A DNA stretch of 42,549 nucleotides, from the NCBI GenBank assembly GCA_025355325.1, contig JANXZX010000219.1, forward strand, positions 1 to 42,549, read 5' to 3'. Position 1 is the first letter of the stretch. The number at the start of each line of letters is the position of its first letter. The position numbers and the translations under genes are program-made. Source of the stretch: Geobacteraceae bacterium (GTDB taxonomy: Bacteria > Desulfobacterota > Desulfuromonadia > Geobacterales > Pseudopelobacteraceae). The notes under the pieces are model-generated. The model did not search any database, was not told where the DNA came from, and saw nothing but the letters and a program-made list of their open reading frames with translations. Shown in pieces: positions 1-42,549 of the stretch.

Positions 1-2
1 TT

Positions 3-1115
3 TATTCGAAAGGCGCCGCCGTCACCCCCGGTACCGGCTATGGCAGTTGTTCGGCCAGCAAGTGTCACGGTTCGGCAGCGGTCACCTGGGGCTCCACCCT
101 CTGGTCCTCAACTGACCTGTGCGGCAAATGTCACAGCAGCAGCACGACAGGAGCGGTCGGGACCGGCACGCCATTTTACGGCACGTCATACCCGGTAAAA
201 GTGACCTCTAACACCGATGTCAAGGTCGGCGCCCATACTGCCCATATCAATGCTCCGGGCATGCTGAGCGCGCCTTTCGTATGCAGCGACTGTCACGGCA
301 CGGTGGCATTGTCGTCAGCTACCCACCCGAACGGAGCAACCGATTTTGTCTGGAGCCCGTTGGCAAAAAGCGGCGGTCTAACACCTGCGTACAATTCCTC
401 CACCGGCGTCTGCAGCAACGTCTATTGCCACGGCAGCAACATGCCGGGTGGCGACATCAGCGGCACCAACCGGTCACCGGTCTGGAACCAGCCGTTTATG
501 TCGGCGACGCTCACTTCGGCGGCCTGCGGCACCTGCCATGGTTTTCCGCCATCGCCCGGCACCGGTCATCCCGCTGTTACCATTCCCGCAGGGTTCCCGG
601 CAACTGTCGCAATTGGCACCACCTGCAGCTGCCACGCAAACATCAACCCTGCCGGGAATAGCTATGACACCATCTTTGCGGATAAAACCCTCCATATCAA
701 CGGAGCGGTGGAAGTCAGTGCTTCCGGTTCCTGTGATAGCTGCCACGGCTATCCACCGGCCCCCGCCGGTTTTACCGGTACCCAGAATAACTGGCTCTAC
801 GCAAAAACAGAAAATTATCCCGGCGGCGGCGGAGCCCACACAATCAACAATCATGTCAGCATGACGGCTGATCCGGTCAGAGGCTTTACGTTGTGCAGCG
901 CGTGCCATAATCCTGCCGATCATGCCATGAGTCCCATAGTCTTTAATCCGAGCCAGAATATTAAGGCAGGAGTTAACCAGCGATTCAGACACGAAGCAGC
1001 CAGGCAGTTCAAATACAGCTCTAACCGGCTGGATGGTGCAGCTCACCTGACCGGAACCTGTTCGAACGTCAGCTGTCATTTTGGTGCGTCACCCAAGTGG
1101 GATCCAAGCCATTAA
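3..1115 (+). CDS. multiheme c-type cytochrome, 5' truncated by window edge
   Basis: The reading frame is open from base 3, so the gene begins before the window; the GTG at 201 is an internal Val codon. The visible 370 residues carry nine haem-type motifs: three CX4CH (CSASKCH, CSNVYCH, CSNVSCH), five CX2CH and one CXCH (CSCH at 624-635). This alternation is typical of the large secreted cytochromes of Geobacter, which move electrons between periplasm, outer membrane and extracellular acceptors. The last ~110 residues, including the terminal KWDPSH, are nearly identical to the end of the next gene, so the two are recent paralogues or have exchanged sequence. His residues between motifs (GAHTAHI, HINNHVS types) are candidate distal axial ligands. 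The missing N-terminus presumably carries the signal peptide seen in the next two genes. That a c-type cytochrome is encoded is certain; its exact electron partner is unknown. Confidence 0.93.
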   Translation, partial: YSKGAAVTPGTGYGSCSASKCHGSAAVTWGSTLWSSTDLCGKCHSSSTTGAVGTGTPFYGTSYPVKVTSNTDVKVGAHTAHINAPGMLSAPFVCSDCHGTVALSSATHPNGATDFVWSPLAKSGGLTPAYNSSTGVCSNVYCHGSNMPGGDISGTNRSPVWNQPFMSATLTSAACGTCHGFPPSPGTGHPAVTIPAGFPATVAIGTTCSCHANINPAGNSYDTIFADKTLHINGAVEVSASGSCDSCHGYPPAPAGFTGTQNNWLYAKTENYPGGGGAHTINNHVSMTADPVRGFTLCSACHNPADHAMSPIVFNPSQNIKAGVNQRFRHEAARQFKYSSNRLDGAAHLTGTCSNVSCHFGASPKWDPSH

Positions 1116-1161
1116 GGTTAATAAGCAGGAATACCTGTAATTACAGCAATTCACGCAGCAG

Positions 1162-1167
1162 AAGGAG
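1162..1167 (+). promoter_or_regulatory. strong ribosome binding site of the second cytochrome gene
   Basis: AAGGAG lies six bases before the ATG at 1174 and fixes the start. The next cytochrome has the same arrangement (AAGGAG at 3783-3788, six bases before its ATG). Confidence 0.8.
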
Positions 1168-1173
1168 ATTACC

Positions 1174-3702
1174 ATGATGAATGCACATTTTATTGGCCGA
1201 TTCGCAACCATGTTCGTCTGGATGACCGCCGGTGTGCTGCTGTACGGCAGTGAAACGGTTCAGGCAGCGAGTTTTCTCAACTCATGTACTACCTATTGCC
1301 ATGGGATGCCGCCCCGGGATGCCGTCCGCAAAGGCAACCCGCATTTTAATTCCCAATCCAGTGCCTCCATCGGGAACCATCGTACCCATCTCCCTGCCGC
1401 TGCGGATGCAAACAGCTGCAGCATTTGCCACACTCCGGTTGCGGCAACCGAATTCGGTCATCAAAATGACGTCATCAAGATGGCCAACAGCCTGAAAGGA
1501 TATTCGTCCGCCTCTCTCCGTGCCAGATATGACAAGGGGGTGTTCTTTAATCAGACGTCACTGCCTAATCTGACCAATGCCACCTGTTCCAATGTCAGTT
1601 GCCACTTCGAGAAAAAAACGCCGGTCTGGGGATCGGCAAATTATAACGTCACCACCGACTGCAATGCCTGTCACGGCGCACCGCCATCCGGCACCTCAGC
1701 CGCTCCGGCAGGCGGCCTTGCCGGCAGTCATGCCCGGCACGACGCCTACTTCCCGGGAATTGCCAATTGCCAGAAGTGCCATCCCAATGCAACCACGTTT
1801 ATTCATGCCACCAGCGCCGGACGTGCCTTGAAGGTTCAGGGGTTCCTGCGGGATCCGCTTAATGCTCTGGAGGCAACCGGCACCTATAGCGGCACCGGCG
1901 CCAATTACCTGCCGAGCAAAAGCGCAGCCCAGGTGTTCGGCACCTGCAGCAACCTGTACTGCCACAGCACCGGGCAATCCGCAACCGGTGCCGGGACCGG
2001 TACCGCTGTGACAACCGCAGCTTGGGGCAGCGGCGCGCTGTCGTGCGGTTCATGTCACCAGAACATGGGTCCTGCCGTCAATGCATCCGCAACCGGCAAG
2101 CATGCCCGACATGCCCAGACCGCCGGGATCTCCTGTTCCGTATGCCACGGTTCTCCATACACCAGCACTACCGTTCCGACCGGGGCCGGTACCACCCATG
2201 TGGACAGGAATATTAACCTGGCCTGGACCGGCATCGCGGCAACCCCAGCCACCACGTACTCGAAGGGTAATACCTTTGCAGCCGGTGTTTCCGCCTACGG
2301 CTCCTGTTCCACGTCGTACTGCCACAGTACCGTACAAAACGCCACTACCGGACTCGCCGGAGCGACCTACCGGACGGTCAGCTGGACCTCCGCAACGACC
2401 CTTTCCTGCGCCGGATGCCATGTCGATATGGCCACCGATGCCACAGGTACCGGCAGCCACCGGATCCATACCCTGGCAACCGGTGACAATTTTGATTGTG
2501 CTGTTTGTCATGCCGGTTACACGAAGGTTTCCACAGTACCGGCAACTCATGTCAACGGCCTGATCGACGTGAGCGGCACGTTCACCTACTCTCAAGGAAT
2601 CACACATGTTCCGGCAAACGGATACGGTACCTGCTCTGCCGGCGCCTGCCACGGAGCGGGCAGCGTTACCTGGGGTGCCGTCTATGTTGCACCGGGCAAT
2701 ACATTCCCGTACTCGACAAGCCAGTGTGACAAGTGTCACTCCGGAACAGCAACAGCGCCGTTCTACTCAACGGCTGCACCTACTAAAGTCACTGCCAACA
2801 CCGATGCCAAAGTCGGCGCCCATACCTCTCACCTGACAGCGCCGGATTCCCTTGCCACCGCATTTGTCTGCGCCGATTGCCACGGTACGGTTACGTCAGT
2901 GAATTCAGCCGGCCACATGAACGGCACTACCAACTTCGTCTGGAGCGCTCTGGCTCAAACTGGCGGGTTGGCACCGGCCTATAATGCCGGCACCTGCACT
3001 AACGTCTATTGCCACGGGGCCAAAATGCCGGGCGGCGATACCAGCGGCAGCAACAAGGCACCGGTCTGGAACAGCACCACCTATCTGCCGGCAACACTTA
3101 CCACCGCAGCCTGCGGCACCTGTCACGGCTTCCCGCCGTCAGCTGTTTCCGGCCATCCGACGGTCGGCATACCGGCTGGTTTCCCGACGACAGCCACAAT
3201 CGGCGGTACCTGCAGTTGTCACCCCAACATCAATACTGCAGGCAACAGTTATGCAAATATCTTTGTCAATAAGGCCCTCCATATCAATGGTACGGTTGAT
3301 GTGGCCGCCAGTGGTGCCTGCGATACCTGTCATGGCTATCCTCCTGCCAGTGCTACCTTTGTTGCTGCCGCTAATAACTGGGCTAACGCGAAACCGGAAA
3401 ACTACCTGGGCGGTGGTGGTGCCCATACAATTAATAGCCATGTCAGTGCCCTTGCCGTTCCGGCAGATGGTTTTGCAAACTGCAGCAAGTGCCACGATGC
3501 GGCCGATCACCAGATGACACCGATCGTCTTTAATCCGAGCCAGAACATAAAAGCGAAAGCCAATCAGCGCTTCAGATACGAAGCAGCAAAACAGTTCAAG
3601 TACAGCTCGAACCGATTGGATGGTGCAACTCACCTGACCGGAATCTGCTCGAACGCCAGCTGCCATTTCGGCGCAACTCCGAAGTGGGATCCGAGTCATT
3701 AA
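1174..3702 (+). CDS. 20-motif multiheme c-type cytochrome
   Basis: This 842-residue secreted cytochrome has an N-terminal signal peptide (hydrophobic stretch about residues 8-25, cleavage probably after VQA near residue 31). I count 20 haem-type motifs: twelve CX2CH, six CX4CH, one CX3CH (CTTYCH, C38-H43, right after the signal peptide) and one CXCH (CSCH, 3211-3222). CX4CH and CX2CH alternate as in Geobacter 'CxxxxCH...CXXCH' domain proteins. Family members move electrons through the periplasm or across and beyond the outer membrane. The first ~240 residues are almost identical to those of the following gene, while the last ~110 match the preceding gene, giving a mosaic paralogue set. Whether the CX3CH and CXCH sites bind haem cannot be told from sequence. 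The GC-rich Ala/Thr/Gly linkers produce many spurious ORFs on both strands. Confidence 0.95.
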   Translation: MMNAHFIGRFATMFVWMTAGVLLYGSETVQAASFLNSCTTYCHGMPPRDAVRKGNPHFNSQSSASIGNHRTHLPAAADANSCSICHTPVAATEFGHQNDVIKMANSLKGYSSASLRARYDKGVFFNQTSLPNLTNATCSNVSCHFEKKTPVWGSANYNVTTDCNACHGAPPSGTSAAPAGGLAGSHARHDAYFPGIANCQKCHPNATTFIHATSAGRALKVQGFLRDPLNALEATGTYSGTGANYLPSKSAAQVFGTCSNLYCHSTGQSATGAGTGTAVTTAAWGSGALSCGSCHQNMGPAVNASATGKHARHAQTAGISCSVCHGSPYTSTTVPTGAGTTHVDRNINLAWTGIAATPATTYSKGNTFAAGVSAYGSCSTSYCHSTVQNATTGLAGATYRTVSWTSATTLSCAGCHVDMATDATGTGSHRIHTLATGDNFDCAVCHAGYTKVSTVPATHVNGLIDVSGTFTYSQGITHVPANGYGTCSAGACHGAGSVTWGAVYVAPGNTFPYSTSQCDKCHSGTATAPFYSTAAPTKVTANTDAKVGAHTSHLTAPDSLATAFVCADCHGTVTSVNSAGHMNGTTNFVWSALAQTGGLAPAYNAGTCTNVYCHGAKMPGGDTSGSNKAPVWNSTTYLPATLTTAACGTCHGFPPSAVSGHPTVGIPAGFPTTATIGGTCSCHPNINTAGNSYANIFVNKALHINGTVDVAASGACDTCHGYPPASATFVAAANNWANAKPENYLGGGGAHTINSHVSALAVPADGFANCSKCHDAADHQMTPIVFNPSQNIKAKANQRFRYEAAKQFKYSSNRLDGATHLTGICSNASCHFGATPKWDPSH

Positions 3703-3708
3703 TGTACC

Positions 3709-3743
3709 GGCGTCGCGGTGGGAATGTTCCCTGCCGCGACGCC
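3709..3743 (+). other. intercistronic hairpin between cytochrome genes
   Basis: A perfect 10-bp GC-rich stem (GGCGTCGCGG at 3709-3718 with CCGCGACGCC at 3734-3743) encloses a 15-nt loop just after the stop codon of the 20-motif cytochrome. No U-run follows, so it may stabilise the upstream transcript end or be a weak terminator rather than a strong intrinsic one. Confidence 0.5.
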
Positions 3744-3794
3744 AACGTGGTGTAATAAGCTTGAAAAAAGGTAGACGGAAAGAAGGAGCGTGCC

Positions 3795-6700
3795 ATGAGG
3801 GAAAAGTGCGAGAACATACCATACTACTCGCAGGTGGTAACGGGGATTTTTGTTCTGCTGGCGTTAACGGCCAGCCCTGACAGAGTCCAGGCCGCCAGTG
3901 TTCTCAACTCGTGCACCACGTACTGTCATGGTGCTCCGCCGCGGGATGCGGTTCGTAAAGGCAACCCGCATTTCGGTTCGCAATCGAGCGCGTTCATCGG
4001 GAATCACCGCAATCATCTTCCTGCCGCTGCACCTGCGGCAAGCTGCAATGTCTGTCATCCGGCGGTTGTTGCAACCGATTTTGGCCATCAGAATAATGTC
4101 ATCAGAATGGCCAACAGCCTGAAAGGATATTCCTCCGCTTCCCTGCGAGCCAGATATGACAAGGGGGTCTTCTTTAATCAGACCTCACTGCCGAATCTGA
4201 CCGCTGCAACCTGCTCCAATGTAAACTGCCACTTCGAGAAGAAGACGCCGGTCTGGGGAGCGGCAGCATATAATGTGACCACCGACTGCAACGCCTGTCA
4301 TGGCGCACCTCCGGCCGGTACCACGGCGGCCCCCGCAGGCGGCCTGGCCGGGAGCCATGCCCGCCACGATACCTACTTCCCTGGAACGGCCAATTGCCAG
4401 AAGTGTCATCCCGGCTACGCAACATTCATTCATGCCACCAGCGCCGGACGGGCTTTGAAGGTTCAGGGATACCTGCGCAATCCGCTCAATGCGCTGGAGG
4501 CGGGTGCCACATATACCGGTTCCGGGAATAACTATCTTCCGAGCAGGAGCGGTTCCCAGTTGTTCGGTACGTGTACCAATCTGTACTGCCACAGTAACTC
4601 CGGCCCCAACGCAACTGCCAGAACAACTGCGGTTCCGACCTGGGGAGGCGCGGTGCTCACCTGCACCGCATGTCATGCCGATATGTCTACGCTTGCCGCA
4701 GCAGCGCCCAACGGCAGCCACTACGTACATGCCAGCACCGGCTACGCTGCCGGCGGCAAATTTCTCTGTTCCGATTGTCACGGCACCGGATATTCGGCTT
4801 CCGGCATCGTTACGGCAACCCATGTCAATCAACTGGTTGAGCTGAGCTTCACCGGATCCATTGCCCCCGGCACGACCTATTCGAAACCATCACCCATGGC
4901 CGCCGGTACCGCCTGGGGGACCTGTTCCACGAGCAAGTGCCATGGTTCCGCAACTGCGATACCGTGGGGCGGCACACTCTGGTCCACGACCGATCAGTGC
5001 GGCAAATGTCACAGCAGCTCCACCGCCGGGGCGATAACCCAGGCGGTACCGTTCTACAATACCGCTTATCCGGTAAAAGTTACCGCCAACACCGATGCCA
5101 AGGTCGGCGCCCATACCAACCATATGACATCACAGGCTCTCGGTATTTCAGCCAGCACCGCCTGTACGGATTGCCACGGCACCGTGACACTCACCGGCGC
5201 AACACATATGAATGGCGCAACCGCGCTGGCATGGAGTGCCCTGGCTACCAGGACCAGTACGCTCGTACCAACATACACCGCTACCACAGGTCAATGTACA
5301 CTAACGTATTGTCATGGCAACTCCATGCCGGGCGGCGATACCACCGGTACCAACAAATCTCCGATCTGGAAGGATCCTACCTATCTTCCGGCGACCGTCA
5401 GTACGGCGGCCTGTAGCCTCTGTCACGGGTTCCCGCCTTCCTCGACATCCGGGCATCCGGGCGGCATTACCATCCCGGCCGGTTTCCCGGCAACCGCAAC
5501 GATTGGGACGACCTGCAGCTGCCACAGCAATATCAACCCTGCCGGAAACAGTTATGTCACCATGTTTGTTAATCCGGCCCTCCATATCAACGGCATTTTT
5601 GAACCGGCGGCAAGCGGTCATGTCTTCCCGTATGGCGGTTCTCTGCACCTGAGTGCGGCAGGACTCACGCCATGGTCAAGTTGTACCGGTTGTCACACGA
5701 ATACTGCGGGCGGAACATATCCGGTCGCGGCGGGCACGGCTCCCAACTGCACCGGCTGTCACATCCAGGGATTGAGGGTGCCGTCGGGAACTTCCTCCTG
5801 CTGGGACTGCCATGGCAGCAGTGCCACTGATGGCAGGCCGGTCGGTAACGTCTTTCCCAATATCAGCGGCAACCATCGTCTCCATGTTGCCATAACCGGT
5901 TCCACGTGCGCGACCTGCCACACCGGCGGCGGTACCGGCACCGTAACCCACGGTTCCAGCAACCGGACTGCGGCGACACCTGCGACAGTAAAGGTCGCCT
6001 TTACCGGTCAGGGGACAGTGCCGCTTTGGACTCTTGCTACCAAAACATGCTCCGCCACCTTCTGTCATGGACAGGGAGCTCCGGTCTGGGGCGCCAGAAG
6101 CGGAGCTCCGGTGAACAGCTTCCCCTATTCATCGGTACAGTGCGCCAAGTGTCACTCCGGGAACCTGGCTGCTGATGTGACCGCCGCCAACCCGTTCTAC
6201 TCAACGGCAATTCCCAAGGTAACCGTTGCCACCAACGCCAAGGTCGGCGCACATACCTCGCACCTCACCAGTACCGACAGTCTGGCAGCCGCCTTTGTCT
6301 GCGCCGACTGCCACGGTGCCGTAACGCTGACGGCAGCAACTCACATGAATGGTACCACCAACTTTACCTGGAGCACGCTGGCAACCAAGAGCGGGGCGCT
6401 GACGCCGACCTATACGGCATCAACCGGAGCTTGTGCCAACGTGTACTGCCACGGCGCCAGCATGCCGGGCGGGGATACCACGGGAACGAACAGGGCGCCT
6501 GTCTGGAACGTCGCCTTCCTGTCGGCAACCTTAAGTCGCGCCGCCTGTGCTTCGTGCCACGGCTTCCCTCCGGCGGCAGCTTCCGGGCATCCGGCTGTTA
6601 CCCTGCCCGCAACATGGCCGGCCACCGGAGCAGCCACAGGCGCTTTGGGCACGACCTGCAGCTGTCACGCCAATATCAGCACCACCGGTACCACATATGC

Positions 6701-7322
6701 AAATATTTTCGTGAACAAGGCACTGCATATTGACGGTATACTGCAAGTGTCCGGCGGCCATGCGGTGCCGTATGATACCCATAAAGCCGATGTCGTGGCG
6801 GCTGGCGGCAATACCGCCTGTCTCGGCTGTCATGTCATGGGAACCGCTGCAAGTCCGTACCCGGCAGCGGTGGTCGGCAACCCGCCCGACTGCATGAGCT
6901 GTCACATTAAGGCGGCTCCGGTCCATACCGGCACGGTTGCCGGAGCGAACTGCAGTTCCTGTCACGGTCTGAGTACGGCGACTACCACCAAAATCGGCCG
7001 ACCGGTCGGCACGGCATATCCTGACCGTCTCGGATATCACAGCGGCGCCAGTGACAGCGCCCATGGCACCGCTGCCTGTACCGTGTGCCACAGTGGGGCT
7101 GGTACCACCAGCGGCAACAACTCCGGAATCAATCACGGCAAGGGTTCCACAGCCGGTCCGGTCAGAAACGGCAAACCGAACGTTGTCGGCCCGATGGTGA
7201 ACGGGATTACCCCGACCAATAGCGCCAAAGGTGTCGGCATTCCGGCCAATGGCACAACCTGTAATCATGGTACGATCAGCAGCGGCTGTTCGGGTGGCGG
7301 TACGCAGACCAATAGATGGTAG
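3795..7322 (+). CDS. 28-motif multiheme c-type cytochrome
   Basis: This 1175-residue secreted cytochrome has a signal peptide (hydrophobic about residues 13-27, cleavage near VQA at 31-33). I count 28 haem-type motifs: nineteen CX2CH, six CX4CH, one CX3CH (CTTYCH, 3912-3929) and two CXCH (5514-5525 and 6657-6668). The N-terminal ~240 residues copy those of the preceding gene. A block of about 160 residues running from VGAHT.H through PGGD.TGTN to the CXCH occurs twice (about residues 435-590 and 800-965), so the extra length comes partly from internal duplication. The C-terminal third differs from its paralogues: it lacks the KWDPSH ending and finishes in a haem-free Gly/Asn/Thr-rich tail with two extra Cys. 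The stop codon overlaps the start of resB, so the cytochrome and its probable haem ligase are translationally coupled. Confidence 0.95.
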   Translation: MREKCENIPYYSQVVTGIFVLLALTASPDRVQAASVLNSCTTYCHGAPPRDAVRKGNPHFGSQSSAFIGNHRNHLPAAAPAASCNVCHPAVVATDFGHQNNVIRMANSLKGYSSASLRARYDKGVFFNQTSLPNLTAATCSNVNCHFEKKTPVWGAAAYNVTTDCNACHGAPPAGTTAAPAGGLAGSHARHDTYFPGTANCQKCHPGYATFIHATSAGRALKVQGYLRNPLNALEAGATYTGSGNNYLPSRSGSQLFGTCTNLYCHSNSGPNATARTTAVPTWGGAVLTCTACHADMSTLAAAAPNGSHYVHASTGYAAGGKFLCSDCHGTGYSASGIVTATHVNQLVELSFTGSIAPGTTYSKPSPMAAGTAWGTCSTSKCHGSATAIPWGGTLWSTTDQCGKCHSSSTAGAITQAVPFYNTAYPVKVTANTDAKVGAHTNHMTSQALGISASTACTDCHGTVTLTGATHMNGATALAWSALATRTSTLVPTYTATTGQCTLTYCHGNSMPGGDTTGTNKSPIWKDPTYLPATVSTAACSLCHGFPPSSTSGHPGGITIPAGFPATATIGTTCSCHSNINPAGNSYVTMFVNPALHINGIFEPAASGHVFPYGGSLHLSAAGLTPWSSCTGCHTNTAGGTYPVAAGTAPNCTGCHIQGLRVPSGTSSCWDCHGSSATDGRPVGNVFPNISGNHRLHVAITGSTCATCHTGGGTGTVTHGSSNRTAATPATVKVAFTGQGTVPLWTLATKTCSATFCHGQGAPVWGARSGAPVNSFPYSSVQCAKCHSGNLAADVTAANPFYSTAIPKVTVATNAKVGAHTSHLTSTDSLAAAFVCADCHGAVTLTAATHMNGTTNFTWSTLATKSGALTPTYTASTGACANVYCHGASMPGGDTTGTNRAPVWNVAFLSATLSRAACASCHGFPPAAASGHPAVTLPATWPATGAATGALGTTCSCHANISTTGTTYANIFVNKALHIDGILQVSGGHAVPYDTHKADVVAAGGNTACLGCHVMGTAASPYPAAVVGNPPDCMSCHIKAAPVHTGTVAGANCSSCHGLSTATTTKIGRPVGTAYPDRLGYHSGASDSAHGTAACTVCHSGAGTTSGNNSGINHGKGSTAGPVRNGKPNVVGPMVNGITPTNSAKGVGIPANGTTCNHGTISSGCSGGGTQTNRW

Positions 7323-8647
7323 TGGTGAACAACGTGAAGCAATTCTTCTCTGCGCGAAGAATGTCACTGGTGCTGATACTGTTCCTTGCCGGGGTGATGT
7401 ATCTTTCGACACTCATCCCGCAGAGAATCGATACATCTCCGCAGCAGCTCGAAGTATGGCGTTTCGGTCATAACGGGCTGCTCTGGCTGATTGATGCAGT
7501 TAATCTGCACAGCATCTACTCGCAACCGTGGTTTGCCGGGGCGATTTTGATTGCTGCCTTGTCACTGGGGATTTCATCCGTCAAACAGGTGGGTGTTGCG
7601 CGAAAAAAACTCATTTCGACTGCGGCGGCTACAACAGACGAAGTGGCAGCGGGAGTATCCGGTGAGTCACTGCTAACGGTAGCTCGTACCCACCGATACC
7701 GGCGGATTTCCACCTCGCCGGACGGGCAATTGAAGTTTGTCAGGAACCCGTGGGGGTATTTCGGTAGTTCGTTGCTGCACATCGGCATTACCGTGGTAAT
7801 CTCGGTGTCGCTGTACGTGGCACTGACCTCCCGTCAGGCGTCGCTGATCCTGGTTGAGGGGGAACAACACAACAGCAGTCAGCCCTGGGTACAGTCCGAG
7901 CATGGCCTGTTTGCCAGGCCACTACAGGTGCCGGGGACCATCCGTCTTGACAGGGTGAGAGTACAGTTTGACGGTAAACAGCAGCCGGTCGAGGTTTTAT
8001 CGGATATTTCCATTACCGATCCGTCAGGTCAGGTTGAGTCAATGACCGCATCGATAAATCGCATCATGAGCTATCACGGCATGCGCATTTATCACGCCTC
8101 ACAGTACGGCAATGCTTTCGCGGTAACGTTTACCGATCAAAACGGTACGACTCATCGTGAAACAATCGCCGCTCACCATCCGCTGAGCGCTTCAGAAGCC
8201 GGATATAGCGATGAATTTGCCGTTGATTGGTCAGTGAATCTTCTTTCCGCGAAGTATTTTGCCGATGTGTCCAGACAATCCATGACCGGCAGTAACCCTG
8301 AATTAACTCTCCGTGCCAGTCAGGGGGGGAGGGAGGTTGCCCGAACAACTTTGATATCCGGTACATCCGGCACGCTGGGTGATTATCGGGTACAATTGAA
8401 CGGGGTATCGAAATGGGCAAAGCTGATCATTGTCGATACCCACGGTATGCCGCTGGTGTTCACCGGTTTTGCAATCATCATGATTGGCGGCCTGCTCCTG
8501 TACCTTATGCCGCCGCGAGAGCTGATTGCGGTACGGGAAAAGCATAATTGTTATACGGTGTTCTGGAAAGCAGCCTCATTCAGAGACTTTTTTGTTGAAG
8601 AACGCGATGGATTGACAACGGAGTTTGAAAGGGTGACCGCCGTATGA
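7316..8647 (+). CDS. resB: ResB/Ccs1-family cytochrome c biogenesis protein
   Basis: This 443-residue membrane protein is of the ResB/Ccs1 family, which together with ResC/CcsA forms the system II haem-export and ligation complex that attaches haem to apocytochromes outside the cytoplasmic membrane. Visible features are a TM segment near residues 17-35 ending in LSTLIPQR, a second near 72-88, a third after NPWGYFGSSLLHIGI (about 145-170), a large extracytoplasmic domain with YHGMRIYHASQYG, and a last TM near 380-400. The three-TM-plus-large-loop-plus-TM layout fits the family. The ATG at 7316 overlaps the cytochrome stop by 7 bp; in-frame GTGs at 7322 and 7325 are alternatives. The 3' end overlaps resC by 4 bp (ATGA). 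Coupling to the cytochrome suggests it serves these unusual clients, which is an inference. Confidence 0.9.
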   Translation: MVVVNNVKQFFSARRMSLVLILFLAGVMYLSTLIPQRIDTSPQQLEVWRFGHNGLLWLIDAVNLHSIYSQPWFAGAILIAALSLGISSVKQVGVARKKLISTAAATTDEVAAGVSGESLLTVARTHRYRRISTSPDGQLKFVRNPWGYFGSSLLHIGITVVISVSLYVALTSRQASLILVEGEQHNSSQPWVQSEHGLFARPLQVPGTIRLDRVRVQFDGKQQPVEVLSDISITDPSGQVESMTASINRIMSYHGMRIYHASQYGNAFAVTFTDQNGTTHRETIAAHHPLSASEAGYSDEFAVDWSVNLLSAKYFADVSRQSMTGSNPELTLRASQGGREVARTTLISGTSGTLGDYRVQLNGVSKWAKLIIVDTHGMPLVFTGFAIIMIGGLLLYLMPPRELIAVREKHNCYTVFWKAASFRDFFVEERDGLTTEFERVTAV

Positions 8648-9471
8648 AAATGTCTCTGGGGTCTTACATAGCTGCCAATTGGGCGGTCGTCATCATATAT
8701 GTCCTGGCAACGATAGCCACGGTTAGCGGGGTACTGTTCGGGAAAGATCACTTCGAACGGATCAGTTACCGGATTGCCGCAGTCGGTCTGATTATGCACA
8801 GCGTGCTGATTGCCGCCTGGTGGCGCGAGGTGGGGCATGGCCCCTACATGGCCCCCAACGAAGTGCTCTCATCCGATGCCTGGGTGGTCATGGTCTGTTT
8901 TTTCGTCTTTCTCCGCTTCTATCCGCGCATCAAGCCGGTCAGTGTTCTGGCATTCCCTGCCGCGTTCCTGATGCTGGCGCTGTCGCTGTTTTATAATCCC
9001 GGCATCCGTTCCCTGCCTGCCACGTTTCGCAGCGTCTGGCTGCTGATCCATATCGGACTGTACAAGATTGCCCTGGCTACGCTGGTAATCGCCGCTGCTC
9101 TGGCATTGTTCTATCTGCTCAAGAAACGTTCGGACAGCGGATGGTTGCTCCGGCTGCCGCCGCTTGAAACACTGGATGTCTACAGCTACCGGTTTGCCGG
9201 ATTCGGCTTTATATTCTGGACCATCGGCATGCTGGCCGGATCAATCTGGGCCTTTCAAGCGTGGGGACGCTTCTGGGGGTGGGATCCGACAGAAACCTGG
9301 GCGCTGATAACCTGTCTGATGTTTGGCTTGTATCTGCATATGCGCCGGTTTTACCAACTGAAGGGAGTCAGGGCGGCATGGACGCTCCTGGTCTGTTTTT
9401 GTGTCTCGTTAGTCACTCTGTTCGGCATGGCCACATTGAGCGGTTCGATTCACGCGGAATATTTCAAGTAA
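8644..9471 (+). CDS. ccsA: ResC/CcsA-family haem ligation protein
   Basis: This 275-residue polytopic membrane protein has the tryptophan-rich haem-handling 'WWD' signature (WGRFWGWDPTETW, about residues 207-219) of the CcsA/CcmC/CcmF superfamily. Candidate haem-ligand His lie in or beside membrane helices at H52, H136 and H270 (SGSIHAEYF). About eight hydrophobic segments are visible. CcsA proteins relay haem to the outside and present it to the CXXCH motif, working with ResB. It overlaps resB by ATGA, as expected for a two-subunit CcsBA. It differs from cytoplasmic-membrane CcmC by the C-terminal HAEYF and by its ResB partner. A dedicated thiol reductant (ResA/CcsX type) is not adjacent; the nearest thioredoxin-like gene lies 26 kb away. 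Confidence 0.92.
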   Translation: MKMSLGSYIAANWAVVIIYVLATIATVSGVLFGKDHFERISYRIAAVGLIMHSVLIAAWWREVGHGPYMAPNEVLSSDAWVVMVCFFVFLRFYPRIKPVSVLAFPAAFLMLALSLFYNPGIRSLPATFRSVWLLIHIGLYKIALATLVIAAALALFYLLKKRSDSGWLLRLPPLETLDVYSYRFAGFGFIFWTIGMLAGSIWAFQAWGRFWGWDPTETWALITCLMFGLYLHMRRFYQLKGVRAAWTLLVCFCVSLVTLFGMATLSGSIHAEYFK

Positions 9472-9495
9472 CAGGTTTGATCAAGGAGCACCGCC

Positions 9496-11010
9496 ATGAC
9501 TATAAAACGCGTTATCCTTATAACTCCTCCGTATCATTCCGGTGTTGTTGAATCTGCCGGTACCTGGCTGAATGTCGGGTTTGTCTCCATTGCCGGTTCC
9601 CTTCGGGCGGCGGGGTACGAGGTTGATTATTACGACGCCATGTCTCTCTGGCATACCTGGCCGGATATTCAGAAGCGCATTGAAGCGTTCCGTCCTGATG
9701 TCGTTGCCACCACGTCATTTACCGCTTCCATCACCGATGCCATAAAAATCTGCCGTCTCGCCAAAGAAATCAGCCCGACCATCGTGACTGTTCTTGGCAA
9801 TGTCCATGCCACCTTCTGTTATGACGAAATCCTGCTTCATGACAATAAAAGCGTTGATTTCATCGTGCGGGGCGAAGGTGAGGTTACGCTGGTGGAATTA
9901 CTCTCCTGTCTTAATGCGGGTGGTAACCCGGGTAAGGTCAATGGCCTTGCCTTCTGGCGCGATGGCGGGGTGCAGGTTACGCCGAAAGCGTCCTACATTC
10001 AGGATCTGGACAGTCTTCCCATGGCCTGGGATCTGGTGGATTGGCCGATTTATAAATATCGCGCCAAACATGATGCCCGCCTGGCCATAATCTCCTCGTC
10101 ACGGGGGTGCAAACAGCAATGTTCCTTCTGCTCTCAGCAGTTGTTCTGGTCCCAGACCTGGCGGGCGCGAAGCCCGGAAAATGTTATTGCCGAACTGGAA
10201 CTGCTCAGTTTTACCTATGGCGTGGAAGTCGTCATGCTGGCCGACGAAATTCCGACCTTCGACCGGGTCCGGTGGGAGCGCATCCTCGACCTGATGATAG
10301 CCCGCCGGGTGCCGGTAAAACTGCTGATGGAAACCCGTGTTGACGATATCCTGCGCGATGCCGATATAATGGATAAATATCGTCTGGCCAGTGTTGACCA
10401 TATTTACGTCGGGGTCGAAGCCGGTACGCAGGAGACGCTCGACCTGTTCAAGAAAGACACCCAGGTTGCTCAATCCAAGCAGGCCATTGACCTGATCAAC
10501 AACGCCGACATTGTTTCCGAGACCTCTTTCGTGCTCGGCATGCCTGACGATACTCCGGAATCTATTGCCTGGACCGTTGATCTGGCTAAATATTACAACC
10601 CTGACATGGCTTTTTTTCTCGCCATTGCTCCCTGGCCTTACGCAGATCTGTATCCTCAACTTGAAAAATATGTCGCGACTAAAGACTACAGCAAATATAA
10701 TCTGGTGGAGCCGGTCATAAAGCCAAAGAATATGACCATGGAAGAACTGGGCCGCGAACTGGGCAAGGCTGCGCAGAAATTCTTCATGCACAAATTTCAG
10801 ACACTGCAGACACTGACTCCCTGGAAGCAGGAATTCATGCTTTCGGTGCTGAATCTGCTGATGAATCATTCCTATCTGGCCGGCGAGATGAAGTCGGCCA
10901 TGCGGGACGGCGCAGGCATGCCGGAAGAGATCAAGGCTATGCTTAAAACAGTGCACGGCGCTGCCGGGCGGCATGGCGACCATCACCCGGCCGTAGCGCC
11001 GCTTCCATAG
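9496..11010 (+). CDS. B12-binding-type radical SAM protein
   Basis: A 504-residue protein with an N-terminal cobalamin-binding-like Rossmann domain (about 1-150; GNVHATFCYDEIL and RGEGEVTLVELL are typical of this class) followed by a radical SAM core with the [4Fe-4S] motif CX3CX2C at C205, C209 and C212 (GCKQQCSFC). Such BchE-like enzymes catalyse methylations, cyclisations or rearrangements; the substrate cannot be told here. The classical DXHXXG cobalamin motif is not evident, which is common in the BchE-like branch. AGGAG precedes the ATG by about eight bases. It follows ccsA by 24 bp and precedes a small membrane protein by 9 bp, so it is probably in the cytochrome operon. That position suggests modification of a haem, a quinone or the cytochromes, but this is speculation. 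The C-terminal ~110 residues contain no motif I recognise. Confidence 0.9.
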   Translation: MTIKRVILITPPYHSGVVESAGTWLNVGFVSIAGSLRAAGYEVDYYDAMSLWHTWPDIQKRIEAFRPDVVATTSFTASITDAIKICRLAKEISPTIVTVLGNVHATFCYDEILLHDNKSVDFIVRGEGEVTLVELLSCLNAGGNPGKVNGLAFWRDGGVQVTPKASYIQDLDSLPMAWDLVDWPIYKYRAKHDARLAIISSSRGCKQQCSFCSQQLFWSQTWRARSPENVIAELELLSFTYGVEVVMLADEIPTFDRVRWERILDLMIARRVPVKLLMETRVDDILRDADIMDKYRLASVDHIYVGVEAGTQETLDLFKKDTQVAQSKQAIDLINNADIVSETSFVLGMPDDTPESIAWTVDLAKYYNPDMAFFLAIAPWPYADLYPQLEKYVATKDYSKYNLVEPVIKPKNMTMEELGRELGKAAQKFFMHKFQTLQTLTPWKQEFMLSVLNLLMNHSYLAGEMKSAMRDGAGMPEEIKAMLKTVHGAAGRHGDHHPAVAPLP

Positions 11011-11019
11011 GGATCCGAA

Positions 11020-11370
11020 ATGAAAGTTGCAAAATCACTGGTTATCCTGAACGGATTTGTACACGACTTTGCCGCCGGGATCTGGCTGGCAGCCATTGCG
11101 ACAATAATCCTCCTGCACCGGACACACGTGGGGCATCCGGAGATAACCGGAGTGCTCAACAGTATTGAGCATTTATTCTTCTGGGTAAGTATTGCCGCGA
11201 TGGTTCTGATCATGGCGACCGGAGCGGGCAGAACATTTACCTATGTTGAAAACTGGTATGGCCCTGATGCCGAACGCGTTCGCCGAAAAATGCTGATTGT
11301 GAAGCATGTCATTCTGCTTGCCTGCTTTGGAACAAGCTATTTGTTTGTCTATGGAATTGTCTTTCATTGA
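11020..11370 (+). CDS. small His-rich integral membrane protein
   Basis: A 116-residue protein with three hydrophobic helices (about residues 7-32, 46-67 and 92-114). Histidines sit at membrane-compatible places: H15 in helix 1, H51 at the start of helix 2, H96 at the start of helix 3, plus a cluster H33/H36/H39 and a C-terminal H116. This resembles small b-haem or CopD-like membrane subunits, but I recognise no family. It follows the radical SAM gene by nine bases and is last in the cytochrome/ccs run, so a role as a quinone- or haem-linked membrane anchor is possible. The start ATG has only a weak ribosome site (GGGATC). Confidence 0.75.
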   Translation: MKVAKSLVILNGFVHDFAAGIWLAAIATIILLHRTHVGHPEITGVLNSIEHLFFWVSIAAMVLIMATGAGRTFTYVENWYGPDAERVRRKMLIVKHVILLACFGTSYLFVYGIVFH

Positions 11371-11406
11371 TGCGCATGACATGGTGATTGCGTTTATTGA
11401 GAGAAT

Positions 11407-11437
11407 TTGAGTGATAGTGCTATGGAATTGGTATATT
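11407..11437 (+). promoter_or_regulatory. possible sigma-70-type promoter before the histidine kinase
   Basis: TTGAGT (11407-11412) and TATATT (11432-11437) resemble -35 and -10 boxes but are 19 bp apart, longer than ideal. The site lies in the 125-bp gap after the membrane-protein gene, where a new transcription unit would plausibly begin. Confidence 0.25.
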
Positions 11438-11495
11438 AATCTTGCTCTGCCGGTGAAACAGAAAAGGTGATTCAATTAGTGGGCCGGGAGTTTGA

Positions 11496-12890
11496 ATGGC
11501 TAGGAAAAAGGAACAATCTGTTGAGTTTGAAACACTGCGTCGCCACGCAGAAGAGCGGCTCAAAGATGAAAGTCCAAAAGCTGAATTTGCCCGTCCTTAC
11601 GATGAAACGGAACGGCTCCTGCACGAATTGCAGGTTCAGCACGTTGAACTGGAGATGCAAAATGACGAACTGCATCAGGTTCAGGAAAATCTTGAAATAT
11701 CGCGGGATGCATATGCTGAACTCTATGAATTTGCACCCGTCGGTTATGTAAGCGTTGATGCAAAAGGAATAATATTAAAAATAAATCTTGCCGGCGCGGC
11801 TCTGTTGGAAACAGAGAGGGGATTGCTGGTCACCCGCCCGTTTTCAAGTTTTATTGCGGATTCAGAAGGAAGAGAATGCTTTGTCGATCACCTCAAATTG
11901 GTCTTGTCTCGCAAAGTCGTACTAAAATGCTCACTCAGCCTCATGGGAAAAAATGGAACGAAAATCCATTGTCATCTTCAAAGCGTGGCCGTCTTCGAAA
12001 AAAGCAAACCCAAACTGATTTTTATTTCAATCATTGATGACACTGCGCGCTTCCAGTTAGAAAATAAACTGATGGATTCCCATTTCAATCTGGAAATGGC
12101 CGTAAATGAGCTCAATATAAAGAAACTCGAACTTGAGAATCTCAACAATACGCTCGAATTACGCATCACTCAGGCAGTGGAAGAGTTGCGCCAAAAGGAC
12201 ATGATAATAATCCTCCAGGAGCGTCATGCTCTTATGGGCGAGTTGATTAATAATATTGCACACCAGTGGCGACAGCCGCTCAATACTTTGGCTCTCGTAA
12301 TCCAAAAGTTCTGCATGTTCTATGGTTCTGATAAATTCAACAAAGAGTTCCTGGAAATGAGCACAGCCAGAGCCATGACATATATTAAGCAAATGTCCGG
12401 CACCATTGAAGATTTCATGAACTTTTTCAGGGTGGATAAACAGAAAGTGACTTTCAGCGTAGAGCTGCTACTTGAGAGAACTGTCAGAATCATCGAAAAG
12501 AGTTATGAAGATGAACACATTGTCGTAGAAATCCAGTGCGAGGGTGTTCCGAGCATCAAAGGCTTTCCCAACGAGTACGCGCAGGTACTTCTGAATATTC
12601 TTGCAAACGCTCGTGACGCTCTTCTCGAACGAAGACTGGATGATGCCCTGATTTCCATCCGTGCATTCAGCGAAGGAGGGAAAGCGGTTGTGACGATTAC
12701 GGATAACGGTGGCGGCATAAACGAAGCAATTATTGATAAACTCTTTGACGTCTATTTTACCACCCGGGGGCCGGATAGAGGCACCGGAATCGGCCTGTAC
12801 ATGTCGAAGACCATTATCGAAACAAACATGGGAGGACACTTGTCAGTACGCAATACGGCGCATGGAGCCGAGTTCAGGGTTGAGGTGTGA
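11496..12890 (+). CDS. PAS-domain sensor histidine kinase (orphan, soluble)
   Basis: This 464-residue kinase has no membrane segment. Order of parts: a Glu/Gln-rich helical N-terminus (residues 1-68, with LLHELQVQHVELEMQNDELHQ), a PAS domain (about 72-185; YEFAPVGYVSVD), a coiled linker (190-240), a dimerisation/phosphoacceptor helix with H256 in IAHQWRQPLN, and a HATPase_c domain with N box (NILANARDAL), G1 (DNGGGI) and G2 (GTGIGLYMSK). The IAHQWRQPLN H-box is common in soluble kinases of Deltaproteobacteria and Epsilonproteobacteria. It autophosphorylates and passes phosphate to a response regulator; none is adjacent. The only REC protein in the window is the REC-Hpt protein 21 kb away. GGGAG precedes the ATG. 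The signal sensed by PAS is unknown. Confidence 0.92.
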   Translation: MARKKEQSVEFETLRRHAEERLKDESPKAEFARPYDETERLLHELQVQHVELEMQNDELHQVQENLEISRDAYAELYEFAPVGYVSVDAKGIILKINLAGAALLETERGLLVTRPFSSFIADSEGRECFVDHLKLVLSRKVVLKCSLSLMGKNGTKIHCHLQSVAVFEKSKPKLIFISIIDDTARFQLENKLMDSHFNLEMAVNELNIKKLELENLNNTLELRITQAVEELRQKDMIIILQERHALMGELINNIAHQWRQPLNTLALVIQKFCMFYGSDKFNKEFLEMSTARAMTYIKQMSGTIEDFMNFFRVDKQKVTFSVELLLERTVRIIEKSYEDEHIVVEIQCEGVPSIKGFPNEYAQVLLNILANARDALLERRLDDALISIRAFSEGGKAVVTITDNGGGINEAIIDKLFDVYFTTRGPDRGTGIGLYMSKTIIETNMGGHLSVRNTAHGAEFRVEV

Positions 12891-12976
12891 TATCGGCATT
12901 ATATTTATCTGTAGCACGTAATATTTTCCGGCGAGTAACCATACATTCACATTTCAAGTGAGAAGTGGAGCGTTAT

Positions 12977-14278
12977 ATGAATTATCTTCGTACGTTATTC
13001 CTGCCCGTGTTATTGATTATTGCCCTGTGTATGCCTTCATCCGCAACGGCTCACGTGAATTCACCCTTCGCATCCGCAGATCACGAACCGTTAACAGAAC
13101 TTTTTCTGCAATTTATTACCCGCCCCGGTATCACAGACAATTCTGACATCCGCGCGCTTCGCCCGGCAGCTCATGAAGCTGCCCTGGCGTTCCGGAAATC
13201 TTTGTTCCCCGGTCCTGGCAGCACTATTGAATGGCACCGTTTCAGAAATGATGTGGCGCTTATTGTCCAGGCTTACCAGAAAGAGTACGGTCAGGCTCTT
13301 GCCGGCATCGCCGGCGCTGAGGCAAAGGGTGCTGCAATTGATCATTTGCTGGAAAATCTCATTCAGTCCTCTGTTCAGTCCGGAATACCTCCGGAAGAGC
13401 TTGATATGGCTTTGCTCAGGGGAGCGGCTGCTATTGAGTCCAGGATTTCCGAGCCTCCATTAGCAAAGAAACTTTCTCTTGCAGACGGAGAACTAGTCAT
13501 TTTGCTGTTGCGCACTATGGTCTATCAAGACCGACGCCGTATATTACTGGATTCGACAAGTGCCGCCTTACAGTACCTCCATACTGACGCAGGGGTCATA
13601 TCGCTTTATGATGGTAAAATAATCTCCGCTTTGAGACCGATCTTATCAAGAGAACTTGTCTGTTTGGAAAAGAACCTTGAAGATCCACTTTTTATTATCG
13701 ATATTCATCGCATCGTGACTGGTGAATATGATGTTGAATCCAATAGCGATTTATTTGCCTGGAAATACGGGATTGAGCTGTCTTCCTTGTCATTCAGCCT
13801 CCAACAGATATCGCTGATTTCCTCGCTTGCGGCACTGATGCCCGGCATGACCGCAGAAGTTCTTCAAGAGCAATTAGGCCGAACAACAATTACAGACCTT
13901 GCAGCCTACGCAGCGGTAAATCCTCAACTGCCTCTAAACTACCTCCCCGTGGATGGTCTTGCCGATAAACTCGCAGCGCTTGGAGAGACACCGCCGTCAC
14001 CGCCCGACTTTTCACTTTTTCCATATCCGTACCGGGCGCTTATCCAAATGCGCTACGATATCCAGCTCTGTGTCCGGATAACCGCTAAAGAGTGGTATTT
14101 AGCGAATAATGCCTTTCAGGGAAACGCCCCGATTCCATCACTGGGTGAACAATTAATTTTAAAAGAGGCAGCGATGACGAGACTCTCTCAGGTAAAAGCA
14201 AACATAAGAGGTGTGTCGAAAAATGCTGCCGAAGCGTTTTCAATCCTTTTTGGATATGCTTTGATATTGATGATTTAG
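12977..14278 (+). CDS. secreted protein of unknown function
   Basis: I chose ATG 12977 because GGAG (12967-12970) sits six bases upstream; the in-frame GTG at 12965 would place that site inside the gene. The product of 433 residues starts with a clear signal peptide (NYLRTLFLPVLLIIALCMP, cleavage near ATA/HVNS) and continues as a mostly helical, Leu/Ala-rich soluble protein without Cys-rich or repeat motifs. I recognise no family. A possible marker is the C-terminal sequence ITAKEWYLANNAF. It stands alone between the kinase gene and a repeat-filled intergenic region, so context says little beyond an exported location. Confidence 0.8.
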   Translation: MNYLRTLFLPVLLIIALCMPSSATAHVNSPFASADHEPLTELFLQFITRPGITDNSDIRALRPAAHEAALAFRKSLFPGPGSTIEWHRFRNDVALIVQAYQKEYGQALAGIAGAEAKGAAIDHLLENLIQSSVQSGIPPEELDMALLRGAAAIESRISEPPLAKKLSLADGELVILLLRTMVYQDRRRILLDSTSAALQYLHTDAGVISLYDGKIISALRPILSRELVCLEKNLEDPLFIIDIHRIVTGEYDVESNSDLFAWKYGIELSSLSFSLQQISLISSLAALMPGMTAEVLQEQLGRTTITDLAAYAAVNPQLPLNYLPVDGLADKLAALGETPPSPPDFSLFPYPYRALIQMRYDIQLCVRITAKEWYLANNAFQGNAPIPSLGEQLILKEAAMTRLSQVKANIRGVSKNAAEAFSILFGYALILMI

Positions 14279-14377
14279 CGATAAAACCGGATTTGCCGGT
14301 GATTATATTGGTGTCTTTCAGATTCCATTGCCGTATCAATGTTTGTCACTGGTACGCTGGAACACCTTATCTTTCGC

Positions 14378-14474
14378 ATCAAACCCCTCTAAGTCTCCCC
14401 TTATCAGGGGAGACTTCAAATCTTCCTTCCCCCCTGATAAGGGAGGGGGGATTGAGGGGGGTTAGGATTTGATG
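14378..14474. repeat. C/G-rich nested palindromic element
   Basis: Outer ends CATCAAA (14378-14384) and TTTGATG (14468-14474) are inverted, then AACCCCTC pairs imperfectly with GAGGGGGGTT. Inside are a perfect 9-bp hairpin, AGTCTCCCC with GGGGAGACT (14391-14414), and a second one built of CCCCCC-TGATAA-GGGAGGGGGG. This C-rich/G-rich form with TTATCA or TGATAA loops resembles dispersed intergenic repeats in many bacterial genomes. Only one copy is in the window. Confidence 0.65.
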
Positions 14475-14524
14475 TTACAAGGTACAAATTCATAATTTCA
14501 CCGTAGAAATCCTTCATCAAAAAA

Positions 14525-14690
14525 AAGCATTTGAAACACAGAGCAACTGAGTAACTGAGCAAAAAAAAGAAGAATTCAGGTTAAAACCAGAAATAATAAC
14601 TCACCATTTTGGTTATGCCTGCTGTTGATGTAACTGTTTGATTCCTCTGTTGCTCAGTTGCTCTGTGGTTCATGAACTGCCGATTTTAGG
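14525..14690. repeat. 166-bp palindromic repeat, copy 1
   Basis: Nearly the same 166-bp sequence occurs at 39461-39626 in the same orientation, from AAGCAT to GATTTTAGG. The ends form an imperfect terminal inverted repeat: CACAGAGCAACTGAG (from 14537) against CTCAGTTGCTCTGTG (ending 14667). The centre has a second inverted pair, AACCAGAAAT against ATTTTGGTT. No reading frame lies inside. It has the look of a non-autonomous mobile element (MITE-like) or an RNA-level palindromic repeat. Confidence 0.85.
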
Positions 14691-14936
14691 TTCATTCTTC
14701 CCAATCCGCATTTGATATATCCCCTCCACGCAGAACCTACCCGCATTTTCCGAAAAGATAGGACAACTTCGCATCAATTTTTGCCTGATTGCTGACTGAA
14801 TAAACAGACACCCACCAATCTCAGACGACGGTAAATGTTGCTATCATAGCATCAGGATACCCGGAGACGGAGTGTGCTTCATGACATCAGGCAAGGTGGA
14901 TGAGATGAATAATCCCGCACTATCGGAAGTTCAATT

Positions 14937-16115
14937 ATGAGAGTCGCTATCCTTGGATCACGCGGAATTCCGGCTCAGTATGGCGGATTTGAGACGTTTG
15001 CGGAGGAATTGTCTGTCAGGCTTGTTCAGCAGGGCGTTGATGTTACCGTCTATTGCGAAGCGGCTGAAGGAACACAGCCTGATATGTACAAGGGTGTTCA
15101 TCTGGTTCATATACCGGCACCCGGTTTCGGTCCGTTAACGACAATTTTATTTGATCTGCGCTGCCTGTGGCATGCCCGCAGCATGTTTGATGTTGTTTAT
15201 ATGCTTGGATATGCCACGAGTATTTTCTGTTTTATTCCCCGTTTGTGGGGAACCACGGTCTGGATCAACATGGATGGAGTTGAATGGGCACGGTCCAAGT
15301 GGAACTGGCTGGCGAAACAGTGGTTCAAGACCATGGAAGCTGCTGCCATGTGGACGCCTGACCGGCTAATCGCCGATGCTCAGGGCATTCTCGATCATCT
15401 GCAATCCCGACATGCCAAAATGCCTCCTGTCAGCGTAATCCCCTATGGTGCACCTCTCGTTACCGAGGTGCCAGATATTAACCATCTGGATGAGTGGCAT
15501 TTGAAACCTGAATCTTACTACCTGGTCGTGTGCAGGCTGGAATCGGAAAACTCGGTAAAAGAGATACTCAAGGGTTATCTGCTTTCAGGGAGCGGGAATC
15601 CTCTGGTCGTAGTCGGAAGCACCTGCCGGGAAACAGGTTATGTGAAGGAATTGCTGCAGTTGAATGAAGGGCGTATTCGCTTTATTGGCGCGGTGTACGA
15701 CAAGGATGCGCTGCAGGCCTTACGCTATCATTCTCTGGCATATTTTCACGGTCATACGGTGGGAGGAACGAATCCGTCGCTCCTGGAGGCACTTGGGTGC
15801 GGGAATGTCGTTATTGCCCATGACAACGTATTCAACCGGGAAGTGGCGGCAGAAGCGGCAGTATATTTTCATCAGGAACAGGATATCGCGGAAATAATCC
15901 AGGCAGTCGAGTCCTATTCCCCAGAGCAGTTGAACCGGATGAAAACTGCGGCACGGGATCGGATCATAAACGGTTATACCTGGGATTTCATCACTGAAGC
16001 TTATGGCGTGATATTACCCCGTCAACAATTGGAGTATGAAAAGCAGGTTTATGAGCCGGATGTCTCAAAAACCACGGTCATTAATGAACAACACAGCATC
16101 CTGACGTGGAAATAG
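14937..16115 (+). CDS. DUF1972-type GT4 glycosyltransferase
   Basis: A 392-residue cytoplasmic glycosyltransferase. The N-terminus (AILGSRGIPAQYGGFETFAE, residues 4-23) is characteristic of the DUF1972 domain found in rhamnosyltransferase-like GT4 enzymes of polysaccharide loci. The C-terminal GT-B domain has the donor-binding region GGTNPSLLEALGCGNVVIAHDN with the expected Glu. It transfers a sugar from a nucleotide or lipid donor to a growing glycan; the actual sugar is not predictable. It precedes the YjbH-like gene by 30 bp and is probably in one operon with it, apart from the main - strand polysaccharide cluster. The ATG at 14937 places GSRGIP at the usual position; the ribosome site (GGAAG) is modest. 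Confidence 0.88.
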   Translation: MRVAILGSRGIPAQYGGFETFAEELSVRLVQQGVDVTVYCEAAEGTQPDMYKGVHLVHIPAPGFGPLTTILFDLRCLWHARSMFDVVYMLGYATSIFCFIPRLWGTTVWINMDGVEWARSKWNWLAKQWFKTMEAAAMWTPDRLIADAQGILDHLQSRHAKMPPVSVIPYGAPLVTEVPDINHLDEWHLKPESYYLVVCRLESENSVKEILKGYLLSGSGNPLVVVGSTCRETGYVKELLQLNEGRIRFIGAVYDKDALQALRYHSLAYFHGHTVGGTNPSLLEALGCGNVVIAHDNVFNREVAAEAAVYFHQEQDIAEIIQAVESYSPEQLNRMKTAARDRIINGYTWDFITEAYGVILPRQQLEYEKQVYEPDVSKTTVINEQHSILTWK

Positions 16116-16145
16116 CCGCTTCTCAGACTGTTACCCGGAGAACTA

Positions 16146-18248
16146 ATGATGGCACGTCTGGTTCACTTTAACCATCTTTTGGGATGTGCCATTCAGCTTT
16201 TATGGGTATTCGTATTACCTGTGACGGGATGGGCATTTGAACTGCCGCCACAGGAACCGTTCCAGAGCAGCCTTTCTCTGCAGGGGTACACCGGCATTCT
16301 CAACACTCCCAGTGCCTATGTGACTCAAGAGGGGTTTTTCGATGGTCTGTACAGTAATCAGAGGGAATCCATGTGGCGAAACAAAACCTCGCATCAGGAC
16401 AATTACCTCTTCTCAGTCGGCGCCTTCAGCGTAGCTGAGGTCGGCGGCAGGTTTACCGAGGCGCCTGAAGCGGTAGTGCGTGACTTGTCAGCCAATATCA
16501 AACTTTCTACGGAGCCGTTTTTTCGTAAAAGCCCATTTGTTCCGGTGTTTGCCGCAGGATATCAGGATGTTGGAGGCGCTTTGAGTCAGCTTCGGAACAG
16601 GTATGTTGTTGCCTCTGAGGACATCTGGCGTCTGCGGGTTTCGGCCGGCTACGGTTTCGGGCCGCAGCGGATGAAAGGGGTGTTCGTCGGCGGGGAATTC
16701 AAGGCGCATGACTGGATCTATCTGTTGGGCGAATATGACACGAAGGAAACCAATCTGGGCATACGAATAGTAACACCACGGATATGGAGGAGTCCGATCA
16801 GTCTGTCCGCTACAGCGAAGATGTCGCTGGACAATAAACCGGGTAATGTGGAGATGGGGGTCGGTCTTACCTTTCCGCTCGATTTTCAGGTGCGTTCCGT
16901 TTCTCCACCGTTACCGCAGGAATCAGTCATAGTTGAGCCGAATCCGGTTGTTACACCTGTCCCGCGTACAGATCCGCCATCCATCCCCGTAACATCGGGC
17001 AGAACGTTGGAATCGAGATTGGCCGCGCTTCGGGATCGGCTTGTCAAGGCCGGTTTCATGAGCATTCGGGTGGGCAGAATGGAAAGCGATACGCTGGTAG
17101 TTGAGTATGAGAATGTCATCTTCAACCACAACGAACTGGATGCACTCGGGGTGGTCAGTGGTATGTCTGCTGAAGCGTTCAGGGATGATTTTCGTTATAT
17201 CACCGTGATCATAAAGAAAAAAAGCATTCGCATGGTCCGGATTTCAATGCCGCTGCATGAGTTGGCAGCATATGTAGCGGGTGGCAGCGTTCGTGCCGAA
17301 CTGGCTGAGCGGGTGACCGTTTCCCGCAAATGTGACGATGATGTCAGTATGTCATTTGCGGAAGAAGCCGTAAATGACAGTGCCTTCACCGCATCACTGG
17401 TGCTCTGGCCGGGCCTGACCACTCTTGTCGGCACGGAATACGGTTCTTTTGATTATGTTCTCTCACTTAAACCGGAACTGTTCGTGAACGTATGGAAAGG
17501 CGGTCTGATCAATGCCCGTTGGGATATTCCCCTCTCGTGGAGCGACAATCTGGATGACGGCAAACCATATCGCACCGTTCGTACACCGGCTAGGTTGGAA
17601 CGACTGATGCTGTTCCAGGCGGTCAAGCCGCTGCCGGATATTATGGCGAATCTGGGCGCCGGCATGGTCTCCCCGGATGTCTACGGGACCCTCAATGAAC
17701 TTGCCTGGACACCGGGGGATGGTTCGCATGCCGTCCGGTTTGTGCAGTCGTGGGGTCGTAATGATACGAACAGTAAAACGTCGGAGATCTATCTTGCCTC
17801 GTACCGTTACTACTTGAGTTCACTGGATCTGTTTCTGACCGGGACAACGGGAAAATTTGCGGCGCAGGATCGCGGTTTTTCGTTTGAGATGAAGCGCATG
17901 TTCGGGGATACGGGGTTTTCTGCCTACTACAAGAACAGCACTGCCGAAGATACCCGTCATTGGCAGGCGGTCGGCGTTACATTCAGTTTTCCGCTCACCC
18001 CGGCCAGGGACATGAAGCATTATTACGGGATGCAGCTGCGTGGGACAGATGAATGGCAGTATTCCCAGGAAACGGTGGTATCGAATTCACGAAACCGGAT
18101 TCCTGGATTTCCGCTGGCCGCCACTCCTCTTCCGACCGCATCGCTCTATGACCAGTATCAGAACAGGGACCGGCTTAATGAATCATATATCAGATCACAT
18201 CTCTTCAGGCTGCGGGATGCGTGGATTGCCTATCGCGAGAAATTGTAA
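16146..18248 (+). CDS. YjbH-like exopolysaccharide outer-membrane protein
   Basis: This 700-residue protein has a signal peptide (about 1-29, ending VTGWA) and then LQGYTGILNTPSAYVTQEG, a start typical of YjbH/DUF940 proteins, whose members are outer-membrane beta-barrels linked to exopolysaccharide secretion. Two beta-rich parts are separated by a Pro-rich linker (about residues 260-290, PNPVVTPVPRTDPPSIPV). The C-terminal part is rich in alternating aromatic strands (ASYRYYLSSLDLFLTGTTG). The length agrees with the family. YjbH usually occurs with YjbE/F/G or GfcB/C partners, but none is here; the neighbours are a GT4 upstream and a small lipoprotein downstream. GGAG is about seven bases before the ATG pair at 16146/16149. 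It probably takes part in export or surface organisation of the polysaccharide encoded nearby. Confidence 0.85.
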   Translation: MMARLVHFNHLLGCAIQLLWVFVLPVTGWAFELPPQEPFQSSLSLQGYTGILNTPSAYVTQEGFFDGLYSNQRESMWRNKTSHQDNYLFSVGAFSVAEVGGRFTEAPEAVVRDLSANIKLSTEPFFRKSPFVPVFAAGYQDVGGALSQLRNRYVVASEDIWRLRVSAGYGFGPQRMKGVFVGGEFKAHDWIYLLGEYDTKETNLGIRIVTPRIWRSPISLSATAKMSLDNKPGNVEMGVGLTFPLDFQVRSVSPPLPQESVIVEPNPVVTPVPRTDPPSIPVTSGRTLESRLAALRDRLVKAGFMSIRVGRMESDTLVVEYENVIFNHNELDALGVVSGMSAEAFRDDFRYITVIIKKKSIRMVRISMPLHELAAYVAGGSVRAELAERVTVSRKCDDDVSMSFAEEAVNDSAFTASLVLWPGLTTLVGTEYGSFDYVLSLKPELFVNVWKGGLINARWDIPLSWSDNLDDGKPYRTVRTPARLERLMLFQAVKPLPDIMANLGAGMVSPDVYGTLNELAWTPGDGSHAVRFVQSWGRNDTNSKTSEIYLASYRYYLSSLDLFLTGTTGKFAAQDRGFSFEMKRMFGDTGFSAYYKNSTAEDTRHWQAVGVTFSFPLTPARDMKHYYGMQLRGTDEWQYSQETVVSNSRNRIPGFPLAATPLPTASLYDQYQNRDRLNESYIRSHLFRLRDAWIAYREKL

Positions 18249-18336
18249 CAGAGCTTGTATTTTGATTTTTCGGGCTGACCGTTCTGCTCGTTCAATCCTA
18301 CCTCAAACAAGTAAGCAAAAGAAAGGAGAACTGGTT

Positions 18337-19026
18337 ATGAAAAGATTATGGAACATATGCGTAGCAGTTGGTTTACTGGGGTTAACTCTTTTTGCTGGCG
18401 GTTGCGGAGGCGGAGGCGGATCGTCTCCACCTCCTGTTGCGAGCGTCACGAGTGACGCAATCAGCGGAACAACCGTAAATACTTCCGGCACTGTAACTAC
18501 ATCGTCTGCTGCGGCTACTACCGTTGCTGTCCCGGCATCCGCCCCTGCTGCGGTTGCAAAAACCTCGGTTTCCCTGCCGCCCAGTACTGTTATCACTGCA
18601 AAGAATTCATCAGGTACTGTAATGCCGCTTACAACGGCCACAACATTTACGTTCAGTGTCCCGTCCAATGCTACGGCCACCACATCCGGTACCAGCGGGG
18701 TGCCGCTTCCGGTTTCCGGCGGCTTTACCATTGTAAAGTCAACCTCCGTAGCTGTTGATGTGCAAATAACCGGTGCATCGACGGCAACGTTCTCCAATCC
18801 GGTTACCATAACCCTTCCGGTTCCGGGCAAAGCGGCAGGAAGTATTATTAATACGATTTACCAGAACAAGAATGACGGTCAGGGATATAAACTCTTAGGC
18901 GGTCCCTATACGGTATCGGCGAATGGAACTATCGATGTCACGGTTACGGACCTGTGCTGGTTTGTTGGTGAACCTGAGTTTGAAACGGAAACCGGCAGTT
19001 CGGGATCATCCGGCACCATAAGGTGA
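18337..19026 (+). CDS. Thr/Ser-rich lipoprotein of unknown function
   Basis: ATG 18337 is chosen: AGGAG lies just upstream, and the longer open frame overlaps the preceding gene. The 229-residue product has a lipoprotein signal (LTLFAGGC, lipidated Cys near residue 23) followed by a flexible GGGGGSSPPP linker and a Thr/Ser/Val-rich beta-type region. The GGCGGGGG start is frequent in lipoproteins of Geobacter-type genomes. I recognise no enzymatic domain. It is last in the run with the GT4 and YjbH-like genes and is followed by a strong terminator, so an envelope role linked to polysaccharide export is plausible. Confidence 0.85.
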   Translation: MKRLWNICVAVGLLGLTLFAGGCGGGGGSSPPPVASVTSDAISGTTVNTSGTVTTSSAAATTVAVPASAPAAVAKTSVSLPPSTVITAKNSSGTVMPLTTATTFTFSVPSNATATTSGTSGVPLPVSGGFTIVKSTSVAVDVQITGASTATFSNPVTITLPVPGKAAGSIINTIYQNKNDGQGYKLLGGPYTVSANGTIDVTVTDLCWFVGEPEFETETGSSGSSGTIR

Positions 19027-19030
19027 ATCA

Positions 19031-19078
19031 AAACAAACAGTCCTCCTGCGGAATCGTCTGCAGGAGGACTGTTTGTTT
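19031..19078 (+). terminator. strong intrinsic terminator
   Basis: A perfect 19-bp stem (left arm 19031-19049, right arm 19060-19078) with a 10-nt loop begins four bases after the lipoprotein stop codon. The core AGTCCTCCTGC/GCAGGAGGACT is flanked by AAACAAAC and GTTTGTTT, giving a U-rich end in both directions. It separates the converging + and - strand halves. Confidence 0.92.
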
Positions 19079-19172
19079 GTAAATGAATATATTAATTGAA
19101 CGTAAAAATTCTGTCACCTACCAGGGCAAACAATCTGGTACCGTCCGCAGATGTGGAAACAGAACCAAATCC

Positions 19173-19206
19173 CTCCTTGCCCCCCCTCATAATGATGGGC
19201 AAGGAG
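19173..19206 (-). terminator. hairpin downstream of the GH99-like gene
   Basis: CTCCTTGCCC (19173-19182) and GGGCAAGGAG (19197-19206) form a perfect 10-bp stem with a 14-nt loop, 18 bp past the stop of the - strand gene. No good U-run follows in that direction, so it may work with the stronger bidirectional hairpin beyond it. Confidence 0.5.
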
Positions 19207-19223
19207 CTGGCGGGAGATTTGTG

Positions 19224-20315
19224 CTATTCAGATTCAGTAACGGCTTTTGCCGGTGATGGCGCAAAGATTTTCCTGATCGCCTCCAGATAACTGAATCCCA
19301 ATTTTTTTGTCGGTTCAATATATGAACCTTCGCCAAATTCATTCCAGGCCTCAATCATGATAATCTTCGGTGTTTTGACATTTGAATCCATCATCTGTTT
19401 TGCGCCGCGAAGCATACGTGAAAATTTATCCGGGGTCGGGTTGGTCCGTAATGGCGCTGTGTTGCCGGACCAGGGCCTTGAATCCCAGCCGGGGCTTGCA
19501 GAAACAATATAGGGTAAACGTTTTGCCGTTTGAGCAGCCGCAGAAAAATTTTCAAGATAACCATCTACCATAACGTCGTAATCTTCAACCCTGGCCCCTT
19601 TTGACTCCACGTAGTTCCAGCCCGTGTAGGCGTTGAAGCCGATATCGAGCAGCCACCCCTCCAAATCATTATTCGGTATTGCATTTGTTGTAACAACAAA
19701 ATAGATACCTTTAAATCCCCTTTGTTTTGCAATGGTATTCGCACTGGCAAGGAGAGTTTTTGTCGATTCACCAAAAACTTTGGCATTCGCCTCCAGTTGA
19801 TCATATGAGTAGATAAAGATAACCGGTTTGGCATCTATTCGATAATAGGTCGGCTGATTGAAATAATTAGTTATCCAATAAACCACCATGTCATCGAATT
19901 CTTTTTTATTTTTCAGCACTTCAGTATGATATGCCCAGAGAAGGCTGAACTTTAATTTACTCTTGTTACCGGCTTGTAAATAATTTTTGAGGGCATGGTC
20001 AAACATGGGCTTATTGTTACCCCAGTACCAGTCATACGCAAAAAAAGTTATGCCGTATTGCGATGCCCATGAGATATGCTTTTCCGCGACCCACGGTTCT
20101 TCCTCCGGGTAGTACCCGAGCATCGGCTGGCGGTCAGGCCATGGTTTTCCCGGTGATCTGGAACCGGGCAGCCCCTTGATGTCTTTCCAGTTGATGTACG
20201 TGCTCTGCCAGCCGGGATAATAATAGACTCCGATATCTACGGCAGCAGTGGAACACACGGCAGAAACCACCAAAACGAAACTAAAAAAACAGATTACTAT
20301 TAATTTACGTTTCAT
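19224..20315 (-). CDS. secreted GH99/WbsX-like glycan-active protein
   Basis: A 363-residue protein with a signal peptide (hydrophobic about 5-20, cleavage near STA/AVD). GVYYYPGWQ at the mature N-terminus, the YGITFFAYDWYWG segment and IEAWNEFGEGSYIEP near the C-terminus are typical of the glycoside hydrolase family 99-like/WbsX group (TIM barrel, with active-site Glu in the WNEFGEGS region). Members occur in polysaccharide gene clusters and are thought to cleave or transfer mannose-type glycans, but many are uncharacterised. The exported location suggests trimming or turnover of the finished polymer. AGGGGA precedes the ATG. It is the last gene of the - strand polysaccharide run, 13 bp after the FkbM methyltransferase gene. 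Confidence 0.85.
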   Translation of the reverse strand: MKRKLIVICFFSFVLVVSAVCSTAAVDIGVYYYPGWQSTYINWKDIKGLPGSRSPGKPWPDRQPMLGYYPEEEPWVAEKHISWASQYGITFFAYDWYWGNNKPMFDHALKNYLQAGNKSKLKFSLLWAYHTEVLKNKKEFDDMVVYWITNYFNQPTYYRIDAKPVIFIYSYDQLEANAKVFGESTKTLLASANTIAKQRGFKGIYFVVTTNAIPNNDLEGWLLDIGFNAYTGWNYVESKGARVEDYDVMVDGYLENFSAAAQTAKRLPYIVSASPGWDSRPWSGNTAPLRTNPTPDKFSRMLRGAKQMMDSNVKTPKIIMIEAWNEFGEGSYIEPTKKLGFSYLEAIRKIFAPSPAKAVTESE

Positions 20316-20328
20316 GATTGTTCCCCTT

Positions 20329-21213
20329 TCAGAAACAATGCACCATTACCGGTCGCGGCACCCCGTCAAAATCAACGATTCCCTTAACCCGAAACCGGTA
20401 CCCCAGTCCCAATCCATCGACATACTGCACCATCCGGTTGGCATCGTCAGGATTATGGTATGCGGCAAAAGCCAGCTTGGGCTTGAATCTCTTCAGCGTG
20501 TTTTCAGCTCCGCGCAGCAGCCCGACTTCCCCTCCTTCTACATCGGCCTTGATGAAATCGACCTTATCGATGCGCTGCCGGATACAAAACCCGTCGATGG
20601 TCGTCATTTCCACAACCCGGACATTTTCCGGCATATTCACATTTTCCTTCCGGTCGTAGAATCTACAGACAGTAGGATCGTCAGGGTCCTCAAAGAACAA
20701 GACTTCCCCGGCACGGTCGCCCAGCAGGAGCGAACCGATGGCAACCCGGTCCTGCGCAATTTCACCGGCAAAGGTCTGCTGCAAACAGTGGCTGATACCG
20801 CTGCCCGGCTCGATGCTGTAAACCTTGCGGGCCCCGGCCTCCAGCGCTTTCAGCGTGAAATACCCTTCACAGGCGCCGCAATCGAGCACAATATCGCCGG
20901 CTTGTATGCTGGTTTCCGCAATATCGAAGTAGTGATTATTCTTTGCATCAAAGACTTCAAAATACATATCCGCCAATCGTGCACTGCCGGCACGCGCCGG
21001 CCAGTAGATGACCCGTTCCCCGATCTCCACTCTCAATAAATTGCCGGCAGGAACAATCTTCATCTGGTTTCTGATGATCGCTTTATGCCGGCCATACCAC
21101 TTGAAAGTTTCATGAACAACATCCCGCCAGGTCGAATGTCTCAGATAAACGTCGCCCGTCAACTTGGACGTTATGATATGCAGCCTTTTATTAACTGAGT
21201 TGATCATGTGCAT
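20329..21213 (-). CDS. FkbM-family SAM-dependent methyltransferase
   Basis: A 294-residue cytoplasmic protein. VLDCGACEGYFTLKALEAG is the SAM-binding motif I, and FIKADVEGGEVGLLRGA is the signature of the FkbM methyltransferase family, which O-methylates sugars or other hydroxyls. In polysaccharide clusters such enzymes cap or decorate the glycan. The start overlaps the stop of the upstream GT4 gene by one base (TAATG), so the two are translationally coupled. A second in-frame ATG two codons later is possible. The N-terminal 80 residues, preceding the methyltransferase fold, contain no recognised motif. Confidence 0.88.
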   Translation of the reverse strand: MHMINSVNKRLHIITSKLTGDVYLRHSTWRDVVHETFKWYGRHKAIIRNQMKIVPAGNLLRVEIGERVIYWPARAGSARLADMYFEVFDAKNNHYFDIAETSIQAGDIVLDCGACEGYFTLKALEAGARKVYSIEPGSGISHCLQQTFAGEIAQDRVAIGSLLLGDRAGEVLFFEDPDDPTVCRFYDRKENVNMPENVRVVEMTTIDGFCIRQRIDKVDFIKADVEGGEVGLLRGAENTLKRFKPKLAFAAYHNPDDANRMVQYVDGLGLGYRFRVKGIVDFDGVPRPVMVHCF

Positions 21214-22316
21214 TAATCCTTACCCAACGCGATGCGGTATCCCTCCAGGGTCTTTTCGGCCGCTTTTTCCCAGGTGAAATTTTCAAGAATGTGTTGTCTC
21301 AGGCGCGGATCAATTGGCGAGTCGTATGCCTTGATTATCGCCGCCCGGATCGATTCAACCGAATCCGGTTCGCAGTAAAATGCATAATCACCGAAGTAAT
21401 CCCGCGTATCGCCCCTGTCGGTGATCACAAGATTGCATCCCATCGCCCCGGCTTCCAGGGAAGACAATCCGGTCGTCTCCATCCAGCTTGCCAGAACGTG
21501 GACCCGTGCGGCTTTGTAATACCGGGGCAGTTCTGCATTATCAATTTCACCAATGAGTTGCACGCCGGGGCCGGCCTCTTTCTTGATCCGTTCATGAAAT
21601 GAGCGGTGGTTTGTCGGTTTGCCTATCAGAAGCAAAGGCCAGGGAAGCCCCTTCATTGCACGAACGAGATTCAACTGGTTCTTGACTCCGTCGATGCGGG
21701 CCACGCACAGTACACAGTCCGAATATTCCCCTTCCGGGTGGCCGGTGAGGTCCGGGGCAAAAATATTCTCATCAACAGCATTCGGCACAACAACATGCCT
21801 TTTATTCCGGATGCGCTCCATGTCACGGCCTGCTCGCCGTATTTCGGATTCCGAATTGGGAAGCAGGATATCGGCCATATCAATAATGTCATTCTGCAAC
21901 GCGGTGAAACCGTGAACCAGAAGCTGCAGCGTCCCTTTGCTGCATTCAAGATTTTTGACTGCCCGTGCCAGTACCTTGAAGTATTCAATCTGACCGGCAT
22001 CCAGGTGGCGTGCCAGCGCTCCGAACAGGCCGCCTCTCGCATTCTGTTCGTATTCCCGGTATGAGACGTAAATAGGCGAAAGGACAATCCTGCGATTCTG
22101 CCGCCGGGCGTTCATGGCCTGCAGGTGCAGTTCCTGCGGCCGTGTAAGGTTGAACAAGTGGACAAGGTCAAACCGCGACAGATCAGGTTCCAGTTCAATT
22201 GAAATATCCACAGAACAGCCTTTTGCCCGTAATGCTTCTGCTGTCTTGATTATCTGGACAGTGTCGCCGCCCGGAACGCTAAAAAGCGTTGCTCTGGATT
22301 GCAGGATAACGTTCAC
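21213..22316 (-). CDS. GT4 glycosyltransferase
   Basis: I start this gene at GTG 22316, not at the far longer open frame, because it then overlaps the upstream stop codon as GTGA, has GGGAGGG just upstream, and gives a normal GT-B N-terminus (VNVILQSRATLFSVPGGDTV). The 367-residue product has the GT4 C-terminal domain: VLCVARIDGVKNQLNLVRAM, LLIGKPTNHRSF, and an E-x7-E region METTGLSSLEAGAMGCN. PGGDTVQ near the N-terminus resembles a nucleotide-binding loop. It adds one sugar during assembly of the polysaccharide repeat unit on the cytoplasmic face. Donor and linkage cannot be assigned. Confidence 0.9.
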   Translation of the reverse strand: MNVILQSRATLFSVPGGDTVQIIKTAEALRAKGCSVDISIELEPDLSRFDLVHLFNLTRPQELHLQAMNARRQNRRIVLSPIYVSYREYEQNARGGLFGALARHLDAGQIEYFKVLARAVKNLECSKGTLQLLVHGFTALQNDIIDMADILLPNSESEIRRAGRDMERIRNKRHVVVPNAVDENIFAPDLTGHPEGEYSDCVLCVARIDGVKNQLNLVRAMKGLPWPLLLIGKPTNHRSFHERIKKEAGPGVQLIGEIDNAELPRYYKAARVHVLASWMETTGLSSLEAGAMGCNLVITDRGDTRDYFGDYAFYCEPDSVESIRAAIIKAYDSPIDPRLRQHILENFTWEKAAEKTLEGYRIALGKD

Positions 22317-23485
22317 CGCGCATCCCTCCCGGGCCTTTGTTCCTGCTCTTTTCCGATGTTGCCCGTAATCAGGTCCCTTATTGTCGTAACCGCCAGATTC
22401 AGGGATGTCTGCCATTGCTCTATGTTTTCCCGCGCCTTCAGGCGCAGCGTCTGCGGCATGAGGCACGCGGCAATATGCCACTGGACAATGGACCAGGAGG
22501 AACGCAACAGATAACCGAGCACCAGGATCCAGAGCCGCCACGCGGCAAAGTTTTTCCGGTAATACCTGAAAAGACTCTCGATGAAATAGCAGTTCACCTT
22601 CAGGCCAGATTGCCTGAAGCTCCCGGCGTACTTGTGCATTATTTCGGCCCGGGGGAGATAATATCTTCCCCAGCCCTGTTTCATCATGCGCAGGCACCAG
22701 TCGGTCTCTTCCGCGTACATGAAAAATCTTTCGTCCAGCAGGCCTACGTCATCGACGGTTTCCTGCCTGACCAGGAAGCATGCTCCCGACGGATAATCCA
22801 CCGGAAGCGGCTCACTGATTGAATCATCAGGAACGACATTGGATCGTTTGAGGCTTCGCAGCAGCCTTTCAGGGAGCAGTTTATACACCGGAAACAGATA
22901 GGCAATGGCGCGGGACAGGGAAGGGAAGTTACCGTACGACGCCTGGGCAGAGCCATCGGGATAAAAGAGCCGTCCGCCGCATGCCCCGGCATCCGGATGG
23001 GTCTCCATGAATGTGATCATTGTCGTGACGGCATCCCGGGAGCGGAGACTTGCGTCATTGTTCAACAGCAGAACATACCCGGCTCCATGATGCTGCGAAT
23101 ATCTGAGTCCCACATTGTTGCCGCCGGCAAATCCCAGATTCTCACCTGTCCGGACAATAACCAGGGGATGGGGAACTGTTGCCGGCAGGTTTGCGCGCAA
23201 TCTCTCTTCTTCAACCGCCAATCCTCCCTGTTCAGCTGTTTCCCTGTCGTACTCTATGAACGGCAACGGGCTTTTTTTGAAAGGATTGGTAGCAGATGAG
23301 ATGGCATCCCCGTTGGCCCATGCCCGAATTTTCTCCAAAGAATCGTCTGCCGAGTCGTTGTCAATCAGCACAACCTGGCAGTCTGGACAGTCATTGCAAT
23401 ACAGGGATTCAAGGCAGTCCAGGGTATCGCGCCAGCCATTCCAGTTCAGTACCAATATGTATGTTTTCGGAGTCCGGCGGTTCAT
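22313..23485 (-). CDS. GT2 glycosyltransferase (rhamnosyltransferase-like)
   Basis: A 390-residue GT-A enzyme. It has YILVLNWNGWRDTLDCLESL at the N-terminus, a nucleotide-binding VVLIDNDSADDS, GENLGFAGGNNVGLRY, a DxD-like metal site LLLNNDASL, and the catalytic region YAEETDWCLRMMKQGW. This set is that of GT2 proteins of the WbbL/rhamnosyltransferase type. An insertion of about 45 residues lies between the first strand-helix unit and GENLGFAGGN. The last ~110 residues hold a hydrophobic helix (LWILVLGYLLRSSW) that may contact the membrane. It overlaps the following GT4 gene by GTGA. It is cytoplasmic or membrane-peripheral and acts on the lipid-linked repeat unit. Confidence 0.9.
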   Translation of the reverse strand: MNRRTPKTYILVLNWNGWRDTLDCLESLYCNDCPDCQVVLIDNDSADDSLEKIRAWANGDAISSATNPFKKSPLPFIEYDRETAEQGGLAVEEERLRANLPATVPHPLVIVRTGENLGFAGGNNVGLRYSQHHGAGYVLLLNNDASLRSRDAVTTMITFMETHPDAGACGGRLFYPDGSAQASYGNFPSLSRAIAYLFPVYKLLPERLLRSLKRSNVVPDDSISEPLPVDYPSGACFLVRQETVDDVGLLDERFFMYAEETDWCLRMMKQGWGRYYLPRAEIMHKYAGSFRQSGLKVNCYFIESLFRYYRKNFAAWRLWILVLGYLLRSSWSIVQWHIAACLMPQTLRLKARENIEQWQTSLNLAVTTIRDLITGNIGKEQEQRPGRDAR

Positions 23486-23516
23486 TTCATATCCTCAACA
23501 AACAGAAGACCGCTTA

Positions 23517-24833
23517 TCAGTCAGTACGACTTTGCAGAAATTCGATCCGGCTCTTCCGGTGAAAAAAAGATGTGCCTGTGACACGGCATGAACAGAGAAA
23601 TATAATCGGAAACGATGTCAGAAGAAACCAGGTGAAATTTACCTGGGAATACATGAAAACGTATGGGATAAAAATCGTCATGGAAATCAGGTACCCGTAA
23701 AAAAATATGCTCTCCGGCGTTCCTTTTTCAAACATACGGTGCCACACAGACTTATAGAGTAAACCGACGAAAAAACTGATTATCAGTACACCCGGCAGTC
23801 CGAAATCAAGAAAAGGGATACCGAATAATGTCGAGGTAAGGCCAAGATCATGCTCGTTTTTTTTCAGGACCTTATTTTGTAATTCAAGTTCTGAATATGG
23901 CCTGCCGGTGCCGGGTATGTAGGCAATCAGATTGCTGCCAATGATACGTCCATGCGAATGAGGCGCCAACGCTGGAATGGTCGCTGCATAACGATTGAGT
24001 ATTTCATAATTGAGAGTGATGGTCAGATAGAGAATTGAGCTGCTTTCGATAATGGTTCGAGCAAATGACGAGACATTACGGTTCCGGGGTCCACCCATGT
24101 CGGGCCCAAATCTCGTTACATCCCGCACGTACTTGACACCTGAAATAATTAATATAAATACGGCCAGGATGGTAACGGTTTTTTTCAGGGTAAACGTGCT
24201 TTGATTCAGCAGATAATTCATCGCTACCGCAGTCACAATCGGATAAATCAGCATTCCACGGGCAATCCACAGTATCAGCACCGTAAAGTTTATTATAATT
24301 ATAGCCACCAAAATTCGCCTGGTATTCTTTTTCAGGTCTTTCCCTGTTAATAATATGAGTGAGGCGATGGGGACGAGATGTCCGGACAACACGCTGAATA
24401 CATGGATAAATCCGTTTTTTGAAGCTATCAACCGTGCATGGTCCGGATCAGCGGCAAAGAGCGGGATTTGTCCCGCGATAAGGAACTCCAGCATGTTTGC
24501 GCAGAATGCAACAAACGTAACGAATATCAACACTCTTACCAGGGTGTATTCATCCCAGATGACGTCTTTTGCGCCAACAACCATTGTCCCGCGAATATTC
24601 CGCATGGTGAAGCTTCCGAGAGCGAGAGCGAGAGTGCCTGCAATTACTATCTGGTGCGTTTTCAAGGACCATGGAGAGATAATTGATGGTATCAAATCGA
24701 GGTTGGCGAGTCCTGCTCCCAGTAACATCGGAGTGGTCACGATAATCCATGGAAGCACGATGACCTTTCTCCAGGAACCGGTCAGTATGCGAGCGAAAAC
24801 TATTACTATGAATACGGAAATAAAATAGTACAT
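23517..24833 (-). CDS. O-antigen polymerase-like membrane protein (Wzy type)
   Basis: A 438-residue integral membrane protein with about ten hydrophobic segments, a first one at residues 2-15 and a last pair near 380-420. The larger polar loop (about residues 280-345, with RIIGSNLIAYIPGTGRPYSE) sits before the final helices, as in oligosaccharide repeat-unit polymerases. Wzy polymerases join lipid-linked repeat units in the periplasm to make long chains. Sequence identity among Wzy proteins is low, so the call rests on topology, length and the position between flippase, glycosyltransferases and exporter genes. It is 12 bp from the upstream GT2. A WaaL-type ligase would have a similar topology and cannot be excluded. 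Confidence 0.8.
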   Translation of the reverse strand: MYYFISVFIVIVFARILTGSWRKVIVLPWIIVTTPMLLGAGLANLDLIPSIISPWSLKTHQIVIAGTLALALGSFTMRNIRGTMVVGAKDVIWDEYTLVRVLIFVTFVAFCANMLEFLIAGQIPLFAADPDHARLIASKNGFIHVFSVLSGHLVPIASLILLTGKDLKKNTRRILVAIIIINFTVLILWIARGMLIYPIVTAVAMNYLLNQSTFTLKKTVTILAVFILIISGVKYVRDVTRFGPDMGGPRNRNVSSFARTIIESSSILYLTITLNYEILNRYAATIPALAPHSHGRIIGSNLIAYIPGTGRPYSELELQNKVLKKNEHDLGLTSTLFGIPFLDFGLPGVLIISFFVGLLYKSVWHRMFEKGTPESIFFYGYLISMTIFIPYVFMYSQVNFTWFLLTSFPIIFLCSCRVTGTSFFHRKSRIEFLQSRTD

Positions 24834-24845
24834 CGCATCCTCTGC

Positions 24846-25775
24846 CTAAGTCCTGACTATCCTTGTCAGCTTGATTAGCGCTGTATATAAAGGCATTATG
24901 CACATCGCCAGATGGTAATTCATATAATGTCCGATATGCCGGCGGGTAACATCCGGATTGTTGATAACGCTTCTCTGCATCCATATAATTAAAGTCATGC
25001 GGAGTTGCATTCTCAATGCGCTTACAAACAGAGTGCCCATATACGGCTTCCCGATGAATTCCCGGTAGAGTTTGTCATTGTCATCGATAAACGAAAGCGT
25101 TTTTATACAGTCATATGTTGCCTGACCATCGTGCTGCCTGATCTTGCACAGCGGTTCAGGCAAAAACGCAAAATCGCCCTTTTCGAGGAGGTGAAACCAC
25201 ATCTCCAGGTCTACCAGCAGCTGGTAGCCGGAATTGAATCCCCGTGCAGAATCCCTTTTTCTGAAAAGTACGGCCGTCGGTTCACCTATCAGATTGCCGC
25301 TGAACAGGCACCTCTTTATTGCATCAGGGCCGCGCAGTAGACGGTATTTTGAGGCATACGCTGATAAGCCGGTTGTTTTGAGCGCCCTGTCCACCAGTAC
25401 GCGGGAACAGGATACAAGGGCAACGTGATCGTTCGCATCAAGTACGTTCACCATTTTTTCAAGACAGGCTGCTTCCAGCACATCATCCGCACAGAGTATC
25501 TTGATATATTCCCCGATTGCCGCTTCGATGCATCGTGTGAAATTCCCCACAAAACCAAGTCGTGCTTCATTTTGTATAAAGCGGATCCTGCTGTCTGAAT
25601 TCATCAGGATGCGTACGGTTTCCCGTGTGTTGTCAGCAGAGCAGTCGTCAATGACAAGCAGCTCAAAATCGGTGAAGGTTTGTGCGAGCACTGATTTTAT
25701 AGCCTCAGGCAAATAATGACCGTAGTTATAGGTGGGAATACACACACTGACTTTTGGCGAAGTTGATTTATTCAT
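24846..25775 (-). CDS. GT2 glycosyltransferase
   Basis: A 309-residue GT-A protein from ATG 25775 (or 314 from the in-frame GTG at 25790, which has GAGG upstream; the choice is uncertain). It begins VSVCIPTYNYGHYLPEAI, has the nucleotide-binding LLVIDDCSADNT and the DxD-type LCADDVLEAACLEKM, and a C-terminal acceptor region with two weak hydrophobic stretches. It is a typical GT2 inverting transferase for glycan assembly, with sugar specificity unknown. It lies between the flippase gene and the polymerase gene on the same strand with short spacing. Confidence 0.9.
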   Translation of the reverse strand: MNKSTSPKVSVCIPTYNYGHYLPEAIKSVLAQTFTDFELLVIDDCSADNTRETVRILMNSDSRIRFIQNEARLGFVGNFTRCIEAAIGEYIKILCADDVLEAACLEKMVNVLDANDHVALVSCSRVLVDRALKTTGLSAYASKYRLLRGPDAIKRCLFSGNLIGEPTAVLFRKRDSARGFNSGYQLLVDLEMWFHLLEKGDFAFLPEPLCKIRQHDGQATYDCIKTLSFIDDNDKLYREFIGKPYMGTLFVSALRMQLRMTLIIWMQRSVINNPDVTRRHIGHYMNYHLAMCIMPLYTALIKLTRIVRT

Positions 25776-25796
25776 ATCCCATCTCTTCACAGTAAT

Positions 25797-27203
25797 TTAC
25801 CTCGCAACTGATCTCTGCCCGGAATGAAGGTATTTATTCATTGAGGCGATTAAACCAAAATACACACATCCATAGGCAATCATTTGCAGGTAACTGTTCA
25901 GTGAAAATATCGAAAAGAGATAGATAAAGATCAAAGGAATAGACGAGGCTGCCACAAAGTAAAAAAAGTCGGCAATAATGGGATAGTCAGTTACTCTCTT
26001 GAAATATGCCAGCCCTACCACCGTTACGATCAGCTTTGCACCCAGCGTTGCAGTTGCAGCGCCAATCGCACCATACATCGGGATCAGCGTGAAATTCAGA
26101 ATAATATTGGTGATATTTCCATAGAAGATTGAATTACCGTACTCTTTTGACATGTTCCATGCAGAAAAAGGTAAAACAAGTATCCCGCCGATAAAGCCGA
26201 ACGTAATTACAAAACCCAATATCCTGAGACACGAACTACTCCCCGAAAATTGTGGACCGTACAGCAAATCGATGATGTTCTGTGAAAAGATAAGCAGAAA
26301 AAAACCGAGAGGAATCGTGAATATGGACATGGCAAATACATACTTTGACATTGTCGAATATATTTCGCCTCGCTTGAACGCCTGGGCGAGATCCCGGAAC
26401 ATAGTAGGCGTAATAACTTCACTGATTTTGTAAAATGGACTGATTATTTTGTATGCCGCTTCATACAGACCGACAGTGACAGGATTAGTGAAGTAGTAAA
26501 GAATGATCCTGTCTGATGACATAAAAACGTAAACCGATAATTCAGCTTTTAAAAAATGTACCGCTTCGCAGTAAAAAGTTTTGAGGACATGCAGGTAGTT
26601 TTTATTAAATGAGCGTGTGCTGAAAACAGACCGTTTAATTTGTGTCAGAAATATAACAGCCAGCCCGAAACCGGCAAAAGAATTGAATACTGTCAGGTAC
26701 GGCAGGTATTTCCAATCAGTAGGTTCCTGAATGAAAATGAATATGGAAGCGGCGGCCAGAATACTCTGACCTATCCGAATATATGATACTGCTTTAATGT
26801 TACCCAAGGCGACAAAAATCCATGCAGGAGTGCAGACATCGAAGAGTAATGCAAAAACTGAAATTTTGAGGAAATACTCCAGATGAGAATCGATGTTCAG
26901 AAGGTCTGAAACCAGCCAGGTAAAAATAGTTATTGTGACTGAAGCCAGCAGTTTTGGTGGCATTGTTACCGCAAACAGCACATCCACCGTTTCATCATCA
27001 CGAGCGAGACGCTGTGTCGCCAGGGAAGTCAAACCACCATCGGCGATGCGCGAGAACAGCAGCAGAATCGCAGTGGAAATAGCACTGAAGCCCAGGTACA
27101 CCGGGCCTACCACCCGACTGACATAAATCATGCTCACGGCACTGATTGTCAGCCCGAATATTTCTGCCGCAGAACGGAATGTCAGCTTTTGGTTCATAAT
27201 CAC
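25797..27203 (-). CDS. polysaccharide flippase (Wzx/MATE-like)
   Basis: A 468-residue protein with twelve or more hydrophobic helices. The N-terminal FRSAAEIFGLTISAVSMIYVSRVVGPVYLGFSAI is characteristic of Wzx/RfbX-type oligosaccharide flippases, which move the lipid-linked repeat unit across the cytoplasmic membrane. GTG 27203 overlaps the upstream stop codon as GTGA; ATG 27197 two codons later is an alternative, and neither has a strong ribosome site. Base composition is clearly AT-richer than in the cytochrome or copper blocks, as is common for the specificity core of O-antigen loci. The helices have no visible disruption. Confidence 0.9.
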   Translation of the reverse strand: MIMNQKLTFRSAAEIFGLTISAVSMIYVSRVVGPVYLGFSAISTAILLLFSRIADGGLTSLATQRLARDDETVDVLFAVTMPPKLLASVTITIFTWLVSDLLNIDSHLEYFLKISVFALLFDVCTPAWIFVALGNIKAVSYIRIGQSILAAASIFIFIQEPTDWKYLPYLTVFNSFAGFGLAVIFLTQIKRSVFSTRSFNKNYLHVLKTFYCEAVHFLKAELSVYVFMSSDRIILYYFTNPVTVGLYEAAYKIISPFYKISEVITPTMFRDLAQAFKRGEIYSTMSKYVFAMSIFTIPLGFFLLIFSQNIIDLLYGPQFSGSSSCLRILGFVITFGFIGGILVLPFSAWNMSKEYGNSIFYGNITNIILNFTLIPMYGAIGAATATLGAKLIVTVVGLAYFKRVTDYPIIADFFYFVAASSIPLIFIYLFSIFSLNSYLQMIAYGCVYFGLIASMNKYLHSGQRSVAR

Positions 27204-28063
27204 ATCTTTTGTGCATAATACACTGAAGTGACGTACTGGTTATCAATAAGATATGTGTGTTCTCTGCATTCAAATCCGTCACGGCTTGCGTACTGCAAAA
27301 CATCACTCCCAAAATCCCTGAAGGCCAGCACCCCCTGGCGACGTATGGAATCTCCATGCATGACCGGTCCCAGAAGGTGTTCAATTGTGCCATTCACCAC
27401 TTTTGCTCTCTCCCGGGTTTTGGGTAATTTGTGATCAACCGGGAGGGTGAAAACGTGAAACCCGCCCGGCTTTAGAACCCGCTTGATCTCTGATAAAGCT
27501 TTATTCAGGTCACTCACATGTTCCAGGACATCACAATTGATCACAATATCAAAGGTACGGTCGGGGAACGTCAGGCACTCAAGATTTTCATTTCGAATAC
27601 CATTTACATAATTGCCATAATCTGAATTGTCGAAAAATTCCGATACGGTATAGTTGGGTAGTTTTTTTATCCTGGTACTCCTGAAAATATTATAGGCAGC
27701 GGTCTCATATACATGAAATCCGGTATCGTCTCTTAATTTATCAAACAATATTCCTGAAGAGGTCATGCCGAGCAGACGTAAGACGCTTTCTGCATTTGCT
27801 CTTATTCTGTAATTTGCATTACAGTAGTGGCAAAAATAATTTTCTCTCTTAATAACCAGCTTTTTGAAGTCGCTACCGGACTCCCAGGTGGAGGTGATTT
27901 CTGAAATATGCCGCTGCCCGTCGTATGAATAGACAATGATGCTTTTCCGGTTACATGACGGACAATACTCATATGAACTATATTTCCAGTGGTCCGGTTT
28001 TAAAAGTAACCTCAAGGCGACGGCAGAAATTTTTGTAAGAGCAGTAACCATTGGTATTTCCAT
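27200..28063 (-). CDS. zinc-ribbon plus class I SAM methyltransferase
   Basis: The open frame runs back to 28210 but overlaps the upstream gene; ATG 28063 follows that gene's stop by two bases and gives 287 residues. Near the N-terminus are two CX2C pairs (C34/C37 and C78/C81: CPSC and CHYC) that look like a zinc-binding knuckle. A class I methyltransferase domain follows, with DIVINCDVLEHVSDLNKAL, IKRVLKPGGFHVFTLP and a C-terminal FGSDVLQYASRDGF. Such zinc-ribbon methyltransferases occur in nucleotide-sugar and glycan loci and alkylate sugars. The ribosome site is weak, suggesting translational coupling. The substrate is not assignable. Confidence 0.82.
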   Translation of the reverse strand: MEIPMVTALTKISAVALRLLLKPDHWKYSSYEYCPSCNRKSIIVYSYDGQRHISEITSTWESGSDFKKLVIKRENYFCHYCNANYRIRANAESVLRLLGMTSSGILFDKLRDDTGFHVYETAAYNIFRSTRIKKLPNYTVSEFFDNSDYGNYVNGIRNENLECLTFPDRTFDIVINCDVLEHVSDLNKALSEIKRVLKPGGFHVFTLPVDHKLPKTRERAKVVNGTIEHLLGPVMHGDSIRRQGVLAFRDFGSDVLQYASRDGFECREHTYLIDNQYVTSVYYAQKM

Positions 28064-28065
28064 CG

Positions 28066-28821
28066 TTATTGGCTGGCGCTTGAATCTTGCCCAAAAGGAC
28101 GTTGTTTTGTCGCGACCAGAGCCCAGCCAAATGGGTCGTTTTTTATCGGGAAAATGCGGTCGAGCATCAGGAACGCCACTTGTAAAGCACGTACCATAAT
28201 CAAACTGCACAGTCTGAAGGGCAGGCAGGCAACCCCGGCATAGTTCAGTTTTCCGCTCTTCAAGCCGGTGCCGGGAAAAAGCTGCTGTATCCAGGGCAGC
28301 TCATACGCCCATCGCGTAAACATCCCTCCAAAAGGCCTGATTTTAACGTCAACGAACCCGGCTTTTTCACAAACCGACAGCAATCCATACGATGTGTACC
28401 TGAAATAATCGTACGGAATCTGATGTTCAGGATGCGACATCGGAGCGGTTACAAACAGGCTTCCACCCGGCTTAATCACCCGATGGATTTCCTGAATGCT
28501 TTCTCTCGGCCATTCAAGGTGTTCCAGTACCTCCGTGCAAAGAACGGCATCAAAACAATTGTCTTCTATTGGCATATCGTCGAGTCGGGACACATAATCC
28601 AGGTTATTGTAATTCCAGGCAGCATCACCCACAGCATAGTCAACTGATTTATATTCACAGTGATCGAAATATCTTTTATAGACACATTCACCGGCTCCCG
28701 CATCCAGGATAGTTGTTCCGGGAAGAAGTGACCCGGCAACCTCCTGCACGAACCGCGTGACATGCCATCTGCCGATGTCACTCAGTTTTGATAATTTTGT
28801 AAAATCCTCATGTAGAGTCAT
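28066..28821 (-). CDS. class I SAM-dependent methyltransferase
   Basis: ATG 28821 is chosen because GAGG lies six bases upstream; the longer frame to 28887 runs into the neighbouring gene. The 251-residue protein has motif I ILDAGAGECVYKRYF (about residues 38-52), an acidic residue at VDYAVGDAAW, and CTEVLEHLEWP plus HRVIKPGGSLFVTAPMSHPE, the typical layout of a small-molecule methyltransferase. The C-terminal part has a hydrophobic helix (LCSLIMVRALQVAFLML) that may bind the membrane. It is one of three adjacent class I methyltransferases, pointing to a heavily methylated or modified sugar. Confidence 0.87.
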   Translation of the reverse strand: MTLHEDFTKLSKLSDIGRWHVTRFVQEVAGSLLPGTTILDAGAGECVYKRYFDHCEYKSVDYAVGDAAWNYNNLDYVSRLDDMPIEDNCFDAVLCTEVLEHLEWPRESIQEIHRVIKPGGSLFVTAPMSHPEHQIPYDYFRYTSYGLLSVCEKAGFVDVKIRPFGGMFTRWAYELPWIQQLFPGTGLKSGKLNYAGVACLPFRLCSLIMVRALQVAFLMLDRIFPIKNDPFGWALVATKQRPFGQDSSASQ

Positions 28822-28858
28822 TGTAACCTCGATACTCAATACGATATCGTACGTGAAA

Positions 28859-29155
28859 TCAATGTGACAGCGCCCTGAATCCACCAAATTTCTTCAGTTT
28901 TTCAATCCGTTCCCTGTTCTCCGATCCCCATATCAAAGTGACAAAAATAACGACAGTCATCCAGATCAGTATAAATACACTGAAGCGCTCGGTACCAAGG
29001 CTTTTGATTAGTGAGGGGATAGCAAAGAAAACTTTGACTAAAAGAACTGTATGCCACGTTACGTTACCTATCGAATTACGAGCAAGTACACGAGCCCTGG
29101 CTAAGTGTGTGGGATTTATATCGTTCGATTCGGTCGGTAGCATATTCTCTCGCAT
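28859..29155 (-). CDS. small membrane protein with a Wzz-like tail
   Basis: A 98-residue ORF with two hydrophobic stretches (about residues 36-52 and 58-75). Its end, NRERIEKLKKFGGFRA, matches the end of the Wzz protein encoded nearby, NRERIEKLRIHLGFKA, and the DNA is also alike there. The second hydrophobic helix before it corresponds to the last Wzz membrane helix. It may be a remnant or small paralogue of a chain-length determinant, or a small regulator that imitates its tail. ATG 29155 has no clear ribosome site; ATG 29143, after GAGAGAAT, could be the true start. I do not recognise the N-terminal half. Confidence 0.6.
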   Translation of the reverse strand: MRENMLPTESNDINPTHLARARVLARNSIGNVTWHTVLLVKVFFAIPSLIKSLGTERFSVFILIWMTVVIFVTLIWGSENRERIEKLKKFGGFRALSH

Positions 29156-29168
29156 ATGAATGCCATTA

Positions 29169-29783
29169 TTACGGATAGTACACGCACTGTTGTTCTATGA
29201 ACGGCATATACTTGAATCTGTCAATTTTTGCTCCGGCAAATCCTTCAAAGGACAGCCACGCCTCATCACTAAAAAATAACAATGGGATACCAATGCCGCC
29301 CTGGAACTTTTTTTGTGGATAGTTTGTTTTAAACACATGCGGCTCCAAATAGGTGTTGATTGATGGAACTATTATGCAATAAGAACGTGATACTCTCTGA
29401 ATCTCTTTTATCAACCTTGAAAGTTTTTCTATGGGAGTAATATGTTCCAATGTACCTATTGAAATGGTTATATCAAAAAAATTGTCTTCAAAGGGGAGTT
29501 GCCCTGCATCACATTTTAAGAAGGTAAAATTGTCTTGCTCAATACTATTATCGAGGAGATCGACTCCATATAACTCCAGGTTATATCTGTTGTGCAGAAG
29601 CTTGATAAAATCCTTTCCGGAGTTACAACCAACATCCAAGATCTTCAACTGTTGCGAAGATAATATTTTCCCGTTCATTAACGAATTAATATAACTCAGT
29701 CGCCTCCTTTTGAAAAAATTTGCCACTGTTGTCCTGTGCCAGAAGGTCTGAAATTGTATAATGCGTTTCATATAGTATTTCAT
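29169..29783 (-). CDS. class I SAM-dependent methyltransferase (short)
   Basis: A 204-residue protein. ILDVGCNSGKDFIKLL (SAM-binding motif I), LYGVDLLDNSIEQ, CDAGQLPFEDNFFDITISIGTLEHI and the strand around SYCIIVPS make a class I methyltransferase of the Methyltransf_11 type. It lacks the longer C-terminal part of its neighbours and ends in FKYMPFIEQQCVYYP. AGGGAG lies about ten bases before ATG 29783; a second ATG at 29771 is possible. It is strongly AT-rich compared with Wza and Wzz on one side. It probably methylates a sugar intermediate of the locus. Confidence 0.85.
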   Translation of the reverse strand: MKYYMKRIIQFQTFWHRTTVANFFKRRRLSYINSLMNGKILSSQQLKILDVGCNSGKDFIKLLHNRYNLELYGVDLLDNSIEQDNFTFLKCDAGQLPFEDNFFDITISIGTLEHITPIEKLSRLIKEIQRVSRSYCIIVPSINTYLEPHVFKTNYPQKKFQGGIGIPLLFFSDEAWLSFEGFAGAKIDRFKYMPFIEQQCVYYP

Positions 29784-29809
29784 ATAATCTCAGCTCCCTA
29801 ATGTGATGT

Positions 29810-31006
29810 TTATGCCTTGAATCCTAAATGTATTCTCAACTTTTCAATCCGTTCTCTATTGCCAGGTTCGCTGATGATTTTCTCCCTCTTTTCCAGAAAA
29901 AAGGCGATTAGGACTGAAATAATGAAGCTTACCATCCCGGCGACTGTCACCATCGAGATGATTTTCGGTTTAACTTTCTTTTCCGGCGTCACCGCCCTGT
30001 CTATCACCTGGATTACCGCAGCGTCACGTGCCTCATCAAGTCTTGCCACCTCATACTGTTTGAGCAGCAGATCATACAGAGTTTCATTGAACTTCAGATC
30101 GCGCAGCTTTCTGACATATTCAGTTCCAACCGAAGGCATGCGGCCTGTCGGCATCATCGGATCATTCCCGGCTCCTTTTTTTGACTCAAGTTTTGCAAGT
30201 TCACCCTTCATACCGCTCAAAATCGTTTCGGCCTTCTGGACATCCGGATTACTCGGTTTCGAATAGGTCTTGAGCACCCTTATGTCCACTTCTTTCGTGG
30301 CAATCTCGGCGCGCAACTGGGCAATATTTCTAATAACCGCCTTTACCTGCTCATCTATATGAAGAGTGCCGGTTCTTTCCTGAAATCCTTTAACACCTTC
30401 TTCCGCCTTGATGAGTGATTCCTTTGCATCCTTCAGCTGCCCCTCGAAAAACAGCCTTCTCTGGGCAGCCTCGGTTACGGCAAGCGATTTCGTCAAGTTC
30501 CTCAGTTCATCAACAAAGGCATTGGCAATATCGGCGGCTTTTTGCGGCTCTTTATCCTCAACCGAGAGCACGACAACATTGTTTTTTGCATCGGCCAGTA
30601 CCGCAACCTGCCTTGAGAGGCGTTTTCTGGTGTCTTCGGATGTGGCATCATCGTACCGTTTCTTGAGATCAAATCTCTTGATAACGGCATCGAGTACTGT
30701 TCTGCTCTGGAGCATTCCCACATAGAGATCTGCCTGACTGGCACCGCCCAGCATGCCGCCGAGGCCTGTCAAACCTCCGCCAATCTGGCTCAATAATTGA
30801 GACGCCATTCCGCCACTGTTCTGCTGTGGAGGCAGCAGCCTCGTTTCAGCACGGTATGTTTTAGGCATCAGAAGCCCCGCAATTACTGCAACAAGCATGC
30901 AGGTGCACGTAATGCCGGCAATAACTTTTTTCCATTTCAGCAAAATGATCAGATAATCAAAGAGATTGATTTCGATTTCCCGTTGTTGTGTGTATTCAGT
31001 CTCCAA
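29810..31006 (-). CDS. Wzz/GumC-type chain-length determinant protein
   Basis: A 398-residue inner-membrane polysaccharide co-polymerase that sets chain length with Wzy and docks to the Wza-like exporter. A TM helix near residues 28-50 (LLMPKTYRAETRLLPP follows), a long periplasmic coiled region (about 150-330) and a second TM near 352-372 give the Wzz fold. No tyrosine-kinase domain follows, unlike some exopolysaccharide Wzc proteins. The start codon is TTG at 31006: AGGAGA lies just upstream, and the next in-frame ATG falls inside the first TM. The C-terminal cytoplasmic tail (NRERIEKLRIHLGFKA) is repeated in the small ORF at 28859-29155. Confidence 0.92.
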   Translation of the reverse strand: METEYTQQREIEINLFDYLIILLKWKKVIAGITCTCMLVAVIAGLLMPKTYRAETRLLPPQQNSGGMASQLLSQIGGGLTGLGGMLGGASQADLYVGMLQSRTVLDAVIKRFDLKKRYDDATSEDTRKRLSRQVAVLADAKNNVVVLSVEDKEPQKAADIANAFVDELRNLTKSLAVTEAAQRRLFFEGQLKDAKESLIKAEEGVKGFQERTGTLHIDEQVKAVIRNIAQLRAEIATKEVDIRVLKTYSKPSNPDVQKAETILSGMKGELAKLESKKGAGNDPMMPTGRMPSVGTEYVRKLRDLKFNETLYDLLLKQYEVARLDEARDAAVIQVIDRAVTPEKKVKPKIISMVTVAGMVSFIISVLIAFFLEKREKIISEPGNRERIEKLRIHLGFKA

Positions 31007-31046
31007 GATCTCTCCTAGCCCAGATAAACGGGATACGTGCGTTAAC

Positions 31047-31085
31047 GAAATTATTTTCTGCCAGAAACCCGCAGAAAATAATTTC
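31047..31085 (-). other. intercistronic hairpin between exporter and chain-length genes
   Basis: A perfect 15-bp stem (GAAATTATTTTCTGC at 31047-31061 with GCAGAAAATAATTTC at 31071-31085) has a 9-nt loop. It lies between the Wza-like stop codon and the Wzz TTG start. No U-run follows on the - strand, so it is more likely an RNA-stability or partial attenuation element than a full terminator. Confidence 0.55.
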
Positions 31086-31092
31086 TAACTTA

Positions 31093-33273
31093 CTAAAACA
31101 CGACGAGCAGCACGCCGGCGGTCACGGCAATCTGGAACATTATCTGCGTTAAGTCCTTGATGTTTCGCATCCAGGCTACCCGTTCAATCTGTTCGGGAAC
31201 AACGACGGTGTCGCCGGAATAGAGGCGTTCGCCGGGGCTGAACATGCCTCCGCCTGCTTTAATTGCGGTGCCATTGGCCCGGAGAATGATGACGTTCCCC
31301 TTGTCCGCATTTGGTGTATAGCCGCCGGCCAGATTTATGTAATGGTCGAACTCCCTGCCTTGTTCAGATACAAAGGCGCTTTGATTGTATACCGATCCGA
31401 TAACCTGGACGGTTTTCTGATCCGAAGGCACTGAAAAAATATCTCCCTGCTCCAGCTCGATATCGTGCGCAGAGCCCCGAAAAGTTGACATATCAGTAAC
31501 GTTGAGAGCGATCCTGCCTTTGGCCCTGGCCGTTTTAAGCTGTGCTACAAATTGTCTTTTCTGCTCCAACTCAAGTTGGACCATCCGGGCATCGTCGGGA
31601 CTCGACGATGTGGCGATTTGGGATGTGCCGGAACCGCTCAATTCGCGTTCCAGGCGTTCCGCCATTTCCTGTATCTGCCGTTGCTGCTGTTCCCTGACCC
31701 TCTCTCTGGTAAACATGGTGCCGCGCACGTATGCACGAGTTGTAAGACCGCCTGCCCGATCAATAAGAGATGAGAGCCTTTCCCCCTGTTTGAAGGTGTA
31801 GGTTCCGGGGTATCTGACCTCACCGGTCAGTGATACGGTTCGATACAGGTTCCACTCGGGGACATTCCGCACCAGCAGGTAGTCGTTAGTCTGCAGAGGT
31901 ATATTATGCTGAGGATCGCCTGCAGTGGCCCTGGCAAGATCGATTTGAAATATTTCTGTTGTCGGCCCGGTCTGGGTCACGGTTACTCTCGTCAGCTCGG
32001 CAACATTTGACGTGTAGTAAAGCAGCCCGCCTGTCAGCGATATGATGTCTTTGATCGTTGATACTCCGGGGATGACGCCGTACTCTCCGGGGCTGGCAAC
32101 CGCTCCGGACACGATGACCGAACTGGCGGTCTCAACGACCGTGTAAATTTTTGCCAGATCTCCATCCTGAAGAACAAAGTTCTTTGCCGGATTATTTTCA
32201 ATATCTATGAGATCTCCTTCAAACAGGGTTCGTGCCTGATGGTTCTGAATCCGCTGCATCTGCACGCGACCCTTGAAGGCATTACCGGTGAGGCCACCCG
32301 CCATCCGGATCAGATCGAGGAGCCTTGTTTCTTCTTTCAGTTCATAGATCGCCGGTGTTTTAACGTTGCCCGCAATACCGACAAGCGCTCCGACCGGGGG
32401 AATGAAAATCACATCCTCAGGCATGAGTCGCAGATCTTTGGTTTTGTCTCCCTGCAGTAAAAAATCATAGAGATCGAAGGTAACAACAGTCTTCCCGTGC
32501 CTCTTGACCTGAATATCACGCATCGAACCGGTTTTTGACGGTCCGCCCCCTTCAAACAGGGCATTGATGACCGTTGAAAGAGAAGAGATGGTATATGCTC
32601 CCGGACGCTGTGCATTACCTACTACATACACCTGCATTGTTCTCAGGGCGCCCATGCTGACATTCATTTCAAAACCGGAATAATATTTTGAGAGGTTTTT
32701 GTGCAGACTTTCCTTCAGTTCCCTGAAAGAAAGACCGGTAACGCCCAGCACGCCGATTTTTGGCAGGCTGATGGCGCCGTCGTTATTCACGGTGACATTC
32801 CAGTTGCCCTCAATCTTTCCCCATACATCGATTTTGATGCTGTCACCGGGTCCGACAACGTAGTCCGGTCCGACCGGCACGGACAGTGTCGGGGCAAATG
32901 TAGACGGCGGCTTCGCAAACAGATCATAGCCGAACTGGCCGATGTCGAGAGACATAGCTGTCTGGCCTTTTCCTGATATATATTTTTCAAATTCAGATTT
33001 TGCTTCAGAAGATCGCAGTGTATTTGGGGATGTGGCGACTGAGCGGTCCGTGGAAAGCGGAGGGGACTGCTGTTCCGGCGGGCTGAACTGCGGCGAGGTT
33101 TTTCCCTGTTCAGCCAGGCGTCCTGTAGGCTCTGAAACCGGCGATATTGCTGCTGCTCCGACTTCGCCGACGAATGCACTATGGGTACAGATCAGTATAA
33201 ACATCCCGCGGAGAATTTGAACCCTTACCTCACCCAGTGCTTTGAAAATTAATTGTCGCATTATAAATTCCAT
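31093..33273 (-). CDS. Wza-like polysaccharide export protein with SLBB domains
   Basis: A 726-residue exported protein forming the outer-membrane or periplasmic conduit for the polysaccharide. After a signal peptide (ILRGMFILICTHSAFVGEVG region) and a low-complexity Ser/Pro stretch come the poly-export domain (DYVVGPGDSIKIDVWGKIEG) and about five SLBB units, each with a V.GxV..PG.Y or similar start (VVGNAQRPGAYT, IAGNVKTPAIYE, VSGAVASPGEYG, LTGEVRYPGTYT, VIGSVYNQSAFV). A Gln/Glu/Arg-rich coiled insertion (REQQQRQIQEMAERLEREL) splits the fourth from the fifth. The C-terminus ends in a hydrophobic helix. There is no good lipobox, unlike E. coli Wza. It is the first gene of the - strand polysaccharide run. 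ATG 33273 or 33261 may be the start. Confidence 0.9.
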   Translation of the reverse strand: MEFIMRQLIFKALGEVRVQILRGMFILICTHSAFVGEVGAAAISPVSEPTGRLAEQGKTSPQFSPPEQQSPPLSTDRSVATSPNTLRSSEAKSEFEKYISGKGQTAMSLDIGQFGYDLFAKPPSTFAPTLSVPVGPDYVVGPGDSIKIDVWGKIEGNWNVTVNNDGAISLPKIGVLGVTGLSFRELKESLHKNLSKYYSGFEMNVSMGALRTMQVYVVGNAQRPGAYTISSLSTVINALFEGGGPSKTGSMRDIQVKRHGKTVVTFDLYDFLLQGDKTKDLRLMPEDVIFIPPVGALVGIAGNVKTPAIYELKEETRLLDLIRMAGGLTGNAFKGRVQMQRIQNHQARTLFEGDLIDIENNPAKNFVLQDGDLAKIYTVVETASSVIVSGAVASPGEYGVIPGVSTIKDIISLTGGLLYYTSNVAELTRVTVTQTGPTTEIFQIDLARATAGDPQHNIPLQTNDYLLVRNVPEWNLYRTVSLTGEVRYPGTYTFKQGERLSSLIDRAGGLTTRAYVRGTMFTRERVREQQQRQIQEMAERLERELSGSGTSQIATSSSPDDARMVQLELEQKRQFVAQLKTARAKGRIALNVTDMSTFRGSAHDIELEQGDIFSVPSDQKTVQVIGSVYNQSAFVSEQGREFDHYINLAGGYTPNADKGNVIILRANGTAIKAGGGMFSPGERLYSGDTVVVPEQIERVAWMRNIKDLTQIMFQIAVTAGVLLVVF

Positions 33274-33458
33274 TAGGCAGCTGATGCGTCAACACCGCTT
33301 CCTTTGCCGGATAAGTCAGTGTTAAACGCTCAAACCGTAGCTGAGATGTGTATGTATAAGACGAGTATATCGGCCTCCGGCGCTTTGTACTATTGGCGCA
33401 TGTCTTATATTTTCATCAGCGGTATTATGCGGGGAGATCAGACTTTGTCCTAATGGTG

Positions 33459-33475
33459 ACCGGTGACAAACCGGT
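33459..33475. promoter_or_regulatory. possible operator: two ACCGGT palindromes one helical turn apart
   Basis: ACCGGT occurs at 33459-33464 and 33470-33475, 11 bp centre to centre, in the 259-bp gap upstream of the Wza-like gene. Each is a perfect palindrome. Position and spacing are what a dimeric repressor or activator of the polysaccharide operon would use. A possible -10 (CATAAT on the - strand) lies a little downstream, but no good -35 accompanies it. Confidence 0.35.
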
Positions 33476-33532
33476 ACACTGAGGCGAAATTAGGGGAGGG
33501 AAGTCGATGAAATATCGTTACGCCGGATAATT

Positions 33533-33979
33533 TTAAACTGACATGTCCGGACGTCTGCTTTCTGTGCTCATAGTGGAACTTTTTTTCAGCCCTGTGACCT
33601 CGGCAAATTTCATGTCTTCCTGCAGAATATGATTAAGAAGCCAATCCGTTAAAAATTGCAGGAGACTCGTACAGGCGCTGGCATTTTTCGTTTCGAAGGC
33701 ATTGGAAAGTAGAATCATTTGCTCCCGGTAATAGCTATGCTGTTTTATTTGAGAATCAAGTCCCTTATAGGCAAACCGGGCCATTAGTTTTTCTTCAGTT
33801 TTAAAATGAGAAGATGCATAATCGTTCATTTCACGGAGCAGGATTATGGCGGAGTAATTGTCTTCAGAGCATTGCACAGCATCGGATAGACGGTTGAATA
33901 CGGAAAATATATGCTGATGCTGGGCGTCAATCTCGTGAATATTGGTGTTGAATGAATTTTTCCAGATAAAATATGACAT
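33533..33979 (-). CDS. bacteriohemerythrin
   Basis: A 148-residue protein with all the di-iron ligands of hemerythrins: H15 in NIHEIDAQH with H21, HFKTEEKLM (His and Glu), HSYYREQM, and HILQEDMKF (His and Asp). It binds O2 reversibly at a non-haem di-iron site, serving as an oxygen sensor, buffer or carrier. No additional domain is attached. AAGGAG precedes the ATG by about seven bases. It lies 32 bp after the REC-Hpt gene on the same strand and is probably in one transcript with it, which hints at oxygen- or redox-linked signalling. The C-terminal 14 residues after LKKS are low in conservation. Confidence 0.93.
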   Translation of the reverse strand: MSYFIWKNSFNTNIHEIDAQHQHIFSVFNRLSDAVQCSEDNYSAIILLREMNDYASSHFKTEEKLMARFAYKGLDSQIKQHSYYREQMILLSNAFETKNASACTSLLQFLTDWLLNHILQEDMKFAEVTGLKKSSTMSTESRRPDMSV

Positions 33980-34011
33980 GATTGTCTCCTTGTAACGTAT
34001 TTAGATGCACC

Positions 34012-34917
34012 CTATTCGTGCACCAATTCTTTCACTGCATCATGTTCGATCTGATTGGTCTCCCGGACTATTCCCTTGGTCATCTTCTCTCGGAAATATA
34101 CGCTCAGGCAGCTAATGGCACTGTCCAGATGCAAACTGAAGTTGTTTAGCTGTTCATTCAAGGAACCATCATCCACAGCAACTATCTTTTCTTCAAGTGC
34201 GGCAGCTGCCATCGAAAGCCCGGTCGCACCAATACTCCCTGCGACAGATTTCAGGGTATGCGCGGTTCGTGCTGCTGTTTGCATATCACCTCTTTGAATC
34301 ATTGTTCTGATTTCTTCAGCAGCTTCACTCCTGGATTCCAGAAATGTCGCCAGTAAGTCCCGATAGAGCTCTGCATTGCAGCTACTGCTGAACTTCAATC
34401 CGGTTTGGAGCGATATGTCGGGCAAATGTTCGGGAAGGGTATTTTTTTTGACTTCCGGAATGACCTGGGTGGTTGATTGAGCAGGGGAGGTCACCGGCTT
34501 TTCAATGTTGATCCACGTGGCCAGGGCGGAGAAAAGCTCATCCAGATTGATCGGTTTAGTGATGTGTGCGTTCATTCCGGCGTTGCGGGATTTCTCCCGC
34601 TCTTTCGCCAAGGCATTGGCGGTCATGGCAATAATAGGAAGATCTGCATAGAGTGGATCCGACCTGATACACCTGGTTGCTTCGTAGCCGTCCATATCGG
34701 GCATCTGTATATCCATGAGCACCAGGTCGTACTGTTGTCCCTTACTGGTTACCATCTCCAACGCTTCCATACCGTTGACTGCGATATCGACGATTATCCC
34801 CTCAGCTTCCAGGATTTCTCTGGCAAGCTGCCGGTTGATCTCGTTGTCTTCCGTTAACAGGATGTGCAAACCGTTATATGAAAATATTTTTAATATCCGA
34901 CTGTTTTTTGAAAGCAT
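34012..34917 (-). CDS. response regulator with C-terminal Hpt domain
   Basis: ATG 34917 (AGGTG upstream) is preferred over GTG 34923, giving 301 residues. A REC domain (about 16-135) has the acidic pair E23/D24, phosphoacceptor D69 (LVLMDIQMPDMDGYEA) and K121 (HITKPINLDEL). A linker of about 45 residues leads to an Hpt domain (about 180-275) with phosphoacceptor H220 in AARTAHTLKSVAGSIGA. There is no DNA-binding or enzymatic output domain. It therefore looks like the detached C-terminal half of a hybrid kinase (BarA-like REC-Hpt), acting as a relay between a separate kinase and an output regulator. The adjacent gene is a bacteriohemerythrin. An orphan PAS kinase at 11496-12890 is a possible but unproven partner. 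Confidence 0.92.
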   Translation of the reverse strand: MLSKNSRILKIFSYNGLHILLTEDNEINRQLAREILEAEGIIVDIAVNGMEALEMVTSKGQQYDLVLMDIQMPDMDGYEATRCIRSDPLYADLPIIAMTANALAKEREKSRNAGMNAHITKPINLDELFSALATWINIEKPVTSPAQSTTQVIPEVKKNTLPEHLPDISLQTGLKFSSSCNAELYRDLLATFLESRSEAAEEIRTMIQRGDMQTAARTAHTLKSVAGSIGATGLSMAAAALEEKIVAVDDGSLNEQLNNFSLHLDSAISCLSVYFREKMTKGIVRETNQIEHDAVKELVHE

Positions 34918-35227
34918 GTTCACACCTGCTGATGCTCTGTACTTCCTTCGTAATTTCCCTGTCTTGATACTATTTGGAGACAGTGGCCCGAATTATCTCA
35001 ACTATAGCGCGCTATTTCCTCCTTTAATATCGGGGTATGTCCGTATTTGGTATCGGTGAGTTGATGCAGGATGGAAGGACTTTATCTTAGTGTGTTGCCG
35101 GGGAGTTACCCTGACAGGTGAACGGAATGGTAATGAAGCGGGATTTTACTCCGCAGGATACAGAAAAGCCGCCCTGTGATAGTCACAAAGCGGCTTTTCA
35201 ATAGTTTTCTGTAGTTTCTCGTGAACC
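34918..35227. other. 310-bp intergenic region between REC-Hpt and NosL-like genes
   Basis: No gene is present. It holds a terminator for the - strand copper block (35164-35198) and a 12-bp perfect palindrome ATAGCGCGCTAT (35004-35015) about 90 bp upstream of the REC-Hpt start, where an operator could lie. I see no convincing -35/-10 pair. Confidence 0.5.
35164..35198 (-). terminator. intrinsic terminator after the NosL-like gene
   Basis: AAAAGCCGC (35164-35172) pairs with GCGGCTTTT (35190-35198), and an inner TGTGA/TCACA stem (35175-35187) continues the hairpin. A T-rich tract follows on the - strand. It ends the run of - strand genes from the copper block. Confidence 0.85.
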
Positions 35228-35677
35228 CTATAGTTTACGTGCTGCTTGAAGTGTTTCCTCCCAACTGCTTATTTTACCTCCTGATGAAGCTATAAAAGCC
35301 TCCGCTCCATCTTTTGTTGCAAAGGCCCACTTGGGAACCTGCGTCATAACGCCCCGCTTGTTGCCACCCATTACCCAGACAGCCGTTTTGGCATCAACCA
35401 GCTTTTGGGTGGTACGGTCGGCGACCTGAAGAGACTTTACTTCACTTTCCGCATGTTTTTTCAGTTCGGCGACTACACAGTTCAGGCTGCATAGTCCTGA
35501 TTGAGTACCGTTATTGTAGCTGATCAACATCCTGCTGTACCCGTAGGCCTTGCGGTCCATACCGCATTGGCTGCATGAACGGAACTGATCGATGTCGCTG
35601 ACTTCCGCTGCCGCTATCAATACGACACTGAAAAATGCCAAAGCAATGAGGCTGAAAATACTGAATTTCGTTTTCAT
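35228..35677 (-). CDS. NosL-family copper-binding-type protein, copy 1
   Basis: A 149-residue exported protein: signal peptide to about residue 24, then CSQCGMDR (C35, C38, M40), YGYSRMLISYNNG, GLCSLNCVVAEL (C63, C67), and the C-terminal FIASSGGKISSWEE. This pattern is that of the NosL family. NosL itself is a Cu(I)-binding periplasmic lipoprotein needed for copper-site assembly of nitrous oxide reductase; here there is no lipobox and no nosZ in the window. It is one of two NosL-like genes in the block; the other is at 39628-40125. AAGGAG precedes ATG 35677. A strong terminator follows. Metal binding and role in copper delivery are inferred from the family. Confidence 0.88.
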   Translation of the reverse strand: MKTKFSIFSLIALAFFSVVLIAAAEVSDIDQFRSCSQCGMDRKAYGYSRMLISYNNGTQSGLCSLNCVVAELKKHAESEVKSLQVADRTTQKLVDAKTAVWVMGGNKRGVMTQVPKWAFATKDGAEAFIASSGGKISSWEETLQAARKL

Positions 35678-35706
35678 ACATAACTCCTTGTCCGATAATT
35701 GTGATG

Positions 35707-36258
35707 TTACGGCAATGCCGCCAGGGTGGCCTGAAGCCGGGTTCCGTCCCTGAAGTCTTCATTCAGCCTGATAATGCCGGTGTTGTCAACGACGACCGTG
35801 GTTCCCATGGTGCCCTGAAAATTATTTTCCAGCGTGTGATTAACATCAGCAAGCGTAACAAAGACTCCACCGGAATACCCGTTGGCGGAGGCGGCGCCTG
35901 CCGCCCCGGAAACCGAACCGGAGACATAATCTACCAGATAGAAATTCACGTCAGGAAACAGCGGCGTAATCGTTGATCGCATGTTACTCATATGGCTGTC
36001 GCATATAGGACACCACATGGTGAAATAAAATACCGCTCCCTTCTTACCTGCCAAAGATGATGCCAGCGTTACGGTCGCACCGGTTATGTCTGCAACCGCA
36101 AAATCAGGAACCTTTTGACTGACGTTGCCCCCGCTGCTGCCCGCCTGCACAGCCGGGCGTTTGTCCTCCCCTGAAGGAAAAAGGTTGTCGCCGCACCCGG
36201 CAGAGAGCAGAAGCCCCCCGGTGATCATTATTGTGCAGATCAATTTATAAAAAGACAT
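35707..36258 (-). CDS. TlpA-like thioredoxin-fold lipoprotein
   Basis: The open frame extends to 36444 but overlaps the upstream gene; ATG 36258 with GGGGGTG upstream gives a 183-residue protein that begins with a lipoprotein signal (GGLLLSAGC, lipid Cys C22). After a Gly/Ser linker comes PDFAVADITGATVTLASSLAGKK and the redox motif MWCPICDSHM (C83/C86), as in TlpA/ResA-like thiol-disulfide proteins. Such proteins reduce cysteines in copper chaperones or apocytochromes outside the cytoplasm. The next gene downstream is a NosL-like Cys protein, a likely substrate. The start overlaps the upstream beta-barrel gene by 14 bp. Confidence 0.88.
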   Translation of the reverse strand: MSFYKLICTIMITGGLLLSAGCGDNLFPSGEDKRPAVQAGSSGGNVSQKVPDFAVADITGATVTLASSLAGKKGAVFYFTMWCPICDSHMSNMRSTITPLFPDVNFYLVDYVSGSVSGAAGAASANGYSGGVFVTLADVNHTLENNFQGTMGTTVVVDNTGIIRLNEDFRDGTRLQATLAALP

Positions 36259-37225
36259 AGCGCACCCCCACTGAAACCACATCGGTTGTAGGGAAATTGT
36301 GCCCCCATCCGTTTTGCTGAATGGCGTGGTTCCAGCCAAGTCGTAAGCCCCAGTTGTGGTCGGTGCTTGAGTAGGCAGCGGCGATTCCCAGCGACTGTTT
36401 GTCAAAACCGCTGTCACTGGCCTGTATGCCGTTGTAGCTGGCATTCCCCTCGTTCAGGTAGGCGTAGGATGCGGTCGTGGTAATGCTGTCACCACCGGTG
36501 CCGTAGATGAAAGTGTACCCTGCCGATGCCGAAGCGGTAAAACGATCACCCAGGCCCTTTGTGTACGGTTCCACGTATTTGCCGTATTCGCGATTGACCG
36601 AACGGTCGAAATATGTGCCGTACGCGAGTGAAAGTGACATGTTCCAGGGTCGTAAGGATTTTTCCACGAGAAGCATGCCGTCCAGACGGTAAAAACCGCG
36701 GCCGGTTATGTCAAAACTGCTGTTTTTGTCATCGTATGGCGATATGCCGGTGGGTATCAAGAGAGACATGCCGACCGTTATTGCCGGGATCAGGTCCTTT
36801 GCCTCGTAGATTTTCCAGGAAGATTTATCATCCAGAAGATCATAAGAGATTGAAACGGTTGTATCTCCCAGGCCATCTGATCTGGATGATGTACCGGAAT
36901 AGGTATTGTCATTCCAGACATAGGGAAGGGAAATACTGGCCTGCCAATCTTTAGCAAACCGGTAACCCAGTCCCACGTTCAGACGGAACTGTTTCAGATC
37001 CGATTCCGGCGGATCAGGCCGGTGCGATCCTTTTTGATCCCAGTAGCCGTCATACAGTTCAGTATCAAAGGACAGATCGGCAACCGCAACCGCATATTTG
37101 GGCACACTCAGCGAAGCAGCCGATCCGCCGCCACAGCAGGATGCGGCCTGTGAAGAATTGGGAATACAGGCGGCAGCCGCCCCAAGGACGGCTGCCAAAA
37201 CAATGGATATCAGGTGTGTTCTCAT
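36245..37225 (-). CDS. outer-membrane beta-barrel protein
   Basis: A 326-residue protein with a signal peptide (ends near SQA/AS) and a Cys pair just after it (SCCGGGSAA). The rest is composed of alternating amphipathic strands such as LNVGLGYRFAKDWQASISLPYVW and AYGTYFDRSV, ending SVGVRYVFL, as expected of an outer-membrane barrel of roughly 12-14 strands. It resembles the 'MetA pathway/transporter' group of barrels often found with metal or redox genes. The function is not assignable. The start lies two bases after the upstream lipoprotein stop, with only a weak ribosome site, so translation is probably coupled. CCGGG near the mature N-terminus could bind metal or be a disulfide. Confidence 0.8.
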   Translation of the reverse strand: MRTHLISIVLAAVLGAAAACIPNSSQAASCCGGGSAASLSVPKYAVAVADLSFDTELYDGYWDQKGSHRPDPPESDLKQFRLNVGLGYRFAKDWQASISLPYVWNDNTYSGTSSRSDGLGDTTVSISYDLLDDKSSWKIYEAKDLIPAITVGMSLLIPTGISPYDDKNSSFDITGRGFYRLDGMLLVEKSLRPWNMSLSLAYGTYFDRSVNREYGKYVEPYTKGLGDRFTASASAGYTFIYGTGGDSITTTASYAYLNEGNASYNGIQASDSGFDKQSLGIAAAYSSTDHNWGLRLGWNHAIQQNGWGHNFPTTDVVSVGVRYVFL

Positions 37226-37227
37226 AA

Positions 37228-38856
37228 TTATTGTGCTGCAGGAGTTACATTAAAGGTCTGGTACCCGTTAGCGGCTCCTACCGCAGTACCGTCAGTAGTT
37301 TTCTGCTCAGTTACGGTGCCGTCACTGACGGAAAGTTTCACATAAATCCGGCCGGGTGTACCCGCCGTCAGCCCTGTCAGTCCTGATGCAGACCAGTGGC
37401 CGTTTCCGAGGTCGGTGGCCGGTACCCATGTTGTCTTGTCGGTTGATACCTCCATGGCAATAGAAGTCACTGTCCAATTTGTATTGGACTGGTTTTTCAA
37501 GATACTTCCAACCGTAACTGCCGGGAAGCTCAGGGTCATGCCGTTTTCCTTGGTGGCCAGAAATACCCTGAACGTGTAGCTGCCGTCTATGGTGTCAGTC
37601 AGGCCGTCGTTGAACAGGAACCAGGTGCGTTTTTCCATTCCCGCCATGCCCATGATTGAATCAGTAATCCCTGACAGTTTCGTCAGCATGTCGTTGCCTG
37701 CTGTTGTGCCGACAATCGGGTAGAAGGTGGCGGATTCAGTGCCGATGGTTACCTTCAGTTCCCAGACACCCATGGACATGCCGTTCACAGCGGAGGACAT
37801 GACATAATACACGGTGCAGGAGTAGGTGCCGTCGCCATTATCGACCGGATCTTCCATGGGTGTTGTGTGGCTCTTGGTTGCCATATACATGAACGGGCGC
37901 AGAGACAGCGTCTTGCCGCTGGCCGGGCTGTTGTCGCTGCGATTGGTAACTTTGATCCTGAAGGATGATTTGCCCATGGCCGCAGCGCTGGTACCCGGAA
38001 TATATTCGATTTTGTAGCTGGGGGTCAGAGCCGTTTTGACAAAGAGAGGAGTGCCGATTTTATCCGGAGTTAGTTTCGATTTATTCAGGGCACTGGTTTG
38101 GAATGTCATCAGTGACAGTGCAAAACGATTGGCCACGTCATCTGAAATTTCGATTCCAGAGTCCATAAACACATGAGTCCCACCCGTTTTGACACCGTCC
38201 AGTACGCCATCCGACAGGTCATCGGCAAGAGCCTGGATCAGCTCAAACTGCTGGGCAGGCGTCAGTCCCAGATCCTTGGTCAATTGGCTGAAGGCGGCGG
38301 CTCGCAAACCGGCTAACCGTTGAACGGTGGTTGATGCGCTGGACATGGTGGCGAAGGCCGGTTTAACGGAACAATCGGGGGTGTAGCCAAAGGCTCCGGA
38401 AAATGCGGTTTCAGCTGCAGATCTGGTCATTCCGCCGGCGATAAGTTTCTGCACAATGGTGCTGGATGGGTCAATGGTTACGTTTGAGCCCGCCGTGAGA
38501 GTGCCGCCCGGAACAAAGGCGCTGAGAGTTCCCAGGGCAACACCGGATTCCTCAGATGCTTCATCAGGGAATGTCCCGCCGATGGTTTCGAATGTCAGGT
38601 CTGATGCGAGGGATGCGGTGGGTATGACGACAGTGTATGCGCCGTTATCCAGACTTGGAGTGGATTTTGCGACTTCTACGCCGTTCACCTTCACAGAAAC
38701 AACTGCTCCGAGAGTAGGTCCCGCCAGAACCGTTCCTGTTACTGAAGTGGATGCGGTCGTCGGGCTGCTGCCTGATCCTCCTCCGCAACCGAACATAATT
38801 AGTGAAAGGCCGAGTATGGAAATATATTTTAGAGTTGAGTCGAGTGCCGATTTCAT
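37228..38856 (-). CDS. Met-rich surface lipoprotein with a FixH/YtkA-like segment
   Basis: A 542-residue lipoprotein (lipobox SLIMFGC, Cys 24, followed by GGGSGSSP). An N-terminal beta-sandwich-type region (residues 35-110, SVTGTVLAGPTLGAVVSVKV) is followed by a helical region. In the middle, residues from about 290 to 375 (FRIKVTNRSDNSPASGK, PFMYMATKSHTTPMEDPV, VMSSAVNGMSMGVWELKVTI) resemble FixH/YtkA-type domains, whose Met and His residues can bind copper. A second beta-rich part ends near SDGTVTEQ. AAGGAG precedes the ATG. It stands at the head of the genes for the beta-barrel, TlpA-like and NosL-like proteins. Copper binding is inferred from the motif and neighbours and is not shown. Confidence 0.8.
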   Translation of the reverse strand: MKSALDSTLKYISILGLSLIMFGCGGGSGSSPTTASTSVTGTVLAGPTLGAVVSVKVNGVEVAKSTPSLDNGAYTVVIPTASLASDLTFETIGGTFPDEASEESGVALGTLSAFVPGGTLTAGSNVTIDPSSTIVQKLIAGGMTRSAAETAFSGAFGYTPDCSVKPAFATMSSASTTVQRLAGLRAAAFSQLTKDLGLTPAQQFELIQALADDLSDGVLDGVKTGGTHVFMDSGIEISDDVANRFALSLMTFQTSALNKSKLTPDKIGTPLFVKTALTPSYKIEYIPGTSAAAMGKSSFRIKVTNRSDNSPASGKTLSLRPFMYMATKSHTTPMEDPVDNGDGTYSCTVYYVMSSAVNGMSMGVWELKVTIGTESATFYPIVGTTAGNDMLTKLSGITDSIMGMAGMEKRTWFLFNDGLTDTIDGSYTFRVFLATKENGMTLSFPAVTVGSILKNQSNTNWTVTSIAMEVSTDKTTWVPATDLGNGHWSASGLTGLTAGTPGRIYVKLSVSDGTVTEQKTTDGTAVGAANGYQTFNVTPAAQ

Positions 38857-38914
38857 ATAGTTCTCCTTTATGATTCGCGTATAAATATCTGTATATGTGA
38901 GAGTATTTACTATT

Positions 38915-39430
38915 CTAAGAGAGCTTAGGTGGAGGGTCGGGCGGGTCGTCGTGACGAGATGTCAGATGATCTTTGAAATTAGTAAAGGTCGTTGCGATGT
39001 GGGGGATACTGCACAGTTCCGTAAAATGAAAGGGTATCTGCTCCGATGAGTCGCCGGCAGACAGGGTGACATGTTGTCCGTCTTTACCGGGACACCCACA
39101 GGACAGTATGGCTGTTTTATGAGTTGAAGATTCTTTCTTGCAGCAATCCGGTGTGGATGTAACGTCATCTTTGTGCTGAAGCGAACTATGCTGAAGTGCT
39201 TTCTTCGCACAGCAGCAGGTTTTGTTGACACGGCTTTCGGTTGTACAGCCGTCTATACGGCAGTCGCCGGTACATTCGCTCGCCGGGGCATGTGTGCCCG
39301 GTTGTGAATACAGGGCCGGTGAAGCGAGCGGACTTAAAGAAATCAACAGATAGATTACCGTCAAAACTGAGGCAAAAATGCTCCGTTTTCTGTACCGTCC
39401 CGCATGTGTGTCACATTTCAACGTTCCCAT
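38915..39430 (-). CDS. secreted Cys-rich protein of unknown function
   Basis: ATG 39430 is chosen because GGAG is six bases upstream; ATG 39442 is an alternative. The 171-residue product has a signal-anchor or signal peptide (about 16-40) and then a Cys-rich region: C53, C57, C62, the triplet C72-C74, the pair C96-C97, C111, C113 and C140. The C-terminus ends in an acidic, Pro-rich DDPPDPPPKLS. I recognise no family. The spacing of Cys and His (HSSLQHK) suggests metal binding or multiple disulfides, in keeping with the copper-handling neighbours. It lies between the 166-bp repeat and the Met-rich lipoprotein gene. Confidence 0.78.
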   Translation of the reverse strand: MGTLKCDTHAGRYRKRSIFASVLTVIYLLISLSPLASPALYSQPGTHAPASECTGDCRIDGCTTESRVNKTCCCAKKALQHSSLQHKDDVTSTPDCCKKESSTHKTAILSCGCPGKDGQHVTLSAGDSSEQIPFHFTELCSIPHIATTFTNFKDHLTSRHDDPPDPPPKLS

Positions 39431-39460
39431 GTGAAGCTCCATCAACCGTTAACCTGAAAC

Positions 39461-39626
39461 AAGCATTTTAAACACTGAGCAACTGAGCAACTGAGCAAAA
39501 AAAAGAAGAATTCTGGTTATAACCAGAAATAATAACTCACCAATTTGGTTATGCATGTTGTTGACGTAACTGTACGATTTCTCTGTTGCTCAGTTGCTCT
39601 GTGGTTCATGAACTGCCGATTTTAGG
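39461..39626. repeat. 166-bp palindromic repeat, copy 2
   Basis: This is the second copy of the element at 14525-14690, in the same orientation and of equal length, with only scattered substitutions. Here the 5' end has AACTGAGC three times in tandem, and the right end again has CTCAGTTGCTCTGTGG. Its centre includes the palindrome GGTTATAACC. It fills almost the whole gap between the Cys-rich gene and the second NosL-like gene, ending two bases before the latter's stop codon. Confidence 0.87.
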
Positions 39627-39627
39627 A

Positions 39628-40125
39628 TTAACGCAGTTCCCGGCTTAATTCGCGCTCAATGGCCAGTTCCTCGGCCGCTTGAGCTTTTACCTCATTGGTG
39701 GCGGCCTCCAGTGCCTGAACAAAAGTACTGATCCTCCCGCCATATGTGGCAACAAATTTTTGAGCTTCCTCCATCCCGACAAAAGCCCATTTTGCCTCGG
39801 AAGTCATCACACCATTCATGCTGCCGCCGATGACCCAGACAGCTGTTTTGGCGTCGGTCAGCTTATACGTTGAGTAATCAGCAACCTTAATTGAGCTGAT
39901 CCGTTTGCAGTCTTTCTGCTGCATTTCCACAGCCAGGCAATGAAGGCTGCAAAATCCTGTAGCGGTGCCATCGGCAAAAACAGCAAGCATCCGGCTGTAA
40001 GCAAAATTGGTCCGGTTCATGCCGCATAGTGTACAGGATTGAGGACTCTCGACCGTTGCAGTTATATTGGCATGGGCAAAAGTTGCCAGCAGGGACAAAA
40101 TTATTATCAGCACCCCGTTCTTCAT
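39628..40125 (-). CDS. NosL-family copper-binding-type protein, copy 2
   Basis: A 165-residue exported protein (signal peptide to about AHA, residue 19). It has the same landmarks as the first copy: CTLCGMNR, FAYSRMLAVFADG, GFCSLHCLAVEM, DAKTAVWVIGGSMNGVMT and FVATYGGRIST. The C-terminus is longer and carries a charged helical tail (AAEELAIERELSRELR). It is directly downstream of the ABC ATPase (9 bp) and so is in a transporter operon, which is the arrangement of NosL with ABC exporters in many bacteria. GAGG precedes the ATG. Roles in Cu(I) capture or delivery are inferred from the family. Confidence 0.88.
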   Translation of the reverse strand: MKNGVLIIILSLLATFAHANITATVESPQSCTLCGMNRTNFAYSRMLAVFADGTATGFCSLHCLAVEMQQKDCKRISSIKVADYSTYKLTDAKTAVWVIGGSMNGVMTSEAKWAFVGMEEAQKFVATYGGRISTFVQALEAATNEVKAQAAEELAIERELSRELR

Positions 40126-40134
40126 ACGATCACC

Positions 40135-40830
40135 TCAGCATTCATAGGCCTGTCCGTCCCTCATCTCTATTGATCTTGCCGCGAGACGACCAAGTATGGG
40201 GTTATGGGTTACCATGACAATGGTAATACCCGCATTTTTGTTGAGATCCTGCAGAACTTCACCTATTTCTCCGGATCGTTTGGTATCGAGATTGCCGGTC
40301 GGCTCGTCGGCCAGAAGAATTTCGGGGCTGTTTACCAGAGCCCGGGCGATGGCGACCCGCTGCATTTCCCCACCGGAAATCTGTCCCGGCAGATGGTTCA
40401 TGCGGTGATCCATGCCGAGCATTTTAAGAAGTCGATCCACCTCTCCCTCGACCCCCGGTTTTTTATAAAAAGTCAACGGAAGAGCAACATTTTCACGGAC
40501 CGTGAGGGTAGGGATGAGGTAGAAATTCTGGAAGATATAGCCGAATACTTCGCGGCGAATTCGAGTCAGAGCTCTTTCTCCCAATGGTTTCCCATTACCA
40601 AAGATACTTTTTCCGGCCAGATGCAGCTCTCCTGATGTCGGATTTTCGAGGCAGCCGAGCAGGTTCACCAGGGTCGTCTTCCCGGACCCGGACGGCCCCA
40701 TGAACGACACAAATTCTCCCCGTTGAATGGTAAGAGTCACCTCGTTCAGTGCATGGATTTCTTCATTTCCCCGCCGATAAACCCGCGTCAGGCCGCGCGC
40801 CTCCAGCGATACGTTATTATCGGTCGTCAT
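40135..40830 (-). CDS. LolD/MacB-type ABC transporter ATPase
   Basis: A 231-residue ABC ATPase with Walker A GPSGSGKTT (about residues 44-52), Q-loop near FQNFYLIPT, signature ISGGEMQRVAIARAL, Walker B ILLADEPTGNLD and H-loop VTHNP. The length and the NPTSG...ADEPTGNLD layout are those of the MacB/LolD subfamily, which powers export or release of substrates at the outer leaflet of the inner membrane by mechanotransmission rather than classical transport. It overlaps the permease gene by ATGA and pairs with it. The NosL-like gene follows by 9 bp. Confidence 0.94.
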   Translation of the reverse strand: MTTDNNVSLEARGLTRVYRRGNEEIHALNEVTLTIQRGEFVSFMGPSGSGKTTLVNLLGCLENPTSGELHLAGKSIFGNGKPLGERALTRIRREVFGYIFQNFYLIPTLTVRENVALPLTFYKKPGVEGEVDRLLKMLGMDHRMNHLPGQISGGEMQRVAIARALVNSPEILLADEPTGNLDTKRSGEIGEVLQDLNKNAGITIVMVTHNPILGRLAARSIEMRDGQAYEC

Positions 40831-42044
40831 CCTTCGCTCCTTATTGATTCCAGCGGACGGACCCTGCCGGCTTTCCAGGCCGGGTAAATTCCGCTTAAGA
40901 GTCCCACAACCACTATGATCGCCAGAGTGAGGCCTGCAAGCTTCATATCAATGTCCACCAGCTTCCCTCCCGGTGCATAGGGAAGGATTATTCTGACCAG
41001 TAAATCCGACAGTCGGGCAAAGACGAATGCCAGACCGATCCCGGCGATCCCGCCGCTGGTGCAGAGGATCAGGGTTTCGATCCAGACCAGAATAAAAATG
41101 TCACCCGGCATTGCTCCCATGGTTTTCAGGATGCCGATTTCCTGCATCCGCTCCAGCACCGACATGAGGATGGTATTTACGACGCCTACCATGGCAATCA
41201 GCAGGGCAATGATCGCAATGGAAAGTACCATTACCCGCGCCGTGGCAATCAGCTTCATGATCGTCTGCTTTACCTGGCTGAAGCTGACCACCTGCATGTC
41301 CGGCAGCTTATACAGCGCTGTTTCCAGTAGCGTAATGTCGGCGTCTTTTTTTACCTTGATGCCGATGGTGGTTATTTTGTCCAGTCCGCAAATATTCTGA
41401 AGTTTTTTCAAGGGGACGAAGATGGTGCCGTCATCCTGGGAACCGGTCCGTTCCAGTATGCCCACCACTTTGAGCGGGACGTTTTTTTCCGGTACCATGA
41501 TCATGTCTCCCACTACCCGCTGTTCCAGTTCTGCCGCTTCGTACCCCATGACCGCTTCGGCAGCCATAGCCTCATGAAACCAGCCCCCTTCGTGAAACCG
41601 GAAAAACGGCTTCATTTCGGGAAACGTGGCAACGTCAACGCCGTAGTACCCGGCAATACCACCACCATCACCCTTGTTTGGATCAAAGAAAGCCTGCATC
41701 AGAATCGGGGTGGCTTTGTCCACTTCCGGCCGGGATGTGATCGACTGCACCACATCCTGTTCAATGTACCTCAGTCCCGCTCCGCCTTGCAGCATCATGG
41801 TGGCCGCTTCGTAGGGGCAACCCTTGGCCATGATCATGACTTGGAAGCCCAGCATCTCGATGCTCTTGTCGATGGCTCCCCGGTAGCCGAGCATGAAGCC
41901 GCCCAGGGATACGGCAACGGCTACCGCAAGAGCGACTCCGGCCACCGTGAGACCAGTCCTGACCAGCCGTCGGCGCAAGTTCTTTGCGGCCAGCCCGACG
42001 TAGCGTTTGATGGGGAACCGGTCCTTTGCGTAAACTTGTTCCAT
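40827..42044 (-). CDS. MacB/FtsX-type ABC permease
   Basis: ATG 42044 is chosen: GGGAG sits just upstream, and the longer frame to 42125 runs into the neighbouring gene. The 405-residue product has one TM near residues 27-50, a large extracytoplasmic MacB-like domain (about 55-255; IEQDVVQSITSRPEVDKATPI) and three C-terminal TMs, typical of MacB_PCD plus FtsX domains. VNTILMSVLERMQEIGILKTMGA is the hallmark cytoplasmic coupling segment, and PAWKAGRVRPLESIR ends the protein. The substrate is unknown. Its neighbours (NosL-like protein, OB-fold-like protein) suggest that it moves or releases a metal-loaded or periplasmic protein. Confidence 0.93.
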   Translation of the reverse strand: MEQVYAKDRFPIKRYVGLAAKNLRRRLVRTGLTVAGVALAVAVAVSLGGFMLGYRGAIDKSIEMLGFQVMIMAKGCPYEAATMMLQGGAGLRYIEQDVVQSITSRPEVDKATPILMQAFFDPNKGDGGGIAGYYGVDVATFPEMKPFFRFHEGGWFHEAMAAEAVMGYEAAELEQRVVGDMIMVPEKNVPLKVVGILERTGSQDDGTIFVPLKKLQNICGLDKITTIGIKVKKDADITLLETALYKLPDMQVVSFSQVKQTIMKLIATARVMVLSIAIIALLIAMVGVVNTILMSVLERMQEIGILKTMGAMPGDIFILVWIETLILCTSGGIAGIGLAFVFARLSDLLVRIILPYAPGGKLVDIDMKLAGLTLAIIVVVGLLSGIYPAWKAGRVRPLESIRSEG

Positions 42045-42054
42045 AAATCTCCCT

Positions 42055-42426
42055 TTAATCGAATCTGACCGCACTAGCCCAGAACTGATACCCATCTTGG
42101 TAGGGGACCATTTGCCCCTCGACACGCGCCCGGTGTCCGTTCTTTCTGGGTGCTTTCATCGCGATTTCCGCAATGTCGATCCGGAGCAGGTTCTGACCGG
42201 ACTCGAAAAAAAAGTAACAGCCCATTGTGGTACATTGCTTACGCACTTCCCCTTCGATGAGGAGGGTCCTACCCACGAAATCTTTCGGCCTTTCGATGAG
42301 ACTTGCGACGTCGGCTTTCGGCACCCCAGTAAACGAGCCGAATTCGCTGGGCAAGCGCATTTGCTGCCAGAGGAGGATTCCTCCCACCACGAGGATCAGG
42401 CCGCATAAGATAAAAATCGCTTTCAT
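42055..42426 (-). CDS. membrane-anchored OB-fold-like protein with a CX4C pair
   Basis: A 123-residue protein with one N-terminal TM (about residues 3-20) and a small extracytoplasmic domain of the type VGRTLLIEGEVRKQCTTMGC...RVEGQMVPYQDGYQFWASAV. The beta-rich character and the Cys pair C65/C70 followed by aromatic residues resemble OB-fold proteins such as CcmE-like or DUF4920-like proteins, where the Cys may bind metal or a cofactor. It is 10 bp upstream of the permease start and so likely part of the ABC/NosL transporter operon. A firm family call would need a profile search. Confidence 0.72.
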   Translation of the reverse strand: MKAIFILCGLILVVGGILLWQQMRLPSEFGSFTGVPKADVASLIERPKDFVGRTLLIEGEVRKQCTTMGCYFFFESGQNLLRIDIAEIAMKAPRKNGHRARVEGQMVPYQDGYQFWASAVRFD

Positions 42427-42429
42427 CGT

Positions 42430-42549
42430 TTACCCCTTAGGCGGTTTCTTCTTTAGTAGGGCCTCTTTCGCTTTCTCGAAAAACGGCTCGAATTTGCGTC
42501 CATACACGAAGAAATCGAGTAGGATCAGATTCTTTCGTATGCCACGAAT
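42430..42549 (-). CDS. 3' end of an unidentified gene (truncated by window edge)
   Basis: The - strand is open from 42549 to a TAA at 42430-42432, giving the last 39 residues of a protein: a basic, partly hydrophobic sequence with NLILLDFFVYGRKFEPFFEK followed by a Lys-rich end. It stops four bases before the OB-fold-like gene's ATG, so it probably belongs to the same operon. I cannot name it from this fragment. Confidence 0.6.
   Translation of the reverse strand: MRGIRKNLILLDFFVYGRKFEPFFEKAKEALLKKKPPKG

Follow-up and report, generated by a model that had tools for sequence, protein, structure and literature searches.

Attachment of haem c to a motif with a single residue between the two cysteines has been described before. 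A passage of a review (PMC7096707) reports a functional, contracted CKCH motif in Kuenenia stuttgartiensis, where it lies in a tetrahaem protein, and cites Ferousi et al. 2019 (J Biol Chem 294:16953), a paper whose title, as cited there, calls the motif functional and contracted. CXCH is also among the patterns that the FEET pipeline searches for and counts, according to a passage of its description (PMC11218250). The statement in the first-pass annotation of the DNA studied here, that one-residue spacing is not known for haem, was therefore wrong. No further haem literature on CXCH or CX1CH was found beyond the Kuenenia review and papers citing Ferousi 2019. Altered spacings have given mixed results in other studies, one of which observed Cys and haem separated by an additional sulfur (passages of PMC4158909 and PMC3601427). 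For the unusual motifs CXXCK and CX15CH dedicated lyases are needed, as stated in parts of PMC6976685 and PMC10663686.

Like the Kuenenia protein, the proteins described here carry one residue between the haem cysteines of a multihaem c-type cytochrome. The Kuenenia protein is a small anammox tetrahaem cytochrome with Lys as the intervening residue, whereas Ser, Asn or Gly is found here in large cytochromes; the motif is what the two have in common. A description of this Geobacter-type CXCH family was not found in the literature passages searched, a Desulfuromonadia cytochrome survey lying outside their scope. The proteins form a new multi-copy family of an already known rare motif.

Gene order and the four CSCH sites

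The window, that is the whole stretch of DNA analyzed, comprised positions 1-42549 of contig C110. The source genome of 4.17 Mb was assembled in 241 contigs, and its nearest named relatives were Geobacter and Desulfuromonadales metagenome assemblies. At the start of the window three cytochrome genes (C1, C2 and C3) were followed on the + strand by a CcsB/ResB gene and a CcsA gene:

3..1115, + strand: C1, multihaem c-type cytochrome, N-terminus missing; 9 Cys-His haem sites (5 CX2, 3 CX4, 1 CX1)
525..551, + strand: CX2CHGFPP haem site ahead of the C1 CSCH
624..635, + strand: CSCH (CX1CH) site of C1, in frame, aligned with CX2CH of relatives
1174..3702, + strand: C2, multihaem cytochrome with a signal-peptide-like N-terminus; 20 sites (12 CX2, 6 CX4, 1 CX3, 1 CX1)
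3112..3138, + strand: CX2CHGFPP site ahead of the C2 CSCH
3211..3222, + strand: CSCH site of C2, in frame
3795..7322, + strand: C3, multihaem cytochrome with a module in two copies; 28 sites (19 CX2, 6 CX4, 1 CX3, 2 CX1)
5412..5438, + strand: CX2CHGFPP site ahead of the first C3 CSCH
5514..5525, + strand: CSCH site 1 of C3, in frame
6546..6572, + strand: CX2CHGFPP site ahead of the second C3 CSCH
6657..6668, + strand: CSCH site 2 of C3, in frame
7316..8647, + strand: CcsB/ResB-type System II cytochrome c biogenesis protein (PF05140, 77.4 bits, cut-off 24.6; synteny)
8644..9471, + strand: CcsA-type haem lyase (Cytochrom_C_asm, PF01578, 126.5 bits, cut-off 29.9; tree)

Only nine sites of C1 are visible, since the protein is truncated by the contig start. 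Spacings of 1, 2, 3 and 4 residues were all found within C2, and likewise within C3. Cysteines in C-x(1-4)-CH pairs accounted for 18 of 18 in C1, 40 of 40 in C2 and 56 of 59 in C3. As every Cys of C1 and C2 sits in a motif, the CSCH cysteines are without a spare partner Cys in those chains.

The four CSCH sites were present in open frames of three cytochromes, as the first-pass annotation had recorded, and they were preceded by GTT (C1), GGT (C2) and GTT at both sites of C3, again as recorded. Two details were corrected. The NIN or NIS said to come after CSCH was present, with one residue between CH and NI (A-NIN, P-NIN, S-NIN and A-NIS). The distance from the preceding CHGFPP, given as 20-30 residues, was 29, 29, 30 and 33 from the His to the first Cys, at the upper end of that range or slightly above it.

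All three cytochromes scored above the curated cut-off of 27 bits of TIGR01904, the model of the GSu_C4xC__C2xCH cytochromes (TIGR01904, PF09698), with whole-protein scores of 79.4 (C1), 159.7 (C2) and 133.7 bits (C3). The name of this model refers to CxxxxCH and CxxCH; its matches stop shortly before the CX1CH site. For PF22113 (MtrC/MtrF II-IV domain, gathering cut-off 30 bits) C1 scored 30.5 bits and C3 67.2 bits, and C2 was not listed. The MtrC/MtrF domain II/IV pentahaem fold (PF22113, 3pmq) aligned with the five sites ahead of CSCH, covering MtrF residues 468-627 in a profile search (3pmq, E 1.8e-5), and CSCH is the first site after this MtrF-like five-haem block. MtrF differs in having CX2CH where the window family has two CX4CH sites. 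No solved structure extended over CSCH: the only profile match at E 0.01 was MtrF 3pmq, which stops before the site, and phmmer of C1 against the PDB gave no match at E 1. An AlphaFold2 model of the C1 domain from a 31-sequence alignment had a mean pLDDT of 47.9, too poor for histidine geometry. In a crude torsion-space model, a Cys-x(n)-Cys-His peptide could be closed on haem for every n from 0 to 4; as this includes n = 0, the intended negative control, the model is uninformative on CX1CH.

Conservation, distribution and origin of the CX1CH site

The 126 multihaem reading frames contained 2,512 Cys-His dipeptides. Of these, 52 were CX1CH: 50 fell at one homologous site and two at another. 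The occurrence of CX1CH is not due to chance. The 50 sites, from frames of the window and of loci L050-L111, read CxCHxN[ILVM], each lying between CXXCHGxPP and a following HI[ND]G or closely similar sequence. The large cytochromes of this family have about 15 to 35 sites, with at most two CXCH per protein. Frames with identical last 200 residues were counted once, which probably dropped near-copies such as the second 35-site CXCH protein of L060.

Because the 50 sites were picked by motif, they are unable to test loss. For a motif-independent set the C1 sequence was searched against all multihaem frames, and 83 site-spanning domains were aligned, excluding domain matches that scored 45 bits or less or failed to cover the site (the CXCH-bearing L094 was one of these), frames of loci added later and the L065 cytochrome, which is split over two frames although its CXCH is in frame. 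In this set the site was CX1CH in 49 domains, CX2CH in 34 and of no other class. Both Cys and the His were kept in all 83, and free loss of either Cys, which the first-pass annotation had named as evidence against its proposal, was found in none of the 83. The proximal His of the site was intact in 38 of 38 full-length domains, compared with 36 to 38 for those of the other sites.

The codons of the motif were compared in 53 distinct 60-base contexts, a count without two chance matches in wrong frames. The first Cys was TGC in 40 and TGT in 13, the second TGC in 38 and TGT in 15, and the His CAC in 37 and CAT in 16; the intervening residue was Ser in 43, Asn in 8 and Gly in 2. This synonymous variation places the conservation at the protein level and excludes sequencing error, in agreement with the earlier argument from four independent copies.

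In the order, 79 of 141 genomes matched a profile of the window domains, with up to 14 candidates scored per genome and spacing read only in the stretches taken. Of 395 genomes sampled from the phylum, 15 matched, and matches better than 1e-60 occurred in four genomes only, all of the same order. The abstract of the Ferousi study reportedly describes cytochromes with CXCH from throughout the Bacteria and the Archaea. In another genus of the family, CX2CH was found at the site in all four matching genomes (L131, L134, L136 and L137); two more genomes of that genus gave no match to the profile.

The CXCH site is homologous to a CXXCH haem site. At the equivalent place ordinary haem sites were read in L095 (CIGCHDHVNASGTGFTDVTKHINGVVD) and L131 (CINCHTHVNSSGTGFTDATKHINGVVD). 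A paralogue on contig C107 of the same genome as the window reads CSGCHGHNGSGATHIDG, its CSGCH being aligned to the site by the domain profile (143.7 bits), and L059, which resembles C1 closely except for the extra residue, reads CKDCHTNVNPLGTSYDTMFIDKSLHINGTVEV. On a tree built without the columns of the site, six changes between spacings were required (mean after shuffling 26.4), and well-supported (starred) branches force at least four of them; several rows stand on long branches, and gain and loss are not separated by this tree. The 5-95% range in 200 bootstrap trees was 6-6, and quick and careful trees agreed. L059 (CX2CH) was sister to L085 (CX1CH) with support 100/100 in the careful tree. 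From its wider spread, we infer that CX2CH is the older form.

A second contraction was observed at another haem site. In L097 and L098, which are contigs of a single genome, CSCHNSTAAGTYPVARGTAPNC stands at the position of CTGCHTNTAGGTYPVAAGTAPNC (CTGCHTNTAGGTYP) in C3 of the window, and long alignments of the two with C3 span this site (E about 1e-109 and 1e-112). Shifts in spacing that keep Cys, Cys and His are as expected of continued haem binding and would not readily be accounted for by a disulfide or an empty site.

Candidate histidine ligands and the neighboring lyase genes

In 25 full-length CX1CH domains, nine Cys-His motifs and nine other His were conserved at 88% or more. In C1 numbering the nine non-motif His are 78, 81, 108, 189, 231, 279, 284, 307 and 348. 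Two of them are candidate distal ligands:

567..569, + strand: His189 of C1 (GHP), candidate distal ligand; His in 25/25 CX1CH and 13/13 CX2CH full-length domains
693..695, + strand: His231 of C1 (HING), candidate distal ligand; His in 25/25 CX1CH and 92% of 13 CX2CH full-length domains

These numbers suggest that the conserved His would suffice for bis-His ligation at all nine sites, CSCH included; 72% of the full-length CX1CH domains also keep a tenth His (370), which leaves the one-to-one count of His and motifs suggestive only. The residue two after CH was Asn in 49 of 49 CX1CH domains, whereas in the 34 CX2CH domains it was His in 28, Asn in 3 and another residue in 3. Of the full-length domains, 23 of 25 with CX1CH but 3 of 13 with CX2CH had His348. 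It looks as if something in the local ligand set changed along with the contraction.

Downstream of C3, ResB and Cytochrom_C_asm domains above cut-off lie in adjoining genes, the composition of a System II CcsBA. The CcsA contains the stretch WGRFWGWD, a candidate WWD motif. The CcsB scored 141.6 bits against the cut-off of 187.6 of the NCBI CcsB equivalog model TIGR03144; it is a divergent superfamily member outside this equivalog. In a CcsA tree, which was a quick one with long branches and with 12 named loci and identical copies left out, the window CcsA grouped with 11 other System II proteins in a divergent set. All nine sampled members of its subclade sit in CXCH clusters (SH-aLRT 88, not starred), and the three sampled sister sequences (from contig C107 of the same genome, L105 and L109) adjoin cytochromes without CXCH.

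An exclusive linkage of CXCH with the window type of CcsA was rejected: of 14 CXCH loci with a CcsA in range, nine had the window type and five (L063, L081, L085, L087 and L098) other types, not always adjacent. ResB matches were found on six contigs of the source genome and CcsA-type matches on seven. CXCH near other CcsA types and the multiple matches in the genome make a dedicated lyase no more than a possibility. That the CcsB/CcsA pair is a System II lyase subfamily adapted to CXCH, perhaps to CX3CH and CX4CH too, has a rather low probability. The arrangement is similar to that of NrfI (CXXCK) and CcsA1 (CX15CH) of Wolinella succinogenes in that lyase genes stand beside cytochromes with unusual motifs. 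It differs in that CcsB and CcsA are separate genes, and a dedicated role would here be deduced from adjacency.

Nature of the CSCH site

Each CSCH is very probably a site of covalent haem c attachment that arose from CXXCH when one residue between the cysteines was lost. This reading is drawn from sequence comparison, namely homology to CX2CH, retention of Cys, Cys and His, interchange of spacings on the tree and a sufficient number of conserved His. The His of CSCH would be the proximal iron ligand and a conserved His such as that of GHP or HING the distal one. The second Cys would be linked to a haem vinyl by a thioether, as probably would the first. In the electron path, the site would be one step, located just after the MtrF-like five-haem block. 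Attachment would fall to a System II lyase (CcsBA), possibly that of the adjacent genes.

A variant of this reading, compatible with haem binding, is that haem is held by the thioether of the second Cys only and that the first Cys is free or modified. According to a passage on System I, abnormal attachment is possible with altered spacing (PMC3601427). An idle first Cys would however not be expected to persist in 83 of 83 aligned domains. Furthermore, purified bacterial CcsBA is strict: in PMC8112865, no haem was put on single-Cys peptides, and homocysteine replacing the first Cys was accepted. Attachment by one thioether is therefore rather unlikely. The first-pass annotation had left open whether CSCH is a non-haem metal site, a disulfide or a novel haem site; haem is now favored over the other two. 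Formation of a disulfide by a CXC pair is possible in principle. Replacement of haem by a disulfide or a non-haem metal is nevertheless quite improbable, given that Cys, Cys and His persist at the one site whichever of the two spacings it has, that neither Cys was lost in 83 domains and that nine conserved non-motif His are available for nine Cys-His motifs.

A decaying, empty haem site would fit a motif one residue shorter than the canonical one, but the motif is intact in 83 of 83 domains in spite of synonymous codon drift and is as conserved as the other haem sites, which makes decay more improbable still. A sequencing or frameshift artefact has practically no chance of being the explanation. 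Nothing in its favor was found for the window, and it is refuted by independent assemblies: the motif occurs four times in the window and in 53 distinct DNA contexts, and relatives from many assemblies have it in frame.

Haem counts that search for CXXCH only, or for CX2-4CH, miss the CXCH sites of cytochromes such as these. C2 and C3 each combine spacings of 1, 2, 3 and 4 residues in one protein, with lyase genes alongside. The family provides natural pairs of similar domains with one- versus two-residue spacing, so that the tolerance of the lyase and the effect of the contraction on haem geometry and potential are directly testable.

Residues that vary with motif spacing

The 83 homologous domains aligned across the CSCH site, which were not selected by motif, comprise 49 with CX1CH (CXCH, one residue between the cysteines) and 34 with CX2CH. 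Two positions, numbered according to C1, the first of the three adjacent multihaem cytochromes C1-C3, varied with the spacing:

639-641, + strand: C1 residue 213, two positions after the CH of CSCH
1044-1046, + strand: C1 His348

Every one of the 49 CX1CH domains had Asn at the position two after CH; among the 34 CX2CH domains, 28 had His there. His348 was mostly kept in the CX1CH domains and mostly missing from the CX2CH domains.

Other spacings and cysteines outside the motifs

A CX3CH site (SCTTYCHG) was observed close to the N-terminus of each of C2, C3 and the paralogue on C107 (locus L019), a second cluster of the same genome:

1285-1302, + strand: CX3CH site of C2
3912-3929, + strand: CX3CH site of C3

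The C107 cluster has its own ResB and CcsA genes and encodes a 33-site cytochrome with CX4CH, from which CXCH was absent. Five or six CX5CH sites together with one CXCH were found in a related cytochrome group at loci L062, L069, L089, L090 and L091, and also at L065. Two cysteines of the C-terminal tail of C3 (7260-7289; TTCNHG and SGCSGG) belong to no haem motif, and non-motif cysteines close to protein ends are also present in L097, L098 and C107.

Neighbouring reading frames

The CXCH cytochrome at L065:8060-11160 is broken across two overlapping frames; the L065 assembly probably carries a frameshift there. At L050-L054, L057, L062 and L065, the region upstream of the large cytochromes holds a recurrent short reading frame, about 162-188 residues long, that encodes five CX2CH motifs. 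In the window, the reading frame at 9496-11010, immediately after the CcsA gene, contains the stretch SRGCKQQCSFCS, which we take to resemble a radical-SAM cluster motif.
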